From an uncultured Bacteroidota bacterium (GTDB lineage: Bacteria > Bacteroidota > Bacteroidia > Flavobacteriales > Flavobacteriaceae), in contig CACNQM010000004.1 in NCBI GenBank assembly GCA_902622595.1, positions 1-64,000 on the forward strand: a stretch of 64,000 bases of DNA, read 5' to 3'. The translations under genes were made by a program, and so were the position numbers. Positions 1 to 64,000 of the stretch are shown one piece after another (position 1 is the first letter of the stretch; each line of letters opens with the position of its first letter). The notes under the pieces were generated by a model that was not told the DNA's origin, did not search any database, and saw only the letters and a program-made list of their open reading frames with translations.

Positions 1-77
1 CTGATGTAATCTTGAACCAATCCGAATGTTAAAAATGTAACTCCAAAAACTATATAATAAAAATATTTTCTGTTCAT
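1..77 (-). CDS. Partial hypothetical membrane protein (N-terminus only)
   Basis: Reading leftwards from an ATG at 77 gives 25 residues before the window edge. They start MNRKYFYYIVFG and form one hydrophobic stretch like a first membrane helix or uncleaved signal. A TAnnTTTG box lies 7 bases upstream of the ATG, which supports a real start. The product cannot be identified from so little sequence. Confidence 0.45.
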   Translation of the reverse strand, partial: MNRKYFYYIVFGVTFLTFGLVQDYI

Positions 78-84
78 CAACTTT

Positions 85-92
85 CAAAAATA
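85..92 (-). promoter_or_regulatory. -7 promoter box for the leftward gene at 1-77
   Basis: The minus strand reads TATTTTTG, a perfect match to the Bacteroidota -7 consensus TAnnTTTG, with 7 bases between it and the ATG at 77. No clear -33 element is seen. Confidence 0.5.
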
Positions 93-121
93 ATTAATTT
101 GGTTTGGATTTAGGTTCGGAC

Positions 122-171
122 AAAAAAATCAAAAAAACAAAAACCCTCATAGTCAAGGACTTAGAGGGTTT
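122..171 (-). terminator. Rho-independent terminator of the CAT-anticodon tRNA
   Basis: On the minus strand an 8-bp stem pairs bases 164-171 with 141-148 (AAACCCTC/GAGGGTTT) and is followed by a T-rich tract down to about 122. It starts 6 bases after the end of the tRNA, so it most likely ends that transcript. Confidence 0.8.
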
Positions 172-176
172 AAGGG

Positions 177-250
177 TGGTCCCACCTGGACTCGAACCAG
201 GGACCAAATGATTATGAGTCATCTACTCTAACCAACTGAGCTATAGGACC
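177..250 (-). tRNA. tRNA with CAT anticodon (Met, or lysidine-modified Ile2)
   Basis: The minus strand folds as a full cloverleaf. The acceptor stem GGTCCTA pairs with TGGGACC, the discriminator is A, the T arm contains GGTTCGAGTCC, and the anticodon loop is CTCATAA (anticodon CAT). The 3' CCA is not encoded. Elongator tRNA-Met and tRNA-Ile2 both read CAT. The TTGGTC variable region resembles E. coli Ile2, but the base sequence alone does not settle it. Confidence 0.9.
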
Positions 251-260
251 AGTAAGAGGG

Positions 261-268
261 CAAATATA
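261..268 (-). promoter_or_regulatory. -7 promoter box of the CAT-anticodon tRNA
   Basis: The minus strand reads TATATTTG, a perfect TAnnTTTG box ending 10 bases before the first base of the tRNA. That is the expected distance for transcription to begin just upstream of the mature 5' end. Confidence 0.65.
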
Positions 269-317
269 CAATTTCGCAATGTTTTTATAAAACTTAAATA
301 TTGTTTTTTATTTCTAG

Positions 318-325
318 TACTTTTG
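318..325 (+). promoter_or_regulatory. -7 promoter box of rbfA
   Basis: TACTTTTG matches TAnnTTTG and leaves only 4 bases before the rbfA ATG at 330. Transcription should begin at or next to the start codon, so the mRNA would be leaderless or nearly so. Confidence 0.6.
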
Positions 326-329
326 AAAA

Positions 330-689
330 ATGGAAAGTCAAAGACAAAAAAAAATTTCCTCACTGATTCAAAAAGAAATTGCAGAGTTAATTGGGTCTGA
401 TTTGAGAAGGGGTGGAGTCAAAAATCTTATCATTTCTGTAACTAAAGTTAGGGTCTCGCCAGATCTTTCTATGTGTAAAGTTTATCTAAGTATTTTTCCA
501 AGTGATAATGCAACACATCACTTAGAATTAATTAGGGATAATGCTGCTAGAATAAAACATGATCTGTCTTCTTCTCTTAAAAACTACTTAAGAAAAATTC
601 CTGAGCTTGCTTTTTTTGTTGATGATTCTCTGGATTACATTGACTCAGTTGAAGACTCTATTAATAACCCTGATAACCCTATTAAGTAA
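330..689 (+). CDS. rbfA: Ribosome-binding factor A
   Basis: Small cytoplasmic KH-like protein that binds immature 30S subunits and helps 16S rRNA 5'-end maturation, especially in the cold. The 119-residue length is normal. The N-terminus (MESQRQKKISSLIQKEIAEL) and the central segment TKVRVSPDLSMCKVYLSIF are typical of the family, as is the RIKHDLSSSLKNYLRKIPEL stretch before the C-terminus. The start is supported by a -7 box ending 4 bases upstream. A permease gene follows after one base, so the two are probably co-transcribed. Confidence 0.95.
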   Translation: MESQRQKKISSLIQKEIAELIGSDLRRGGVKNLIISVTKVRVSPDLSMCKVYLSIFPSDNATHHLELIRDNAARIKHDLSSSLKNYLRKIPELAFFVDDSLDYIDSVEDSINNPDNPIK

Positions 690-690
690 A

Positions 691-1884
691 ATGTTCAAAC
701 CATACATTTATAAGATCGCTATTCGCTATTTTTTTTCAAAGGATAAAAAAACAATTGTCAACAGAATTAATGGGTTTGCTTTTTTTATGATCGTTTCAGC
801 TGCCTGTGTTCTTCTTTTAGTTTTAAGTGGATTTGCAGGTCTTAAGGATTTTGGTTTAACATATACGAGTTCCTTTGATCCTGATCTAAAAATTATTCCT
901 AGTAAAGGAAGTTATTTTATGGTAGACAAAGAAAAGCTGGATTTAATAGAAAGGATTGAAGGTGTAATATCTGCTTCGCCTGTTATTGAGGAGAAGGTTG
1001 TGCTTTCAAATGAGCTAAGTTCAGGTGCTGTTCTTCTTAAGGGTGTTTTTGATGATTATTATATGGGGGCTACTCTAGACTCACTATCTCTTATTGGTGC
1101 ATTTTCTCCTAACAAACCCAACACAATATATTTAGGTGCAGATTTGGCGTCATCTCTTGAGGTTGTAATGAGTGATGATTTTTCTCTATTGGCGACAGCT
1201 GCAAAAAAAGAAACAAGGTCATTGTTTAGTTTTTCTCCATTTAACACTAAGTTGTTGGACATTGAGGGTGTTTATCAAATAAGTTCAGATATTGAAAAAA
1301 AGTTTGCCTTCACCTCAATGAAAACAATTTCTTCCCTTGTTGGTGTTGGTGAAAACTCATACACATCAATTGAGGTTGCTTTAGATGGTAATGTAAACAA
1401 AGCTGATTTTGAAAAAGAGATAAATAATCTTTTATCTTCTGATCTTTCTGTACTGGATAAGCAAGATCTTAATCCAGCTTTATACAAAATGCTTAATACT
1501 GAGAATCTTGCTGTCTATCTGATTTTTTCATTGGTTGCCTTAATTTCAATGTTCAATCTTGTTGGCTCAATTACAATAATGATGGTTGAAAAAAAGAAAG
1601 ATTTACGTGTTATTGAAATTCTGGGTGGTCAAAAAAAAGACTTTAACAAAATCTTCTTTTTTCTTGGTGTTTTTACAACAGTTTTTGGAACTATAATAGG
1701 AATTGGTCTTGCTGGGTTGCTGGTTATGTTACAGAATTTTTATTCGTTCGTTTCAGTACCTGGCACCTCTATTCCTTACCCCATCTCATTAACCTCTACT
1801 AATGTAATTATTGTTTTTTTGACTGTTGTGCTTATGGGAATTATAACCTCTGCTTGGTCATCAAGTGCTCAAGGAAAGGTTTAA
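691..1884 (+). CDS. ABC transporter permease, LolC/LolE-like (FtsX family)
   Basis: A 398-residue inner-membrane protein with one helix near residues 28-48, a large periplasmic domain (MacB-type), and three C-terminal helices from about residue 275 on. This is the layout of LolC/LolE and FtsX permeases that move lipoproteins out of the inner membrane. The frame is open further upstream, but that part overlaps rbfA. The ATG at 691, giving MFKPYIYKIAIRYFFSKDKK, fits the family start and lies one base after the rbfA stop. The ATPase partner is not adjacent. The gene end overlaps dusB (opposite strand) by 4 bases. Confidence 0.85.
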   Translation: MFKPYIYKIAIRYFFSKDKKTIVNRINGFAFFMIVSAACVLLLVLSGFAGLKDFGLTYTSSFDPDLKIIPSKGSYFMVDKEKLDLIERIEGVISASPVIEEKVVLSNELSSGAVLLKGVFDDYYMGATLDSLSLIGAFSPNKPNTIYLGADLASSLEVVMSDDFSLLATAAKKETRSLFSFSPFNTKLLDIEGVYQISSDIEKKFAFTSMKTISSLVGVGENSYTSIEVALDGNVNKADFEKEINNLLSSDLSVLDKQDLNPALYKMLNTENLAVYLIFSLVALISMFNLVGSITIMMVEKKKDLRVIEILGGQKKDFNKIFFFLGVFTTVFGTIIGIGLAGLLVMLQNFYSFVSVPGTSIPYPISLTSTNVIIVFLTVVLMGIITSAWSSSAQGKV

Positions 1885-2873
1885 TAAAAAACGGCTTCTG
1901 AAAAGTTTTTTTTAACCCCCTCAAGTTCTTTTATAATTGTTTCAGGGTCTTTTTCATTTAAGATTCTACTCTTTGTGTCTTTAAAATTTGCTATACCCTT
2001 AAAATAGTTTCCATAATGTCTCCTTGTTTCTAACACTCCCAAAACTTCTCCTTTCCATTCAACAGACATCTTTAAGTGACGAATAGCCATTTCAGCTCTC
2101 TCAGCAATTGTTGGTTCTTTTTTTTTATCCCCGGTTTTAAGATAGTGTTTTACTTGGTCAAAGAACCACGGGTTTCCAATTGATGCTCTTCCTATCATTG
2201 CACCGTCTAAACCAAATTCATTCCTCATCTCTTTGGCTTTTTCTGGAGTATTTACATCTCCATTTCCAAAAACTGGAATGTGCATTCTTGGGTTGTTTTT
2301 TATCTCAGCTATTTTAGTCCAATCCGCAAACCCTTTATACATTTGAGCTCTGGTTCTTCCATGAATGGATATGGCTTTTATGCCCACATCTTGTAATCTT
2401 TCCGCCACCTCTACAATTTTAATTGACTTTTCGTCCCAACCCAGTCTTGTTTTAACAGTTACGGGCAGCTTTGTCCTCTCTACTATTTCTTTTGTAAGAC
2501 TTACCATAAGTGGAATGTCTTTTAAAATTCCTGCTCCAGCTCCTTTACAAACAACTTTTTTTACAGGACACCCGTAATTAATATCAATTATATCTGGGTT
2601 TGTTCTCTCTACTATATCTACCGCTCCCAACATTGAATCAAGATTTGATCCAAAAATTTGAATTCCAACAGGCCTTTCTTTTGTGTAGATGTCTAGTTTT
2701 TTTGTGCTTTTTGCTGCGTTTCTTATTAACCCTTCACTTGATATAAACTCAGTGTATACAACATCTGCACCCTGCTCTTTACACAGAGCTCTAAAAGGTG
2801 GGTCGCTAACATCTTCCATAGGCGCAAGCAACAATGGAAATTCAGGAAGTTCTATGTTTCCTATTTTAAGCAT
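1881..2873 (-). CDS. dusB: tRNA-dihydrouridine synthase B
   Basis: FMN enzyme that reduces uridine to dihydrouridine in tRNA D-loops. The 330-residue protein begins with the FMN-barrel signature LAPMEDVSDPPFRAL. It has the catalytic-Cys motif NYGCPVKKV at about residues 99-107, the phosphate-binding segment GNGDV, and DGAMIGRASIGNPWFF. It is the usual length for the family. A TAnnTTTG box sits 4 bases before the ATG, so the transcript is probably leaderless. It is convergent with the upstream permease. Confidence 0.95.
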   Translation of the reverse strand: MLKIGNIELPEFPLLLAPMEDVSDPPFRALCKEQGADVVYTEFISSEGLIRNAAKSTKKLDIYTKERPVGIQIFGSNLDSMLGAVDIVERTNPDIIDINYGCPVKKVVCKGAGAGILKDIPLMVSLTKEIVERTKLPVTVKTRLGWDEKSIKIVEVAERLQDVGIKAISIHGRTRAQMYKGFADWTKIAEIKNNPRMHIPVFGNGDVNTPEKAKEMRNEFGLDGAMIGRASIGNPWFFDQVKHYLKTGDKKKEPTIAERAEMAIRHLKMSVEWKGEVLGVLETRRHYGNYFKGIANFKDTKSRILNEKDPETIIKELEGVKKNFSEAVFY

Positions 2874-2877
2874 GTGG

Positions 2878-2885
2878 CAAAATTA
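2878..2885 (-). promoter_or_regulatory. -7 promoter box of dusB
   Basis: The minus strand reads TAATTTTG, a perfect TAnnTTTG match with 4 bases before the dusB ATG at 2873. Confidence 0.6.
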
Positions 2886-2936
2886 ACAATTCTTGAATTT
2901 ATTTTTACGTTGTCCTTAAAGATTATACAAAGTAAG

Positions 2937-2944
2937 TATCTTTG
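2937..2944 (+). promoter_or_regulatory. -7 promoter box of lepA; decides the start codon
   Basis: TATCTTTG matches TAnnTTTG. Transcription should begin at about 2950. The first in-frame candidate start, TTG at 2942, lies inside this box and so cannot be on the mRNA. GTG at 2960 becomes the likely start. Confidence 0.65.
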
Positions 2945-2959
2945 TCGAAAATATCTATT

Positions 2960-4759
2960 GTGTCAAAAAACATCCGTAATTTCTGTATTATTGCCCACAT
3001 AGACCATGGAAAGAGCACGCTTGCTGATCGTCTTCTTGATTTTACTGGGTCTGTATCAGATAGAGAAAAACAGGACCAATTATTGGATGATATGGATCTT
3101 GAGAGGGAAAGAGGTATAACAATAAAATCTCATGCGGTACAGATGGATTATGAGATGGGCAATGAAAAATTTATATTGAATTTAATTGACACGCCTGGTC
3201 ATGTAGACTTTTCTTACGAAGTTTCCAGAGCTATCGCTGCATGTGAGGGGGCTTTGTTAGTTGTGGATGCTGCTCAAAGTATTCAAGCCCAAACAATATC
3301 TAATCTGTATTTAGCTGTTGACAATGATTTAGAAATTATACCTGTTGTAAACAAGATCGACCTGCCCTCCGCAAATACAGAGGTTGTTGTTGACGAAATT
3401 GTTTCTCTAATTGGGTGTAAGCCTGAGGAGGTTATTCTTGCCTCAGCAAAAACTGGAGAAGGTATAGAAGATATAATAAAAGGGATTATTGATAGGGTCC
3501 CCGCTCCAGAAGGACACCTAAACTCTCCTTTACAAGCACTGATCTTTGACTCTGTTTTTAATCCATATCGTGGAATTGAGACATATTTTAAGGTTGTAAA
3601 CGGAAAGCTTTCAAAAGGTGATAGGGTCAGGTTTATGTCTACAGGAAAAGATTATGGCGTTGAGGAAGTAGGTACACTTAAATTAAGTCAGGTTCCAAAA
3701 AAAGAGGTTTTAACTGGTGATGTTGGTTATTTAATTACTGGTATAAAAGAAGCAAAAGACGTGAAGGTTGGTGATACTATTACGCTTGTTGGTGATACAA
3801 ATGTTAATGCTATTGAGGGCTTTGAAGAGGTAAAACCAATGGTTTTTGCTGGTATATATCCAGTTGACACTGATGATTATGAGGACTTGAGATCTAGTAT
3901 GGAAAAACTTCAACTTAATGATGCTTCTTTGGTTTTTTCTCCTGAAAGTTCTGCCGCTCTTGGTTTTGGTTTTAGGTGTGGTTTTTTAGGTATGCTTCAC
4001 TTAGAAATTATCCAAGAAAGGCTGCAAAGAGAGTTTAACATGTCGGTAATAACCACCGTTCCAAATGTTTCATACAAGGCTTATGTAAATAAAGACCCGT
4101 CTAAAGAAATTCAGGTGAACAACCCGTCAGACCTCCCGGACCCCTCTAGCCTAAATCGTGTAGAAGAGCCTTACATTGACGCAACAATCATAACAAAGTC
4201 AGGGTTTGTTGGTAATGTGTTAACGCTGTGTATTGAAAAAAGAGGTGAAATTAAAAACCAAAGATACCTGACAACAGAAAGGGTTGAGCTTAACTTTAAG
4301 CTTCCTTTAGCTGAAATTGTTTTTGATTTTTATGACCGCCTCAAGTCTGTTTCCAAAGGGTATGCTTCATTTGATTATACGCCCACCGGTTTTGTTGCAT
4401 CAAAGCTTGTCCGTTTGGATATTCTACTTAATGGAAAACCTGTTGACGCTTTGTCTTCTTTAATTCATTTTGATAATGCACAAAGAATGGGTAGAAAAAT
4501 GTGTGAAAAACTAAAAGAGTTAATACCAAGGCAACAGTTTGATATTCCTGTTCAAGCGGCAATAGGTGCTAAAATTATTTCAAGAGAAACAATTAAGGCT
4601 TACAGAAAGGATGTAACCGCTAAACTATATGGTGGTGACGTTACAAGAAAGAGGAAGCTGTTAGAAAAACAGAAAAAAGGTAAAAAGAAAATGAGAATGG
4701 TTGGAAGTGTTGAGATTCCTCAGCAAGCTTTTATGGCTGTACTTAAAATCAACGATTAA
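2960..4759 (+). CDS. lepA: Elongation factor 4 (translational GTPase LepA)
   Basis: Ribosome-associated GTPase linked to back-translocation and 30S assembly. From the GTG at 2960 the protein is 599 residues, the family length, and starts [20 protein letters not shown] with the G1 loop at about residues 12-20. G3 is DTPGHVDF, G4 is NKID, and the C-terminal LepA-specific domain includes [14 protein letters not shown] longer reading from TTG at 2942 would start inside the promoter box. A metallo-hydrolase gene begins 1 base after the stop, and rnpA follows, suggesting one transcript. Confidence 0.95.
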
Positions 4760-4760
4760 C

Positions 4761-5612
4761 ATGCGTTTATATTCAATTGAGACTGGTAATTTTAAACTTG
4801 ACGGTGGGGCAATGTTTGGGGTTGTTCCTAAGGTTTTGTGGGAAAAAACCAACCCGGCTGACTCGAGCAACAAAATTGAAATGAGCGCGCGCTGTCTTTT
4901 AATTGAGGACGGTAAAAGGCTTATTTTGGTTGATGCTGGTCTTGGCAACAAACAAAGCGAAAAGTTTTTTAGTCATTATTCACGGTTCGGTGATGCAACC
5001 TTGGAAAGTTCTTTGAAATTAAACGGTTTCTCTACTGACGATGTTACTGATGTTCTGTTTACTCATCTTCATTTTGACCATTGCGGTGGTGCAACAAAAC
5101 GTGAGGGCGATAAAATTATCCCCCTTTTTAAAAATGCTCGTTTTTGGTGTTCTAAAAAACATTGGGACTGGGCAAACATAAGCCCAAACCCAAGAGAAAA
5201 GGCTTCTTTTTTAAAAGAAAACCTTTTGCCTTTGGAAGAATCTGGTCAGCTAAACCTTTATGAAGGTGTTGATAGTGGTTTTTGTAAAGAGCTTGGTTTT
5301 GATCTTTTGCTTGTTGACGGCCATACTGAAAAAATGGCATTGCCTATGGTTGAGTATAAGGGGCAATCTATTCTTTTCACTTCTGATTTAGTCCCTACAG
5401 CTGGGCACATTCCTGTTCCATATTTAATGGGTTACGATGTTAGGCCTTTGATAACAATGGAGGAGAAATCTAAAATTTTAAAAAACTGTTTAGAAAATGA
5501 AACGCTTCTTTTTCTGCAGCACGACCCATTCAATGAACTGGTGTCTTTAACGAACACAGACAAAGGTGTGAGGTTAGAAAACAGCTCTTCTTTAAATGAT
5601 TTTTTTTCATGA
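4761..5612 (+). CDS. MBL-fold metallo-hydrolase
   Basis: A 283-residue metallo-beta-lactamase-fold hydrolase without a signal peptide. The zinc-binding motif HxHxDH is seen as THLHFDH at residues 101-107. Further ligand candidates are in VDGHTEKM and TSDLVPTAGH. The overall pattern is like lactonase-type members, but the substrate is unknown. The frame is open 60 bases upstream into lepA. The ATG at 4761, one base after the lepA stop, gives the natural start MRLYSIETGNFKLDGG. The stop overlaps the rnpA start (ATGA), so translation is probably coupled. Confidence 0.85.
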   Translation: MRLYSIETGNFKLDGGAMFGVVPKVLWEKTNPADSSNKIEMSARCLLIEDGKRLILVDAGLGNKQSEKFFSHYSRFGDATLESSLKLNGFSTDDVTDVLFTHLHFDHCGGATKREGDKIIPLFKNARFWCSKKHWDWANISPNPREKASFLKENLLPLEESGQLNLYEGVDSGFCKELGFDLLLVDGHTEKMALPMVEYKGQSILFTSDLVPTAGHIPVPYLMGYDVRPLITMEEKSKILKNCLENETLLFLQHDPFNELVSLTNTDKGVRLENSSSLNDFFS

Positions 5613-5932
5613 TGAAACCGCTTAAAGGAAATAAAAACGTTGAGGTGTTGTTTAGTTCTGGTAAAAGAGTTTCATCTTCTTTTCTTCATTGTGTTTACCT
5701 TTTAAACAAGGAAGATTCTCGTTTTGTTGTGTCTGTTCCAAAAAAAAATTTTTCTCTTGCTGTTGACAGAAACAAAATAAAACGCGTTCTTCGTGAGGCT
5801 GTTAGAAAACACTCAAAAGATGTGTTGTCTTTTGGCGGGGGTTGGTTTATGTTTATTTATTCTTCTGACAAAGTTGTTTCTTTTTTGGATATTGAAAAAG
5901 ACCTTAAACTTCTTGTTAAAAACATCTCCTAG
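5609..5932 (+). CDS. rnpA: Ribonuclease P protein component
   Basis: Protein subunit of RNase P, which removes 5' leaders from tRNA precursors. The 107-residue protein has the signature RNKIKRVLRE at residues 54-63, preceded by SVPKK. Overlap of the start with the preceding stop (ATGA) suggests coupling; a second ATG at 5612 could also serve. rnpA often sits beside rpmH near the origin. Here it follows lepA and a metallo-hydrolase instead. Confidence 0.93.
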   Translation: MMKPLKGNKNVEVLFSSGKRVSSSFLHCVYLLNKEDSRFVVSVPKKNFSLAVDRNKIKRVLREAVRKHSKDVLSFGGGWFMFIYSSDKVVSFLDIEKDLKLLVKNIS

Positions 5933-5947
5933 CTTTAATTTAATCCA

Positions 5948-6610
5948 ATGAAACGTTTCTTTGTTTTCTTCTTGCTTTTTTTGTTCTCGTGTGACAAGGG
6001 GTTCGGTTTAATTATTGAAGAAACGGCTTTCCCAGAAATAGCAGAAGTTTATTTATTAAACGATTTAGACCCTAATTTTGTGTTTCCTGAAAACCTTCAA
6101 TATATGGCTTCGAATGGAGTCAACAGTAGCGTTTGCATAGACATTTCTGAAACTTTATATTCGCCGTATGGGGGCGGGGGCGCTCCAATGCAAGGCGCTG
6201 CCGCTAAAAGCTCGTCTGTTGCACTTGATAGACCCCTAAAAACTCATAATTGCCATTCTGACTTTAACAGACGTAATGTTAGTATTGGTGGGTCAGGCGG
6301 TGTTTCTCCGGATCAGGGTTTTGAGGTTTCCAAAATTACCGATGGTGAGTTTAGATTTCCTTTTTACAATGTCTGCATGGAGGTAGAAAACATAGGTAAT
6401 CGCTCAGATTTAATTTTGCGTGAGTGCTACCAAAACCCTAATCAAAAATTTGTTTTCGAGGTTGATGGTAAAATTAAACCAGCTAATGACCTTAGTTTGT
6501 GTTTGACTGCTTCTGCTAATTATGATTGGTACGGCGGGGGATACAATCCTGTTTTTATTATACGTGATTTATTTATGAGTGCTTGTAATCCTACTTTTAC
6601 AAAAAGATAA
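5948..6610 (+). CDS. Lipoprotein with ricin-type (beta-trefoil) lectin repeat
   Basis: A 220-residue protein with a lipoprotein signal ending LFLFSC, so Cys15 is the likely lipidated residue. The C-terminal third carries a ricin-B-like repeat: CMEVENIGNRSDLILRECY, then NQKFVFEVDGKIKPANDLS, then CLTAS. This is the C..L..C..NQxF pattern of carbohydrate-binding beta-trefoil subdomains. Only one clear repeat is present, so it may be a partial trefoil. Residues about 75-90 are a Gly/Ala-rich linker encoded by a locally GC-rich stretch. No enzyme domain is visible. The role is probably surface glycan binding, by inference only. Confidence 0.6.
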   Translation: MKRFFVFFLLFLFSCDKGFGLIIEETAFPEIAEVYLLNDLDPNFVFPENLQYMASNGVNSSVCIDISETLYSPYGGGGAPMQGAAAKSSSVALDRPLKTHNCHSDFNRRNVSIGGSGGVSPDQGFEVSKITDGEFRFPFYNVCMEVENIGNRSDLILRECYQNPNQKFVFEVDGKIKPANDLSLCLTASANYDWYGGGYNPVFIIRDLFMSACNPTFTKR

Positions 6611-6638
6611 AGCTGGGGCTTAAGGACTTCTAATTAAT

Positions 6639-7088
6639 TTATTTGTTATAATACATTGCACAGTGAGGGATGCCGTCCTCCATATATCTCTCCCCTCTAA
6701 ACTCAAAGCCCAGGTCTAAATAAAATTTTTCTAAATACTCTTGTGCAGAAATTTTTATTTCCTTTGTTTCAAAGTTTTTTTCACAAACCTCTATACATTT
6801 TTTTACCAATTCTTTTCCGTAACTGTTTCCTCTTTTTTTTTCTTCTACCGCTACTCGCCCAAAACCCGGGTTATTTTCATAATAATCTCCTTTATCAAAA
6901 ATTCTTGCATATGCCATTAGGTTTTCATTTATGAATCCTGATAGATGAATAGCTTTATAATCTTTATAATCGAAGTCATTGTATAGTATTTCTTGCTCAA
7001 CCACAAAAACCTCACTTCTGAACTTAAATATTTCGTAGAACTCTTTGGTGCTTATATCAGAAAACCTTTGTTCTTTCCACTCAATCAT
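6639..7088 (-). CDS. GNAT family N-acetyltransferase (ElaA-like)
   Basis: A cytoplasmic acetyl-CoA-dependent acyltransferase of about 149 residues. The motif FRSEVFVVEQ near the N-terminus is characteristic of the ElaA subgroup. RVAVEEKKRGNSYGKELV is the acetyl-CoA-binding motif A region, and the C-terminal FYLDLGFEFRGE is typical of GNATs. Start codons at 7097, 7094 and 7088 are all possible. The one at 7088 (MIEWKEQRF) matches the family start and gives the smallest overlap with rpiB, with which it forms a leftward operon. The acceptor is unknown. Confidence 0.85.
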   Translation of the reverse strand: MIEWKEQRFSDISTKEFYEIFKFRSEVFVVEQEILYNDFDYKDYKAIHLSGFINENLMAYARIFDKGDYYENNPGFGRVAVEEKKRGNSYGKELVKKCIEVCEKNFETKEIKISAQEYLEKFYLDLGFEFRGERYMEDGIPHCAMYYNK

Positions 7089-7515
7089 TTCCATCAATTT
7101 TATCTATTCTTCTTTTATGTCTTCCTCCTTCAAAGTCTGTTTTGATAAATGCTTCTACTATGTTTATTATTTCTTCTTCTGATAAAAATCGTGATGGTAT
7201 ACTAATTATGTTTGCGTCATTGTGTTGTCTGGCAAGCTCAGCAATTTCTTCACTCCAGCATATTGCCGCTCTAACCCCCTTGTGTTTATTAGCTGTCATT
7301 GCTGCCCCATTGCCACTTCCACAAATTATTATTCCTATTTGTGCTTTCTTTTCTTTTACTTCTATCGATACGGGGTGTATATAATCTGGATAATCTACAC
7401 TTTCTCTTCCATCATACCCTTTGTTAATAACCGTGTATCCTTTTTCAGATAGAAGTTTTTCTATGTTTTTTTTTACCTCAACCCCAGCATGATCATTCCC
7501 TATTGCTATTTTCAT
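7081..7515 (-). CDS. rpiB: Ribose-5-phosphate isomerase B
   Basis: Interconverts ribose-5-phosphate and ribulose-5-phosphate in the pentose phosphate pathway. The 144-residue protein starts MKIAIGNDHAGVEVKKNI. It contains the anion-hole loop ICGSGNGAAMTANKHKGVRA (residues about 69-88) and the Asn/Arg-containing HNDANIISIPSRF segment. GSGNG with Asn is the variant common in rpiB relatives outside Enterobacteria. The gene is followed by the ElaA-like acetyltransferase with an 8-base overlap. It is transcribed leftwards out of the AT-rich gap at 7516-7934. No perfect -7 box was found, only TAAATTGA. Confidence 0.93.
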   Translation of the reverse strand: MKIAIGNDHAGVEVKKNIEKLLSEKGYTVINKGYDGRESVDYPDYIHPVSIEVKEKKAQIGIIICGSGNGAAMTANKHKGVRAAICWSEEIAELARQHNDANIISIPSRFLSEEEIINIVEAFIKTDFEGGRHKRRIDKIDGND

Positions 7516-7934
7516 TTTTTCAATTTACTAATTCCTTTATTATTTCTTTATATGTTGTTAATAGTTGTTTGTTTATTTTTAATAATTATAACTATTTTTT
7601 TTTCTAAACATCTCTTTTGATTTTGCTAACTCTTTTTCTTCAGTTTTGTTTGTATTAGTTGTTAACCTTTATGTTGTTTTTCCTACTATTAACAATTGTT
7701 TATTTATTCCCTTTTTATCTGTAAATCAACCTTTTGTGATGTTTATTATTTGTTAGTTTTTTCTTTTCTGTGTTAATTGTATTATTTCATTACACTATTT
7801 ATAAAGAAATTAACAATACATATAATATTTATTTAATATTTATATATACTAATTATTAATATGTTTAAATGTTTATTGGTAATAAAATTAATCTAGGTTT
7901 TAATAACAGTATCTTTGAACTTTAAAAAATATAA
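7516..7934. other. AT-rich 419-base intergenic gap at a strand-composition switch
   Basis: The longest gene-free stretch in the window lies between divergent rpiB and rnr. Up to about 7790 the + strand is strongly T-rich. After that it is a balanced then A-rich AT tract, ending in the rnr promoter at 7910-7917. Two loosely similar 21-base segments occur near 7560 and 7686 (TTAAtAgTTGTTT / TTAAcAaTTGTTT). No ORF, tRNA, strong hairpin, DnaA box (TTATCCACA) or recognisable dif site was seen. It could be an origin or terminus element, or simply a long divergent promoter region. Confidence 0.5.
7910..7917 (+). promoter_or_regulatory. -7 promoter box of rnr
   Basis: TATCTTTG, a perfect TAnnTTTG match, ends 17 bases before the rnr ATG at 7935. 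Confidence 0.65.
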
Positions 7935-10085
7935 ATGTCAAAAAAGAAGAAGGACTTAAAAGGATTAGAAAGAAAGATAAAGTCATTTATTGGGAGCAAA
8001 CCTAACAAGGAGTTTAATTATAAACAAATAGCAATTGCCTTAGGAGTAAACGACACAAAAGGAAGAAACGATATAATAAAAATATTAAACAAACTTCTAA
8101 AAAAAGAACAGATCATAAGGGTTAATAAAGGAAAGTTTGTTGCACCAGGAATTCAATCAAACACAGCAGAAGGAGTTTTAGAAATTACAAGCACAGGAAG
8201 AGGATATGTTGTTTGTGAAGATCTAGACGCCGATGTTCTAGTTGAACAAAGAAATTTAAATAGGGGTCTCCACGGAGATATTGTTTCTGTTGCTGTTGGA
8301 GAAAGAAAAAACAAAAACAAATACGAAGGAAAAATTGTAGATATAATAGAAAGAAAAAAAGATGTTTTTGTTGGTGTTTATGAAAAAAACAAAGACTATG
8401 CGTTTGTAAACACAAGAAACGCAAGAATGTATACCGATTTTTTTATAGATAAAGAAGAGATGAAGGGGTATCAGGAAGGAGAAAAAGTGGCTGTTGAAAT
8501 AAAATCATGGGATTCTCCAAAAAACTCACCTGAGGGAAAAATAATTAAAAGCTTTGGGTTTGGTGATGACTCATTAGACGCCTATTCAATCCTGTATGAA
8601 TATGGTTTGTCAACGGAATTTGAAGACGAAGTAGAAGAAGAAGCGAAAAAAATATCATCAACAATAACAAAAGAAGAGGTAAAAAAAAGAAGGGACATGA
8701 GGGGAGAGCTAACATTTACAATAGATCCAGTAGATGCTAAAGATTTTGATGATGCAATATCATTTAAAAAAATAGAAGAAAACAAATATGAAGTGGGTGT
8801 ACACATTGCGGATGTTTCACACTATGTAAGGCCAGGGTCAAAGATAGACTACGAGGCCCAAAATAGAGCAACATCGGTTTATTTGGTAGACAGGGTGATA
8901 CCCATGTTACCAGAAACACTCTCAAACAATCTTTGTTCCCTAAGGCCAAACGAAGAAAAACTCACCTTTTCAGCAGTATTCTTAATTAATAAAAACGGAG
9001 ATATTAAAGAAGAGTGGTTTGGAAAAACAATTACAGAATCAGACGTAAGGCTTTCTTACGAGGAAGCTCAGCATATTATTGAGACAAGCCAAGAAAAGAT
9101 TCCAAAAGAACACACAATATTAAAAAAAGAAAAAAAAGTAACACAAAAAACAGTAGAAGCCATAACAATTCTAAATAGTATAGCAAAAACTATAAGAAAT
9201 AAAAGAATAAACAACGGTGCAATAATTTTTGACAAGACAGAAATTAAATTTGAGCTTGATAAGAAAAATCAACCAGAAAATATAGTTTTCAAAACAACAA
9301 AAAGTTCAAACAAACTAATCGAAGAGTTTATGTTGCTTGCAAACAAAAAAGTAGCAGAAAAAATGAGAAAAAGCAAAGAGCGTTTTGTTTACAGGGTTCA
9401 CGATCAACCTGACCAAGAGAAGCTAAAAAACCTACAAACTGTTGTGAAAAGGCTAGGCTATAACTTAAAGCTGTCTTCAAATGAACTAAACGACTCCCTT
9501 AATAGTCTTTTAAAAAAAGCATTCGGTAAAAACGAACAAAACCTAATAGACACTCTAATGATTAGAAGTATGAGTAAGGCGGAGTACACAACAAAAAACA
9601 TAGGTCACTACGGTCTGTCATTTGAAAACTACACACACTTCACATCACCAATTAGAAGGTATCCTGATGTAATGGTTCACCGGTTAATCCAGGCAGAAAT
9701 AGATGGAGAAAAAATAAAAACAGATGAAACAGAAACCCTGTGTAAGCATTCAACACACATGGAGATTTTAGCAACAAAAGCAGAGAGAGACTCCGTAAAG
9801 CTCATGCAAATTAAGTTTATGAAGGATAAAGAAGGAAAGACATTTGACGCTGTTATATCTGGCGTGGTGGCAAGAGGGGTTTTCGTTGAGGTTATTGAAA
9901 ATAAATGTGAAGGGCTAGTAAAAGCAAAAGATTTACCAGGGGATTTTTATGTGCACGATGAAAAAAACCACAGGTTTGTAGGAGAGAAAACGGGAAAAAA
10001 GTATCAGCTTGGAGATAAAACAAGAGTCATGCTTATCAAAGCAGATCAAATAAAGAAAAGGCTTGATTTTCAAGTCCTTACTTGA
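7935..10085 (+). CDS. rnr: Ribonuclease R
   Basis: Processive 3'-5' exoribonuclease that degrades structured RNA and mRNA fragments. The 716-residue protein has an N-terminal winged-helix region (about 1-70) and cold-shock domains. The RNB catalytic domain contains the acidic cluster DPVDAKDFDDAISF near residue 263, the segment HYGLSFENYTHFTSPIRRYPD is near 558, and a C-terminal S1 domain follows. The coding strand is A-rich, in contrast to the + strand genes left of 7.5 kb. The stop codon TGA at 10083-10085 overlaps the 3' end of the convergent tRNA-Cys gene. Confidence 0.95.
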   Translation: MSKKKKDLKGLERKIKSFIGSKPNKEFNYKQIAIALGVNDTKGRNDIIKILNKLLKKEQIIRVNKGKFVAPGIQSNTAEGVLEITSTGRGYVVCEDLDADVLVEQRNLNRGLHGDIVSVAVGERKNKNKYEGKIVDIIERKKDVFVGVYEKNKDYAFVNTRNARMYTDFFIDKEEMKGYQEGEKVAVEIKSWDSPKNSPEGKIIKSFGFGDDSLDAYSILYEYGLSTEFEDEVEEEAKKISSTITKEEVKKRRDMRGELTFTIDPVDAKDFDDAISFKKIEENKYEVGVHIADVSHYVRPGSKIDYEAQNRATSVYLVDRVIPMLPETLSNNLCSLRPNEEKLTFSAVFLINKNGDIKEEWFGKTITESDVRLSYEEAQHIIETSQEKIPKEHTILKKEKKVTQKTVEAITILNSIAKTIRNKRINNGAIIFDKTEIKFELDKKNQPENIVFKTTKSSNKLIEEFMLLANKKVAEKMRKSKERFVYRVHDQPDQEKLKNLQTVVKRLGYNLKLSSNELNDSLNSLLKKAFGKNEQNLIDTLMIRSMSKAEYTTKNIGHYGLSFENYTHFTSPIRRYPDVMVHRLIQAEIDGEKIKTDETETLCKHSTHMEILATKAERDSVKLMQIKFMKDKEGKTFDAVISGVVARGVFVEVIENKCEGLVKAKDLPGDFYVHDEKNHRFVGEKTGKKYQLGDKTRVMLIKADQIKKRLDFQVLT

Positions 10086-10155
10086 GGCATCGAGCGGATT
10101 CGAACCGCTGTAAAAGCTTTTGCAGAGCTCCGCCTAGCCACTCGGCCACAATGCC
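10085..10155 (-). tRNA. tRNA-Cys (GCA)
   Basis: The minus strand folds as a cloverleaf. The acceptor stem GGCATTG pairs with CGATGCC. The discriminator base is U73, a known identity element of tRNA-Cys. The T arm is GCGGTTCGAATCCGC and the anticodon loop is CTGCAAA (anticodon GCA). The encoded 3' end lies on the last base of the rnr stop codon, so the two convergent genes touch. Confidence 0.95.
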
Positions 10156-10163
10156 ATAAGTTG

Positions 10164-10171
10164 CAAAAATA
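10164..10171 (-). promoter_or_regulatory. -7 promoter box of tRNA-Cys
   Basis: The minus strand reads TATTTTTG, a perfect TAnnTTTG box ending 8 bases before the mature 5' end of tRNA-Cys. Confidence 0.6.
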
Positions 10172-10180
10172 AAAAAAAGA

Positions 10181-10531
10181 TTAAACTTTCTTTCTTAACT
10201 CGACAGAATCAACATTACCCCCAATAGGAGGAGAGAGTTTTTTGATACTAACATCTACAGAAGTTATGTTACTGCTAATTCCTTTTATTGAGGTTATCAT
10301 TCTCTCCATAACAGACTCAAGTAGTTTTGAGGGTTTGTCCATTTCTGTCTTAACAGCATTATAAATATCAACATAATCAACTGTGCTTTTAAGGTTATCA
10401 TTTTTTTCAGCATCATTGGTGTTAGTTTCCACCATAATGTTTACTAAATACTCAGCCCCAATAACACTCTCTTCATGAAGGCAACCATGAAAAGAATAAA
10501 ACCACGCGTTATTTACATATATTTTTGACAA
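10181..10531 (-). CDS. folB: Dihydroneopterin aldolase
   Basis: Folate-pathway enzyme that splits dihydroneopterin to a hydroxymethylpterin and glycolaldehyde. Family landmarks are the start KIYVNNAWFYSFHGCLHEE, then STVDYVDIYNAV, PSKLLESVMERM, and the C-terminal VSIKKLSPPIGGNVDSVEL. The frame is open to an ATG at 10627, but that would run into glnS and across a promoter box. TTG at 10531, 8 bases after a TAnnTTTG box, gives 116 residues, the normal FolB length. FolB proteins carry no N-terminal extension of the kind the longer reading would add. It is divergent from glnS. Confidence 0.85.
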   Translation of the reverse strand: MSKIYVNNAWFYSFHGCLHEESVIGAEYLVNIMVETNTNDAEKNDNLKSTVDYVDIYNAVKTEMDKPSKLLESVMERMITSIKGISSNITSVDVSIKKLSPPIGGNVDSVELRKKV

Positions 10532-10539
10532 AATCTTAC

Positions 10540-10547
10540 CAAAGATA
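10540..10547 (-). promoter_or_regulatory. -7 promoter box of folB; decides the TTG start
   Basis: The minus strand reads TATCTTTG. Eight bases separate it from the TTG at 10531. This places the upstream ATG at 10627 outside the transcript. Confidence 0.6.
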
Positions 10548-10581
10548 TAAAAGCAAACATATTTTCTATCTTCCTTTTCAA

Positions 10582-10589
10582 TATCTTTG
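10582..10589 (+). promoter_or_regulatory. -7 promoter box of glnS
   Basis: TATCTTTG, a perfect TAnnTTTG match, ends 5 bases before the GTG start at 10595. This predicts a leaderless mRNA starting with GTG. It lies 34 bases from the divergent folB box. Confidence 0.6.
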
Positions 10590-10594
10590 GAATT

Positions 10595-12247
10595 GTGAAG
10601 AAAAAAGGCCCAAATTTTATTGAGCAAATAATAGAAGGTGATATAGCAAGAGGGTTTGACAAGAAAAACTTAAGGTTTAGGTTTCCCCCAGAGCCAAACG
10701 GTTACTTGCACATTGGTCATTTAAAAGCAATATGCTTAAATTTTAACCTTGGTAAAAAATATAATTCTCCTGTTAATTTAAGGTTTGACGACACAAACCC
10801 TGAGAAAGAAGCAAAAGAGTATGTTGATGCCATTAAACACGATATTAATTGGCTTGGCTTTGACTGGGACAAAGAGTGCTATGCATCTGACTACTTTGAT
10901 CAGCTTCATGAGTGGGCAATTATTTTAATTAAAAAAAACAAAGCATACATAGACTCTCAAACCTCAGAGCAAATAGCCACTCAAAAAGGAACACCCACTA
11001 AACCAGGACAAAATAGCCCCTTTAGAGAAAGACCAAACGAAGAAAGCCTTTCAATTTTTGAAGGAATGTATAAAGGGGAGTACAATCAAGGAGAGCATGT
11101 TTTAAGGGCAAAGATTGACATGGCCTCCCCCAACATGTTAATGCGAGACCCTGTTGTTTATAGGGTGATGAAGGTAAGCCATCATAGAACCGGAGAAAAT
11201 TGGAATATTTACCCAATGTATGACTGGACACACGGAGAGTCAGATTATATAGAACAGGTTTCACACTCACTTTGTACTCTTGAGTTTGAACCTCATAGAG
11301 AATTATACGATTGGTTCTTAGACGCTATTAGCCCGCTAAAAGGAATTAGACCAAAACAAAGAGAGTTTTCTAGACTTAACCTATCTTTTACTATTACAAG
11401 TAAAAGGAAGCTTGCTCAGTTAGTTGACCAAAAAATTGTTTCAGGATGGGATGATCCGAGAATGCCAACAATTTCTGGACTGAGAAAAAGAGGCTATACA
11501 CCACAATCCTTAAAAAACTTTGCAGTAACAGTTGGGGTTTCAAAAAGGGAAAATGTAATTGATGTTTCTCTTTTAGAGTTTTGTGTAAGATCACATTTAA
11601 ATGAAATTGCTCCTAGAGCAATGGCAGTTGTAAACCCTCTAAAATTAAAAATTAAAAATTATGATAAGCAAGAAGGTGAGAATATAAATTTTGAGATTAA
11701 CCCACAAAATAAAGAAGAAGGAAAAAGAGAAATAGCCTTTTCTGATGAAATTTATATTGAACAAGAAGATTTCCAAGAAAACCCAGAGGACGGGTTTTTT
11801 AGGTTGTCTCCCGGAGAAGAGGTAAGGTTAAAGAATGCATACATAATAAAAGCTGTTGATGTTATTAAAGATGAAACAGGAAGCGTAACTGAAGTTTTAT
11901 GTGAGTATGACCCAAAAAGCAAAAGTGGATCAAACACACCTGAAAGCAACAGAAAGGTTAAAGCAACAATTCACTGGGTTTCATCAAAAAAGGCAGTGAG
12001 GGCAAAAATAAACATATATGACAGGCTTTTTAAGGTTGAGGAGCCAGGAAAAAACGCATCAATAGAAAAAGAAATAAACGAAAACTCACTTATTACAAAA
12101 GAAGCTTTTGTTGAGCCATATTTATCAAATGCAAATGATTGGCAGCAATATCAATTTCAAAGATTAGGTTATTTTGTCAAAACGGACAACAAAAAAACCC
12201 TAGAGTTTAACAAAACTGTAGGGTTAAGAGATGGCTGGAAAAAGTAA
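10595..12247 (+). CDS. glnS: Glutaminyl-tRNA synthetase
   Basis: Class I synthetase that charges tRNA-Gln directly. In the 550-residue protein the HIGH motif is in RFPPEPNGYLHIGHLKA (HIGH at 39-42). The KMSKS-like motif is ITSKRKL near residue 268, and YDWTHGESDYIEQVSHSLCTLEFEPHREL is typical GlnRS sequence. The GTG start gives MKKKGPNFIEQIIEGD, the usual N-terminus. Because GlnRS is present, the neighbouring gltX probably encodes a discriminating GluRS. It is convergent with the SPFH gene, only 3 bases apart. Confidence 0.95.
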   Translation: MKKKGPNFIEQIIEGDIARGFDKKNLRFRFPPEPNGYLHIGHLKAICLNFNLGKKYNSPVNLRFDDTNPEKEAKEYVDAIKHDINWLGFDWDKECYASDYFDQLHEWAIILIKKNKAYIDSQTSEQIATQKGTPTKPGQNSPFRERPNEESLSIFEGMYKGEYNQGEHVLRAKIDMASPNMLMRDPVVYRVMKVSHHRTGENWNIYPMYDWTHGESDYIEQVSHSLCTLEFEPHRELYDWFLDAISPLKGIRPKQREFSRLNLSFTITSKRKLAQLVDQKIVSGWDDPRMPTISGLRKRGYTPQSLKNFAVTVGVSKRENVIDVSLLEFCVRSHLNEIAPRAMAVVNPLKLKIKNYDKQEGENINFEINPQNKEEGKREIAFSDEIYIEQEDFQENPEDGFFRLSPGEEVRLKNAYIIKAVDVIKDETGSVTEVLCEYDPKSKSGSNTPESNRKVKATIHWVSSKKAVRAKINIYDRLFKVEEPGKNASIEKEINENSLITKEAFVEPYLSNANDWQQYQFQRLGYFVKTDNKKTLEFNKTVGLRDGWKK

Positions 12248-12250
12248 AAG

Positions 12251-13270
12251 TTATTCACTTTCAAACTCACCAAACTCAGGTGTTTCAGGCTCTTCAGGTG
12301 TTTCAGGTGTTTCAGGGTTGTTAGGCTCAGGATTTATCGTTCCCACATCAGAATTTTTTTGATTTTGTTTTTGCATAGCTTCTCCAATCTTACTACTAGC
12401 CGTAAATGCAGCAACCATATCGTTAAGCATAGTACTTCCTGCTTGTGGGGAGTTTGGTAAAAGAATCAAATTTGAATTAGTTTCACCCCCAATAGACTGT
12501 AGTGTGTCATAGTGTTGCGTAACAACAATAAGCGCAGAAGCCTCTTGTGAGTTAATACCTACTGTTCCAAGTGTCCCAACAGAATCTTCAATACCCTTTG
12601 CAATTTCTCTTCTCTGATCAGCAATCCCCTGTCCCTGAAGTCTTTTACTTTCTGCTTCAGCTTTTGCTTTTTCAACAATCAGAATTCTTGCAGCATCACC
12701 TTCGTACTGGGCTGCAGTTTTTTCTCTGTCTGCAGCATTAATTCTGTTCATTGCTCTTTTTACCTCTGCGTCAGGTTCAATATCTGTTACAAGGGCTTTG
12801 ACAATAAAGTAACCATATTCTTCCATAGCATCCCCAAGAGACTGTTTTACAGCCACAGCAATATCATCCTGTTTTGAAAATACATCATCTAGTTTCATTT
12901 TAGGAACTTGAGAACGGATAAGGTCAAAAACATATGATGTTATTTGATCTTGTGGAAAATCTAGTTTATAGAATGCGTCAAAAACTTTTGATTCAACAAC
13001 TCTGTATTGAACTGAAACCTTAAGTTTTACAAAAACATCATCACTTGTTTTAGTTTCTACAACCACATCAAGTTGCAAAACCTTTAAACTTAATCTTCCA
13101 GCGATTCTGTCAACCAAAGGTATTTTGACTTGAAAGCCAGGTTTTCTAACGGATTGAAACTTACCAAACCGTTCAATAATTGCTGCTGATTGCTGTTTAA
13201 CGATAAATACCGTAGAAATTGTAATAAAAAAAAGTAGTAATATAATTAAGGGTGTTGTAATTAGGCTCAT
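12251..13270 (-). CDS. SPFH/band 7 (stomatin-like) membrane protein
   Basis: A 339-residue protein with one N-terminal membrane helix (about 4-25) followed by an SPFH domain (IVKQQSAAIIERFGKF to about residue 200). A coiled-coil Ala/Glu/Lys-rich segment (EKAKAEAESKRLQGQGIADQ) comes next. This is the layout of stomatin/paraslipin proteins that form large membrane-associated oligomers. The C-terminus carries a short Pro-Glu-Thr repeat tail encoded by a 9-base DNA repeat. It lies 3 bases downstream of gltX in a leftward operon. The function in membrane quality control is inferred from the family. Confidence 0.9.
   Translation of the reverse strand: MSLITTPLIILLLFFITISTVFIVKQQSAAIIERFGKFQSVRKPGFQVKIPLVDRIAGRLSLKVLQLDVVVETKTSDDVFVKLKVSVQYRVVESKVFDAFYKLDFPQDQITSYVFDLIRSQVPKMKLDDVFSKQDDIAVAVKQSLGDAMEEYGYFIVKALVTDIEPDAEVKRAMNRINAADREKTAAQYEGDAARILIVEKAKAEAESKRLQGQGIADQRREIAKGIEDSVGTLGTVGINSQEASALIVVTQHYDTLQSIGGETNSNLILLPNSPQAGSTMLNDMVAAFTASSKIGEAMQKQNQKNSDVGTINPEPNNPETPETPEEPETPEFGEFESE
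12276..12320. repeat. Five 9-base direct repeats in the 3' end of the SPFH gene
   Basis: Five consecutive units start TCAGG, three of them exactly TCAGGTGTT, with variants TCAGGCTCT and TCAGGGTTG. On the coding (minus) strand they encode a Pro-Glu-Thr repeat tail. Such arrays change copy number by slippage. Confidence 0.85.
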
Positions 13271-13273
13271 GTG

Positions 13274-14722
13274 TTAAATTTTATTTATTAAACTATCAAT
13301 TCTATGGAGTGTTTCTTCAGGGCCAATAATATCTATAATTTTAAATAAATCCGGTCCCGACAAACTTCCAACCATACAAAGACGCAATGTCTTCATAATA
13401 TTTCCAAAAGAAATTTGCTTTTCAGAACCAAAAGACATCAAACTTTCTTTTAACAAAGTGGGTTCTGAAATTAACTCCTCATTTAATTTACAAAAATTTA
13501 GAACATTATAAATGGTGTTTCTTGTAATTTTTTCTATTACCTCTTTGTCGTAATTTTTTGGTTGGCCAACAAAGACTAAAACTTCTTTTTCTACATCAAA
13601 TAAAGTATTAAGCCTTTCCTTGATTAAATCAATAATTTCTTCACATACATCACTGCTATAATTTTTTTCTAGTAATGTATTAGCCTGCCCACATAATGAG
13701 AGAATTTTTTTTGATGAAAAATCTCGAAGATGAAGATGGTTAATCCACACTGCTTTTTTTATGTCAAATCGTGCACCCGATTTATTTATGTCTTTGCTGT
13801 CAAATTTTTTGACAAGATCATTCAGAGAGTATTTTTCATCATCACCTTTTCCTTTCCACCCCAATAAAGCGAGATAGTTTAATATTCCCTCAGGTGTATA
13901 TCCTGATTCTTTGAACCCCTTAGATTCTTCCCATTGAACAGCAAAAATAGGGTGCCCTTGCTCTTCAGCATCTCTTTTAGACAGCTTTCCTTGACCTGTA
14001 CTTTTTAGAATTAGTGGAAGGTGATAAAATTTAGGGGGAGACCAACCAAAGTAATTATAAAGTGTTACATGTGATGGAAGGGAAGACAACCATTCCTCAC
14101 CCCTAACAACAGAGGTAATCTTCATATCATGATCATCAACAACATTAGCGAAATGATACGTAGGCATACCATCAGATTTCATAATTACCTTATCTTCAAT
14201 TTCACGTGAGTTAAAACTTAAAGAGCCTCTAATTTCGTCATTAACTAAAATTGTTTCTTTTTCAGGAACCACCATTCTGATAACGTAACCGTTTCTCTTA
14301 ATTCGGCTCCTAGCCTCCTCCTCTGAAACTGTGAAAGAATTAATCATTTTCCTCCTTGTCTCGTGGTTATACTTAAATTCACCATTTGATTCTTTTCTTG
14401 CTCTTTCAAGCTCAGCAGAAGTGTCAAACGCATAATACGCTAAACCTCTTCTAAGAAGCTTTTCAACTTGCTTTTTATACAAAACTTTTCTTTCACTTTG
14501 TTTTATTGGCCCTTCGTCAATATTTAAACCAAGCCATTTTAAAGAATCTTTAATATGATCCTCAGCACCTGCAACTGTTCTTTTTGAATCTGTGTCCTCT
14601 ATTCTTAAAATAAATTTACCCCCACTCTTTTTTGCTATTAGATAATTAAATAGGGCTGTTCTTACACCTCCGATGTGAAGAGGTCCTGTTGGGCTTGGGG
14701 CAAATCTCGCTCTTTCTATCAT
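13274..14722 (-). CDS. gltX: Glutamyl-tRNA synthetase
   Basis: Class I synthetase attaching glutamate to tRNA-Glu. The 482-residue protein opens RARFAPSPTGPLHIGGVRTA with the HIGH-type motif HIGG at residues 16-19. It has the KMSKS-type motif KLSKRD in STGQGKLSKRDAEEQGHPI and the VVRGEEWLSS segment. The start is fixed by a -7 box 4 bases upstream, predicting a leaderless mRNA. It is followed by the SPFH gene on the same strand and is divergent from ybeY. Confidence 0.95.
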   Translation of the reverse strand: MIERARFAPSPTGPLHIGGVRTALFNYLIAKKSGGKFILRIEDTDSKRTVAGAEDHIKDSLKWLGLNIDEGPIKQSERKVLYKKQVEKLLRRGLAYYAFDTSAELERARKESNGEFKYNHETRRKMINSFTVSEEEARSRIKRNGYVIRMVVPEKETILVNDEIRGSLSFNSREIEDKVIMKSDGMPTYHFANVVDDHDMKITSVVRGEEWLSSLPSHVTLYNYFGWSPPKFYHLPLILKSTGQGKLSKRDAEEQGHPIFAVQWEESKGFKESGYTPEGILNYLALLGWKGKGDDEKYSLNDLVKKFDSKDINKSGARFDIKKAVWINHLHLRDFSSKKILSLCGQANTLLEKNYSSDVCEEIIDLIKERLNTLFDVEKEVLVFVGQPKNYDKEVIEKITRNTIYNVLNFCKLNEELISEPTLLKESLMSFGSEKQISFGNIMKTLRLCMVGSLSGPDLFKIIDIIGPEETLHRIDSLINKI

Positions 14723-14726
14723 GTTT

Positions 14727-14734
14727 CAAATATA
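14727..14734 (-). promoter_or_regulatory. -7 promoter box of gltX
   Basis: The minus strand reads TATATTTG with 4 bases before the gltX ATG at 14722. Confidence 0.6.
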
Positions 14735-14777
14735 ACACCATATTATTCCTTATTGAAATTATCCTGAAGAATTGATT

Positions 14778-14785
14778 TATATTTG
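14778..14785 (+). promoter_or_regulatory. -7 promoter box of ybeY; excludes an upstream TTG start
   Basis: TATATTTG lies 7 bases before the ATG at 14793. An in-frame TTG at 14772 lies upstream of the box and so should not be transcribed. Confidence 0.6.
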
Positions 14786-14792
14786 TCCAATT

Positions 14793-15227
14793 ATGCAAAT
14801 GATAAAGTTTATTAGCTGTCCAGATGGTCTAATAGAGAAAGATATTTTAAAGGATACTATTACCTATTTTGCTGACAAAGACGGCTTTAAAATAAAAAAG
14901 TTAGAGTACAACTTTGTTGATTTAAGTAAGATGCAGTCTCTGAATAACAATTTTCTAAATCACAAAAATGATACAGATATTATAACCTTTGATTACTCTG
15001 AAGGCAAAACAATTATAGCAGAAGTTTTTATATCCATAGAGATGATGAGAGATAACGCACAAAAATATGTTCAAAATGTTGATAATGAGTGTATTAGGTT
15101 GATTTCTCACGGTCTTTTCCATTGTCTTGGCTATAAAGACAAATTATCTGAAGAAAAGGAGATTATGAGAAAAAAGGAAGAAGAGTTTATATTTGCTGTT
15201 TCACGTGAAACCAATCAAGATGTTTAA
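14793..15227 (+). CDS. ybeY: Endoribonuclease YbeY (rRNA maturation factor)
   Basis: Zinc-dependent RNase for 16S rRNA 3'-end maturation and 70S quality control. About 144 residues, with the family segments LNNNFLNHKNDTDIITFDY and ISHGLFHCLGYKDK. The zinc motif is HGxxHxxG, but GYKDK stands where many phyla have GYDH, so the third histidine ligand is not at its usual place. The ATG at 14793, or a second at 14799 (MIKFISCPDG), lies just after the -7 box. The last codons contain a parS site and overlap mnmG by 8 bases. Confidence 0.9.
   Translation: MQMIKFISCPDGLIEKDILKDTITYFADKDGFKIKKLEYNFVDLSKMQSLNNNFLNHKNDTDIITFDYSEGKTIIAEVFISIEMMRDNAQKYVQNVDNECIRLISHGLFHCLGYKDKLSEEKEIMRKKEEEFIFAVSRETNQDV
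15197..15212. promoter_or_regulatory. parS centromere-like site 1 (ParB binding)
   Basis: The sequence TGTTTCACGTGAAACC matches the conserved palindromic ParB target TGTTNCACGTGAAACA at every position except the last. It is embedded in the 3' coding end of ybeY, 8 bases upstream of the mnmG start. A second site lies 1.9 kb away. No parA or parB gene is in the window. Confidence 0.85.
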
Positions 15228-17091
15228 TTCTCAATTTGATGTTATTGTTGTGGGCGGTGGGCATGCCGGAGCCGAAGCTTCCGCAGCTGCCGCTAATCTT
15301 GGTGCAAAAACACTTTTGGTAACAATGAATCTTCAAACTATTGGGCAAATGTCATGTAACCCAGCTATGGGTGGGATTGCAAAAGGACAAATTATTAGAG
15401 AAATAGATGCAATGGGCGGTTATAGTGGTATAGTTTCTGATTTAACTTCAATTCAGTTTAAAATGTTAAATAAATCAAAGGGTCCAGCAATGTGGAGCCC
15501 TAGGGTTCAATCTGACAGGGCGCAGTTCGCTTTAAAGTGGAGAGAAATGTTAGAGACTACGTCTAACCTTGATTTTTACCAAGACATGGTAGTGGGCTTG
15601 ATTGTAGAGAAGAATGTAATTAAAGGTGTTATGACAGGCTTGGGTAATAAAATATATTCTCGTGCTGTTATCTTAACAAACGGAACCTTTTTAAATGGTT
15701 TAATTCATGTTGGAGACAAAAATTTTGGAGGGGGCAGAGCAGGTGAAAAACCCTCTACTGGAATTACTGCAAACCTTGAGTCATATGGTTTTAAATCTGG
15801 TAGAATGAAAACAGGAACACCGCCAAGAGTAGACGGTCGATCTTTAGATTATAGTGTTATGGAAGAGCAGCCAGGAGATAAAAATCCAGGAAAGTTAAGC
15901 TATTTACAAACTATTCACCCCTTAAAGGAACAAATTAGCTGTCATATGACATATACAAATAAAGAAGTACATGATATTATGGCCAGTTCATTCGATAGAT
16001 CCCCAATGTTTAACGGTAGTATAAGTAGTACAGGACCTAGATATTGTCCTTCGATAGAGGATAAAATCCATAGGTTTTCTGAGAAGGAAAGACACCAAAT
16101 ATTCGTTGAGCCTGAAGGTAAGAAGACGGTTGAGGTTTATGTTAATGGATTTTCAACTTCAATGCCAGAAGACGTTCAATATACTGCTATTAAAAAAATT
16201 AAAGGTTTTGAAAATGTCAAGTTTTTTAGACCTGGATATGCTATAGAGTATGATTATTTCCCTCCTACACAATTAACACTTACTCTTGAAACCAAACTGA
16301 TTGAAAATTTATTTTTTGCTGGACAGATTAATGGAACAACTGGATACGAAGAAGCTGCAGCACAAGGTTTAATGGCCGGAATTAATGCAGTTTCAAAAGT
16401 ATTTGAAAAAGAACCCTGTATATTAACAAGAAGTGAGGCTTACATAGGGGTGCTTATAGATGACTTAATTACAAAAGGAACAGAGGAGCCCTATCGAATG
16501 TTTACTTCTCGAGCAGAATACAGAACTCTTCTTAGACAAGATAATGCAGATATAAGGCTGACAGAGAAATCCTTCAAAATTGGTTTAGCCAAAGAAGAGA
16601 GGTATGCTCGTGTATTAGAGAAACAAGACAAAGTAGAAGACTTTGTTAAATTTTTTAATGAAACAAGTTTTGATCTTGATGAGGTTAATGAAATATTGGA
16701 GTCTGTAAATTATGAACCGGTTCCACAAAAAGGAAAAATCGATAAGATATACGCAAGGCCAAATATTCAACAAAAGCACATTAGAAAATTAAGTTCAGTA
16801 GAAAATTATATTGAAACTAATAAATTAGACCATGAAGTTTTAGATCAAACAGAGATCCAAATAAAATATAAAGGATATATAGAAAAAGAAAAAGCAAATG
16901 CAGATAAACTCCAAAGGCTTGAGGATATTAAGATACCTGTTAACTTTGATTATAGTCCCCTTGCCTCTCTTTCTAATGAAGCTAAAGAAAAATTAAACAA
17001 AATTAGACCATCAACATTATCTCAGGCATCAAGAATCAGTGGTATTAAACCAAGTGATATTAGTGTTTTACTAGTCAAGATGGGTAGATAA
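15220..17091 (+). CDS. mnmG: tRNA uridine-5-carboxymethylaminomethyl(34) synthesis enzyme MnmG
   Basis: FAD enzyme that, with MnmE, modifies the wobble uridine of several tRNAs. The 623-residue protein begins MFNSQFDVIVVGGGHAGAEA with the FAD-binding GxGxxG-type motif at about residues 12-17. CNPAMGGIAKGQIIREIDAMGG and the PRYCPSIEDKIHRF segment are signatures of the family, as is the C-terminal GI.PSDIS..L. The ATG at 15220 overlaps the ybeY stop. An upstream in-frame ATG would lie inside ybeY and parS. The gene is bracketed by two parS sites. mnmG is near the origin in many bacteria. Confidence 0.95.
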   Translation: MFNSQFDVIVVGGGHAGAEASAAAANLGAKTLLVTMNLQTIGQMSCNPAMGGIAKGQIIREIDAMGGYSGIVSDLTSIQFKMLNKSKGPAMWSPRVQSDRAQFALKWREMLETTSNLDFYQDMVVGLIVEKNVIKGVMTGLGNKIYSRAVILTNGTFLNGLIHVGDKNFGGGRAGEKPSTGITANLESYGFKSGRMKTGTPPRVDGRSLDYSVMEEQPGDKNPGKLSYLQTIHPLKEQISCHMTYTNKEVHDIMASSFDRSPMFNGSISSTGPRYCPSIEDKIHRFSEKERHQIFVEPEGKKTVEVYVNGFSTSMPEDVQYTAIKKIKGFENVKFFRPGYAIEYDYFPPTQLTLTLETKLIENLFFAGQINGTTGYEEAAAQGLMAGINAVSKVFEKEPCILTRSEAYIGVLIDDLITKGTEEPYRMFTSRAEYRTLLRQDNADIRLTEKSFKIGLAKEERYARVLEKQDKVEDFVKFFNETSFDLDEVNEILESVNYEPVPQKGKIDKIYARPNIQQKHIRKLSSVENYIETNKLDHEVLDQTEIQIKYKGYIEKEKANADKLQRLEDIKIPVNFDYSPLASLSNEAKEKLNKIRPSTLSQASRISGIKPSDISVLLVKMGR

Positions 17092-17092
17092 A

Positions 17093-17108
17093 AGTTCCAC
17101 GTGAAACA
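17093..17108. promoter_or_regulatory. parS centromere-like site 2 (ParB binding)
   Basis: AGTTCCACGTGAAACA differs from the ParB consensus TGTTNCACGTGAAACA only at the first base. It starts 2 bases after the mnmG stop. Its CACGTG core supplies the GTG start codon of the following methyltransferase. Confidence 0.85.
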
Positions 17109-17913
17109 ATTTCTAAAAAAAGATTTAAAATTTTTAAGCACTAAAGATTATATTGTCTCAAACGAGACCTATAACCTTTATCTTGATTTAAAAACTAAAA
17201 TTGTTTGGACGGAAATCAATAAGCAGCAGAATCTTAATAAATATTATGAACACGCTAATTATCTTCCTCATAATAAAAAGATTGGGCTATTGTCCATTTT
17301 ATACAAGATTTCACAGAATATAATGTTTTCATATAAGTACAAGGTCTTACAAAAGAAATTACAATCATCAAGGTTAATTTTAGACTATGGATCTGGAGAC
17401 GGACAGTTTGCTGGATATTTACAAAAAAAGAATATTCATGTTCACACATATGACCCAATAATAAAAAACCGAAACAAGACACAATTAGCTGATAATCAGT
17501 ATGATATGATTATGTTGTGGCATGTTCTTGAACACATTTTAGACATTCAAGCTGGCATTTTTACAATAAGAAAAAAATTAAAAAATGACGGGGCCATTGT
17601 TGTGGCAGTTCCAAATAGAGACTCTTTTGATTCTAAAATATACAAGAAATACTGGGCTGCTTGGGACGTTCCTAGACATTTATATCATTTTAATCATAAA
17701 TCTTTAATTGATTTTATGAAAAATAATGGGTTTAGTTTAATTTCAAAGCACCCTTTATTCTTAGATTCATATTACATTTCCTACTTGTCCTCCAAATATA
17801 AAAATTCATTTTCTCCATGGATTAACTCATTGCTAATAGGCACTATTTCAAATATACTTGGAGCTATCACATCAAAATATTCGTCTTCTTTTTATGTGTT
17901 TAAAAAAGATTAA
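17101..17913 (+). CDS. Class I SAM-dependent methyltransferase
   Basis: A 270-residue Methyltransf_11/23-type protein. Motif I is LDYGSGDGQFAGYL at about residues 98-111, the acidic residue after strand 2 is in HTYDP, motif IV is DMIMLWHVLEH, and VVAVPNRDSF follows. The WDVPRHLYHF segment is common in methyltransferases acting on lipids or saccharides, but the substrate is unknown. The start is GTG at 17101, inside parS site 2 and 9 bases after mnmG. The 3' end overlaps holB by 4 bases on the opposite strand. Confidence 0.85.
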   Translation: MKQFLKKDLKFLSTKDYIVSNETYNLYLDLKTKIVWTEINKQQNLNKYYEHANYLPHNKKIGLLSILYKISQNIMFSYKYKVLQKKLQSSRLILDYGSGDGQFAGYLQKKNIHVHTYDPIIKNRNKTQLADNQYDMIMLWHVLEHILDIQAGIFTIRKKLKNDGAIVVAVPNRDSFDSKIYKKYWAAWDVPRHLYHFNHKSLIDFMKNNGFSLISKHPLFLDSYYISYLSSKYKNSFSPWINSLLIGTISNILGAITSKYSSSFYVFKKD

Positions 17914-19016
17914 TCTTCACTTCGATTAATAAGTTTTGTCATTTTAATTGCAAACGATGTAAACACAATTTTAGAATTGACATTTCTAGAAATTGAATAG
18001 TGAGAGTCCTCTATCAAGTCTATTATCTCAATTAAATTTTGACTATGAATAAATGGGGATAGCTTCTCGATCTTAAAATCTGAACTTGAAACGAAAGATG
18101 TTAACTTCTGAGATTTATAACTTACAAGCATAGCTTCTCTAACGAGAAAAGAGCAAAAACTCAAAAACTCTTTTTGTTGCATTCGAGGGTTTGAGGATAT
18201 TTTTTCAGACCATTTTGTTAGATCTAACACAGCTTTTTTGCTTTTTTTTGCAAGAAAAGCAAACCTCAAACAATCAACAAAATTTTGTTCGTGAGAAATA
18301 GAAGAAGCATTTTCACTGATATATTTCATACTTCTTGAAACACTTCCTCTAGAAGACTTTACAATTAAGTCGTAATCAATATTATCTATTAAATTTTTCA
18401 AAAAATATTTATGCTCATCGAAATTAACAGGAATTAAATTAGAAATTTGACACCTAGAAATTATTGTTGGTAATAGAGAATCGAGACTTTCAGTGATAAG
18501 TATAAAAAATGTATTATTTGGAGGCTCTTCAAGTAACTTAAGCAACTTATTTTGTCCATAATTATCCAACTGCTCCATGTTCCAAATAATAAAAACTTTA
18601 GCCCCGCCAACGAAAGACTTTAAATGAGACCTTGAAAAGATAAGATCTATTTCAGCTTTTCTAATTTTCCCCTCTATATTTTTACCCTTACTATCTGTTG
18701 AAATATTCCTCCAATCATTAAAATCTATATAAACATTTTTTTTGATAAGATCTATCCATGAATTTAGGAGGTCTGGACTTGTTTGTTTGTCCTCAAATGT
18801 TGGGTAAGAAAAATATATATCTGGATGATTAAGGATTTCTCCCTTGTAATTTTTATCAACTTCCAGAAGACCTCTTGCAATTTCAATCGCAAAGTTTAGC
18901 CCACCATAACCGTCTCTATCAACAAGAATTTTAGATTGTGGGAAAATTTTTTTTTCAATTGAATCATAGATCTTCTTTTTTAAATGCTCTTGACCTAAAA
19001 TTCTATCTAATTTCAT
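17910..19016 (-). CDS. holB: DNA polymerase III delta' subunit
   Basis: Clamp-loader subunit of the replicative polymerase. The 368-residue protein starts MKLDRILGQEHLKKKIYDSI. The Walker A loop is degenerate (DRDGYGGLNFA lacks GKT), as expected for delta', which does not hydrolyse ATP. KVFIIWNMEQLDNYGQNKLLKLLEEPP and the SRC motif ISRCQ are typical. A TTG two codons upstream is possible, but the ATG at 19016, 3 bases after a -7 box, is preferred. It is divergent from pgk. Confidence 0.9.
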   Translation of the reverse strand: MKLDRILGQEHLKKKIYDSIEKKIFPQSKILVDRDGYGGLNFAIEIARGLLEVDKNYKGEILNHPDIYFSYPTFEDKQTSPDLLNSWIDLIKKNVYIDFNDWRNISTDSKGKNIEGKIRKAEIDLIFSRSHLKSFVGGAKVFIIWNMEQLDNYGQNKLLKLLEEPPNNTFFILITESLDSLLPTIISRCQISNLIPVNFDEHKYFLKNLIDNIDYDLIVKSSRGSVSRSMKYISENASSISHEQNFVDCLRFAFLAKKSKKAVLDLTKWSEKISSNPRMQQKEFLSFCSFLVREAMLVSYKSQKLTSFVSSSDFKIEKLSPFIHSQNLIEIIDLIEDSHYSISRNVNSKIVFTSFAIKMTKLINRSED

Positions 19017-19019
19017 ACC

Positions 19020-19027
19020 CAAATATA
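19020..19027 (-). promoter_or_regulatory. -7 promoter box of holB
   Basis: The minus strand reads TATATTTG with only 3 bases before the ATG at 19016. This points to a leaderless transcript. Confidence 0.55.
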
Positions 19028-19037
19028 TATCATATTA

Positions 19038-19045
19038 TATCTTTG
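19038..19045 (+). promoter_or_regulatory. -7 promoter box of pgk
   Basis: TATCTTTG ends 19 bases before the pgk ATG at 19065. It lies back to back with the holB box, 10 bases apart. Confidence 0.65.
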
Positions 19046-19064
19046 TCGACATAATTATATTAAC

Positions 19065-20252
19065 ATGTTTAATCTTGAAAAACAAGACCTAGAAAACAAA
19101 AAAGTAATTATAAGGGTTGATTTAAATGTTCCGTTAGATGATAACTTCAACGTTACAGATACCACTAGGATTGAAGCTTGTAAAGAAACAATTGATTTAA
19201 TCCTAGACAAGGGGGGCACTTGTATTTTAATATCACATTTTGGTAGACCAAAAGAAAGGGAAGACAAATTTTCTCTAAAACATATAGTAAAAACTGTTTC
19301 AGAGGTTCTTGATCACCCTGTTGTTTTTCACAATGATTGCATTGGAAATGAAGTTCAAGAGGTCATTTCTAATTTAAATCAGAGAGATATAATTCTTTTG
19401 GAAAACTTACGTTTTTACAAAGAGGAAACATTGGGGGATAGTTTGTTTGCAGAAGAGTTATCAAAATTAGGTGACATATATGTAAATGATGCATTTGGGA
19501 CTTGTCACAGAGAGCACTCTTCAACAGCTTTAATTGCACAATTTTTTAAGAATAAGAAATTTGCAGGCAAACTATTACTAAAAGAACTTAATGCAATCAA
19601 TCAAATTGCAAATAATGGAAAAAAACCTGTACTAGCAATATTAGGAGGAGCAAAGGTTTCAAGTAAGCTAAATATTCTGCATAACCTCATAAAAAAAGTT
19701 GACAAAATAATTATAGGAGGAGGAATGGCCTATACATTCATTAAAGCAAAAGGAGGAAAAATTGGAAATTCTTTGGTTGAGGATGAATTAATATTTAATG
19801 CTAAAGAAATTCTAAGTTTAGCAGACAAACTAGAAAAACAAATAATTTTACCTGTTGACACTAAGGCATCAAAGGATTTTGAAAATAATGATCAAATAAA
19901 AACATTTAATTCTAATGAAATTGAAGATGATTGGATGGGACTAGATATTGGAAAAAAAACAATAGAAAAATTTAGCCAAGAGATTTTTTTGAGCAATACT
20001 ATTTTTTGGAACGGACCTATGGGTGTATTTGAAAAGGAATTATTCTCAGAAGGAACAAGCTCAATATGTAATTCTCTTAAACAAGCAAAACAAAAAGGAG
20101 TTAACGTAATAGTTGGTGGAGGTGATTCAATAGCAGCTTTGAAAAAGCTTGGAAATAAAGACTGGGTTAGTTATATTTCAACAGGAGGAGGGGCTCTTTT
20201 AGAAAGTCTAGAAGGGAAAACTTTGCCAGGCGTAAAAGCTTTGATGCAATGA
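19065..20252 (+). CDS. pgk: Phosphoglycerate kinase
   Basis: Glycolytic enzyme making ATP from 1,3-bisphosphoglycerate. The 395-residue protein shows the signature KVIIRVDLNVPLDDN near the N-terminus, SHFGRPK, the substrate Arg region LLENLRFYKEE, and NDAFGTCHREHSS. The nucleotide-binding region includes ILGGAKVSSKL, GPMGVFE and VGGGDSIAAL. The length is normal. The stop overlaps the next gene (ATGA), so the DUF4837 lipoprotein is probably translated from the same mRNA. Confidence 0.97.
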   Translation: MFNLEKQDLENKKVIIRVDLNVPLDDNFNVTDTTRIEACKETIDLILDKGGTCILISHFGRPKEREDKFSLKHIVKTVSEVLDHPVVFHNDCIGNEVQEVISNLNQRDIILLENLRFYKEETLGDSLFAEELSKLGDIYVNDAFGTCHREHSSTALIAQFFKNKKFAGKLLLKELNAINQIANNGKKPVLAILGGAKVSSKLNILHNLIKKVDKIIIGGGMAYTFIKAKGGKIGNSLVEDELIFNAKEILSLADKLEKQIILPVDTKASKDFENNDQIKTFNSNEIEDDWMGLDIGKKTIEKFSQEIFLSNTIFWNGPMGVFEKELFSEGTSSICNSLKQAKQKGVNVIVGGGDSIAALKKLGNKDWVSYISTGGGALLESLEGKTLPGVKALMQ

Positions 20253-21226
20253 ATATAAAAAATAAAATTACAGCTATAATAACTGGCATGATTTTCATTT
20301 CATGTCAATCAGATGTTTCAAAAGCATATGTTCCAGAATCCAATGGTAATATTAATACTCTAACTGTTGTAATGAATAATAACTTATGGGAAGGAAAACT
20401 AGGAAATAATATCAAGGAGACATTAATGGAACCATATGAAGGGCTTCCATTTGACGAACCTAAATATGACTTGTACCATCTTCAGCCTTCAATTTTTAAA
20501 GGTTTTGCAAGGAGCAGTAGAAACATAATTATTTTTAATAAAGATACAGTAGGCCAAGGGTTTAGGTTAATTAAAAATCTTTGGGCAAGACCCCAAGTAA
20601 CCGCACTTATCACAGGAGAAGATGAGGATGTTATGAACTTTTATTTTGATGAAAACAAAGACCTCTTACTTCGATCAATATCTGAAAATGAGAGAGTCGA
20701 AAAAATTCGAAGAATGACCAAATCTCTGAATGATGATCCTCAATTAAAAGATCGTTTTGGAATTAATCTCACTTTTCCAGATGCGTATTTCACAGTTAAA
20801 GACACGACTAACTTTGTTTGGATTGAAAAAGAAGTTGCAAAAGGACACCTAAATATTATTGCTTATACATTACCAATTAATATTGATTTACAAAAAATAG
20901 AAGAAAGAATACCAGCAATAAGAGACTCAATTGGAAGAATATATGTACCTGGAAGAGTTCCAGGTTCATATATGATTACAGAGAGAGCATATCTTCCCTA
21001 TTACTACAAAACAAAAGTTAATAATTTAGATGCTATTCTCACAAAAGGGACATGGGAAGTTCAAAATGATTTTATGGCTGGACCTTATGTAAATTATATT
21101 ATTAAAGACACAGTAAATAAAAGAAATTTAGTTATCGAAGGCTTTTCGTTTGCACCATCAGAAAGCAAGAGGGATTACATGTTTGAATTAAACACGATTA
21201 TAACGACAATGGAGTTTGTTAAATAG
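20249..21226 (+). CDS. DUF4837 family lipoprotein
   Basis: A 325-residue lipoprotein with signal ending IFISC (Cys19 lipidated). It matches the Bacteroidota-specific DUF4837 family in its architecture and in segments such as GLPFDEPKYDLYHL, FARSSRNIIIF and YIPTRAY-like TERAYLPYYYKT. The function is unknown. It overlaps pgk by 4 bases and sits in a conserved flavobacterial neighbourhood (DUF4837, M23 peptidase, TatA, GH3-like), which suggests an envelope role. Its 3' end overlaps tatA, on the other strand, by 7 bases. Confidence 0.8.
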   Translation: MNIKNKITAIITGMIFISCQSDVSKAYVPESNGNINTLTVVMNNNLWEGKLGNNIKETLMEPYEGLPFDEPKYDLYHLQPSIFKGFARSSRNIIIFNKDTVGQGFRLIKNLWARPQVTALITGEDEDVMNFYFDENKDLLLRSISENERVEKIRRMTKSLNDDPQLKDRFGINLTFPDAYFTVKDTTNFVWIEKEVAKGHLNIIAYTLPINIDLQKIEERIPAIRDSIGRIYVPGRVPGSYMITERAYLPYYYKTKVNNLDAILTKGTWEVQNDFMAGPYVNYIIKDTVNKRNLVIEGFSFAPSESKRDYMFELNTIITTMEFVK

Positions 21227-21384
21227 AAATGTTATTCTTTTGAATCATCGTCTTCTTCTTTAGTGGCTTTTTTAAATTCCTTTATTCCACTTCCAAGCCC
21301 TCTCATAAGCTCAGGAATCTTTCTACCACCAAATAGTAAAAGAACAACGATTACAATTAAAATAATTTGAGGTCCACCTATCAT
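21220..21384 (-). CDS. tatA: Sec-independent translocase protein TatA/E
   Basis: A short gene of 54 residues on the minus strand. It starts [20 protein letters not shown], a single membrane helix ending in the conserved Phe-Gly hinge. An amphipathic helix [20 protein letters not shown] and a charged tail EEDDDSKNNISI follow. This is the TatA layout: pore-forming subunit of the twin-arginine transporter for folded proteins. It lies between the DUF4837 and M23 genes, overlapping the former by 7 bases in convergent orientation. A Tat-signal aminotransferase at 58.7 kb is a candidate cargo. No tatC is in the window. Confidence 0.92.
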
Positions 21385-21482
21385 ATTTAAAATTTTGTAC
21401 TAATTACTAGTAACAAATCTACTGAATTATTTTTTGTAATGTGAATTTATTATTCATATAATAACTTATGATTAACTATACA

Positions 21483-21490
21483 TATATTTG
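21483..21490 (+). promoter_or_regulatory. -7 promoter box of the M23 peptidase gene
   Basis: TATATTTG ends 5 bases before the ATG at 21496, which predicts a leaderless transcript. Confidence 0.6.
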
Positions 21491-21495
21491 CATTA

Positions 21496-22353
21496 ATGCC
21501 AAAAAAGAAAAAACATACTATAATTGATAAACTCTCTGAGAGGTTTCATATACTCTTAGTCAATGAAAAAACACTTGAAAAGAGGAAACTAATATCATCA
21601 TCAACATTTAATCTTGCTGTTACTTCTTTTATTTCATTTCTAGTGCTTCTATCAGCTTCTTTTCTTGTGATATATTTCACACCATTAAAAGAATATTTTA
21701 GAGGATATACAAGTGTTGAATTAAGACAGAATTCAGTTGAAAATTCTATGAAGTTAGACTCCTTAGAGAACTTATACATTATGCAGAGTAATTATATTAA
21801 TTCATTAAAAGATCTACTTTCTGGAAACATTTCTTATGAGGAATTAGATGAAAACCTAAATAGAAGTGACAACAATATTATTGAGTTAGAGATTGTTGAA
21901 ACTAATCAGGAAGACTCATTATTGAGAGCACTTGTTGAGGAGGAGGATAAGTATAATGCATTCGATATCCAGGGAGAGAGGTTTACAACTGTGCTTTTTC
22001 CGCCTGTTAAAGGTGGGCTTTCATCAGCTTTTGATATAAATAGTAAACACTATGGTGTTGATATAGTTATGCCTGAGAATTCTCCTGTGCACTCAATTAG
22101 TGAAGGGATTGTGGTTTTCTCTGAGTGGACCTCCGCAACTGGCTTTGTAATTATAATTGAACATTTAAATGGATTAATATCTATTTATAAACATAACTCT
22201 TCAATTGTCAAGAATCAAGGAGATAGAGTAGGTACTGGAGAAATAATTGCATTTACTGGAAATACCGGAGAATTAACCACAGGTCCACATCTTCATTTTG
22301 AGCTATGGTACCAGGGAGAACCAGTAGATCCTCAAAGCTATATTGAGTTTTAG
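21496..22353 (+). CDS. M23 family (LytM) metallopeptidase, membrane-anchored
   Basis: Peptidoglycan hydrolase of 285 residues. A cytoplasmic N-terminus with Lys-rich start is followed by a membrane helix (about 35-60), a coiled-coil-like linker and a C-terminal M23 domain (about 170-285). The zinc ligands are intact: HYGVDIV (His and Asp) and GPHLHFELW (HxH). It is therefore probably active, unlike the EnvC-like protein at 37.9 kb. The GH3-like gene starts directly after its stop (TAGATG), suggesting an operon. Confidence 0.9.
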   Translation: MPKKKKHTIIDKLSERFHILLVNEKTLEKRKLISSSTFNLAVTSFISFLVLLSASFLVIYFTPLKEYFRGYTSVELRQNSVENSMKLDSLENLYIMQSNYINSLKDLLSGNISYEELDENLNRSDNNIIELEIVETNQEDSLLRALVEEEDKYNAFDIQGERFTTVLFPPVKGGLSSAFDINSKHYGVDIVMPENSPVHSISEGIVVFSEWTSATGFVIIIEHLNGLISIYKHNSSIVKNQGDRVGTGEIIAFTGNTGELTTGPHLHFELWYQGEPVDPQSYIEF

Positions 22354-23841
22354 ATGAAAACATTAATTACAATACTTTTTGCTAGACTAGTAAAAAAAAG
22401 AAATAATAAATGGATTTCTAACCCCCTAGAAACACAAGCTAAAACTTTTAATAAACTTTTATTAAAAGGCACCAAAACTGAGTTTGGTAGAGACCATAAT
22501 TTTTCTACTATTAAAAATTATAAGGATTTTAAAAATCAAGTTCCGATAAGAGATTATGAAGGTCTTAAGCCATACGTTGATAAAGTCGTTAAAGGAGAAA
22601 AAAATATACTTTGGCCTGGGCAACCCCTTTATTTTGCAAAAACCAGCGGAACAACTTCTGGTGTAAAATATATACCTATTACAAAAGAATCAATTAAAAC
22701 ACATATTAATTCAGCTCGTGATGCCTTGCTAAACTATTTTTTAAAGACAAAAAACTATAAACCAATAAATGGAAAACATATGTTTTTACAAGGTAGCCCA
22801 AAACTTGAAAAAAAGAATGGTGTTTATATAGGAAGGCTTTCTGGTATAAGTGCGCATTATATCCCAAAACTTTTTTTAAATAACAGAAAGCCTTCATGGA
22901 AAACAAACTGTATAGAGGATTGGGAGGAAAAAGTTGACACTATAATCAAAGAAACACTTGGTGAAAAAATGACAATTATAGCTGGGATACCATCATGGGT
23001 TCAAATGTATTTCGAAAAGATTGTCTTTAATGAAAATAAATCAATAAAGGAAGTCTTTCCAGAATTATCACTTTATGTATATGGTGGAGTGAGCTACGAT
23101 CCTTATAAGTCAACTTTTGACAAACTATTTGGAAAAAAGGTTGACACACTAGCAACATTTCCAGCATCAGAGGGTTTTTTCGGATATCAAGATACCTTTA
23201 CTTATGAAAATACTGATTTATTATTGTTATTGAATAACGATATATTTTATGAATTCATTAAAGCTGAAGATTTTTTAAAAGGAGAATACGAAAGAATTAC
23301 TCTTAAAGATGTTCAGGTTAATGTTAACTACCTTTTAATTATATCTACTTCAGCTGGCCTTTGGGGTTATAACATTGGTGATACTGTAAAATTTACTACA
23401 ACTAGGCCATACAGAATAATTGTGTCAGGACGAATCAAGCACTTTTTATCAGCTTTTGGAGAGCATGTTATTGCTGAAGAAGTTGAAAATTCAATGAAGA
23501 TTGCCACAAAGGATCATGGTGTAACAATAAGGGAGTTTACTGTTGCACCAAATATAAATCCAAAAGAGGGTCTACCATGTCATGAATGGTATATCGAATT
23601 TGAAACCCAACCAAAAGATATCACTGCTTTTTCAAAAACTTTAGAAACAGAAATGTTAAATCAAAACATTTATTACAGAGACTTAATTCATGGTGCAATA
23701 ATAAAGCCCTTAGAGGTAATCTCAGTAAAAAAAGGCGGATTTAACGACTATATGAGATCAGTTGGCAGATTAGGGGGGCAAAACAAAGTTCCAAGACTCT
23801 CAAATGACAGAAAAATTGCAGATAAATTAAATGTTTTTTAA
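22354..23841 (+). CDS. GH3 auxin-responsive promoter family protein (acyl-adenylate fold)
   Basis: A 495-residue member of the GH3-like branch of adenylate-forming enzymes, which in plants conjugate amino acids to hormones. Visible ATP-binding motifs include FAKTSGTTSGVKYIP (motif 1, near residue 91), LATFPASEGFFGYQ and ISTSAGLWGYNIGD. The bacterial substrate is unknown. Flavobacteria carry this gene next to an M23 peptidase and DUF4837, as here. It directly follows the M23 gene. Confidence 0.88.
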   Translation: MKTLITILFARLVKKRNNKWISNPLETQAKTFNKLLLKGTKTEFGRDHNFSTIKNYKDFKNQVPIRDYEGLKPYVDKVVKGEKNILWPGQPLYFAKTSGTTSGVKYIPITKESIKTHINSARDALLNYFLKTKNYKPINGKHMFLQGSPKLEKKNGVYIGRLSGISAHYIPKLFLNNRKPSWKTNCIEDWEEKVDTIIKETLGEKMTIIAGIPSWVQMYFEKIVFNENKSIKEVFPELSLYVYGGVSYDPYKSTFDKLFGKKVDTLATFPASEGFFGYQDTFTYENTDLLLLLNNDIFYEFIKAEDFLKGEYERITLKDVQVNVNYLLIISTSAGLWGYNIGDTVKFTTTRPYRIIVSGRIKHFLSAFGEHVIAEEVENSMKIATKDHGVTIREFTVAPNINPKEGLPCHEWYIEFETQPKDITAFSKTLETEMLNQNIYYRDLIHGAIIKPLEVISVKKGGFNDYMRSVGRLGGQNKVPRLSNDRKIADKLNVF

Positions 23842-23843
23842 TC

Positions 23844-24890
23844 TTGAAAAAGAATGCAACCATAGTTTATACCATTAAAAGAAGTTTTGTAAAATCAGAC
23901 ATTTCAATTTTAGAGGCACTAGAGTATAATGTTTTTCAAATACAATCTAGGCCAAAAAAAACATTTATGTCTTTTATAATAAACAGGATAAAAGAAAAAA
24001 TAAAATCAATTTTTTTTGTATCCAGATCGAAAATAGTAATTATTTGGTTTAATGATTATCATGCCTTTATACCAATTATTTTTTCAAAGCTTTTTTTAAA
24101 AAAATCTGTGATTATTGTTGGAGGATATGACGCTATAGTTGATAAGGAGAACAGGCATGGACTATTCTTTAAAAAAGGTATTAGATCTACTTTAGCAAAA
24201 ATAAATTATAGCTTAGCTAGTGAATTATGGGTAGTCCATAAATCTTTGGAAATAGGATGTAGTTATGCAAGGAAGAAGTTTAACATTACATCAGGAATTA
24301 GGAGTTTTCTAGTCAACAAAAAGATTGTAATCAAGGAAATTAGCACAGGATATGATACTAGATTTTGGGATTATGACACTAATAATCAAAAAATAGGCGT
24401 ATTAACAGCTGCCTATTTTTCAGATGAACGAGTCATTAACATTAAGGGCTTAAATATTTTTAACAAATTAGCCTCTTTATTGCCAGATATAACGTTTACA
24501 ATTGTTGGAGAGTCAAAAATTCAAATAGATAATTTTATAAACTTAAATCCTAATGTAAATGTAATAGGAGTTCAGACAAGAACTCAAATGAAACAGCTTT
24601 ATCAAAATACTAAGTTTTATTTTCAAGGCTCAAGACTTGAAGGTCTGCCTAACTCGGTTTGTGAAGCAATGTTATGCGGATGTATTCCAATCGGTTCTCG
24701 GGTTTTTGGTATTCCAGATATAATTGGCAATACAGGATTACTGTTTGACACAGAAAAAGACTTAGTTCAGATTAAAGATTTTATACTTTCAGGTTTAGGA
24801 GAAAAAGAGTCAAAACAGGCAAGGAAAAGAATAATATCCAAGTTTAACATATCCAAAAGGATAGAAAAAATAAAAGAAAATATAGATTAA
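23844..24890 (+). CDS. Glycosyltransferase family 4-like protein
   Basis: A 348-residue GT-B fold protein. The C-terminal half has the family hallmarks FQGSRLEGLPNSVCEAMLCG with the E-x7-E-type donor-binding motif, then GTLLFD-like GNTGLLFDTEKD. The N-terminus (MKKNATIVYTIKRSF) starts at a TTG 2 bases after the GH3-like stop. It probably adds a sugar to a surface polysaccharide or glycolipid. It is paired with a pyruvyl-transferase-like gene (1-base overlap). The two do not sit in a larger capsule cluster. Confidence 0.75.
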   Translation: MKKNATIVYTIKRSFVKSDISILEALEYNVFQIQSRPKKTFMSFIINRIKEKIKSIFFVSRSKIVIIWFNDYHAFIPIIFSKLFLKKSVIIVGGYDAIVDKENRHGLFFKKGIRSTLAKINYSLASELWVVHKSLEIGCSYARKKFNITSGIRSFLVNKKIVIKEISTGYDTRFWDYDTNNQKIGVLTAAYFSDERVINIKGLNIFNKLASLLPDITFTIVGESKIQIDNFINLNPNVNVIGVQTRTQMKQLYQNTKFYFQGSRLEGLPNSVCEAMLCGCIPIGSRVFGIPDIIGNTGLLFDTEKDLVQIKDFILSGLGEKESKQARKRIISKFNISKRIEKIKENID

Positions 24891-25819
24891 TGGAAATAGG
24901 AGTGCTGGGTTTTAGTGGATCTAAAAATATTGGAGATTATATTCAGACAAAGGCTGTAATTGATATTTTAAAAACACAAAACATTAAAATTCTTGATAGA
25001 GAAAAACTAAATAATTATAAAGGAAATAGAATAAAAACAATAGTTAATGGATGGTTTATGGAGAGCCCTGAAAATTGGCCACCTAGTAATAAAATATATC
25101 CATTATTTATATCTTTTCATATTAATCCATCTGTCAAAGATACATTTACAAATCAAGATTCAATCAATTATTTTAAAAAGTATGAGCCTATAGGTTGTCG
25201 AGATTATTACACAAGAAACCTTTTGCTTGAACATGGAATAAATGCATATTTTTCATCATGTGTAACATTAGGGATTGAGAGAAAAAATTATCTTATGAAA
25301 CAACCAGATGGAATAATTGTAATTGGAGCATTTGACAGGCTTAAACCGTTTTTAGATTATAAATCATCTCTAAAACTTCTTTTGTCTTTCTTTAAATATC
25401 CATTAAGATTTTTTAATTATAAGATTAAGGTTTATCGATTTAATAAGCATTTAAAAAAACAAAATTTTAAAATCAAAAAATTTGATCAAATCACAAAAAA
25501 ACCAATTGATTCTCATTCTACAGGCATACAGCTCGCAGAAAATATGCTGCAGAAAATTGCTGAAAGTAAGATAATAATTACCTCACGAATTCATTCCGCC
25601 TTACCAGCTTTAGCTATGGGATTAAAGGTTATTTTTATCAAAGAGGGGCTAGAGCACAGCAATCACAAAATGAGATTATCCGGGCTGGAAAATTATTTCA
25701 ACACTGTATGTTTTAACGACTTTTTTATGATTAATTTAGAGACAATTCAGAGCATGGAAAACCATATGGGTCACATAGAAAAGACAAACCAAACAATTAA
25801 TAATTTTAAAGTTAAATGA
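24890..25819 (+). CDS. Polysaccharide pyruvyl transferase family protein
   Basis: A 309-residue member of the PS_pyruv_trans family, which adds ketal-pyruvate to sugars or acts as a related GT-B-like enzyme. Landmarks are the N-terminal GFSGSKNIGDYIQTKA, PIGCRDYYTRNLLLEHGI, and the C-terminal SKIIITSRIHSALPALAMGL. The start overlaps the preceding glycosyltransferase stop by one base (TAATGG), and the end overlaps purD by 4 bases. The substrate is unknown. The gene is AT-rich but similar to its neighbours. Confidence 0.8.
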   Translation: MEIGVLGFSGSKNIGDYIQTKAVIDILKTQNIKILDREKLNNYKGNRIKTIVNGWFMESPENWPPSNKIYPLFISFHINPSVKDTFTNQDSINYFKKYEPIGCRDYYTRNLLLEHGINAYFSSCVTLGIERKNYLMKQPDGIIVIGAFDRLKPFLDYKSSLKLLLSFFKYPLRFFNYKIKVYRFNKHLKKQNFKIKKFDQITKKPIDSHSTGIQLAENMLQKIAESKIIITSRIHSALPALAMGLKVIFIKEGLEHSNHKMRLSGLENYFNTVCFNDFFMINLETIQSMENHMGHIEKTNQTINNFKVK

Positions 25820-27090
25820 ATATTCTAGTTATTGGTTCAGGTGGGCGTGAACATGCAATAATTAACAGCATATCAAAAAGTAACAAATGCTCAAAAATTT
25901 TTGCTTTACCTGGAAATGGGGGAACAGAATTATTAGCAGAAAATCTTTCAGGTGACGTAAATGATTTCGAGCTAATCAAGAAAATTAGTTTAAAAAATAA
26001 AATATCATTGGTTTTTGTAGGGCCCGAAGATCCAATAGTTAACGGCATTTATGACTTTTTTAAATCTGACCCTCAACTAAAAGATATAAACATCATTGCA
26101 CCAAGTAAACAGGCAGGTCTTCTTGAAGGTAGCAAAGATTTTGCTAAAGATTTTATGCAAAAGTATAATATACCAACAGCAAAACATAAAACTTTTTCGA
26201 TCGAAAATATAGACGAGGCAGATAAATTTTTAGAGAGCATGAGCCCACCATATGTTCTTAAAGCAGACGGTTTAGCTGCAGGCAAAGGTGTTTTAATTAT
26301 TCAAGACTTGAATGAAGCAAAAGTTGAATTAAGAAGGATGATAATAGAAAAAAAATTTGGAAACTCATCTACAAAAGTTGTTATTGAGGAATTTCTCGAC
26401 GGTATTGAGCTTTCATGTTTTGTTTTAACAGATGGTATAAATTATAAAGTCCTTCCGTTTGCAAAAGACTATAAAAAAATTGGAGAAGGAGACTCAGGTT
26501 TAAACACTGGAGGGATGGGCGCCATTTCTCCTGTTCCTTTTCTTGATGATAGCTTCTTATCTAAAATTAAAAGTAAAATAATTATACCAACTGTTAATGG
26601 TATAATTAAAGAGAAAATGCAATACAATGGATTTATTTTTATAGGTTTAATAAAAGTAAAAGACGAGCCATATGTTATAGAATATAATGTAAGAATGGGA
26701 GATCCAGAGACAGAGGTTGTGTTTCCAAGACTAAACAACGATATGCTTGAACTTTTAGATTCAATGGGAACACCAAAATTTAATGATATTAAATTAAGTA
26801 TTACTGAAAATCATGCTGCTACAGTCATATTAGTATCAGGTGGTTACCCTGAGTCATATCAAAAGGGGAAAACTATAACTGGTTTAAATGATATATCAAA
26901 CGAGTTAATCTTTCATGCAGGGACTATTAAAAAGGATAATACTTTTATTACAAATGGTGGTAGAGTTTTAGCAGTAACATCTACAGCAAAAGATTTTAAG
27001 AAAGCTCTAAAGACCTCTTACTCAAAGATTGATAAAATAAATTTTGATAGAATGAATTATCGAAATGATATAGGTTTTGATTTACTTTAG
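25816..27090 (+). CDS. purD: Phosphoribosylamine-glycine ligase
   Basis: Second step of purine synthesis: joins glycine to phosphoribosylamine with ATP. The 424-residue ATP-grasp protein starts MNILVIGSGGREHAI. It shows FVGPEDPIVNGIYDF, SKDFAKDFMQKYNIPTA, VLKADGLAAGKGVLI, the PurD signature EYNVRMGDPETE, and a C-terminal GGRVLAVTS. The start overlaps the pyruvyl-transferase-like stop. In flavobacteria purD is often beside the DUF6341/DUF6427 genes, as here. Confidence 0.96.
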   Translation: MNILVIGSGGREHAIINSISKSNKCSKIFALPGNGGTELLAENLSGDVNDFELIKKISLKNKISLVFVGPEDPIVNGIYDFFKSDPQLKDINIIAPSKQAGLLEGSKDFAKDFMQKYNIPTAKHKTFSIENIDEADKFLESMSPPYVLKADGLAAGKGVLIIQDLNEAKVELRRMIIEKKFGNSSTKVVIEEFLDGIELSCFVLTDGINYKVLPFAKDYKKIGEGDSGLNTGGMGAISPVPFLDDSFLSKIKSKIIIPTVNGIIKEKMQYNGFIFIGLIKVKDEPYVIEYNVRMGDPETEVVFPRLNNDMLELLDSMGTPKFNDIKLSITENHAATVILVSGGYPESYQKGKTITGLNDISNELIFHAGTIKKDNTFITNGGRVLAVTSTAKDFKKALKTSYSKIDKINFDRMNYRNDIGFDLL

Positions 27091-27315
27091 GAAAGAATGA
27101 GAAGTAATGTCTTTATTTTCCTCATCATTGTCATCAAACTCTTTTAATTTTTTTAACCAATAAGCTGCTCCAACTATCCCAATTAATATAAATGTCCAAG
27201 TGACAATGTTTGCGATATACCAATTGTCAAGCTGAATACTTCTGAGAAGATCAAAAGGGAAGAAAAGTACTTCTTGAAAAAGCCAACCAAGAGAATAAAA
27301 AAAATCTTTAACCAT
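27082..27315 (-). CDS. DUF6341 family small membrane protein
   Basis: A 77-residue protein with one clear membrane helix (about 34-54) and an acidic C-terminal tail ending ITSHSFLK. The start KDFFYSLGWLFQEVLFFPFD and the neighbours (purD, DUF6427, DUF4254) match the flavobacterial DUF6341 group. The function is unknown. It overlaps the end of purD by 9 bases on the opposite strand. Confidence 0.75.
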   Translation of the reverse strand: MVKDFFYSLGWLFQEVLFFPFDLLRSIQLDNWYIANIVTWTFILIGIVGAAYWLKKLKEFDDNDEENKDITSHSFLK

Positions 27316-27331
27316 ATCTTAAATTATAATA

Positions 27332-27339
27332 CAAAATTA
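27332..27339 (-). promoter_or_regulatory. -7 promoter box of the DUF6341 gene
   Basis: The minus strand reads TAATTTTG, 16 bases before the ATG at 27315. Confidence 0.5.
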
Positions 27340-27351
27340 ATACATTGAAAT

Positions 27352-28305
27352 ATGATTGCAAAAGCATTTCAAAAATTTAATTATACTTCACTAATTGTTT
27401 CATCTATTTTATTAATGGGAGTATCATATTATTACACTACTCTTGATATAACCTGGTCTTTTTTTGAATCAAAAATTTTAAATGGTATTATAGTTTTTGG
27501 AGCCTTCATGCTTACAATCTATTCAATTGATACTATTACAAGGCAACTAACAATTGAAAGAGCAAACAGAAATGCCTACCACTTATTGTTGTATCCATTA
27601 GTTATATTCTCTTTTCCATTAGAATCACTTGATATGAGATTTATTCTTGGTTCAGCAGCTATTTGGTCTGCCTGGAGAAATACTAGATTGTTTGTTGAAA
27701 CAGTAAATAATCAAGAAAAAATAAAAAGACTTTTAGATGCTGTTCTCCTTATCACAATTTCTTCTGTACTAATTTTAGAAAACATCTTTATTCTAATAGT
27801 TCCTATTATAATTTTATTTGCAGGAAATATTAATAGAGATATCAAATACCTTATAATAATTATTGTAACCCCAATTATTATAATACCAGCAATTTATGTA
27901 ATTCTGTCCTTCTTAAATTTAGATAGTATGTTATTTAGTTCCTATTTATTTAATATTTCAGATACATTAGAAATATCTACGGTGGCTAATTTTAGATTTC
28001 AATTTTCATTTTGGCCTTTAATTCTAGTAATTTTCTATTTTTTTATAGCTGTTATAATAAAGCTTAAAAAAACATCAGGATCCAGAAGAAGATTTCTTGA
28101 CATAATAGGAGTTTTTTTTCTTCTTTTGTTCTTAACATTTTTTATTATAAATCAAAATATCAGTGGATCAGAGTTTCATTATATTTCATTAATATTAGTT
28201 TATTTCATTACTCAGATTTTTTCAATAAAAATTAACAGTATCTATCTAAATCTTATCTTTATGTCATTAATTGCATCTACAATTATTTTTAAATTCATCA
28301 TATGA
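27352..28305 (+). CDS. DUF6427 family multi-spanning membrane protein
   Basis: A 317-residue very hydrophobic protein with roughly 9-10 predicted membrane helices and few charged loops (for example ERANRNAYHLLLYPLVIFSF). Its position between DUF6341 and DUF4254/GT9 matches the flavobacterial DUF6427 gene. Multi-spanning proteins beside glycosyltransferases are sometimes polymerase- or ligase-like, but nothing here proves that. It overlaps the next gene by 4 bases (ATGA). Confidence 0.7.
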   Translation: MIAKAFQKFNYTSLIVSSILLMGVSYYYTTLDITWSFFESKILNGIIVFGAFMLTIYSIDTITRQLTIERANRNAYHLLLYPLVIFSFPLESLDMRFILGSAAIWSAWRNTRLFVETVNNQEKIKRLLDAVLLITISSVLILENIFILIVPIIILFAGNINRDIKYLIIIIVTPIIIIPAIYVILSFLNLDSMLFSSYLFNISDTLEISTVANFRFQFSFWPLILVIFYFFIAVIIKLKKTSGSRRRFLDIIGVFFLLLFLTFFIINQNISGSEFHYISLILVYFITQIFSIKINSIYLNLIFMSLIASTIIFKFII

Positions 28306-28931
28306 CAGAAATAAAAATCAGTAAAAAAGCGATCAAAATTTTTGAAAAATCAGTAAATGACTACCATGTTTATGATGATATAAGTCGCAATCCCAAAAAC
28401 CCCTTTGAAAATAAAACCTTTGAACATCTTCTTTATGAGAAAAATTGGATAGATACAGTTCAGTGGCACTATGAAGATATTATACGTGATCCCGATATTG
28501 ATCCAAAAGAGGGAATGAAACTTAAGAGGTTGATTGATAGCTCAAATCAAAATAGAACAGAGATGGTTGAGTATATTGATTCATATTTTCTAAACTTATA
28601 TTCAAATGTAAACCCTAAAGAAAATGCTAAAGTAAATACCGAGAGTCCTGCATGGGCAATTGACAGACTTTCTATATTGATTTTAAAAATATATCACATG
28701 GAAGAAGAGTCAAACAGAAAAGATGTCTCAGAAGATCATAGAAATAATTGTCAAAAAAAATTAAATGTTCTATTTGAACAAAGAGAAGATCTTTCAGAAT
28801 CAATAGATCAACTATTAATTGACTTGTCCACAGGCATCAAGAAGATGAGAGTTTATAAACAGATGAAAATGTATAATGATGAATCATTAAATCCTGTCTT
28901 GTACAAAAAAGATGACTCAGCAAAAGGATAA
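28302..28931 (+). CDS. DUF4254 domain-containing protein
   Basis: A 209-residue, mainly helical cytoplasmic protein with segments typical of DUF4254 such as FEHLLYEKNWIDTVQWHYED and RNQNRTE-like SSNQNRTEMVEYID. The function is unknown. The family travels with GT9 heptosyltransferase-like genes in Bacteroidota, as here, which suggests a part in lipopolysaccharide or glycan assembly. The end overlaps the GT9 gene by 20 bases. Confidence 0.8.
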   Translation: MTEIKISKKAIKIFEKSVNDYHVYDDISRNPKNPFENKTFEHLLYEKNWIDTVQWHYEDIIRDPDIDPKEGMKLKRLIDSSNQNRTEMVEYIDSYFLNLYSNVNPKENAKVNTESPAWAIDRLSILILKIYHMEEESNRKDVSEDHRNNCQKKLNVLFEQREDLSESIDQLLIDLSTGIKKMRVYKQMKMYNDESLNPVLYKKDDSAKG

Positions 28932-29979
28932 ACCTATTTTAGTATACAGATTCTCTGCCCTTGGTGATATTGCCATGACAATACCTGTATTAAGATCTTT
29001 CTTTAAATCATATCCTAATCAAAAAATCATATTGGTTTCTAGAAACTATGCAAAACCACTTTTTGATGAATTTGATAATTTAGAATTCGTAGGGGTTGAA
29101 TTTAACAATCAGTATAAAGGTATTCAGGGGTTTGTAAAGTTATTTAAGTTTTTAAGAAAAAAAAACATTAAATCAGTTGCAGACCTTCATAATGTTTTAA
29201 GAACCAAGGTCTTGAACTTTTTATTCAGGATAACATTAATAAAAGTTCAATCTGTTAATAAGGGAAGAAGTGATCGTAAAAAACTTATAAGAAGAAAAAA
29301 CAAAATTTTTAAACCATTAACTCCAATTCAGTATAGGTACTGCGATGTTTTCAGGAGATTAGGATTTCCAGTGGACCTAGTAAATCATGAGTATCCTGTA
29401 AAACCCTTTCTGGATAATGATACCGAGGAACAAAAACTACTTTCTTCATGTCAAAACAAAAAGATTATAGGTATTGCACCCTTTGCATCATTCCAAGGTA
29501 AAAGCTATCCACTTGATCTTATGCAAAATGTAATTGCTTATCTTCAAAAGTCTTATAGCATATATCTTTTTGGTGGTGGAGAAAATGAATTAAATCAAAT
29601 AAAAATTTGGGATAGAGCATATGAAAACGTTTTTGATGTTTCTAAAAACTTCAATTTAAGGCAACAATTAAACATAATTAACTACATAGACCTTATGATT
29701 TCTATGGACTCTGCAAATGGACATCTCGCAGCAAATTGTGGAGTTCCTGTATTGACTATATGGGGAATGACTCATCCTTTTTGTGGTTTCACTCCTTTTG
29801 ATCAAGCTCCAGAAAATTCAATAGTGATTGACAGGAATTTGTACCCTGCAATCCCCACTTCAATTTTTGGGAATAAAGTTCCAAAAGGTTATAGTAGTGC
29901 TTTAAGGACTATAGAGCCTAAAGAAATAATTGAAAAAGCATTAAAAATTTTAGAGAATGCTAAACCTCGTCATAACTAA
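28912..29979 (+). CDS. Glycosyltransferase family 9 (heptosyltransferase-like)
   Basis: A 355-residue GT9 protein, probably acting on the lipopolysaccharide inner core. The N-terminal ILVYRFSALGDIAMTIPVLR and the C-terminal LMISMDSANGHLAANCGVPVLTIWG are the two hallmark regions. IIGIAPFASFQGKSYP is the donor-site loop. The start overlaps DUF4254 by 20 bases and the end overlaps the ferredoxin gene on the other strand. Confidence 0.88.
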   Translation: MTQQKDKPILVYRFSALGDIAMTIPVLRSFFKSYPNQKIILVSRNYAKPLFDEFDNLEFVGVEFNNQYKGIQGFVKLFKFLRKKNIKSVADLHNVLRTKVLNFLFRITLIKVQSVNKGRSDRKKLIRRKNKIFKPLTPIQYRYCDVFRRLGFPVDLVNHEYPVKPFLDNDTEEQKLLSSCQNKKIIGIAPFASFQGKSYPLDLMQNVIAYLQKSYSIYLFGGGENELNQIKIWDRAYENVFDVSKNFNLRQQLNIINYIDLMISMDSANGHLAANCGVPVLTIWGMTHPFCGFTPFDQAPENSIVIDRNLYPAIPTSIFGNKVPKGYSSALRTIEPKEIIEKALKILENAKPRHN

Positions 29980-30241
29980 TTTCAACTTCATCAGAAGTTA
30001 TTCTTGCCTGACAAGTTAGTATATAACCATCTTGAACTTCATCATCAGTAAGGATTTGGTTATTATCCATTTCAACAGACCCTTTATTAATTTTTGCTAA
30101 ACAAGTGCTACATATACCACCTTGACAAGAATAAGGTGCATCAATATCATTGTCAAGCGCAATATCTAATATAGTCCTATCATCTACTGTTTCAAGATTA
30201 TATTCTATATCATCACAAATTATTTTAATCTTTTTAGACAT
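29960..30241 (-). CDS. 2Fe-2S ferredoxin (plant type)
   Basis: A 93-residue cytoplasmic electron carrier. The cluster ligands are Cys39, Cys44, Cys47 (CQGGICSTC) and Cys77 (LTCQAR), the CxxxxCxxC...C pattern of plant-type ferredoxins. The redox partner is unknown. It is transcribed alone, convergent with the GT9 gene. Only an imperfect -7 box (TAATATTG) lies upstream. Confidence 0.92.
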   Translation of the reverse strand: MSKKIKIICDDIEYNLETVDDRTILDIALDNDIDAPYSCQGGICSTCLAKINKGSVEMDNNQILTDDEVQDGYILTCQARITSDEVEISYDEV

Positions 30242-30329
30242 TTACTTATTGATTTTCAGCGCAATATTACTAATAAATTAATTATTTTTTAAAAATAAAA
30301 TTGTAGATTTATCCCCCAATTTTAATAAT

Positions 30330-30731
30330 ATGAAGAATTACGATTTATCAGCAAGTTGCAATACAATTGAAAAAAACAGCAGTTTCGTAGGTAATTTTAA
30401 CTCAGAATCTGACTTTAGAATTGACGGTTCATTTGAGGGAAACATAGAAACTAAAGGAAAAGTTGTAATTGGTAAGAATGGAAACATAGACGGAACTATT
30501 GTTTGTACTTCTGCTGACATTGAAGGTAAATTTAAGGGCACTATACATGTTGATGACTTATTATCGATTAGATCTTCAGGTGAAGTTCATGGAGACATTG
30601 TCATGTCAAAGTTAATAGTTGAGTCAGGTGCAATTTTCAATGCAAAGTCATCAATGAAAAATGATGCATCTAGTTCAGCTTCACTGAAAAAGATTACAAA
30701 TTTTAACGATCCACGTGAAAAAACAGCCTAA
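30330..30731 (+). CDS. Bactofilin family cytoskeletal protein
   Basis: A 133-residue protein with the beta-helical bactofilin core (about 20-110). The pattern of short repeats with Gly turns is seen in FRIDGSFEGNIETKGKVVIG and SADIEGKFKGTIHVDDLLS. Bactofilins polymerise without nucleotide and scaffold envelope proteins. The last codons contain a CACGTG core that also supplies the GTG start of atpZ. The two overlap by 17 bases, tying the bactofilin to the ATP synthase operon as in other flavobacteria. Confidence 0.88.
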   Translation: MKNYDLSASCNTIEKNSSFVGNFNSESDFRIDGSFEGNIETKGKVVIGKNGNIDGTIVCTSADIEGKFKGTIHVDDLLSIRSSGEVHGDIVMSKLIVESGAIFNAKSSMKNDASSSASLKKITNFNDPREKTA

Positions 30732-30918
30732 ACCTTGGCTTATTTTTTCAGGTTTATTTTTTCAGATTGCCATAGTTATGTTCTTGCTAACAAGAATTGG
30801 AAATTATGCTGATTCTTATTTTCAAACAGAATCAAATCAATTTACTTTAGCATTATCTTTGCTTGGTATAATTCTAATTATTTATCTTATAATTTCTCAG
30901 ACAAAAAATTTAAAATAA
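30715..30918 (+). CDS. AtpZ/AtpI-type ATP synthase accessory protein
   Basis: A 67-residue protein with two membrane helices (about 8-27 and 43-62), like AtpZ/AtpI proteins that precede ATP synthase genes and help c-ring assembly or Mg2+ transport. The start is GTG at 30715, overlapping the bactofilin gene by 17 bases. It lies about 90 bases upstream of atpB, which has its own -7 box. Confidence 0.75.
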   Translation: MKKQPKPWLIFSGLFFQIAIVMFLLTRIGNYADSYFQTESNQFTLALSLLGIILIIYLIISQTKNLK

Positions 30919-30967
30919 CTTTTTAAATTTTGACCTTAAATGATTTTATAAATATGTATTTATATCT

Positions 30968-30975
30968 TACATTTG
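30968..30975 (+). promoter_or_regulatory. -7 promoter box of the atpB operon
   Basis: TACATTTG, a perfect TAnnTTTG match, ends 31 bases before the atpB ATG at 31007. It provides a promoter for atpBEFHAG separate from the bactofilin transcript. Confidence 0.6.
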
Positions 30976-31006
30976 TCGCGCAAAACTTAATCTACTTAGT
31001 TTGAGC

Positions 31007-32077
31007 ATGATATATACAAAAAGCAGATATTTTTTCCTTTCTTTAATGATGTTGTCTGCCTCACTTGCTGAAGCAAAAGAAGAAGAAAAAGAGCAGACTC
31101 TTCAAGAAGAAATTACGGAATATATATATCATCATGTACAAGATTCCCACGACTTTTCATTTTTTTCAACTAAGGATAAAGAAACTGGAAAGAAAAAGTA
31201 TTACGGTTTTCCATTACCAGTTATATTAGTTGATGAAGGTATTAAGATATTCATGTCTTCAAAGTTAGATCACGGAAAAAAGGTAGTTAATGCCTCAGGT
31301 AAATATTATAAGTTATACCACGGTAAAATATATAAAACAGATTCAGAAGGTTATATTTCATATGATGATGAAGGAAATGTTACTAATGCTAAGCCTCTAG
31401 ATTTGTCAATTACAAAAAGTGTTTTTTCAATTTTACTAATATCATTATTGATGTTTTGGTTATTCACTTCATTAGCTAAATCATATAGAGATAATAATCA
31501 AATAGCATCTGGAATTGGCAGGTTTTTTGAACCTATCGTACTGCTTATAAGAGATGAGATCGCTATACCAAGTATTGGAGAAAATCATTATAAAAAATAC
31601 ATGAGCTTCTTGCTTACACTGTTCTTCTTTATCTGGTTTTTAAATTTATTAGGTTTAAGCCCGCTCGGAGTAAATGTTACTGGAAATATAGCAGTTACAT
31701 TTGGGCTTGCTTTAATAACTTTCTTGATTACAAACTTGACAGCAAATAAAACATATTGGAAGCATATTTTTTGGATGCCAGGTGTTCCAATATGGTTGAA
31801 ACCCCTTCTGGCACCAATTGAACTTTTGGGAGTATTTATAAAACCATTCTCTTTAATGATTAGGTTATATGCAAATATTCTTGCAGGTCATATAGTACTT
31901 TATAGCTTGATAGGATTAATTTTTATTTTTAAAAATTTAGTTGGATCTAGCTTATCACTCGTTCTCGTGTTTTTTATTTCAATAATTGAAGTTCTAGTTG
32001 CTTTATTACAAGCTTATATCTTTACGCTTCTATCAGCTCTTTACTTTGGTTTTGCAGTTCAGGAGGATGATCATTAA
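31007..32077 (+). CDS. atpB: ATP synthase F0 subunit a, with periplasmic extension
   Basis: Ion-channel subunit of the F0 sector. The 356-residue protein is longer than the usual 240-280. It has a signal-peptide-like start (MIYTKSRYFFLSLMMLSASLAEA), a charged region of about 110 residues, and then the membrane part. The key segment is PFSLMIRLYANILAGHI with the essential Arg near residue 285, followed by EVLVALLQAYIFTLLSALYF. The long N-terminal region is a known trait of Bacteroidota subunit a. ATG at 31007 is preferred over TTG at 31001. Confidence 0.95.
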   Translation: MIYTKSRYFFLSLMMLSASLAEAKEEEKEQTLQEEITEYIYHHVQDSHDFSFFSTKDKETGKKKYYGFPLPVILVDEGIKIFMSSKLDHGKKVVNASGKYYKLYHGKIYKTDSEGYISYDDEGNVTNAKPLDLSITKSVFSILLISLLMFWLFTSLAKSYRDNNQIASGIGRFFEPIVLLIRDEIAIPSIGENHYKKYMSFLLTLFFFIWFLNLLGLSPLGVNVTGNIAVTFGLALITFLITNLTANKTYWKHIFWMPGVPIWLKPLLAPIELLGVFIKPFSLMIRLYANILAGHIVLYSLIGLIFIFKNLVGSSLSLVLVFFISIIEVLVALLQAYIFTLLSALYFGFAVQEDDH

Positions 32078-32113
32078 CTTAAAACAATAATTGTATAACT
32101 TAAATAAATAAAA

Positions 32114-32308
32114 ATGGAAATACCTAAAATAGTCGGAGCAGGACTTGTAATTATCGGAACAGGAATTGGTATCGGCCTTATTGGTCGTGGCGCAATGGAT
32201 GCGATTGGAAGACAGCCTGATGCATCTAATAAAATTCTTGTGGCAGCTATCGTTATAGCAGCTCTTGTTGAGGGAATTGCTTTTGCAGCTTTATTCGCAG
32301 TTAACTAA
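32114..32308 (+). CDS. atpE: ATP synthase F0 subunit c
   Basis: The c-ring proteolipid, 64 residues with two helices. The first carries the Gly-rich GTGIGIGLIGRGAMDAIGRQP and ends in the polar loop RQPDA. The second carries the ion-binding carboxylate in AALVEGIAFAALF. The Gln in helix 1 and the ES(T) after the carboxylate that mark sodium-coupled rings are not seen, so proton coupling is likely. It is 36 bases after atpB and 12 before atpF. Confidence 0.95.
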   Translation: MEIPKIVGAGLVIIGTGIGIGLIGRGAMDAIGRQPDASNKILVAAIVIAALVEGIAFAALFAVN

Positions 32309-32320
32309 TAAAATTAGTTT

Positions 32321-32821
32321 ATGGAAAAATTAATAAGTGAATTTTCATCAGGACTTTTCTTTTGGCAGACTTTAATATTCGTTACTCTAATTTTCTTATT
32401 AAGAAAATTTGCTTGGAAGCCTATATTGGATACAATTAATGAAAGAGAAAAATCAATAAGAGATTCTTTAAACTCTGCTAAACAGGCAAAAAAAGAGATG
32501 GAAAACCTTCAGGCAGAAAACAAAAAAATTCTGCTAGAAGCAAGAGCTGAAAGTGATGCAATGATTAGTCAAGCAAAACAATCAGGAAAGGAACTTGTTG
32601 AAAAAGCAAAATCCGATGCTCGTCTTGAAGCTGAAAATATTTTGTTACAAGCTCGAAATTCAATTGAGAATGAAAAAAGATCAGCAATGAATGAAATCAA
32701 AAATCAAGTTGCAGATCTATCAATCGATATTGCCTCCAAAGTGTTAGAGCAAGAGCTTGATACTAATAAAAATCATCAAGAGTATATTAACAAACTATTA
32801 AAAGAGAAAAAATTTGATTAA
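32321..32821 (+). CDS. atpF: ATP synthase F0 subunit b
   Basis: Peripheral-stalk subunit of 166 residues. It has one N-terminal membrane helix (about 10-27) followed by a long charged coiled coil (RKFAWKPILDTINEREKSI onward, rich in Ala, Glu and Lys). RKFAWKPI just after the helix is the usual hallmark. The gene lies between atpE and atpH with gaps of 12 and 5 bases. Confidence 0.94.
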   Translation: MEKLISEFSSGLFFWQTLIFVTLIFLLRKFAWKPILDTINEREKSIRDSLNSAKQAKKEMENLQAENKKILLEARAESDAMISQAKQSGKELVEKAKSDARLEAENILLQARNSIENEKRSAMNEIKNQVADLSIDIASKVLEQELDTNKNHQEYINKLLKEKKFD

Positions 32822-32826
32822 TAATT

Positions 32827-33366
32827 ATGGGTTTAGAAACTTCATCTAAAAGATATGCAAAAGCTTTAATAGGCTATGGAGTCGAAAAGGATAATCTTGA
32901 TATTTTATTTAGTGAATTTTCTTCCTTAATTCAAATGTTAGAAGACTCTGAGGACTTAGTAAGTTTTATACAAAACCCAACTATATCAAAAGATATCAAG
33001 CAGAAAGCTCTAAACGAATTAATATCAGATAATCTCCCTAATACTTCAATAGTAATTAATCTATTATCGCAAAACAATAGATTAGACATGCTTCTAGATG
33101 TATGTAAGGGGTTTATAAAACAATACAATGTTCACAAGGATATAGTTGAAGTAATAGTTACTACTCCTATTGAGATTTCTGAAGATATTGAAAGTTCTAT
33201 ACAGGCATACTTGAATTCAATAGAAAATGGAAAAATTAAACTGGTTAAAAAGAAAGATGAATCTTTAATTGCAGGCTTTACAATTGATTATAATAATACT
33301 AGATTGGATGCAAGCGTAAAAAAAAGACTTGAGAAGATGAAGAAAGAATTAAAAAAAACAAATTAA
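32827..33366 (+). CDS. atpH: ATP synthase F1 subunit delta
   Basis: Joins the peripheral stalk to F1. In the 179-residue protein the N-terminal TSSKRYAKALIGYGVEK is the OSCP/delta start. The C-terminal segment LIAGFTIDYNNTRLDASVKKRLEKM is the family signature. The order b-delta-alpha is interrupted here by a small lipoprotein gene that begins 2 bases after the stop. Confidence 0.93.
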   Translation: MGLETSSKRYAKALIGYGVEKDNLDILFSEFSSLIQMLEDSEDLVSFIQNPTISKDIKQKALNELISDNLPNTSIVINLLSQNNRLDMLLDVCKGFIKQYNVHKDIVEVIVTTPIEISEDIESSIQAYLNSIENGKIKLVKKKDESLIAGFTIDYNNTRLDASVKKRLEKMKKELKKTN

Positions 33367-33368
33367 TA

Positions 33369-33593
33369 ATGAAAAAAATTATTCTTCTTTTTATGACATC
33401 ATATTTGTTTCAATCATGCATTGCTTTGAAGTTTCCAGATAAAATGGAAATAAATATTTCAGTTCCAGAAGACTATGATATAGAAAAACTGGAAATATTA
33501 GTTGATACATTACGAAGTCAAGCTAAAGACAAGTTTGATATGCAAGTAGAAATAGGTACAATTAAAAAATTAAAAAAAAAGAAAAAAAATTAA
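33369..33593 (+). CDS. Small lipoprotein of unknown function inside the ATP synthase operon
   Basis: A 74-residue protein with a lipoprotein signal ending SYLFQSC (Cys17). A short domain with EINISVPEDYDIEKLEILV follows, then a run of lysines at the C-terminus. It lies 2 bases after atpH and 11 bases before atpA on the same strand, where flavobacteria usually have no gene. It is not recognised as any ATP synthase subunit. The tight spacing argues for co-expression, and the lipobox for a periplasm-facing location. Confidence 0.75.
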   Translation: MKKIILLFMTSYLFQSCIALKFPDKMEINISVPEDYDIEKLEILVDTLRSQAKDKFDMQVEIGTIKKLKKKKKN

Positions 33594-33604
33594 AAATTTA
33601 AATA

Positions 33605-35179
33605 ATGCAAAAAATTAAACCAGCTGAGGTATCAGCTTTATTGAAAAAACAATTAGAAACTGCAGATATTCAATCATCTTTTGATGAAGTTGGAACGGTC
33701 TTAGAAGTTGGGGACGGAATAGCAAGAGTCTATGGTCTTACAAACGCTGAATACGGTGAGCTTGTATCTTTTGATAGTGGCCTCCAGGGAATGGTACTAA
33801 ATTTAGAGGAAGACCATGTTGGAATTGTATTGTTTGGTCCTTCAAAAGGAGTTAAGGAAGGAGATACTGTTAAAAGAACCAATCAGATAGCATCTATAAA
33901 AGTTGGAGAAGGTATTCTTGGAAGAGTTGTTGATACTCTTGGAAATCCAATAGATGGAAAAGGTCCTATTGAAGGTGAACTATTTGATATGCCAATTGAA
34001 AGAAAAGCGCCTGGAGTAATTTATCGTCAACCTGTTAATGAACCACTACAAACTGGAATCAAATCAATTGACGCTATGATACCTATTGGAAGAGGTCAAA
34101 GAGAATTGGTAATTGGAGATAGGCAGACCGGTAAGACAACTGTATGTATTGACACAATCCTAAATCAAAAAGAGTTTTATGATGCTGGAGAGCCTGTTTT
34201 TTGTATTTACGTTGCAATAGGTCAAAAGGCTTCAACTGTAGCAGGGATTGCAAAAACTTTAGAAGAAAAAGGTGCGTTAGAATATACAGTTATTGTTGCA
34301 GCAAATGCTTCGGACCCCGCTCCTATGCAAGTATTTGCTCCCTTTTCAGGAGCATGTATAGGTGAGTATTTTAGAGATACAGGTAGGCCTGCTTTGATAA
34401 TATATGATGATTTATCAAAACAAGCAGTTGCTTATAGAGAGGTTTCACTTCTATTAAGAAGACCTCCGGGAAGGGAAGCATATCCAGGAGATGTCTTTTA
34501 TCTTCATTCAAGACTTTTAGAAAGATCGGCAAAGGTCGTAAATGACGATAAGGTTGCAAGCGGAATGAATGATCTACCAGTTTCCTTAAGATCAAAAGTA
34601 AAGGGAGGAGGATCATTAACAGCACTTCCAATTATCGAGACCCAAGCAGGAGATGTCTCAGCTTATATACCCACTAATGTTATATCTATTACAGATGGTC
34701 AAATCTTTTTAGAATCAGATTTATTTAATTCAGGAGTTAGACCAGCTATTAACGTAGGTATATCAGTTTCAAGAGTTGGAGGATCAGCTCAAATTAAATC
34801 AATGAAAAAAGTTGCGGGTACTCTTAAGCTTGACCAAGCGCAATATAGAGAGCTTGAAGCCTTTTCAAAATTTGGTTCAGATCTTGATGCTGCAACACTA
34901 AATGTAATAGAAAAGGGTAGAAGGAATGTTGAAATTCTAAAACAGAATCAAAATGATCCATTCCAAGTTGAGGATCAAGTTGCTATTATCTATGCTGGAT
35001 CTCAAAATTTACTTAAAGAAGTTCCAGTCGAAAAAGTTAAGGCATTTGAAGAAGCTTTTCTTCAAGAGCTTAGAAAAAACAACAAGAAACTATTAGCAGA
35101 ATTAAAATCAGGAAAAATTTCTGATAAAGAAACAGATGAAATTAAAAAGGTAGCTGAAAAAGTTGCTAAGTCATTTTAA
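33605..35179 (+). CDS. atpA: ATP synthase F1 subunit alpha
   Basis: Non-catalytic nucleotide-binding subunit of F1, 524 residues. Walker A is GDRQTGKTT near residue 176, and the alpha/beta signature [10 protein letters not shown] is near 379. It also shows [20 protein letters not shown]. It is followed 3 bases later by atpG. The catalytic beta and epsilon subunits (atpD, atpC) are not in the window, in line with the split ATP synthase genes of Bacteroidota. Confidence 0.97.
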
Positions 35180-35182
35180 TAT

Positions 35183-36043
35183 ATGTCAGGGTTAAAAGAG
35201 ATAAGGAATAGAATTAGTTCAGTTTCTTCAACTATGCAGATTACCAATGCCATGAAGATGGTTTCTGCTGCAAAATTGAAAAAAGCTCAGGATTCTATTA
35301 CTGCTACACTTCCTTATTCAAATAAACTTTCAGAATTAGTTAAGAATATTTCAGCCTCTATAGATTCAGTTGACTCTAATCCTTTATTTGTTTCAAGAGA
35401 GGTAAGAAAAACACTTATAATAGTCATCACATCTAATAAAGGTCTATGTGGTGGATTTAACTCTAATGTAATAAAAGAAGTTTATAATATTAGCTCTGAA
35501 TACGGTAGCAACAAGCCCGATCTTTTGACTATAGGTAAGAAAGGAGATGATATATTAAAAAAGAAATTCAATGTGATTAGCTCTCATAATGATTTGTTTG
35601 AACAGTTTTCTTACTTAAACGTAAAATCAATAGCTAGCAAAATCATGCAGCTTTACACCGACGAAAAATATGATGAGGTGATACTTGTGTATAATCATTT
35701 TAAAAATGCAGCTACCCAGATTATTACTAAAGAGCAGTTTTTACCAATTTCTGAAAATACAGATAATAATGTATCAACTTCAGGAGATTATATTTTTGAG
35801 CCAAATAGGGAAATGATTCTTGAGGAATTGATTCCAAAGACCCTATCTATTCAATTATTCAAATCTATATCAGATTCTATAGCTGGTGAACATGGGGCAA
35901 GAATGACAGCTATGCATAAAGCAACGGATAATGCATCAGAGCTTAGAGATCAATTAAAGCTTACATATAATAAGGCAAGACAAACAGCAATAACCAACGA
36001 AATATTAGAAATTGTTGGAGGTGCTGAGGCTTTAAACTCTTGA
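35183..36043 (+). CDS. atpG: ATP synthase F1 subunit gamma
   Basis: Rotor shaft of F1, 286 residues. The N-terminal coiled coil LKEIRNRISSVSSTMQITNAMKMVSAAKLKKAQ and the C-terminal helix MTAMHKATDNASELRDQLKLTYNKARQTAIT are diagnostic. ITSNKGLCGGFNSNV is the central conserved segment. It is the last gene of the operon. The next gene has its own -7 box. Confidence 0.96.
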   Translation: MSGLKEIRNRISSVSSTMQITNAMKMVSAAKLKKAQDSITATLPYSNKLSELVKNISASIDSVDSNPLFVSREVRKTLIIVITSNKGLCGGFNSNVIKEVYNISSEYGSNKPDLLTIGKKGDDILKKKFNVISSHNDLFEQFSYLNVKSIASKIMQLYTDEKYDEVILVYNHFKNAATQIITKEQFLPISENTDNNVSTSGDYIFEPNREMILEELIPKTLSIQLFKSISDSIAGEHGARMTAMHKATDNASELRDQLKLTYNKARQTAITNEILEIVGGAEALNS

Positions 36044-36070
36044 CATTAAATTTACATCCTACACTTTTTG

Positions 36071-36078
36071 TATTTTTG
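36071..36078 (+). promoter_or_regulatory. -7 promoter box of the sugar nucleotidyltransferase operon
   Basis: TATTTTTG ends 15 bases before the ATG at 36094. Confidence 0.55.
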
Positions 36079-36093
36079 ATTTAAATAATTTAA

Positions 36094-37119
36094 ATGAAGA
36101 TATTCATACCAATGGCTGGAAAAGGAACACGGCTTAGACCTTTTACCCTGACTTGCCCAAAACCTTTATTGAAAATTATTGACAAGCCAATAGTAGAACA
36201 TCTAATAGATCAAATTACTTCTAGGTTAACAACTCAGATTGACGAAATCATCTACATTTTAGGTGATAAGGCATATTTTAATTCAGATGTTGTTTCTTCT
36301 TTAACTTTAATTGCAAAAAAGTATAATGCTAAGACAAAGGTGTATAGACAACTTGACCAACTTGGTACAGGTCACGCCATTATGTGTGCTGAAGAATCAT
36401 TACATGGCCCTTCGATAGTTGCATATGCAGATACAATGATTCAGGGTCAAATCTCAATTGAACCAGATGTGGATGGGATTATCTGGGTAAAAAAAGTTGA
36501 GGATCCATCTAGCTATGGAGTTGTAAGCCTTGATGAAAAAAATAATATTATTGATTTAATTGAAAAACCTCACAAGTATGTTTCAGATCTTGCAGTTGTT
36601 GGTATATATTATTTTAAGGATATATCAGTAATAAGAGATGAGTTAAAAATTCATTTAAATGACAAATTGAACCCTGGAAAAGAATATTTACTTAACTATG
36701 GTATTGAGAGAATGATTGAAAAGAAAAGAGTATTTAAATCTCAAGAAATAGAAACTTGGATGGATTGTGGCACCCCTAAATTATTAATTGAGTCTGCAAA
36801 AAAAATTATGAGCTCTAAAATTATTCTTGAAGAAAACAATAGTTTCATAAAGTCGGGTAATGTAAAAATTACCCAACCTGTTTTTATTGGTAAAAATGTT
36901 AAAATAAAAGATTCGGAAATTGGCCCTTTTGTTTCAATTGGAGATGATACAGAAATATCTAATTCAAATATTGAGTCAACACTAATTTATAAAAATGTAA
37001 AAGTATCCAATGCAGATATTAAAAATTCGATCCTTGGTCAATATTCAGTGTATGATGGATCAAACAAAGAAATTTTTTTAGGGGACTATTCACAGATAAA
37101 TGATAATGAAGAGAACTAA
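36094..37119 (+). CDS. Sugar-phosphate nucleotidyltransferase
   Basis: A 341-residue NTP-transferase that makes an NDP-sugar from a sugar-1-phosphate. The signature IPMAGKGTRLRPFTLTCPKP is the nucleotide-binding loop near the start. DGIIWVKKVEDPSSYGVV and EKP are typical. The C-terminal third is a left-handed beta-helix (hexapeptide-like repeats around VFIGKNVKIKDSEIGP). Closest types are glucose-1-phosphate thymidylyl- or uridylyltransferases and mannose-1-phosphate guanylyltransferase; the sugar is not determined. It overlaps the next gene. Confidence 0.85.
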   Translation: MKIFIPMAGKGTRLRPFTLTCPKPLLKIIDKPIVEHLIDQITSRLTTQIDEIIYILGDKAYFNSDVVSSLTLIAKKYNAKTKVYRQLDQLGTGHAIMCAEESLHGPSIVAYADTMIQGQISIEPDVDGIIWVKKVEDPSSYGVVSLDEKNNIIDLIEKPHKYVSDLAVVGIYYFKDISVIRDELKIHLNDKLNPGKEYLLNYGIERMIEKKRVFKSQEIETWMDCGTPKLLIESAKKIMSSKIILEENNSFIKSGNVKITQPVFIGKNVKIKDSEIGPFVSIGDDTEISNSNIESTLIYKNVKVSNADIKNSILGQYSVYDGSNKEIFLGDYSQINDNEEN

Positions 37120-37897
37120 CAAAGCTTACGCTTTTTTTTATAGCGTCCTACTATTAATTATACTTCAGGGGTGTTCAACAAAAAAAGTTATTGTAAGTGA
37201 CTTACCATTAGCAGGAATTGAAATTTCAGAAATTATTAAAAATTCTCGTAAGACAGATTTTACATTTGAAAATCTTAGAAATCGAGTTAAGATTGAATTT
37301 GATAATGGTAGGCTAACTCAAAACATTATTTTAAGTCTTAGGGCTGAAGAAGACGAAGTTCTATGGATGAGCGCATCAATAATAGTTCCAATAGCCAAGA
37401 TATTAATGAGCAACGAAAGATTTGTTTTTTATGAAAAATTTCAAAAAACTTATATTGATGAAGATCTATCGAAAGTATTAAAATTACTGAACTTAAAAAA
37501 TCCTGTAAAGTTGCTACAAAATATTCTTTATGGAGGGCCAGTTATAGATATTAATAAGGTTAAATGGGATCGTATTCAAAACTCAAATTATTATGTACTT
37601 CAATCATCACAAGAGATTCAAACAACACTTTTTATAAATCCAAAAACCTTTCAGCTAGAACAACAAAGAATTTTTATTCCACTGCTTTCTTCTTTAATTA
37701 CATTCAATTACAGAAATTATAAAAATGTTGATGGAAAATCAGTTCCTAGCCAGGTATTAATTTCTTATATAAAAGGAAGTAGAATTACGAGGATAAATCT
37801 AGAGTATTCTCAATTTGACTTTCCAGAGAATCTCAATTTTCCAATGGAAATACCATCAGATTATAAACGCATAAATTTAGATGAGATTATTAAGTAA
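37106..37897 (+). CDS. DUF4292 family lipoprotein
   Basis: A 263-residue lipoprotein with signal ending IILQGC and a Lys-rich start. The body (FTFENLRNRVKIEFDNG, SLRAEEDEVLWMSASIIVPIAKILM) fits DUF4292, a LolA/LolB-like family of Bacteroidota that could bind lipids in the periplasm; the fold relation is inference. An ATG at 37100 is also possible. It overlaps the genes on both sides (14 and 17 bases) and precedes the EnvC-like gene as in other flavobacteria. Confidence 0.8.
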   Translation: MKRTNKAYAFFYSVLLLIILQGCSTKKVIVSDLPLAGIEISEIIKNSRKTDFTFENLRNRVKIEFDNGRLTQNIILSLRAEEDEVLWMSASIIVPIAKILMSNERFVFYEKFQKTYIDEDLSKVLKLLNLKNPVKLLQNILYGGPVIDINKVKWDRIQNSNYYVLQSSQEIQTTLFINPKTFQLEQQRIFIPLLSSLITFNYRNYKNVDGKSVPSQVLISYIKGSRITRINLEYSQFDFPENLNFPMEIPSDYKRINLDEIIK

Positions 37898-39089
37898 GAC
37901 ATTATTTTATTTCTTTTTATTTTCAGTTATTCAATTGAATGCCCAAGACTATCAAGAAAGACAAAAAAAATTGGAAGCTCAAAAAATTTCTTTAAAAAAA
38001 GAAATTAGTCAGATAAACAATTTAATAGCTGATTCAAAAAAAAGATCTAAAAATTTAGCTAATGATTTAGAGGATCTTCAGCTTAAAATATCTGTTCGTG
38101 ATAAGTTAATTAATATTAACAATTCACAACTTAATAATTTGACTAGTATTATAAATAATCAAAATGACAGAATAGCTAGGTTAGAGAGTGATCTTACAAA
38201 CCTTAAAACTGAGTATGAAAAGATAATATACAATTCTTATAAAAAAAGATCTACTCAAATGAAGTTAATGTTTTTATTTGCTTCTGAAAACATAAACCAA
38301 GCATTTAAACGTTTCCAGTACTTTAAGCAGTATTCAAAGTATAGAAAAAAGCAAGCAGACAGAATTGTGAAAGTTCAAAATGAAATTGAAGATACAGTCG
38401 ATAGCTTAGTCATTATAAAGAATCAAAAGCAAAAGATTATTCAAGAAAACCAGGATATAAAAAAATCATTATCAAAAGAAAAAAAGCAACAAGATGATTT
38501 ATTTGATAGTTTATTAAAAAATCAAAAAAATTATGCTGCTCAAATAAGTGAAAAAGAAAAACAAGCAAAACTAATAGATAATGAAATTGAAAAGCTGATT
38601 AGACTGGCAATTGCTGAGTCAAATAAAAACAAAAATTCAACAAATTTTGCGCTCACACCAGAAGGTAGATTAGTTTCATCAAACTTTCAAGCAAATCGTG
38701 GAAGATTACCGTGGCCAGTTAAAGAAGGAGTAATTGTGAGAAGATTTGGCACCCAACCCCACCCTGTTGTTAGAACTACCACTATTAATAGTAATGGAAT
38801 TTCAATTGCAACTTCATCTAATTCAATAGCCTACTCCGTTTTTGATGGTGAAGTTTTATCTGTCTATGGTTTTTCTGGAGGTAATCCAGGAGTTTTAATT
38901 AGGCACGGGAAGTATATTTCCAATTATCAAAATTTATCTTCAATTTTTGTAAAAAAAGGAGATAAAATAAATGCAAATGATGAGATAGGAATTGTGTTTA
39001 CTAATGAGTCTAATGGTAAAACCATTTTAAAGTTTAACATTTTCAATGAATTAAAACCGGAAAATCCAGTTATTTGGTTGGATAATTAG
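37881..39089 (+). CDS. EnvC-like murein hydrolase activator (degenerate LytM domain)
   Basis: A 402-residue secreted protein with signal peptide (ending QLNAQ). Long coiled coils (about 20-250) are followed by a C-terminal LytM/M23 domain starting GRLPWPVKEGVIVRRFG. The zinc ligands are missing: NGISIA replaces HxGxD, and KFNIF replaces the HxH segment. It is therefore probably not an enzyme but an activator of amidases during cell division, like EnvC. It overlaps the DUF4292 gene by 17 bases and is convergent with the SPOR gene. Confidence 0.88.
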   Translation: MRLLSKTLFYFFLFSVIQLNAQDYQERQKKLEAQKISLKKEISQINNLIADSKKRSKNLANDLEDLQLKISVRDKLININNSQLNNLTSIINNQNDRIARLESDLTNLKTEYEKIIYNSYKKRSTQMKLMFLFASENINQAFKRFQYFKQYSKYRKKQADRIVKVQNEIEDTVDSLVIIKNQKQKIIQENQDIKKSLSKEKKQQDDLFDSLLKNQKNYAAQISEKEKQAKLIDNEIEKLIRLAIAESNKNKNSTNFALTPEGRLVSSNFQANRGRLPWPVKEGVIVRRFGTQPHPVVRTTTINSNGISIATSSNSIAYSVFDGEVLSVYGFSGGNPGVLIRHGKYISNYQNLSSIFVKKGDKINANDEIGIVFTNESNGKTILKFNIFNELKPENPVIWLDN

Positions 39090-39985
39090 TTTTCAATTAA
39101 TAACCAGGCGTCTTGTCCGCTAGTTTTTATTTTTGATATTAGATCTGCAGCTTCTTTTCTTGTTTTCAGTCTTGCATATGCTACTCTGAAAAGACCTTTT
39201 GGGTTTATAGAAGTATATGAAGCCTGATAACCATTGACTATCAAATTATTTAGGTGTTTCTCAGCGTTTCTTTTAGATCTAAAAGCACCTGCAATAACAC
39301 TGTAATAGGTCGAGTTATCGTTAATTTCTGGAGCTGTAACATTTATGCTGATTGGAGGGAGATCTCCTAAATTGAATGTTGCTGTTTGCACATTTTCAAG
39401 AACTTTTTCTTGAGCTATCGCAATATTTTTTAATTTTTCATCGTTTAGAAAGTCATTGTAATTAAAATACCCAAAGTAAGATAATCCAAGTACAGACAAA
39501 ATAACTGCGGCGTATCTCAATAAATTATTAGTGCTAAGTTGAGTTTTCTCTGAAGTTTCTTTAGACTTTATTCTAATTATAGGTTCCCTAACAAAAGAAT
39601 TTAAACCAAAAACTGAACTGTCAAAATTTATTGAAAAATCAGGGTTGAAAATTAAAGTATCTCTTTCTTTCAATTCAAAAATACCAAAATACTCAGTATC
39701 AAATATTAACTCTTCAGATAACTTTTCATTTAATACTTTGACTTCATCTAATATTAGTTTTAAAGATTTTTTATACGATATTTTCTTCTCTTCACTTATA
39801 AATTTTGCTAAAAGACCATCATTATCTTTAAGCATTGAGTTGAATGACACATATTTACTAGGCGGAAAAAACTCATTATTTTCTATATAAGCTGATTTAC
39901 TTTTAAGTATAAAAGCGCCAAAATCAGGAAGAATTACACAATCATTTGAATGTAAAAGGTGAGATATATCCTTAAAAATACTCAT
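39086..39985 (-). CDS. HU-CCDC81 and SPOR domain protein
   Basis: A 299-residue protein with three parts. An N-terminal HU-CCDC81 pair (about 1-130; ISHLLHSNDCVILPDFGAF is characteristic) is followed by one membrane helix (about 157-175) and a C-terminal SPOR domain (YYSVIAGAFRSKRNAEKHL onward). SPOR domains bind denuded glycan at division sites. The family is Bacteroidota-specific and probably links a cytoplasmic HU-like domain to septal peptidoglycan. It converges with the EnvC-like gene, overlapping by 4 bases, and both may act in division. Confidence 0.85.
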   Translation of the reverse strand: MSIFKDISHLLHSNDCVILPDFGAFILKSKSAYIENNEFFPPSKYVSFNSMLKDNDGLLAKFISEEKKISYKKSLKLILDEVKVLNEKLSEELIFDTEYFGIFELKERDTLIFNPDFSINFDSSVFGLNSFVREPIIRIKSKETSEKTQLSTNNLLRYAAVILSVLGLSYFGYFNYNDFLNDEKLKNIAIAQEKVLENVQTATFNLGDLPPISINVTAPEINDNSTYYSVIAGAFRSKRNAEKHLNNLIVNGYQASYTSINPKGLFRVAYARLKTRKEAADLISKIKTSGQDAWLLIEN

Positions 39986-40008
39986 TAAGTAAATTTAAAA
40001 AAAAACAG

Positions 40009-40977
40009 CTAAAAACCAATACGACTCCTAACTCTTTTAAGAACTTTTTGGGCTTGTACTCTTGCTCTCTTGGATCCATCTGATAATAGGTTTTCTAATT
40101 CGGGCCTATCTTCTAATAACTCAAAATATTTTTTTCTGTTTTTTGAAAAACGATTTAAAATTTTATCAAATAAGAGTTCTTTAACTGTACCATATCCAAT
40201 ACCCCCCTTTAAATATTGCTTTTTTAGTGATTCCACTTCATTCCTAGAAGCTATAACTTCATATAACTTAAAGACATTACATTCTTGTGGGTTTTTTGGA
40301 TCTTCAACTGATAAGCTACGTGTCTCAATCTTCATAATTTGTTTTCTCAACGTCTTGTCATCAACGAAAATATCTATTATGTTATTCTTTGATTTACTCA
40401 TTTTTTCACCATCTGTTCCAGTAATGTACTTTGTGTCATCTTGAATTTTAGCTTCAGGTATAATAAATGTTTTTCCCATCAAATTATTAAATCTTGAGGC
40501 TACATCTCTTGTCATTTCAAGATGCTGTAATTGATCTTTTCCAACAGGGACAATATCAGCGTCGTAAAGAAGAATATCAGCAGACATTAACATTGGATAA
40601 GAAAATAGTCCTGAATTCACATCCTTTAAGTTATCAGATTTGTCTTTAAATGAGTGAGCCAATTTTAATCTCTGATATGGAAAAAAACAACTTAAATACC
40701 AAGCTAACTCTGTTACCTCTGGCACATCACTTTGTCTGTAAAAACATGTTTTTTTTGGATCTAAGCCAAATGCTAACCATGTTGCTGCAGTTGAAAATGT
40801 ATTCTCTTTTAGAATTTTTTTATTTTTAATTTGAGTAAGAGAATGCATATTGGCAATAAAAAGATACGATTCATCACTAGTTGAATTCGCCATTTCTACA
40901 GCAGGAATAATTGCTCCAAGTATGTTACCAAGGTGAGGTGTTCCTGTGGATTGAATGCCAGTTAATATTTTGGCCAT
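40009..40977 (-). CDS. trpS: Tryptophanyl-tRNA synthetase
   Basis: Class I synthetase of 322 residues. The HIGH-type motif is in GIQSTGTPHLGNILGA (residues about 7-22) and the KMSKS motif is in TDGEKMSKSKNN near residue 194. CFYRQSDVPEVTELAWYLSCFFP is typical TrpRS. A perfect -7 box lies 17 bases upstream. It is divergent from the acyltransferase gene. Confidence 0.95.
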   Translation of the reverse strand: MAKILTGIQSTGTPHLGNILGAIIPAVEMANSTSDESYLFIANMHSLTQIKNKKILKENTFSTAATWLAFGLDPKKTCFYRQSDVPEVTELAWYLSCFFPYQRLKLAHSFKDKSDNLKDVNSGLFSYPMLMSADILLYDADIVPVGKDQLQHLEMTRDVASRFNNLMGKTFIIPEAKIQDDTKYITGTDGEKMSKSKNNIIDIFVDDKTLRKQIMKIETRSLSVEDPKNPQECNVFKLYEVIASRNEVESLKKQYLKGGIGYGTVKELLFDKILNRFSKNRKKYFELLEDRPELENLLSDGSKRARVQAQKVLKRVRSRIGF

Positions 40978-40994
40978 GAGAGTTATTTACCAAA

Positions 40995-41002
40995 CAAAGA
41001 TA
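40995..41002 (-). promoter_or_regulatory. -7 promoter box of trpS
   Basis: The minus strand reads TATCTTTG, 17 bases before the trpS ATG at 40977. Confidence 0.6.
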
Positions 41003-41033
41003 TTTTTTTTTGACCTCGAAACAAAATACCTAT

Positions 41034-41041
41034 TACCTTTG
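41034..41041 (+). promoter_or_regulatory. -7 promoter box of the acyltransferase gene
   Basis: TACCTTTG ends 24 bases before the ATG at 41066. With the trpS box it forms a divergent promoter pair. Confidence 0.55.
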
Positions 41042-41065
41042 GTAAATAATGTCAATTATTAAGAC

Positions 41066-41848
41066 ATGATAAAAAAGCTATTACTCAAGATTTGGCTCCA
41101 AATCTGGTTTTATTTTTTAGCAGGTATACAAGTACTAATATATTTCCCTTTTCTAGTAATAATACTTACGTTACCAAAAGCTTACACTAAATTATTTTGG
41201 ATTGCAAGAAATATATGGGCTAGAATTATACTTCATGGTAGTGGCTATTATGTAAGTGTTGAAAACAAAGAAAAATTAAATTCAGCAACTAATTGTCTTA
41301 TTATAGCTAATCACTCGAGTCACATGGATGTTTTTTTAATGCTTATTACAAATAAAAAGCCATTCATGTTTGTTGGTAAGAAAGAATTATACAGCATTCC
41401 ACTTTTTGGATACATATATAAACGAGCAGCAATAATGGTTGATAGATCAGACCCCAAAAGTAGATTTGCAGTATATGGAAGGGCAAACGAGATGTTAAAG
41501 CGTGGCTATAATGTCTGTATCTTTCCTGAAGCTCATTATTGGGATGATACTATTTTATTACAAGAATTTAAAAGAGGAGCCTTTAAAATAGCCATTGATA
41601 ATAATCTACCAATTATACCTTTAGTGTTTTTTGACTTAAAGTTAAAACATCCATGGTATCCAAAGTTTGGATCACTTGGAAAGTTAAGAGTTAAAGTGTT
41701 AGATAAAATTTACGTTGAGGGTCTTAGCGAAGATGATATACCAATGTTAACAAAGAAAGCTTTTAATTTGATAAAAGGGGAATTAGAGAATGATCCAAAA
41801 AAAGCTGCAGTTACAGCAACTGAAAAATGGAAAAAAATATTAGCTTAA
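41066..41848 (+). CDS. plsC: 1-acyl-sn-glycerol-3-phosphate acyltransferase
   Basis: Membrane enzyme of phospholipid synthesis that acylates lysophosphatidate. In the 260-residue protein an N-terminal helix (about 15-35) is followed by the catalytic HX4D motif NHSSHMDVF near residue 90. The glycerophosphate-binding region [14 protein letters not shown] comes next, then the FPEA motif (a variant of FPEG) and LPIIPLVF. It is convergent with recA, overlapping by 4 bases. Confidence 0.88.
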
Positions 41849-42846
41849 TCTGATTTTAGCTCTTCAACAATTTTTTGCTCAAGTTCCTCAATTAGTTCAG
41901 GATTATCTTTTAAAATAGATTTTACAGAGTCTCTACCTTGGCCAAGTTTACTACCTCCATAGCTAAACCATGATCCACTTTTTTCAATGATATCTCTCTC
42001 AACACCGATATCAAGTATTTCACCAATTTTTGAGATACCTTCTCCATACATTATATCAAATTCTGCAGTCTTGAAAGGAGGGGCAACTTTATTCTTCACT
42101 ATTTTCACTCTTGTTTTATTCCCTAATACTCCCCCTTCTGTATTTTTCAGCTGTGTTGATCTTCTAATATCAATTCTAACAGAGGCATAAAACTTAAGAG
42201 CATTTCCACCGGTAGTAGTTTCAGGATTTCCAAACATTACTCCAATTTTTTCTCTGAGTTGATTTATGAAAAACACTGTACAATTAGTCTTACTAATTGA
42301 AGCTGTAAGTTTTCTTAATGCCTGAGACATTAGTCTTGCATGTAATCCCATTTTTGAATCTCCCATTTCACCCTCAATTTCACTTTTGGGTGTAAGAGCA
42401 GCCACAGAGTCAATGACTAAAGCATCTACTGCTCCAGACCTGATTAGATTGTCTGCTATTTCAAGAGCTTGTTCACCGTTATCAGGTTGTGAAATTACTA
42501 ACTCGCCTAAATCTACCCCAAGTTTTTCTGCATAAAATCTATCGAATGCATGTTCTGCATCAATAAAAGCTGCAATGCCCCCTGCCTTTTGACATTCTGC
42601 AATTGCATGTAATGTAAGTGTTGTTTTACCAGAGGATTCAGGTCCATATATTTCAATTACTCTTCCTTTTGGATAGCCGCCTACACCTAAAGCTATATCC
42701 AAACCAATTGAACCTGAGGATATTGATTCAACTTTTTCCATAGTTTGATCACCAAGCTTCATAACGGATCCTTTACCGTATGTTTTATCTAATTTGTCTA
42801 ATGTTAGTTTTAGTGCTTTAAGTTTAGAATCTTTAGGATCTGACAT
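41845..42846 (-). CDS. recA: DNA recombinase RecA
   Basis: Homologous-recombination ATPase and SOS co-protease, 333 residues. Walker A is GPESSGKTT at about 68-76, Walker B is [12 protein letters not shown], and the signature [27 protein letters not shown] is present. The C-terminal acidic tail is short. The length and core are normal. Upstream the minus strand has TACTTTAG, a one-mismatch -7 box. No LexA-type operator was recognised. Confidence 0.97.
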
Positions 42847-42900
42847 CTTTAATCATTTATCACTAAAGTAATATTTTTTATATTTATATTTTACCAAACT

Positions 42901-44232
42901 ATGAGAAAAATATTAATATTATATACTGCCTTATTCATTACAAACATCAATGCGCAAGATATACTTCCATTAAAGGAAAGAGCTGCGTTTGTAAATAAAC
43001 TTCAAAAAGAAAGACTCAATAAATTATTACCCCAGTTAATGGAAAAAACTGATATTGATATGTGGGTTTTGATTGCAAGAGAATACAATGAAGATCCTAT
43101 AATAAAGACCATGTTGCCTCCTACATGGTTAAATGCAAGGAGAACAACTATTCTTGTATTTTCTTTAGACAAAAAAACCAAAAAATTTGAATCTGTAGCT
43201 ATTGCTCGATATGCATTTGGTGACAATATACCATCAATTTGGGATAAGGATAAACAGCCTAACCAGTGGGAAGCTTTGAAAGACTATATAGTCAGTAAAA
43301 ATCCAGAAAAAATAGGACTGAATATTTCAAGCTATGAATCATTAGCGGATGGGTTAAGTAAATATCATTACGATCAGCTATACAATGTTTTATCCCCAAA
43401 ATTTAGAAAAAAAATTACTTCAGCTGAGGACCTTGCAATTGCCTGGATTGAAACCAGAACAGATCTTGAGATGACAGTATTTTCTCAATTAGTTGAAATT
43501 AGCAGCTCGATAATTAGAGAAGCTTTTTCTACTAAAGTCATTACTCCTGGAGTAACTAGCACTGATGATGTAGTATGGTGGATGCGTGAAAAAGTTTTAT
43601 CTCTTGGCTTAGACACCTGGTTTCATCCCACCGTTGATGTTCAAAGAAAGGATAATAGTGACTTGTATGCATTTGATAATAAATCAAAATTTGATATAAT
43701 ATTACCTGGTGATCTTCTTCATTGTGATTTTGGAATATCATATTTGACATTAAATACAGACACCCAAGAATTAGCCTATGTACTAAAACCTGGTGAAACT
43801 AATGCTCCAGACTTTTTGATAGAAGCGTTTAAAGAAGGTACTAGGATACAAGATATTTTTACAAATAATTTTAAGCAAGGTTTGACAGGGAATGAGATTT
43901 TAAAAAGATCTCTTGAACAAGGAAAAGCTGAAGGGTTAAGACCTTCTATTTACACTCATCCGCTTGGCACTTATGGACATTCTGCAGGAACTACTATTGG
44001 TATGTGGGATTCACAAGGAGGAGTTCCATTCACTGGAGATTATCCTTTACAATATAATACAGCATATGCTATTGAACTTAATACAACTGTATATATTGAG
44101 GAGTGGGAAAAAGATATTAGGATTATGCTTGAAGTACCTGGTTTCTTTGGGGAAAATGGGTTTAGATATATAAATGGACGTCTAAAAGAATTTCTCTTAG
44201 TTGGTTCAAAAAAAATAGGGCTAGAAGACTAA
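42901..44232 (+). CDS. Exported M24 family metallopeptidase (Xaa-Pro aminopeptidase-like)
   Basis: A 443-residue protein with a cleavable signal (MRKILILYTALFITNINAQ). A creatinase-type N-domain is followed by the C-terminal pita-bread domain. Candidate metal ligands in order are Asp in LLHCDFGISY, Asp in TLNTDTQE, His in HPLGTYGHSAG, Glu in AIELNTTVY, and Glu in IMLEVPGFF. The family removes N-terminal residues from proline-containing peptides, but the exact specificity is unknown. It is probably periplasmic and part of peptide use. Confidence 0.85.
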   Translation: MRKILILYTALFITNINAQDILPLKERAAFVNKLQKERLNKLLPQLMEKTDIDMWVLIAREYNEDPIIKTMLPPTWLNARRTTILVFSLDKKTKKFESVAIARYAFGDNIPSIWDKDKQPNQWEALKDYIVSKNPEKIGLNISSYESLADGLSKYHYDQLYNVLSPKFRKKITSAEDLAIAWIETRTDLEMTVFSQLVEISSSIIREAFSTKVITPGVTSTDDVVWWMREKVLSLGLDTWFHPTVDVQRKDNSDLYAFDNKSKFDIILPGDLLHCDFGISYLTLNTDTQELAYVLKPGETNAPDFLIEAFKEGTRIQDIFTNNFKQGLTGNEILKRSLEQGKAEGLRPSIYTHPLGTYGHSAGTTIGMWDSQGGVPFTGDYPLQYNTAYAIELNTTVYIEEWEKDIRIMLEVPGFFGENGFRYINGRLKEFLLVGSKKIGLED

Positions 44233-44265
44233 AAACTAAATTAACGTAAGCTTAGTAAAAAGTTG

Positions 44266-44273
44266 TAATTTTG
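44266..44273 (+). promoter_or_regulatory. -7 promoter box of trhO
   Basis: TAATTTTG ends 19 bases before the ATG at 44293. It may also transcribe the PBP1A gene, which begins 1 base after trhO. Confidence 0.6.
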
Positions 44274-44292
44274 CATTCTATATTAGTATAGC

Positions 44293-45327
44293 ATGCAACT
44301 GTACAATAAACTTAGCGCTGAAGAGCGCGCCAAGATAATTGACCAAAATTCTCAAGAGAGAGTTACACTCTCGTTCTATAAGTATTTTAAATTAGAGAAC
44401 CTATCACTTTTTCGAGATCATTTATTTATTCTATGGTCTGATCTAGATGTTTTAGGTAGAATTTATGTTGCAAAGGAGGGTATAAATGCTCAACTATCAG
44501 TTCCTAAATGCAGTTTTGAAAAATTTAAAATTTCAGTAAATGAAATAGTCCCTTTAAAAAATATTAGATTAAATATAGCTTTAGAACATTACAATAAATC
44601 CTTCTTAAAATTAACTATAAAAATTAGAGATAAAATTGTTGCAGATGGACTTGACGACTCTTCTTTTGATGTTACAAAAGTTGGAGAACATCTTGATGCT
44701 AAGAGATTTAATGAAATGCTAAATAACAAGAACACTATTTGTATCGATATGAGAAATCATTATGAAAGTGAAATAGGATTCTTTAAGGGTGCAATAAAAC
44801 CAGATGTGGATACTTTTAGAGAGTCTTTAAGTATTATTGATAGAGAACTTGAAAAAAACGGAAAAGACAAAAATTATTTAATGTATTGTACTGGTGGAAT
44901 AAGATGTGAAAAAGCAAGTGCATATTTGAAGTACAAAGGTATTCACAATGTTTTTCAGCTTGAAGGTGGGATAATTGAATACACTAGACAGGTTAAAGAT
45001 CAAAAGCTTGACAACAATTTTCTTGGAAAAAATTTTGTATTTGATGAAAGATTAGGCGAAAGAGTTTCAAATGAGATTGTCTCAAATTGTCATCAGTGTG
45101 GAGCTCCATGTGATACTCATGTAAATTGTGCAAATGAATCGTGTCACTTACTTTTTATCCAATGTGATGACTGTAAAAAGCAAATGAATAACTGTTGCTC
45201 AGAGGAGTGTAAGGATATATATGCGCTTCCCTACGAGGAGCAGATATCACTACGAAAAGGGAAAGGAAATAGTAATAAGATTTTTAAAAAAGGACGGTCA
45301 AATAATCTTAAATACAAAATAAGCTAA
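44293..45327 (+). CDS. trhO: tRNA uridine(34) hydroxylase TrhO (rhodanese-like)
   Basis: Forms 5-hydroxyuridine at the tRNA wobble position with oxygen. The 344-residue protein has the N-terminal acylphosphatase-like domain with GRIYVAKEGINAQLS. The rhodanese domain has the active Cys in YLMYCTGGIRCEKASAYLK (near residue 199). A Cys-rich C-terminus (CHQCGAPCDTHVNCANESC, CDDC, CCSEEC) probably binds metal. This is the usual YceA layout. PBP1A follows after one base. Confidence 0.93.
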   Translation: MQLYNKLSAEERAKIIDQNSQERVTLSFYKYFKLENLSLFRDHLFILWSDLDVLGRIYVAKEGINAQLSVPKCSFEKFKISVNEIVPLKNIRLNIALEHYNKSFLKLTIKIRDKIVADGLDDSSFDVTKVGEHLDAKRFNEMLNNKNTICIDMRNHYESEIGFFKGAIKPDVDTFRESLSIIDRELEKNGKDKNYLMYCTGGIRCEKASAYLKYKGIHNVFQLEGGIIEYTRQVKDQKLDNNFLGKNFVFDERLGERVSNEIVSNCHQCGAPCDTHVNCANESCHLLFIQCDDCKKQMNNCCSEECKDIYALPYEEQISLRKGKGNSNKIFKKGRSNNLKYKIS

Positions 45328-45328
45328 T

Positions 45329-47614
45329 ATGAAAAGATTACTAACTATTAGATTATTATGGGCTTCAATTTTAATTTGTTTATTTTCCTTTTTTGGCTTA
45401 TTTATTCTTGCAGGTAATGGTACTTTTGGAGAAATGCCGCAGTTCGAGCAATTAGAGAATCCCAACACCAATCTTGCTACTCAAATAATATCATCAGATG
45501 GAGAAATATTGGGTAAATATTATTTTAATGATAACAGAACTCCAATAACCTATGATGAACTTCCAAAAAACCTGGTTGATGCATTAATTGCAACAGAGGA
45601 CGAAAGATTTTATGATCATCCAGGAATTGATGTAAGATCAACTTTAAGAGCAATTATTTTCTTAAATACGCGAGGTGGGTCAAGTACAATTAGCCAACAG
45701 CTTGCTAGACAACTTTTTGTTGGAGTAAGATCCAGAAACATAGTTCAAGCTATTCTTCAAAAGGCAAGAGAGTGGGTTCTTGCCATTCAAATTGAGAAAA
45801 GGTATACCAAAAATGAAATCATAGCTATGTACTTAAACATATATGATTTTAACAACACGGCAGATGGTGTTCGTTCAGCATCTAAAATCTATTTTAATAA
45901 AACACCAGATTCACTTCTGATTGAGGATGCTGCTACACTTGTTGGAATGTTAAAGAACTCATCACTTTACAATCCACTTAGAAGACCAGAACTTGTAACT
46001 GAGAGAAGAAATGTTGTTTTCCAACAGATGTATAGAAATGAGATGATCACAAAAGATCAAAAAGACTCATTATCAATGCTTCCTCTCAATATTGATTATT
46101 CTCCAGAATCACACAGAGAGGGTTTAGCTACCTATTTTAGAGCATATCTTCAAGAGTTTATGAACAAATGGCTTAGAGATAATCCGAAACCTAACGGAGA
46201 AAGATATAATTTATATAAAGACGGGTTAAGAATATATACAACTATTGACTCAAGGCTTCAGTCTATTGCAGAAGAGTCTGTTAATGAGCACATGAAGAAT
46301 CTGCAATCAGAATTTTTCGCTCAAAATAAAGAATCAGATGAAAATCCAACACCCCCGTTTAGAGAACTTAGAGAGGGCCAGGTTGATACACTAATTAAAT
46401 TATCAGCAATGAGATCAGAAAGATGGAGAAAGATGAAATTAAGTGGCATTGATGAAGAGGAAATTTGGGAAACATTCCAAGTTGAAACTCCCATGAAAAT
46501 ATTTTCATGGAATGGAGAGATTGACACTATAATGAAACCAATTGATTCGATTAAATATTATAAGTTTCACCTTAGGGCTTCAATGATGTCAATGGAGCCA
46601 CAAACTGGCCATGTTAAAGCATGGGTTGGAGGAGTTAATTACAAACATTTTCAGTATGATCAGGTAAAACAAGGAAGGCGACAAATTGGGTCAACTTTTA
46701 AACCTTTTTTATATGCAACAGCAATTGATCAATTAAAACTCTCCCCATGTTATACAGTTCCTGATGCTTTATACTGTATAGAGCCCAGAAAACATGGAAA
46801 TATGGATGCATGGTGTCCAAAAAACTCAAGTGATAAGTATGGTCAAACACGAAATTTAAAAAATGCTTTAGCTAATTCAATTAATACAATTAGCGCAAGA
46901 TTAATGGATCAAGTTGGACCAAAGCCTGTTGTTGCTTTGATGAAAAAAATGGGAATAAATTCATTTTTGCCCGAGGTTCCTTCGATTGCACTTGGAACCC
47001 CTGACATTAGTTTGTATGAAATGGTAGGAGCCTACAGCACCTTTGTAAACAAAGGAATATACATTGAGCCAATTTTTATTACAAGGATAGAGGATAAAAA
47101 TGGAGTGCCACTTTTTGAAGTAATACCAAATACAACAGATGTTATTAGTGAAGAAGCAGCATACGTAACAGTTAATTTAATGGAGGGTGTAACAAAATAC
47201 GGTTCAGGAGGTAGACTTAGACATTCGGGATTAGAAGAAACAAATTATATATACAATAATTTAGTTACAGGATATCCATACGCATTTGAAAACGCTATTG
47301 CTGGAAAAACTGGAACAACTCAAAATCAAAGTGATGGATGGTTTATGGGAATGGTACCAAACCTTGTGACTGGAGTATGGGTTGGAGGTGAGGATAGATC
47401 AATTCACTTTGAAGATATTGCTTTTGGTCAAGGAGCAACCATGGCTCTACCAATTTGGGGCCAATATATGAAGAAAGCTTATTTAAATCCTGATCTAGCA
47501 ATATCATCAGATGACTTTCCGGTTCCAGAATTAGTTACAATTCCATTAGATTGTGAGAATTTAAATATTGAAAGTTCAAAAAAGAAAAAGGATCTGGAAG
47601 AGTTAGGATTTTAA
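45329..47614 (+). CDS. Class A penicillin-binding protein 1A
   Basis: Bifunctional cell-wall synthase, 761 residues. One membrane helix (about 8-28) is followed by a GT51 glycosyltransferase domain with ATEDERFYDHPGIDVRSTLRA and GGSSTISQQLARQL. The transpeptidase domain has its serine in IGSTFKPFLYA near residue 453, then SIN in ANSINTIS, and KTGTTQNQSDGWF near 660. The start lies one base after trhO. The end overlaps a GNAT gene on the other strand. Confidence 0.95.
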   Translation: MKRLLTIRLLWASILICLFSFFGLFILAGNGTFGEMPQFEQLENPNTNLATQIISSDGEILGKYYFNDNRTPITYDELPKNLVDALIATEDERFYDHPGIDVRSTLRAIIFLNTRGGSSTISQQLARQLFVGVRSRNIVQAILQKAREWVLAIQIEKRYTKNEIIAMYLNIYDFNNTADGVRSASKIYFNKTPDSLLIEDAATLVGMLKNSSLYNPLRRPELVTERRNVVFQQMYRNEMITKDQKDSLSMLPLNIDYSPESHREGLATYFRAYLQEFMNKWLRDNPKPNGERYNLYKDGLRIYTTIDSRLQSIAEESVNEHMKNLQSEFFAQNKESDENPTPPFRELREGQVDTLIKLSAMRSERWRKMKLSGIDEEEIWETFQVETPMKIFSWNGEIDTIMKPIDSIKYYKFHLRASMMSMEPQTGHVKAWVGGVNYKHFQYDQVKQGRRQIGSTFKPFLYATAIDQLKLSPCYTVPDALYCIEPRKHGNMDAWCPKNSSDKYGQTRNLKNALANSINTISARLMDQVGPKPVVALMKKMGINSFLPEVPSIALGTPDISLYEMVGAYSTFVNKGIYIEPIFITRIEDKNGVPLFEVIPNTTDVISEEAAYVTVNLMEGVTKYGSGGRLRHSGLEETNYIYNNLVTGYPYAFENAIAGKTGTTQNQSDGWFMGMVPNLVTGVWVGGEDRSIHFEDIAFGQGATMALPIWGQYMKKAYLNPDLAISSDDFPVPELVTIPLDCENLNIESSKKKKDLEELGF

Positions 47615-48120
47615 TTTAAAATCTTTTCATAGCAGTGAAATGGAAACTCACTTTGATTTGGAAAATATACATCATCAAGTTGAATATAATTTCTAGATCT
47701 GTAAAACTTATTGTTCCTATCATTTTTACTAAAAGTATCCAGCCTTACTGATTTTAATCCATTTTTTAGACCATATTCTTCAGCAAAATCCATTAATAAT
47801 TTTCCTATTCCCTTTTTTTGATACTTAGGATCAACAGCTAATCTGTGAACATAAAGATTTTTTTCATCCTTAGTGAGCCACTTTACATTGTCGTAAACTT
47901 CATCTTTGGATAAGCTTAACATAATACATCCAAGGACTATTGAATTGTCTCTGTAAACATATAGATTTTGGTTATCAATATCTTTTTTAAAAATTTCAAT
48001 ATTAGGGTAGTTTTCATCCCACTGAAAAATTTTTCTACTTATCATTTCTAAGGCACAATCACTAGTAATTTTTTTTACCCTATCTAGATCATTGATTTTA
48101 GCTAATTCAATTTTAAACAC
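47611..48120 (-). CDS. GNAT family N-acetyltransferase
   Basis: A 169-residue acetyltransferase. The acetyl-CoA pocket is VHRLAVDPKYQKKGIGKLLMDFAEEYG (residues about 89-115), and DTFSKNDRNNKFYRSRNYIQ is the C-terminal motif B. The start is GTG at 48120 (the first codons read MFKIELAKINDLDRV), with no other plausible upstream start. The substrate is unknown. It is convergent with the PBP1A gene, overlapping by 4 bases. Confidence 0.85.
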   Translation of the reverse strand: MFKIELAKINDLDRVKKITSDCALEMISRKIFQWDENYPNIEIFKKDIDNQNLYVYRDNSIVLGCIMLSLSKDEVYDNVKWLTKDEKNLYVHRLAVDPKYQKKGIGKLLMDFAEEYGLKNGLKSVRLDTFSKNDRNNKFYRSRNYIQLDDVYFPNQSEFPFHCYEKILN

Positions 48121-48159
48121 AGTAAATAATATTGTTTAAATTAGTCTAAATTTAATTAA

Positions 48160-49056
48160 TTGTTTAACAAAAGAAACCTTTGTTTTTTATTATATCTGGG
48201 CATTATGATTATCAATCCCTCTTATTCACAAAAACAAGTTAATTTAGATGTTGACAATGATCTTTATTTTGACAGAGACTTCTATTATTCAAGTGGAATT
48301 TTTTTATCCTACACATCTACTAAGTATAAAGAAGTAAATTTTTTCATGGATAACTTTAAATTAGGACAGTTAATTTATACTCCTTCAAGTAGATACGAGA
48401 CAGACCCAAATAAATATGATTATCCTTACAGTGGTTATCTGTTTTTGGAAGCAACTAGACAATTAAACATTTCTGATTATTCAAGTTTTACCTTGGGAGG
48501 AAATATTGGAATTACAGGTGATGCATCGTTAGCTAAAGGAATGCAGAATCTGTATCATGATATGGTCTTAAATTTACCAAACTTAGAATGGAAATCTCAA
48601 ATGCCTCAAGAACTTCAAATTAATTTAGTGGTAAAATTCTTTAAAGGTTTTAACCTCCAGGATAACATTAATTTTACAACTGAATTTTATTCAAGACTTG
48701 GAACTTATCAGATAATGGCTGGAATGAATATTGGGCTTTTAATTGGAGAGTTACAGTGGTTTAGTCTTTCAAATAATATTATAAATCAATCAAATAATAA
48801 TTTATCGTTTTATGTCGGGACTAGTCAGGAATATTATTTACATGATTATAAATTAGAAGGTAGTTTGTTTAACGAAAATGCAGAGCTAACAATGTTATCA
48901 AATAAATACAGGAATACCATTGAGGTTGGATTTCAAAAACGATTTAATAAACTTCAAGTACTAACTACATTTAATTCTATGTCAAAGGATACTGATTTAC
49001 AGAGGACCCCAAGACATCCCTTTCTAAAAATCAGCTTGAGTTATCAACTTAACTAA
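48160..49056 (+). CDS. Lipid A deacylase LpxR family outer-membrane protein (DUF2219)
   Basis: A 298-residue protein with a signal peptide (ending NPSYSQ after a TTG start at 48160) and a beta-barrel-like sequence. LpxR features are the N-terminal NLDVDNDLYFDRDFYYSSGIFLSY, DYPYSGYLFLEATRQ, and the middle WKSQMPQELQINL. LpxR removes a 3'-acyloxyacyl chain from lipid A, with His and Ser as catalytic residues; the catalytic pair was not verified here. It ends before a long-looped hairpin that may terminate the transcript. Confidence 0.8.
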   Translation: MFNKRNLCFLLYLGIMIINPSYSQKQVNLDVDNDLYFDRDFYYSSGIFLSYTSTKYKEVNFFMDNFKLGQLIYTPSSRYETDPNKYDYPYSGYLFLEATRQLNISDYSSFTLGGNIGITGDASLAKGMQNLYHDMVLNLPNLEWKSQMPQELQINLVVKFFKGFNLQDNINFTTEFYSRLGTYQIMAGMNIGLLIGELQWFSLSNNIINQSNNNLSFYVGTSQEYYLHDYKLEGSLFNENAELTMLSNKYRNTIEVGFQKRFNKLQVLTTFNSMSKDTDLQRTPRHPFLKISLSYQLN

Positions 49057-49118
49057 TTTTAACTTTTCTTTAAAATTATATCGCCTATAATTATCTTATT
49101 TTTAATATAAGATTTTCG

Positions 49119-49200
49119 AAACGCTCCTAAAATCGTTTTTAGTCCTTTTTAGCTAGGTAAACTTTTGAATTTTTGTTAATTGGTTTTGTTAGGAGCGTTT
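49119..49200 (+). terminator. 12-bp inverted repeat with 58-base loop followed by a T-tract (terminator or structured RNA)
   Basis: AAACGCTCCTAA at 49119-49130 is perfectly complementary to TTAGGAGCGTTT at 49189-49200. The + strand then continues TTTTATTT. It lies between the LpxR-like gene and the stop of the convergent lipoprotein gene. The T-tract on the + strand suits termination of the LpxR-like transcript. The 58-base loop is unusual for a simple terminator, so a small structured RNA is possible. Confidence 0.6.
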
Positions 49201-49201
49201 T

Positions 49202-50089
49202 TTATTTCACCTCCACTTTAACTTTATACATATAAGGATTTCCAACCCCTTCGTCTTCAGATGTTACCCAAAATGTTGTTTTATCAATTATTTTTATTGC
49301 TTCAATTTGTGCTCTCTCAATTGGAATTTTAAATTTTCTAAATTTCTTTTTGGCTAAATTTTCCAAATCAAAGTCCTCAAATAATATTAAGAATTGGTCT
49401 CCATTTGAATTATAGCTTACAAGAGTGAGAAGTCTAAGTTTTGCATTGTAGTCTCCACCAGTAACTAAAGAATTTACATCAAATGTAATTCTACTTTCTA
49501 ATACTTGATTCGCATTACTTTCCTTATTAATTAAATATAAATCAGTAAATAGATTACTTCTATCCTTAGATAATATTGCAATTTTATCATCAATTAAAAA
49601 TAGTGCTTCAGCATCATACTTATGTTTTGGTCTTGGAAAAAGAGAAAAGAATGTGTCTTGATCTTTATAAGTAATATCAATTTTACCATCAATACTAAAA
49701 TCATTTATTTTAACTTTTATAATGTTTAGATTGTCCCTATTACCAAAATTGTTACCTGTATCAGCAATGAAAATATAATCTTCATCAGCTGTGATATCTT
49801 CCCAATCATTATTATAAATTTCCCAAAAAGACTCTTTTTCCAGTTTTATAGAGTTTATAATCTCACCATTTAGATTAAAAAAATATAAACTTGGCTCTCC
49901 TCCTGAATCATTATGAGTTATAAAAACTTCATTAAGAATTTCTAAACCCGAAGTTTCATTTATTATTTTTGGTAAAACTATAGATTCAAGCACAATAGCA
50001 CTTTCATATTCTTGCTTTTCTTGTCCATCAGAACAACTAAATATTATTAACAGTATTGTGAAGTAATAATTTTTGAATGATTTAAACAT
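49202..50089 (-). CDS. Lipoprotein, probable beta-propeller of unknown function
   Basis: A 295-residue lipoprotein with signal ending LIIFSC. The body is rich in short beta-strand blocks: ETSGLEILNEVFITHNDSGG, DWEDITADEDYIFIADTGNN, KYDAEALFLIDDKIAILSK and AQIEAIKIIDKTTFWVTSEDEG. This spacing resembles a propeller, possibly of the SdiA-regulated/esterase-like type, but no catalytic site is evident. It overlaps the upstream CxCC protein gene by 8 bases and is the last gene of the leftward cluster. Confidence 0.7.
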   Translation of the reverse strand: MFKSFKNYYFTILLIIFSCSDGQEKQEYESAIVLESIVLPKIINETSGLEILNEVFITHNDSGGEPSLYFFNLNGEIINSIKLEKESFWEIYNNDWEDITADEDYIFIADTGNNFGNRDNLNIIKVKINDFSIDGKIDITYKDQDTFFSLFPRPKHKYDAEALFLIDDKIAILSKDRSNLFTDLYLINKESNANQVLESRITFDVNSLVTGGDYNAKLRLLTLVSYNSNGDQFLILFEDFDLENLAKKKFRKFKIPIERAQIEAIKIIDKTTFWVTSEDEGVGNPYMYKVKVEVK

Positions 50090-51281
50090 CTTTTGAGTTT
50101 AATCTAACTGTTTTTAACTGATTCTTTTCATTATTATAAACAGTCCAAACAATAAATATTTCATCATCCAATATTTCTAATTGTGGAACGCCCGTACCTC
50201 TTCCACCGTCAATTTTAGAGATTGTAATTGGCTTTGAAACTTTGCCATCTATTGAAACTTTTTTTATTCTTAAAAATGTCCCATCATCATCTCCCTCCAT
50301 ATAACTTATTATAACTTCTCTTTCATTTAAGAATGCAGTATCAACTCTGCCAATAGCATTAGAGTCATTAATTTTTATGGGGATACTAAAAGTAGAACCA
50401 TATGATTCTGAAAAGGAAAGATTAACTTTTGGTATTCCATTCGAAACAGTGAACCAACTTACAGCAATATTATTTGAACTAGAGACAACTTTAGGCCCAT
50501 TGACTGGACATCCATATATTACCCATCCATCATTATGAACTGAAATAGGATCCTCCCAAACCTTATCTATGTTTCTAGTAACATATATATCTCTTACTTC
50601 TTCTTCGCTTCTATCACGGTAGACAACTAAAGGTCCCTTGTTGGTATAAGTCATTGATGTCTGACAACAATCACAAACTGATGAATCAAGTTCAGTTTCA
50701 TTTATTATATCTCCAGCATTTGTTATTTCTGCAAATCGAATAGTCATTGGCTTGTGATTACCATCTTCATCTTTCTCCACTGTATTTCTTCCGTCTAACC
50801 AAGTAACTAAAAATCCTTCGCTATCATTTGAAGTTATACTAACAAACCCATGTTCTGCTTTAAAGCCATCAGTATTTAATATAAAGTCTTCTTTTACTTT
50901 TTCTCCGGATAATGTATGTAGACTTAAAAAAACATCATAGTTATATGTACCGGAGTCAGATTTTTTTAGATAACTTGAGAGAACTTTGTCACCGTTTATT
51001 GCATGTGTTGGAAAGTCAGCCCAATTAACAAACCAGTCGTTACCATTCGCAAGTTTTATTGGATTAGTCCATCCTTCATTTTTAAATTGTCTAAAATTTA
51101 AACTAGCATTCATGTCCTCATCACTTGAAATCCACGTCAATGATAAGTTACCATTATTTGAAACTAGACTAGGTTGAGCGTTATTGTTTTCATATAAAAA
51201 AGATATTTCTTCTATTTTTATATCACTTGAATTACAGGAAAAAATACTTAAAAAGGAGAAAGCAATTATAAATTTTTTCAT
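50082..51281 (-). CDS. Sialidase-like propeller lipoprotein with CxCC motif
   Basis: A 399-residue lipoprotein (signal ending LSIFSC) with repeated beta blocks like the sialidase/BNR propeller fold. A striking cysteine set is present: Cys203, Cys205 and Cys206 in SVCDCCQTS, and Cys258 in YGCPVNGP. YRDRSEEEVRDIYVTRN lies between them. This CDCC...GCPVNGP pairing recurs in a widespread family often labelled exo-alpha-sialidase without proof of that activity. The cysteines could bind a metal or be redox partners of the adjacent TlpA-like protein, 1 base upstream. I do not assign sialidase activity. Confidence 0.75.
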   Translation of the reverse strand: MKKFIIAFSFLSIFSCNSSDIKIEEISFLYENNNAQPSLVSNNGNLSLTWISSDEDMNASLNFRQFKNEGWTNPIKLANGNDWFVNWADFPTHAINGDKVLSSYLKKSDSGTYNYDVFLSLHTLSGEKVKEDFILNTDGFKAEHGFVSITSNDSEGFLVTWLDGRNTVEKDEDGNHKPMTIRFAEITNAGDIINETELDSSVCDCCQTSMTYTNKGPLVVYRDRSEEEVRDIYVTRNIDKVWEDPISVHNDGWVIYGCPVNGPKVVSSSNNIAVSWFTVSNGIPKVNLSFSESYGSTFSIPIKINDSNAIGRVDTAFLNEREVIISYMEGDDDGTFLRIKKVSIDGKVSKPITISKIDGGRGTGVPQLEILDDEIFIVWTVYNNEKNQLKTVRLNSKDV

Positions 51282-51282
51282 G

Positions 51283-51774
51283 TTATAACATCTTTAATTT
51301 ATCAATCATTTCTTTAGAATCCCACTTAACAGCCCCGACAATAGTTTCAACTATTTTACCATTTTTGTCAAAAATATATGAAGTTGGCATAGCATAGACT
51401 CCAAGTGTCTCAAATGATTTAGTGGATTTTAAAAAATTAAAATCAAAATTCCATTCGTTTTTAAAATCAGAGATTTCATCTAATGTTTCATCCGAAACTA
51501 ATAAGAAAGTATACCCGTATTCTTCCAGTATTTCCTCAGCTTTTTTAATACCTGGCATTTCCTTAATACATGGAGCACACCATGTAGCCCAATAACTAAC
51601 AACAATCTTACCTTTTTTATAGACCGAGAGATCTAAATTATTTTCATTTAGATCAACAAAAGATGTTTTAAGCAGCAAAGACTCTATATCGGAAGAACTT
51701 TTGTTATCTGTAATTCCTAAGTCACAACTTAATAATAAGCAACACCATAAGGTAAATAGTAAAATCTTTTTCAA
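51283..51774 (-). CDS. TlpA-like thioredoxin-fold lipoprotein
   Basis: A 163-residue lipoprotein with signal ending CCLLLSC. A thioredoxin-like domain carries the redox motif WATWCAPC (Cys66 and Cys69). The cis-Pro is in YAMPTSYIFDKNG. TlpA/ResA-like proteins reduce disulfides in periplasmic proteins or cytochromes. The start is TTG at 51774 (MKKILLFTLW). The next gene, 1 base downstream, encodes a Cys-rich lipoprotein, a plausible client. Confidence 0.88.
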   Translation of the reverse strand: MKKILLFTLWCCLLLSCDLGITDNKSSSDIESLLLKTSFVDLNENNLDLSVYKKGKIVVSYWATWCAPCIKEMPGIKKAEEILEEYGYTFLLVSDETLDEISDFKNEWNFDFNFLKSTKSFETLGVYAMPTSYIFDKNGKIVETIVGAVKWDSKEMIDKLKML

Positions 51775-51806
51775 ATTTGATATTTTTTTAAAATTACAAA
51801 AGAGAT

Positions 51807-52280
51807 TCAGGATTTCTTATTTTTTTTATTCTTCTTTTTCTTATTTTTTTTGACGACTTGTGATGACCTGTTCCAAAGATTTTTTCTACTATTAAACTTT
51901 TCTACACTAACATTAGTTTTAACAATAATTACTCCACCAGCACCCTCACTGCCGTATTTATTTGTTGCAGCTAATCCACTGAGAACTTCTACGTATTTTA
52001 CTTGATTTGCATTTAATACGGGTGGATTATTGTAGATTACTCCATCAATTTCCCAAAGAACCTCATTACCAGCAGTTTTGAATGACTGCCTACCTCTAAT
52101 GGCAATGTTTTTATTTCCCATTCTATCTGTAACTCTTTTTGCACCCGGTATTCTAGATGCAAGGGCGTCTACCAATGACATAGATGATATAGCACTTTGT
52201 TGAGCTTGGGCAATTTTGTCTTCTTGAGAAAATGACAAGCTAGAATAAAGTATAATTAATATTTGAAATGTGTATCTCAT
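51807..52280 (-). CDS. Stand-alone TonB-receptor plug-like protein (no barrel)
   Basis: A 157-residue secreted protein (signal ending SLSFS). It matches only the plug domain of TonB-dependent receptors: ALASRIPGAKRVTDRMGNKN, IAIRGRQSF, VLWEIDGVIYNNPPVLNANQ, and YGSEGAGGVIIVKT. The C-terminus is a Lys/Asn-rich tail in place of a barrel. The same plug layout occurs in the broken neighbour at 52328-52851, so the two are tandem paralogues. The function is unknown; plug-only proteins could act as partners or decoys for SusC-like receptors. Confidence 0.7.
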   Translation of the reverse strand: MRYTFQILIILYSSLSFSQEDKIAQAQQSAISSMSLVDALASRIPGAKRVTDRMGNKNIAIRGRQSFKTAGNEVLWEIDGVIYNNPPVLNANQVKYVEVLSGLAATNKYGSEGAGGVIIVKTNVSVEKFNSRKNLWNRSSQVVKKNKKKKNKKNKKS

Positions 52281-52327
52281 GTGATCTGTTATTAAAAGTA
52301 AATAAAAGTTTAAAAGAATAGTGTTAA

Positions 52328-52851
52328 CTACTTCTTAATTCTTTTCTCAGTAATTGTTCTCCAGAGATTTTTTGGAGAATTGATTAAATCATAATTAGAA
52401 GCGTTTACTGATGTCTTTACAATAATTACTCCAGCAGCTCCATCACTACCGTATTTATTTGTTGCAGACAGTCCCTTAATTATTTCAACGTAAACAACTT
52501 CATTTACACTTAGCATTGGGGGAGATTGAATGTAACTCAATCAATATCCCATAGAACCTCGTCTCCAGCAGCTTGCACTGAACCCCTCCCTCTTAGAGAT
52601 ATATTTTCATTACCAAATCTATCAGAAATTTTTTTAGCACTTGGAACTCTCCTAATTATTGCCGATACCAATCCTACTGGTGATCCTGTTGCATCTTGAT
52701 TTGAACCAATGATTCCATACTTAAACGAATTTATTCCTGAGTTGTAGTTTCTTGTCCCATAATTTGACTGATTGTATCCCCCACTTCCTATTTGAGAATT
52801 TAAAGAAATTGAGATAGAGAAAATAAATAGAAATAATATAGATTTTTGCAC
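52328..52851 (-). pseudogene. Frame-disrupted plug-like paralogue
   Basis: Two reading frames together match the plug protein at 51807-52280. The first (52851 down to 52537, GTG start, signal ending SISLNSQ) stops at TGA right after VLWDID. The second (from 52540 down) continues SYIQSPPML, YVEIIKGLSATNKYGSDGAAGVIIVKTSV. The intact copy reads GATGGAGTAATCTAC where this one reads GATTGAGTTAC, so a stop plus a 4-base (or 1-base) deletion breaks the frame. The TTGA overlap could allow re-initiation, giving split proteins, but decay is more likely. Confidence 0.75.
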
Positions 52852-52878
52852 TGTAAATTATCAGTGAATAGTTACATA

Positions 52879-52886
52879 CAAATATA
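52879..52886 (-). promoter_or_regulatory. -7 promoter box upstream of the leftward envelope cluster
   Basis: The minus strand reads TATATTTG, 27 bases before the GTG at 52851. It could drive the plug-TlpA-CxCC cluster as one transcript. Confidence 0.5.
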
Positions 52887-52921
52887 ATTTTTTTTTAACT
52901 TTATAGGCTAGCTAAAAAAAA

Positions 52922-53257
52922 ATGAACAAAAAGTGGGGTGATATTAATCAAATCTATTTTCCTGATGGAGTAAAATCTGTATACTTTGGGGGAAAGAGAA
53001 TAAAGAAAGAAGATATTCAAATTGAAAGAAGCTTTCTTGCGGTAATGTCCTCTGATTTTGATAGTTCAAATTTACCTGATCATATTAAATATCTTCCAAG
53101 AAAACAAGCAGCTGAGTATCTAGCTTTAAGCGAAAGCACTTTAATTAGGTATCATGAAAATGGAAAGTTAAAGTGGATAACCAGAAGGAATAGAACTCCT
53201 ATTTATTCTAGAGAAGCGCTCGATAATTTTAAAGAAAACAATCAAGAAAAACATTAA
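52922..53257 (+). CDS. Small helix-turn-helix (HTH_17/excisionase-like) protein
   Basis: A 111-residue protein. The C-terminal half (about 58-105) has the HTH_17 pattern: YLPRKQAAEYLALSESTLIRY, a turn, then WITRRNRTPIYSREALDNF. The N-terminal half (IYFPDGVKSVYFGGKRIKKED) is not recognised. Such small proteins are DNA-binding adaptors or local regulators. It lies 22 bases before the dgcA-like gene on the same strand, so it may regulate it. No mobile element surrounds it. Confidence 0.7.
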   Translation: MNKKWGDINQIYFPDGVKSVYFGGKRIKKEDIQIERSFLAVMSSDFDSSNLPDHIKYLPRKQAAEYLALSESTLIRYHENGKLKWITRRNRTPIYSREALDNFKENNQEKH

Positions 53258-53279
53258 CTTAGACTAACAATCTAAGTAA

Positions 53280-54320
53280 ATGGAATTTAAATTTCATACT
53301 GTAAATCTCAAGAAAAAATTTCCTCTTCAAATAAGTAGGGGTATTCATGATAAGTCACAAAATCTTTTTGTTGAATTTATAAAAGATGGCATCACTGCAT
53401 GGGGGGAATGTGCTCCAGGTAAAACCGAAGGAGCTGATTCGGCTCAAGATGTTGAAAACCATTTAAATACATTAATAGATTCCAATTTAGAAAACCTTTC
53501 ATTATATGAAGTCCACCAAAGAGGTAAAGATCTAAATATACCTGCATGTGCATTAGCAGGTATTGATATAGCTCTTTGGGACTGGAAAGCAAAAAAAGCA
53601 AATATGTCTTTGCAAGATTTGCTAGGACTTCCTTCAACTAATGTTCCTACATCCTTAACCGTAGGAATTAATCAACCGGATATTATCAAGGAGAGGGTTG
53701 AGCTAATATTAGAGAACCCTGAGGTAAAAGCATTAAAAATTAAATTAGGATCTAGTGAAGGAATAGAATATGATAAACTAATTTATTCTCAAGTCATTGA
53801 ATCAACTAGAAACTCAAACGTAGCTATAAGAGTAGATGCAAATGGGGGATGGTCCTTGGATGAGGCAAAACTAATGATGAAATGGCTATCGGAGAGAAAA
53901 GCCGAGTATGTAGAGCAACCCTTAGTTGAGGGAGACGAAGATAAACTTAAGTTTTTATTTGAAGGCAGGCCTCTTCCAATCTTTATTGATGAATCATGCA
54001 GATTTTCAGAAGACGTAGCTAAACATTATCAGTATGTTGATGGTGTAAACTTAAAGCTTATGAAGTGTGGAGGAATTACAGAGGCGCTAAAGATTCTAAA
54101 TGTTGCAAGATCTCATGGTTTAAAAACCATGATTGGTTGTATGAGTGAATCATCTGTAAGTATATCAGCTGGAGCCTCAATCACAGGTATAATTGATTTT
54201 GTTGATTTAGATTCTCATTATAATTTAGACCCTGACCCAAGCGAAGGCTCTAAAATGGTAAATGGAATAACTATGACTAGTTCAAGGTTAGGACACGGTG
54301 CTAAACTAAAAAACAGATAA
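53280..54320 (+). CDS. Dipeptide epimerase / N-acetyl-D-glutamate racemase-like (enolase superfamily)
   Basis: A 346-residue enolase-superfamily enzyme. The KxK catalytic pair is in ALKIKLGSS. Metal ligands are in IRVDANGGW, YVEQPL and FIDESCR, the second base Lys is in LKLMKCGG, and CMSESS and DFVDLDSH follow. This residue set fits L-Ala-D/L-Glu epimerases and the related DgcA racemase. The DUF1611 gene next to it is DgcN-like, and that pair is known from marine D-glutamate catabolism, so DgcA is a good alternative name. No signal peptide, so cytoplasmic. Confidence 0.85.
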   Translation: MEFKFHTVNLKKKFPLQISRGIHDKSQNLFVEFIKDGITAWGECAPGKTEGADSAQDVENHLNTLIDSNLENLSLYEVHQRGKDLNIPACALAGIDIALWDWKAKKANMSLQDLLGLPSTNVPTSLTVGINQPDIIKERVELILENPEVKALKIKLGSSEGIEYDKLIYSQVIESTRNSNVAIRVDANGGWSLDEAKLMMKWLSERKAEYVEQPLVEGDEDKLKFLFEGRPLPIFIDESCRFSEDVAKHYQYVDGVNLKLMKCGGITEALKILNVARSHGLKTMIGCMSESSVSISAGASITGIIDFVDLDSHYNLDPDPSEGSKMVNGITMTSSRLGHGAKLKNR

Positions 54321-54322
54321 CC

Positions 54323-55354
54323 ATGTTAAAACAAACTGATAAAGTAGCAATTTGGATGGAGTCAAGCATTGATGACGACTACGGCAAAATGGGAATTAGT
54401 GCGCTTAGATACCTTGATAATGATATTGTTTGTGTCATAGATTCAGTATTTGCAGGAAAAAAAATATCAGAGGTTTCAATAATAAAAAAAGATATTCCAA
54501 TCGTTGAAAATATAAATAAAGCGAAGTCTTTAGGGGCAACTGTTCTTTTACTTGGAGTTTTGACTTCAGGTGGAATCAGACCTAAGCAATGGGATAGTGT
54601 AATAAAAGAATCCTTGAGTCAGGGAATGTCAATAATTAACGGATTACATGACCAGGTCTACCCTCAGTTTGAAAAATATTTGACTGGAAAAAATCAATGG
54701 ATATGGGATACAAGAGTACCTAAGTTTATACCTAAAATAGGATCTGCAAAATCTGCTAATCTTAATAATAAAAGGGTCTTGATGATAGGAACAGATATGG
54801 CTGCTGGAAAAATGACTGTTGGACTAGAATTATATTCATACTTAAAAGATAATCAGATCAAAACAGGCTTTGTTGCTACCGGACAAGTCGGTATTACTAT
54901 AACCGGAAAGGGAATACCCTTAGATGCATATAAACTTGACCATGCATGTGGAGCTGTAGAAGCAGCAGTAATCGAGCAAAAAGACAAGGATGTTGTAATT
55001 GTAGAGGGTCAAGGTTCAATTCTTCACCCAGGAAGTTCAGCAACACTTCCATTGATGAGAGGAACATGTCCAACTCATATGATTTTGTGCCACATAGCAA
55101 GAAATGACTCACTGAGGTCTCTAGAGAACATTAAAATTCCTGATTTAAAAAAATTTATAACATTGAATGAAGAACTATCTTCAGTTCTTGGTACTTATCC
55201 AAAATCTAAAGTAATTGGTGTTGCTCTTAATACGGTTGAAATGTCTGATAATGATGCAAAGGAATTTATAAAAAATACTGAAAACAACACTGGACTTCCC
55301 GCAACCGATGTTGTAAGATATGGTGGCGAAAAAATCTTTAATCAGTTAATATGA
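54323..55354 (+). CDS. DUF1611 family protein (DgcN-like, P-loop)
   Basis: A 343-residue protein with an N-terminal Rossmann-like domain and a C-terminal P-loop domain. The P-loop GTDMAAGKMTVG lies near residue 155, and IVEGQGSILHPGSSATLPLMRG is a signature of DUF1611. The family includes DgcN, reported as a D-glutamate N-acetyltransferase, although many entries are mislabelled NAD-dependent epimerase. It starts 2 bases after the epimerase gene, so the two form an operon. It ends against the convergent YkuK gene with no gap. Confidence 0.82.
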   Translation: MLKQTDKVAIWMESSIDDDYGKMGISALRYLDNDIVCVIDSVFAGKKISEVSIIKKDIPIVENINKAKSLGATVLLLGVLTSGGIRPKQWDSVIKESLSQGMSIINGLHDQVYPQFEKYLTGKNQWIWDTRVPKFIPKIGSAKSANLNNKRVLMIGTDMAAGKMTVGLELYSYLKDNQIKTGFVATGQVGITITGKGIPLDAYKLDHACGAVEAAVIEQKDKDVVIVEGQGSILHPGSSATLPLMRGTCPTHMILCHIARNDSLRSLENIKIPDLKKFITLNEELSSVLGTYPKSKVIGVALNTVEMSDNDAKEFIKNTENNTGLPATDVVRYGGEKIFNQLI

Positions 55355-55804
55355 TTATTTACAATGATGATCTGCAGCTCTAGTGGCTATCTGATTATTT
55401 GGTTTCACATTAACTTTGTAACCTAATGAATTAGCCCAGCCTTTTGTTGCTGAAATAAGTTTATTTGATTTGTGATTTTCATCTGAATTATAATCCATGT
55501 CAATTTCGACTTGAACACTTACCTGTTTGGTGAGCCATTCGGCAACCTTAATACTATACTCAGCCTCTAACCAAAGTCTTTTCCATATATCATTAATTGC
55601 TTCACAAGAGGATTTGCTTAAAATATAATGTACCCCTCTGGTTCCTAGCCTGTATGCAATTACACTGGTATAGTTTGTTTTTTTACCAACATTTTGTGAG
55701 TCAGAACCTATATGAATTTTTGCATAAGGATATTGTTTTAAAATTGACAAGGTATGATCAACTGGATCAATATTATTTCCCTTAACATCCTTAAATAATC
55801 TCAT
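55355..55804 (-). CDS. Ribonuclease H-like YkuK family protein (DUF458)
   Basis: A 149-residue cytoplasmic protein of the YkuK family, an RNase H-like fold. Conserved segments are AKIHIGSDSQNVG (acidic residue of the fold) and the C-terminal HKSNKLISATKGWANSLGY and VKPNNQIATRAADHHCK. The activity is unknown. It abuts the DUF1611 gene end to end and is divergent from the M20 peptidase gene. Confidence 0.88.
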   Translation of the reverse strand: MRLFKDVKGNNIDPVDHTLSILKQYPYAKIHIGSDSQNVGKKTNYTSVIAYRLGTRGVHYILSKSSCEAINDIWKRLWLEAEYSIKVAEWLTKQVSVQVEIDMDYNSDENHKSNKLISATKGWANSLGYKVNVKPNNQIATRAADHHCK

Positions 55805-55864
55805 ATTCTAAAATAAATATTATTTGTAAATTAGGTTATTAAGAAAACCTTAAATTATTAAATA

Positions 55865-57298
55865 ATGCAAAAATTTATCACAATTTTACTATTGGTGTTC
55901 TCATTTTTATCAGTGCAATCACAAAGTGCTAATAAATTAAAAAAACAGTTGGTAAATTCTATTGATATGAAAACATCAGATTTAACTTCCTTAAGCGATA
56001 AAATATGGGAAGCTGCAGAGGTAGCTTTTAGAGAAGATAAATCTGCAGAATATTTAATTGAGTATGCTGAAGCAAATGGGCTAATTGTCGAAAAAGGTAT
56101 TGCTGGAATGCCAACTGCTTTCACTGCTACGTATGGCGAGGGGAAGCCAGTAATTGGTATAATTGGTGAATTTGATGCTCTTCCAGGTCTCTCACAGGAT
56201 ACCGTACCCCACAGGCATGTATTAATTGAAGATGGAGCTGGTCATGGTTGTGGACATAATCTTTTTGGAACAGCCAGTTTAGGTGCTGCTATTGCTATAA
56301 AAGAGCTAATTGAGAAAGGAGAACTTAAAGGAACTGTAAAATTTTTTGGAACACCTGCTGAAGAAAAGTTCTTTGGAAAACTTTGGATGATAAGAGATGG
56401 AGTTTTTGATGATGTAGATATTTGTATGGATTGGCATCCGGCAGATAAAACTGAGGCTAACGTTCAACCATCTCTTGCATTAGTTGATTTTATGGTTGAA
56501 TTCACGGGGCAAACTGCTCATGCATCTGTTGATCCATGGAATGCAAGGGCTGCTAATGATGCACTTGAACTCTACACTGCTGGAATTAATGCATACAGAG
56601 AACACGTGTTGCCGTCAGTAAGAATGCATTACCATATTCAGGATGCAGGAAAAGTTGTAAATGTTGTTCCTGACTATTCTAGAATTTGGGTTAGAGTTAG
56701 AGATATTACAAAAGAAGGACTCCAACCTGTATATGAACAGGTAAGAAAAATGGCTGGAGGCGCAGCTATAATGGCCAATGTGGAACACAAAATTTCATTA
56801 ATATCTGGCGTGCATGATCTTCTTCCAAATAGAGTTGGAGGTGCAGCTTTGCAAAAAAATCTTGAAACCCTTGGTGATATTCAGTATACACAGGAGGAAA
56901 TAGATTTTGCATTGGAGTTGCAAAGAAATAATGGAAAACCTGAAATAGGTATTGATGGCAAAATAAGACCACTTAGAGAGACCCTCAATAGTCCTGGTGG
57001 AGGTTCTACTGATAGTGGTGATGTAAGTTACAATGTTCCTGTAGTTAGCTTAGCTGCTACTACGGCACCTAAAGGTGTCCCATGGCATTCATGGTCAGTA
57101 GTTGCAAGTTCTGGAATGTCTATTGGACACAAGGGAATGCTTCATGCGGCAAAAGCTCTCGGAATGACAATGGTTGATATATTTAAAGACAGTAAATTAA
57201 GAGAGAATATTAAAAAGGAGTTCGATGAAAAAATTGGTGAATATGAGTACGATCCATATCTAGATCCAGGCCCACCTCCTATAGATTATGTGGATTAA
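55865..57298 (+). CDS. Exported M20 family amidohydrolase (AbgB-like)
   Basis: A 477-residue protein with a cleavable signal (MQKFITILLLVFSFLSVQSQ). Metal-binding motifs of the M20D/AbgB group are GEFDALPGL, GAGHGCGHNLFG, TPAEEKFFGK, and DWHPADK. A dimerisation domain contains GQTAHASVDPWNARAAND. AbgB cleaves p-aminobenzoyl-glutamate and relatives take N-acyl amino acids or dipeptides; the substrate is not determined here. A periplasmic location would release amino acids for the adjacent symporter gene, with which it is convergent. Confidence 0.88.
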   Translation: MQKFITILLLVFSFLSVQSQSANKLKKQLVNSIDMKTSDLTSLSDKIWEAAEVAFREDKSAEYLIEYAEANGLIVEKGIAGMPTAFTATYGEGKPVIGIIGEFDALPGLSQDTVPHRHVLIEDGAGHGCGHNLFGTASLGAAIAIKELIEKGELKGTVKFFGTPAEEKFFGKLWMIRDGVFDDVDICMDWHPADKTEANVQPSLALVDFMVEFTGQTAHASVDPWNARAANDALELYTAGINAYREHVLPSVRMHYHIQDAGKVVNVVPDYSRIWVRVRDITKEGLQPVYEQVRKMAGGAAIMANVEHKISLISGVHDLLPNRVGGAALQKNLETLGDIQYTQEEIDFALELQRNNGKPEIGIDGKIRPLRETLNSPGGGSTDSGDVSYNVPVVSLAATTAPKGVPWHSWSVVASSGMSIGHKGMLHAAKALGMTMVDIFKDSKLRENIKKEFDEKIGEYEYDPYLDPGPPPIDYVD

Positions 57299-58644
57299 AT
57301 CCAAGATCTCTCTCTCATTTCTTTTGTAACAAACTTTGATAAGAATATTATTGCAATCATATTTGGAATTGCCATTAGTGCAAATGCAACATCAATTAAT
57401 CCAATAACTATCTCTACAGTTAGAATTGATGATATAATAATAGCACTGATATATATAATATTGTAATATTTACCCTTTTTTGGCGAAGTCAAAAATCCAA
57501 AGCACTTAACACCATAATACGAATACGTAAAGAGTGTAGATATTCCAAATATTGAAATCATTATGATTAAAATGTAATCTCCAAAACCAAAAAATAATCT
57601 TCTGAATGCTTCTAATGAAAGAACTATTCCATTTAGATCACTCTCAAGATAAGCACCACTAATAATAATTATTAATCCAGTTATTGTACATACTAAAATT
57701 GTATCCAAAATAGGCCCAAGCATACCAACTAATCCCTCATCTGTACCATTTCTAGTTGATGACTGGCCATGATAAATAGGTGCTAGACCTACTCCGCTTT
57801 CACTTGAAAAAACAGCTCTTCGAATACCAATTAAAACAAGCCCCCAAAATCCACCTTGAACCATGGTATTAAAATTAAAAGCCTCACTAAATATTAATAA
57901 AAAAGTTGAGGGAACAACATTTGCATTAGTTACCAAAATAAATAATCCTAAAATGAAATATAGAATTACCATAATTGGAACTAATCCAGAGGTTACACGA
58001 ACAATCGATTTGAGTCCTCCGAATATTACGACTGAAGTTAAAATTGTAAAAATAACACCTATTATGAGCTTCCAGTTACTATTGCCTATGTCAAACATAG
58101 CGTTAGGATTAATAACATCTATGTATGATTGAGTTAATTGATTTGCAGTAAATGCCGGAAGGACTCCGACTAATCCTGCAATCGAAAACCAAATTGCAAG
58201 AGGTTTACCCCACTTTTTTATTCCTAAAGTCATATAATACATTGGTCCACCTAAATAGTCTCCATTTTCATCTTTTTCTCTTAAACTAACAGCTAGAGAG
58301 CAGGAAAAAAATTTAATTGTAGCGCCAATGAGGGCTGTAACCCACATCCAGACAAGAACACCTGGACCGCCTTGGTGAATTGCAATTGAAACACCTGAAA
58401 TATTGCCAAGACCAACAGTTGCTGCAAGAACAGCTGATAAAGCTTGAAACCTTGATATACCAACTGTTGAATTGTCTTTTTTTAAAAGTAGCCTGAAACC
58501 CTGATTAATTTTTATCAACGGATTTGCTTTAGAAATAAAAGTTAAATAAATTCCACCACCAATAATCAGGACAAGCATTAACCAATTTAATGGTATAATA
58601 ATCTGATTTATATAATTCTCAATAGTATCAAATAATTCAAGCAT
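57295..58644 (-). CDS. Sodium:alanine/glycine symporter (AGCS family)
   Basis: A 449-residue inner-membrane transporter with about 11 helices. AGCS hallmarks are QALSAVLAATVGLGNISGVSIAI near residue 64, DYLGGPMYYMTLGIKKWGK, and RAVFSSESGVGLAPIYHGQS. It imports small neutral amino acids (possibly D-alanine too) with sodium, which suits seawater. It converges with the M20 peptidase gene, overlapping by 4 bases. The neighbouring peptidase and aminotransferase point to amino-acid scavenging. Confidence 0.93.
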   Translation of the reverse strand: MLELFDTIENYINQIIIPLNWLMLVLIIGGGIYLTFISKANPLIKINQGFRLLLKKDNSTVGISRFQALSAVLAATVGLGNISGVSIAIHQGGPGVLVWMWVTALIGATIKFFSCSLAVSLREKDENGDYLGGPMYYMTLGIKKWGKPLAIWFSIAGLVGVLPAFTANQLTQSYIDVINPNAMFDIGNSNWKLIIGVIFTILTSVVIFGGLKSIVRVTSGLVPIMVILYFILGLFILVTNANVVPSTFLLIFSEAFNFNTMVQGGFWGLVLIGIRRAVFSSESGVGLAPIYHGQSSTRNGTDEGLVGMLGPILDTILVCTITGLIIIISGAYLESDLNGIVLSLEAFRRLFFGFGDYILIIMISIFGISTLFTYSYYGVKCFGFLTSPKKGKYYNIIYISAIIISSILTVEIVIGLIDVAFALMAIPNMIAIIFLSKFVTKEMRERSWI

Positions 58645-58712
58645 ATTGTAAATTAATCATTAAATTTTGAAATGAATACTTTCTTTTTTAAATTAAAGTA
58701 AAATATATAGTT

Positions 58713-59843
58713 ATGCAATCTAGACGAGAATGGTTCAAGTCTTCAATTGGTTTAGGTGGGTTAATGATGACACCATCAATTTTGACTGCTGAAGAAATTA
58801 AGAAGTATAATCCAAGACCTATATCTGATGTAGTTAAACTAAGTTCAAACGAGAATCCATATGGTCCATCAGAGAGAGTAAGGAACGCAATTGTAGATTC
58901 ATTCGAAGACGCATGTCGTTACCCTTATGAATATATATTAGAGTTACAGAACATTTTAGCAAAAAAACACAATGTTAGCAATGAGAGTATTGTAATTACA
59001 GGTGGTTCAAATGAGGCTCTAAGGGTAACTGGATTGGCGGTTGCTGATAAAGGAGGAGAAATTATTGCTGGTAAGCCAACATATTTAGCCTTAATGAGTT
59101 ATGCAGAAGCATTTGGTGGAAAAATAAATTGGGTCCCGGTTGATTCAAATAAAGGGTATGACTTGGGTGAAATAGAAAAAAAAATAAACGATAAAACTAA
59201 AATGGTTTTTATAGCTAATCCTAATAATCCAACAGGGACATTACTTGAAAAATCCTTATTAAGTAAATTTTGTGAAAGAGTTTCTGAGAAAACATTGGTA
59301 TTCTGCGATGAAGCATACTATGATTATATTAATGAGCCAGGCTACCCTTCAATGGATTACTTGGTAAGGCAGGAAAAAGATATAATTATTTCCAGAACAT
59401 TTTCAAAAGTATATGGAATGGCTGGTTTAAGAATAGGTTATCTGATTTTAAAACCTGAATTAGCTGATAAATTGTTTGGAGAATATTCTCCATATGGAAG
59501 AAATAAAATAATGGCCCAAACCAATGTTCTTGCAGTAGCTGCTGCTATTGAAGCGCTAAAAGATAAGGATTTCTATGCCTTTTCGTTAAAAAAAGCTAAT
59601 GAGGAAAAAGATAAGATATACAAATTATTAGATTATTTGGACCTTAAGTATGTTGAGTCTAGCACTAATTTTGTCTTTTTTGAGTCTAAAAAACATATTG
59701 ATATTTTATCTAAAGAAATGCTTGATAAGGGTGTAAGAGTAGGCAGGCCTTTCCCCCCTTTCTACGACTGGTGTAGAATTAGTACCGGAACAAGCCAAGA
59801 GGTAGATAGGTTTGTAGCTGCAATGCTAGATATCTATAGCTAA
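58713..59843 (+). CDS. Tat-exported class I/II aminotransferase (HisC-like)
   Basis: A 376-residue PLP enzyme. The PLP lysine is Lys232 in SRTFSKVYGMAGLRIGY. The cofactor-contact motifs are IANPNNPTGT near residue 167, CDEAYYDY, and SSNENPYGPS. The N-terminus SRREWFKSSIGLGGLMM is a twin-arginine signal (RR at residues 4-5), ending near LTA. PLP enzymes fold with cofactor in the cytoplasm, which explains Tat use. The amino donor is unknown. No promoter box was found. It is divergent from the symporter gene. Confidence 0.88.
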   Translation: MQSRREWFKSSIGLGGLMMTPSILTAEEIKKYNPRPISDVVKLSSNENPYGPSERVRNAIVDSFEDACRYPYEYILELQNILAKKHNVSNESIVITGGSNEALRVTGLAVADKGGEIIAGKPTYLALMSYAEAFGGKINWVPVDSNKGYDLGEIEKKINDKTKMVFIANPNNPTGTLLEKSLLSKFCERVSEKTLVFCDEAYYDYINEPGYPSMDYLVRQEKDIIISRTFSKVYGMAGLRIGYLILKPELADKLFGEYSPYGRNKIMAQTNVLAVAAAIEALKDKDFYAFSLKKANEEKDKIYKLLDYLDLKYVESSTNFVFFESKKHIDILSKEMLDKGVRVGRPFPPFYDWCRISTGTSQEVDRFVAAMLDIYS

Positions 59844-60496
59844 TTTTTATAAATTATATACGTGGCTTTGACTCCTGTGGCTAAATTCCATCTGTTAGTT
59901 CCAACAAGTTTACCCTGGTCATCATAGACAATAATTTCTGCAGTGTTTGGTCCTGAGCTTCCTTGGTTTAAAGCAACAAAATCAACAACATTAAACCCAC
60001 TTTTAAGGTCAAGCTTAAAACCTTTAGCTTTCTCTGTTAGTAATATTGCAGGCATTACAACATCTTCATTTATTTGTACTTTAATCAAGTCTCCGTCAGG
60101 ATATTCATGATCTCTGAGTATAATACTCACATATTCACCATCATTTCGGATCTCTCCAAGAAACTGATCAACCTTGAATTTGTTAATATTTTTATTAGAC
60201 TCAGTCTTTTTCCTGTTAAGTCTAGAAAGATATAGATCGTTAGAGTTTATGAATCTCTCAGGTCTTTTTTCTTTTACATTAGCATCAGGAAAAAAGTCTT
60301 TTTTGTTTTTGTTTTCTAATTTTTTTAAAAAAGGATTATCCTTTTTCTTCAGGTTTAAAAGTAAGTTTTCAGATTGTGAATTTGGAGATGAAAAGTTTAA
60401 CCCAGATGAGTTGTTTGAGTTTTCTTGAGAATAAGTAAATCCAACAATCAAAAAGGAAATCACTGAAAAAACTATATATTTATTATATTGACTCAA
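59840..60496 (-). CDS. Secreted protein of unknown function
   Basis: A 218-residue protein with a cleavable signal (MSQYNKYIVFSVISFLIVGFTYSQ; TTG start at 60496). A low-complexity Asn/Ser/Lys-rich middle (about 25-100) is followed by a C-terminal beta-rich segment (GEYVSIILRDHEYPDGD to the end). The last part resembles a small immunoglobulin-like or Big-type domain, but I do not recognise the family. It is convergent with the aminotransferase gene (4-base overlap). Confidence 0.65.
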   Translation of the reverse strand: MSQYNKYIVFSVISFLIVGFTYSQENSNNSSGLNFSSPNSQSENLLLNLKKKDNPFLKKLENKNKKDFFPDANVKEKRPERFINSNDLYLSRLNRKKTESNKNINKFKVDQFLGEIRNDGEYVSIILRDHEYPDGDLIKVQINEDVVMPAILLTEKAKGFKLDLKSGFNVVDFVALNQGSSGPNTAEIIVYDDQGKLVGTNRWNLATGVKATYIIYKN

Positions 60497-60529
60497 CCTA
60501 ATAATTTTACGCTAAGATAAACTTTTAAA

Positions 60530-62305
60530 ATGCAATTAGAAAACATAGATTGGCTTATAATATCATCCTTTTTTATACTATCATTAATAATTGGAGTTGT
60601 AGTTTCAAAGAGATCTGGGAAAGACATTACAGAATTTTTCCTTTCAGGTAGAAAAATGCCATGGTGGTTACTAGGTATATCAATGGTGGCAACAACTTTT
60701 TCAGCTGATACACCAAATTTAGTGACGGATATTGTCAGAACTAATGGTGTTGCCGGTAATTGGGTATGGTGGGCATTTCTTCTGACAGGTATGTTAACTG
60801 TATTTATTTATGCTAAGCTTTGGAGAAGATCAAAAGTATTGACCGACCTTGAATTTTATGAATTGAGATATAGTGGCAAAGGAGCTGCTTTTTTAAGAGG
60901 CTTCAGAGCATTCTATTTGGGTGCAGTTTTCAATATACTTATTATGGCAAGCGTATGTTTGGCTGGAATTAAAATTGGGGGGGCACTATTAGGTTTAAGT
61001 CCAGTTGAAACACTTCTTGTTTCCTGTGCAATTACTGTTATATACAGTTCGATTGGTGGGCTTAGAGGTATCATCATAACTGATTTTTTTCAATTTATTT
61101 TGGCAATGGTAGCCACTTTTTGGGCTGCTTATGAAATTGTTTCCCTACCTCAAATTCAGGGGTTGACTAACCTTCTTAACCATCCAGATGTTATTCCAAA
61201 ACTTAGTTTAATTCCTGACATAAAAGATAAAGACTTGTTTATAGCTGTATTTATAATCCCACTTGCAGTTCAGTGGTGGGCAGTATGGTATCCTGGAGCA
61301 GAACCAGGTGGGGGTGGATATGTCGCTCAAAGAATGTTATCTGCAAAAGATGAAAAAAATGCAATATGGGCTACATTACTTTTTAATTTTATGCACTATG
61401 CTGTTAGACCATGGCCATGGATCTTAATTGCACTGGCTTCTATAATAGTATTTCCTAATTTAGAATCACTTCAAGTAGCTTTTCCAAACACAATTGTTGG
61501 AAATGATCTTGCTTATCCAGCAATGATTTCCTTCTTACCATCTGGGCTATTAGGTCTCCTAGTTGCATCTTTAATTGCAGCCTTTATGTCGACTATATCA
61601 ACCCATCTTAATTGGGGATCATCATACCTAGTACATGACTTCTACCGAAGGTTTTTTATTTCTGATAAATCTGAGAGACATTATGTGTTTATGGGAAGAG
61701 TATTCACTGTTTTGTTAATGATTATATCTGCATTTTTTGCCCTTTATTTGAATAACTCACTTCAGGCATTTGGAATAATTCTTCAAATTGGTGCTGGGAC
61801 AGGTTTAATATTTATTTTAAGATGGTTCTGGTACAGAATAAACGTATATAGTGAATTAACAGCAATGATAGTTTCCTTTTTAGTTGCTCTGGCTTTTGAG
61901 TTTATAATACCTAACAATTTTTCAGTTGAGGAAAAGCTAATAATTGGTGTAACCATAACAACTATTTCATGGTTAACCGTGACAATGATTACACCTCCAT
62001 CAAGCATGGATACTTTGCAAAATTTTTATAAAAAAATTCAACCTGGTGGTCCTGGATGGAAAAAGATAGTTAAAGAATCAAAGAATAATGGTATAATTAT
62101 ATCTGGTAAAAAAGAAAAATGGGATGTTCCTAGTGGAATATTATGCATGGTTTTTGGTAGCTTATCAGTCTATAGTGTTCTCTTTGGAGTGGGTTATATT
62201 TTATATTCCAAGACAACACTTGGTCTAGTATTTTTAATTATATCTATTATATCTGTAGTACTTCTAATGAAATTTTGGAAAAGACTTTCTGCTGAAGAAA
62301 ATTAA
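60530..62305 (+). CDS. Sodium:solute symporter (SSS family)
   Basis: A 591-residue transporter with about 14 helices. SSS features are the N-terminal FFLSGRKMPWWLLGISMVATTFSADTPN, with its sodium-site Ser/Thr, and VIYSSIGGLRGIIITDFFQF. A large middle loop contains AQRMLSAKDEKNA. Substrates in this family include sugars, nucleosides, sialic acid and amino acids; the sequence alone does not decide. It is divergent from the secreted protein gene and convergent with the nucleoside transporter gene. Confidence 0.93.
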   Translation: MQLENIDWLIISSFFILSLIIGVVVSKRSGKDITEFFLSGRKMPWWLLGISMVATTFSADTPNLVTDIVRTNGVAGNWVWWAFLLTGMLTVFIYAKLWRRSKVLTDLEFYELRYSGKGAAFLRGFRAFYLGAVFNILIMASVCLAGIKIGGALLGLSPVETLLVSCAITVIYSSIGGLRGIIITDFFQFILAMVATFWAAYEIVSLPQIQGLTNLLNHPDVIPKLSLIPDIKDKDLFIAVFIIPLAVQWWAVWYPGAEPGGGGYVAQRMLSAKDEKNAIWATLLFNFMHYAVRPWPWILIALASIIVFPNLESLQVAFPNTIVGNDLAYPAMISFLPSGLLGLLVASLIAAFMSTISTHLNWGSSYLVHDFYRRFFISDKSERHYVFMGRVFTVLLMIISAFFALYLNNSLQAFGIILQIGAGTGLIFILRWFWYRINVYSELTAMIVSFLVALAFEFIIPNNFSVEEKLIIGVTITTISWLTVTMITPPSSMDTLQNFYKKIQPGGPGWKKIVKESKNNGIIISGKKEKWDVPSGILCMVFGSLSVYSVLFGVGYILYSKTTLGLVFLIISIISVVLLMKFWKRLSAEEN

Positions 62306-63621
62306 CCAAGAAGCATACCAACAAAAGTTGCAGATAATAATGAAACAAGTGTTCCTGCTATCATAGCCTTAAAACCTAATTCAGTTAATAATTTAGATTT
62401 TCCTGGGGCTAGTATTCCAATTCCTCCTATTTGGATTCCAATTGAAGCAAAGTTTGCAAATCCACAAAGCATTATAGTAGCCATAATTACAGACTTTTGA
62501 TAACTTAGATACATTGCGCTTGTAATATCTTTCAAACTAGCTAATTCAATATATGCAACAAATTCACTGGCAGCTATTTTGACACCTAGAAGCTGTCCCA
62601 TTAGAGTTATATCTTCCTTAGCAACTCCAATTAGCCACATTAATGGTGCAAATAAGTACCCTAATATTAATTCAAGTGAAAAAGAGCTATATATCGTATT
62701 CTGCTCAATCCATAAATTTAAGCCAAAAACTTCTGCTAATTGAAATAAAACTCCATTGACAAGAGCAATTAATGCAAGAAATACAAGTAACATTGCACCA
62801 ACATTAACAGCCATTTTAATCCCATCTCTTGTACCATTTGTTATTGCTGAAAGTAGATTTGTCCCTGTAACTTCAGTGCTTATTTCAATTACCTTATTAA
62901 CCTTTTCAGTTTGTGGAAACATTATTTTTGAAATCACAATTGCACCAGGAGCAGCCATAACAGAAGCAATGATTAGGTTTTTTGCTACTTCTATTCTTTG
63001 AATAGGATCATCTCCTCCTAAAAATCCTATATATGCCGCAAGAACACTTCCTGCAACAGTTGCCATTCCTCCTGTCATTAAAAGAAAATATTCTGACCTA
63101 TTCATTTTATTAAGATATCCTTTAACTAGAAGAGGAGCTTCAGTTTGTCCTAAAAAAATATTTCCAGCTACAGCTAAACTTTCTTGACCAGATATGTTTA
63201 AAAGTTTTGTTAGCATCCATGCCAGTCCAGAAACTATTTTTTGAATTATTCGAAAATAGTATAATACAGATGTAAGAGCTGAAAAGAAAATAATAACAGG
63301 TAGAACCTGAAATATAAATATCTCACCATATTTAGATGAATCTGCTAGTTCACCGAAAAGAATTCTAGAGCCTTGATTAGTATATGTTACAATTGCAAGA
63401 AATCCTTGACCAATTTTTTCAAAAATTATCCTAACAAAATCAACTTTTAATACTGCTATGGCAATAATGAACTGACTTAAAATACCAATTAAGATAGTTT
63501 TCCAATCAATGTTCCTTTTGTTATTGCTAAGTAAATAAGCAATTAGAATAATAGAACTCAAGCCTATTAAACCTCTTAAGACAGACATGATCGAAATTCC
63601 TTGGTGTGGAATTAATTCCAT
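62302..63621 (-). CDS. NupC-type concentrative nucleoside transporter (CNT)
   Basis: A 439-residue membrane protein importing nucleosides with protons or sodium. CNT features are the N-terminal LIGLSSIILIAYLLSNNKRNI, GNIFLGQTEAPLLVKGYLNKM near residue 155, and the C-terminal PLMWLIGVAKEDITLMGQLLGVKIAASEFVAY and CGFANFASIGIQIGGIG. It is convergent with the SSS gene (4-base overlap). The minus strand upstream has TATTTTTA, a one-mismatch -7 box. Confidence 0.94.
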   Translation of the reverse strand: MELIPHQGISIMSVLRGLIGLSSIILIAYLLSNNKRNIDWKTILIGILSQFIIAIAVLKVDFVRIIFEKIGQGFLAIVTYTNQGSRILFGELADSSKYGEIFIFQVLPVIIFFSALTSVLYYFRIIQKIVSGLAWMLTKLLNISGQESLAVAGNIFLGQTEAPLLVKGYLNKMNRSEYFLLMTGGMATVAGSVLAAYIGFLGGDDPIQRIEVAKNLIIASVMAAPGAIVISKIMFPQTEKVNKVIEISTEVTGTNLLSAITNGTRDGIKMAVNVGAMLLVFLALIALVNGVLFQLAEVFGLNLWIEQNTIYSSFSLELILGYLFAPLMWLIGVAKEDITLMGQLLGVKIAASEFVAYIELASLKDITSAMYLSYQKSVIMATIMLCGFANFASIGIQIGGIGILAPGKSKLLTELGFKAMIAGTLVSLLSATFVGMLLG

Positions 63622-63654
63622 TAAAAAAGTTTTACTAAAAATAATAAATATTAT

Positions 63655-63662
63655 TAGCTTTG
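63655..63662 (+). promoter_or_regulatory. -7 promoter box of the GH16 gene
   Basis: TAGCTTTG ends 20 bases before the ATG at 63683. Confidence 0.5.
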
Positions 63663-63682
63663 GGTTAGATTTTACTTTATAT

Positions 63683-64000
63683 ATGAATACCTACTTAAAC
63701 ACATTCTTCATTGCTTTTTTTATATTAATCTCATGTGGTGGATCTAAATCTGATTTAAGTGATTCATATTTGTCAGGTAGTGTTAAGCAGAATGTAAATT
63801 CTAATTTAGGAAACAATCCTTTCAATCAGTCACCTACATATTCTTTTGGAAATGAGTTGATTTGGAGTGATGAATTTGATGAAGATTCATCATCTGGAAC
63901 CCCAGCTGTTTCATCAGACAAATGGAACATTGAAACCGTTGCTCCCAACAACGGCAGTTGGTATAATGGAGAGTTACAATATTATACAGATAAACAAGAC
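63683..64000 (+). CDS. Glycoside hydrolase family 16 lipoprotein (partial, laminarinase-like)
   Basis: 106 codons reach the window edge without a stop. The lipoprotein signal ends FILISC (Cys18), followed by a Ser/Asn-rich linker. The start of a GH16 domain is visible: LIWSDEFDED, KWNIETVAPNNGSWYNGELQ and YYTDKQD. ELQYYTD is the usual GH16 beta-glucanase opening. The catalytic ExDxxE box lies beyond the window, so activity on laminarin is inferred from the family only. Confidence 0.85.
   Translation, partial: MNTYLNTFFIAFFILISCGGSKSDLSDSYLSGSVKQNVNSNLGNNPFNQSPTYSFGNELIWSDEFDEDSSSGTPAVSSDKWNIETVAPNNGSWYNGELQYYTDKQD

Follow-up and report, generated by a model that had tools for sequence, protein, structure and literature searches.

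Two 16-bp sites on either side of the gene mnmG in an uncultured member of the Flavobacteriaceae are very probably chromosomal parS sites, the bacterial centromere, which probably lie in or near the origin domain and would be read by a ParB protein whose parAB operon is encoded elsewhere in the genome. The sites are within a stretch of 64,000 nucleotides (contig CACNQM010000004.1 of assembly GCA_902622595.1, positions 1 to 64,000; hereafter the window). An earlier note on this DNA had read them as parS sites, and that reading passed all of the sequence tests that we ran; the binding of ParB to them is predicted from sequence.

Two Putative parS Sites Flank mnmG

The genes and sites at the locus are arranged in the window as follows:

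14793 to 15227, plus strand: ybeY, rRNA maturation RNase (Pfam YbeY, E = 3.6e-23; TIGR00043 over cut-off)
15197 to 15212, no strand assigned: putative parS site 1, TGTTTCACGTGAAACC, within the 3′ end of ybeY and 7 bp 5′ of the mnmG ATG (15220)
15220 to 17091, plus strand: mnmG (gidA), 623 aa, ATG start confirmed (TIGR00136, E = 3.4e-253, over cut-off, the score being computed on the frame from 15223)
17093 to 17108, no strand assigned: putative parS site 2, AGTTCCACGTGAAACA, one base past the mnmG stop and holding the GTG start (17101) of the next gene
17101 to 17913, plus strand: class I SAM methyltransferase with its GTG start inside site 2 (Pfam Methyltransf_23, E = 1.6e-21)

The sequences and coordinates of both sites were exactly as the earlier note had given them, as was their placement, with site 1 in the coding end of ybeY, site 2 supplying the GTG of the methyltransferase and mnmG between the two. 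The ybeY start at 14793 is the first in-frame ATG of an open frame that was listed as beginning at a TTG (14772). The ybeY stop codon occupies 15225–15227, site 1 falls in the last ybeY codons (read as VSRET), and ybeY and mnmG overlap by 8 bp. At the other end of mnmG, its stop lies upstream of the GTG at 17101 in the same frame, and the three codons between them include no ATG, GTG or TTG. An ATG that is present at site 2 in loci L205 and L206 reads AAG in the window and in L204, and as a result of this change the earliest possible start (ATG, GTG or TTG) past the mnmG stop in that frame is the GTG inside the putative parS site.

Comparison of the sites with the ParB consensus showed that both are close to it. 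Site 1 differs from TGTTTCACGTGAAACA at one base, the last, and site 2 differs from it at two, bases 1 and 5, or at a single end base if C or T is accepted at base 5. Against the 16-bp palindrome TGTTNCACGTGNAACA each site has one mismatch, at an end base. The earlier note, in which each site is one end base off the consensus, had assumed that either C or T is allowed at base 5.

A search of the window for the strict palindrome with up to three mismatches found 3 matches against a mean of 0.41 in shuffled sequence, with at least three in 3 of 100 shuffles, and, taken alone, this is weak evidence that the sites are non-random. The whole-genome test is stronger. The genome searched comprised 1,340,558 bases (1.34 Mb) in nine contigs and was 85.7% complete. 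The search that the earlier note had proposed, for the palindrome TGTTNCACGTGNAACA with up to two mismatches, gave 14 places in this genome, as against 5 with the reversed control. Single-mismatch matches made up four of the 14, and of these only sites 1 and 2 retained the CACGTG core. The exact 14-mer GTTYCACGTGRAAC was present in two copies, both flanking mnmG and 1.9 kb apart, and its control was absent. Many equally good matches across the genome, which had been named as grounds for abandoning the parS reading, were thus not found. Rather, the two exact 14-mers in 1.34 Mb have the distribution expected of chromosomal parS, few in number and clustered instead of scattered.

Conservation of the Pair at mnmG

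In the loci of the best 80 of 563 confirmed MnmG relatives, mnmG was flanked on each side by a site no more than 500 bp away, without exception (80 of 80). These loci came from Aquimarina, Winogradskyella, Mesonia, Psychroflexus, MED-G11 and others, some of them uncultured, and together they held 181 exact sites and no copy of any of five altered patterns. At the downstream site of L214 and L218 the palindrome reaches 24 bp (CGAACGTTCCACGTGGAACGTTCG in L214), which is beyond the ParB site.

The exact motif was found in 147 of 149 genomes of the same family (one per genus, our own included), and the reversed control in 2 of the 149. By hand count, 121 of these genomes had two copies, 16 had more than two, 10 had one and 2 had none, and the spacing of two copies was mostly ~1.9 kb among the matches listed. 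The three nearest genomes keep both sites and have only two exact sites each. Genomes of genus g128 (e.g., G363, G171 and G347) were observed to have 3 to 10 exact copies per genome instead of two.

Across the phylum, own family included, 359 of 392 genomes had the exact motif. In other families it occurred within 1.5 kb of mnmG in 45 of 56 representatives (84 sites), a proportion that may be somewhat high since each family was represented by one hand-picked genome and a two-copy genome was sometimes preferred; the five altered palindromes were absent from the same DNA. The site lay upstream of mnmG, downstream of it, or on both sides, and in L322 the motif was present at the mnmG locus in an orientation that our script could not assign. 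The exact motif was absent within ~1.5 kb of mnmG in the other 11 representatives (L178, L187, L202, L306, L311, L313, L316, L320, L324, L328 and L331). Genomes G300, G161, G252, G321, G395, G435, G416 and G372 had parS motifs, none of which was within ~1.5 kb of mnmG. In some families the site has apparently been relocated relative to mnmG.

The Predicted ParB Reader

The earlier note had stated that parAB was not in the window and that ParB would be encoded elsewhere, and both genes were indeed located on another contig, C5, with open reading frames:

Contig C5, 9718 to 10479: parA, ParA-like ATPase (several ParA-type NCBIfam models matched)
Contig C5, 10481 to 11353: parB (L173), adjoining parA (TIGR00180 over cut-off)

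The genome therefore encodes both a ParA and a ParB, and this ParB, outside the window, is the sole one that was found in it. None of the ParA-type NCBIfam models was over cut-off for the ATPase among the 25 matches listed. One ParB match per genome was also the finding in seven of nine relatives.

The ParB could be aligned to solved ParB and Noc chains. It scored 209.9 bits with the Noc model, whose cut-off of 315 was not reached, and 157.7 bits with the shorter ParB domain model. Jalal and colleagues, in the part of their paper that was available, give R173 and G201 as the ParB type, with Q and R at these positions in Noc (PMC7383237). With residue numbering carried over via the GK.R motif, R173, N178, G201 and R204 were present in our ParB and in all nine of the ParBs fetched from the same family, so that the specificity residues at 173 and 201 are those of the parS type and not the Noc type. 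The same part of that paper describes six contact positions as conserved between ParB and Noc, 162 (Q) and 172 (S) among them, and positions 179 and 184 as variable in ParB (PMC7383237). Position 184 is K in our ParB and in all nine relatives, as in Noc. At the two contact positions, our ParB departs from this description with I162 and D172, and the nine same-family ParBs have Q162 with K or N at 172. We read our protein as a probable parS-type reader with some change at its DNA contacts, and the changes at 162 and 172 slightly reduce our confidence in the parS reading. I162 and D172 possibly represent drift at DNA contacts in a small-genome lineage.

Position Relative to the Replication Origin

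That parS sites lie near the origin is textbook knowledge, which the earlier note had cited. Such a placement was supported in four complete relatives. In them, the third-position skew, which was sampled in 20 stretches of 20 kb and has a resolution of about 150–220 kb, changes sign near parS, negative values giving way to positive ones; the change is gradual in G143 and weak in G078. When places were scored as origins from the skew, parS tied for best in G143, G087 and G059; in G078 it scored 1435 against a best of 1439, the best interval being ~105 kb away. In G059, the skew switch was placed at 371.6 kb by a 400 kb tile, ~11 kb from the parS pair. Overall, the sampled GC skew of the four complete relatives supports an origin that coincides with parS or is no more than about 0.1 Mb from it.

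The same placement did not receive this support in our own genome or in G532, a MED-G11 relative that shares the two exact sites. Our contig, C4, had no clear skew trend or switch. In G532 (20 stretches of 5 kb, an assumed genome length of 1.17 Mb) the skew had values of −0.055 ahead of parS and +0.004 past it (standard errors, about 0.02). The highest origin scores were at 555–660 kb, followed by 420–435 kb; parS is at 466 kb. Skew tiles of 40 kb in six other relatives were noisy and had no consistent switch.

The genes dnaA and parB were distant from parS in relatives. In six single-contig relatives, taken as circular and including the four sampled for skew, parS was 33–49% of the chromosome away from dnaA and 23–35% away from parB, and in our genome dnaA is on another contig than the parS pair. 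The origin score of dnaA was below zero in all four complete relatives and, in G143, was the lowest of all places, i.e., on the terminus side, which indicates that dnaA can mislead as an origin marker. The G143 dnaA (C1:25–1416) is at a terminus-type skew switch.

No cluster of at least three DnaA boxes was found in the window, either as TTATCCACA with up to one mismatch or as TTATNMACA. We rejected such clusters as pointers to oriC, as those of some relatives were at inconsistent distances from parS, from ~3 to 27 kb. In G023, six DnaA-box-like 9-mers were observed within 390 bp (C1:991529–991917), 5.6 kb from parS, and may represent a candidate oriC.

Smc and ScpA in Related Genomes

Smc was not over cut-off in any of 11 genomes of the same order, where the matches were weak and partial (up to 29.7 bits), and it was over cut-off in both of the two genomes tested from other parts of the phylum. 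The result was the same for ScpA, with 0 of 11 and two of two. The 11 genomes were our own (G000, 85.7% complete), nine more of its family and one of another family. A ParABS system of the Bacillus subtilis type that loads Smc-ScpAB, for which Smc and ScpA should be present, was thus not what we found, and based on these results partition here probably proceeds without the usual condensin loading.

Alternative Explanations for the Sites

The 16-mers might be kept for coding or expression and not for ParB, as the tail peptide of YbeY, as the start of the methyltransferase, or as a transcription terminator or operator in the vicinity of mnmG. In the window, each site does touch a coding end. In addition, in the 17 of 73 scored loci in which ybeY contains the closest upstream site to mnmG, that site always uses one ybeY frame, and the 10 inside-ybeY loci that were listed have a tail of FHVEQ or FHVEH, extended in some of them by several further residues. 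The 73 loci are those in which the YbeY end was recognised by our script, and L204–L206, whose motif differs, were left out of them. It is in these three loci and the window that site 1 uses another ybeY frame, the one that reads VSRET, which is evidence against a conserved peptide, and the 14-base core of site 1 is identical in all four while the adjacent codons vary. Further evidence against this explanation is that in 56 of the 73 loci the site is past the ybeY stop codon and, in different families, is upstream of mnmG, downstream of it or on both sides. In the best-80 loci the sites occurred in all three frames relative to mnmG, both upstream (41, 22 and 38 of 101 sites) and downstream (29, 25 and 26 of 80). 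Such variation in reading frame and placement indicates that the conserved entity is DNA rather than peptide. As the five altered palindromes were also missing from the same DNA, we regard a coding or expression role in place of ParB binding as very unlikely.

That the sites are chance matches to a palindrome draws on the window search with three mismatches, in which enrichment was mild (at least three matches in 3 of 100 shuffles). It is contradicted by the fact that the 1.34 Mb genome holds just two exact sites, which share a locus, and by the recurrence of sites on both sides of mnmG in every one of the best 80 of 563 loci, from which the altered patterns were absent; we consider chance to be a negligible prospect. 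A different possibility is that the sites are parS but are relic or secondary copies, far from the origin of a reduced genome and with little role in segregation. The uninformative skew in C4 and G532 fits this idea, as does the presence of dnaA and parAB on other contigs, and further sites could be missing from a genome that is 85.7% complete. Yet no exact site other than sites 1 and 2 was found in the genome, the three nearest genomes have kept both of them with no other exact site, and the parA and parB reading frames are open; we regard a relic or secondary status as very unlikely. We favor the reading of the pair as chromosomal parS in or near the origin domain.

Discussion

If the pair is parS, as proposed, ParB from the parAB operon on the other contig would recognise each 16-mer, be loaded there as a CTP-dependent clamp and then spread over the mnmG region. 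The parS pair probably belongs to the replication origin domain or lies close to it, and ParA would move the ParB-loaded sister regions apart after replication. We infer these steps, from ParB binding to movement by ParA, from the known biology of ParABS systems.

Bacillus subtilis, Caulobacter and Pseudomonas have chromosomal ParABS systems in which parS is close to the origin. The system described here resembles those in its 16-mer, in the R173 and G201 of its ParB, in having its sites in a short stretch and, in the relatives tested, in being on the origin side. It differs from them in that parAB and dnaA are away from parS and that Smc and ScpA were not over cut-off. In proteobacteria and firmicutes, origin clusters of mnmG-rsmG-parA-parB occur, with parS near mnmG (gidA) and the origin. 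The proximity of parS to mnmG, and probably to the origin, is shared with those clusters, whereas here mnmG is followed by the Methyltransf_23-matching methyltransferase and parAB is on another contig. The main survey of parS sites, that of Livny (2007), may list some of the sites considered here. In a partial coverage of the literature, judged by titles, none concerned parS bracketing mnmG in Flavobacteriaceae. Judged by sequence, the sites are genuine parS of a known kind, with a distinctive layout that is worth recording.

A 2023 Hi-C study of gut bacteria, as far as its available text goes, placed origins by parS clusters together with GC skew, reported that dnaA is not always at the origin, and found no known condensin in the two Bacteroidetes that it studied (PMC10197239). 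In these respects those bacteria resemble the genomes examined here. They differ in belonging to other families, and the available text makes no mention of mnmG or of a fixed two-site bracket (PMC10197239). Origins that dnaA does not mark have thus already been described for gut bacteria (PMC10197239). The available parts of PMC5771137 and PMC7203096 contained nothing on parS.

These data suggest that the mnmG-parS pair may serve as a simple sequence marker of the probable replication origin in Flavobacteriaceae. With few sites and usually one ParB, the pair would also provide a clean system in which chromosome segregation uses ParABS with no detected Smc-ScpAB. We hypothesize, at about even chances of being right, that in Flavobacteriales the chromosome is segregated by a minimal two-site centromere, which has flanked mnmG throughout the family's history and needs neither Smc-ScpAB nor a linked parAB or dnaA. 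It would act either through ParA and ParB alone or through an unrecognised condensin loaded by ParB.
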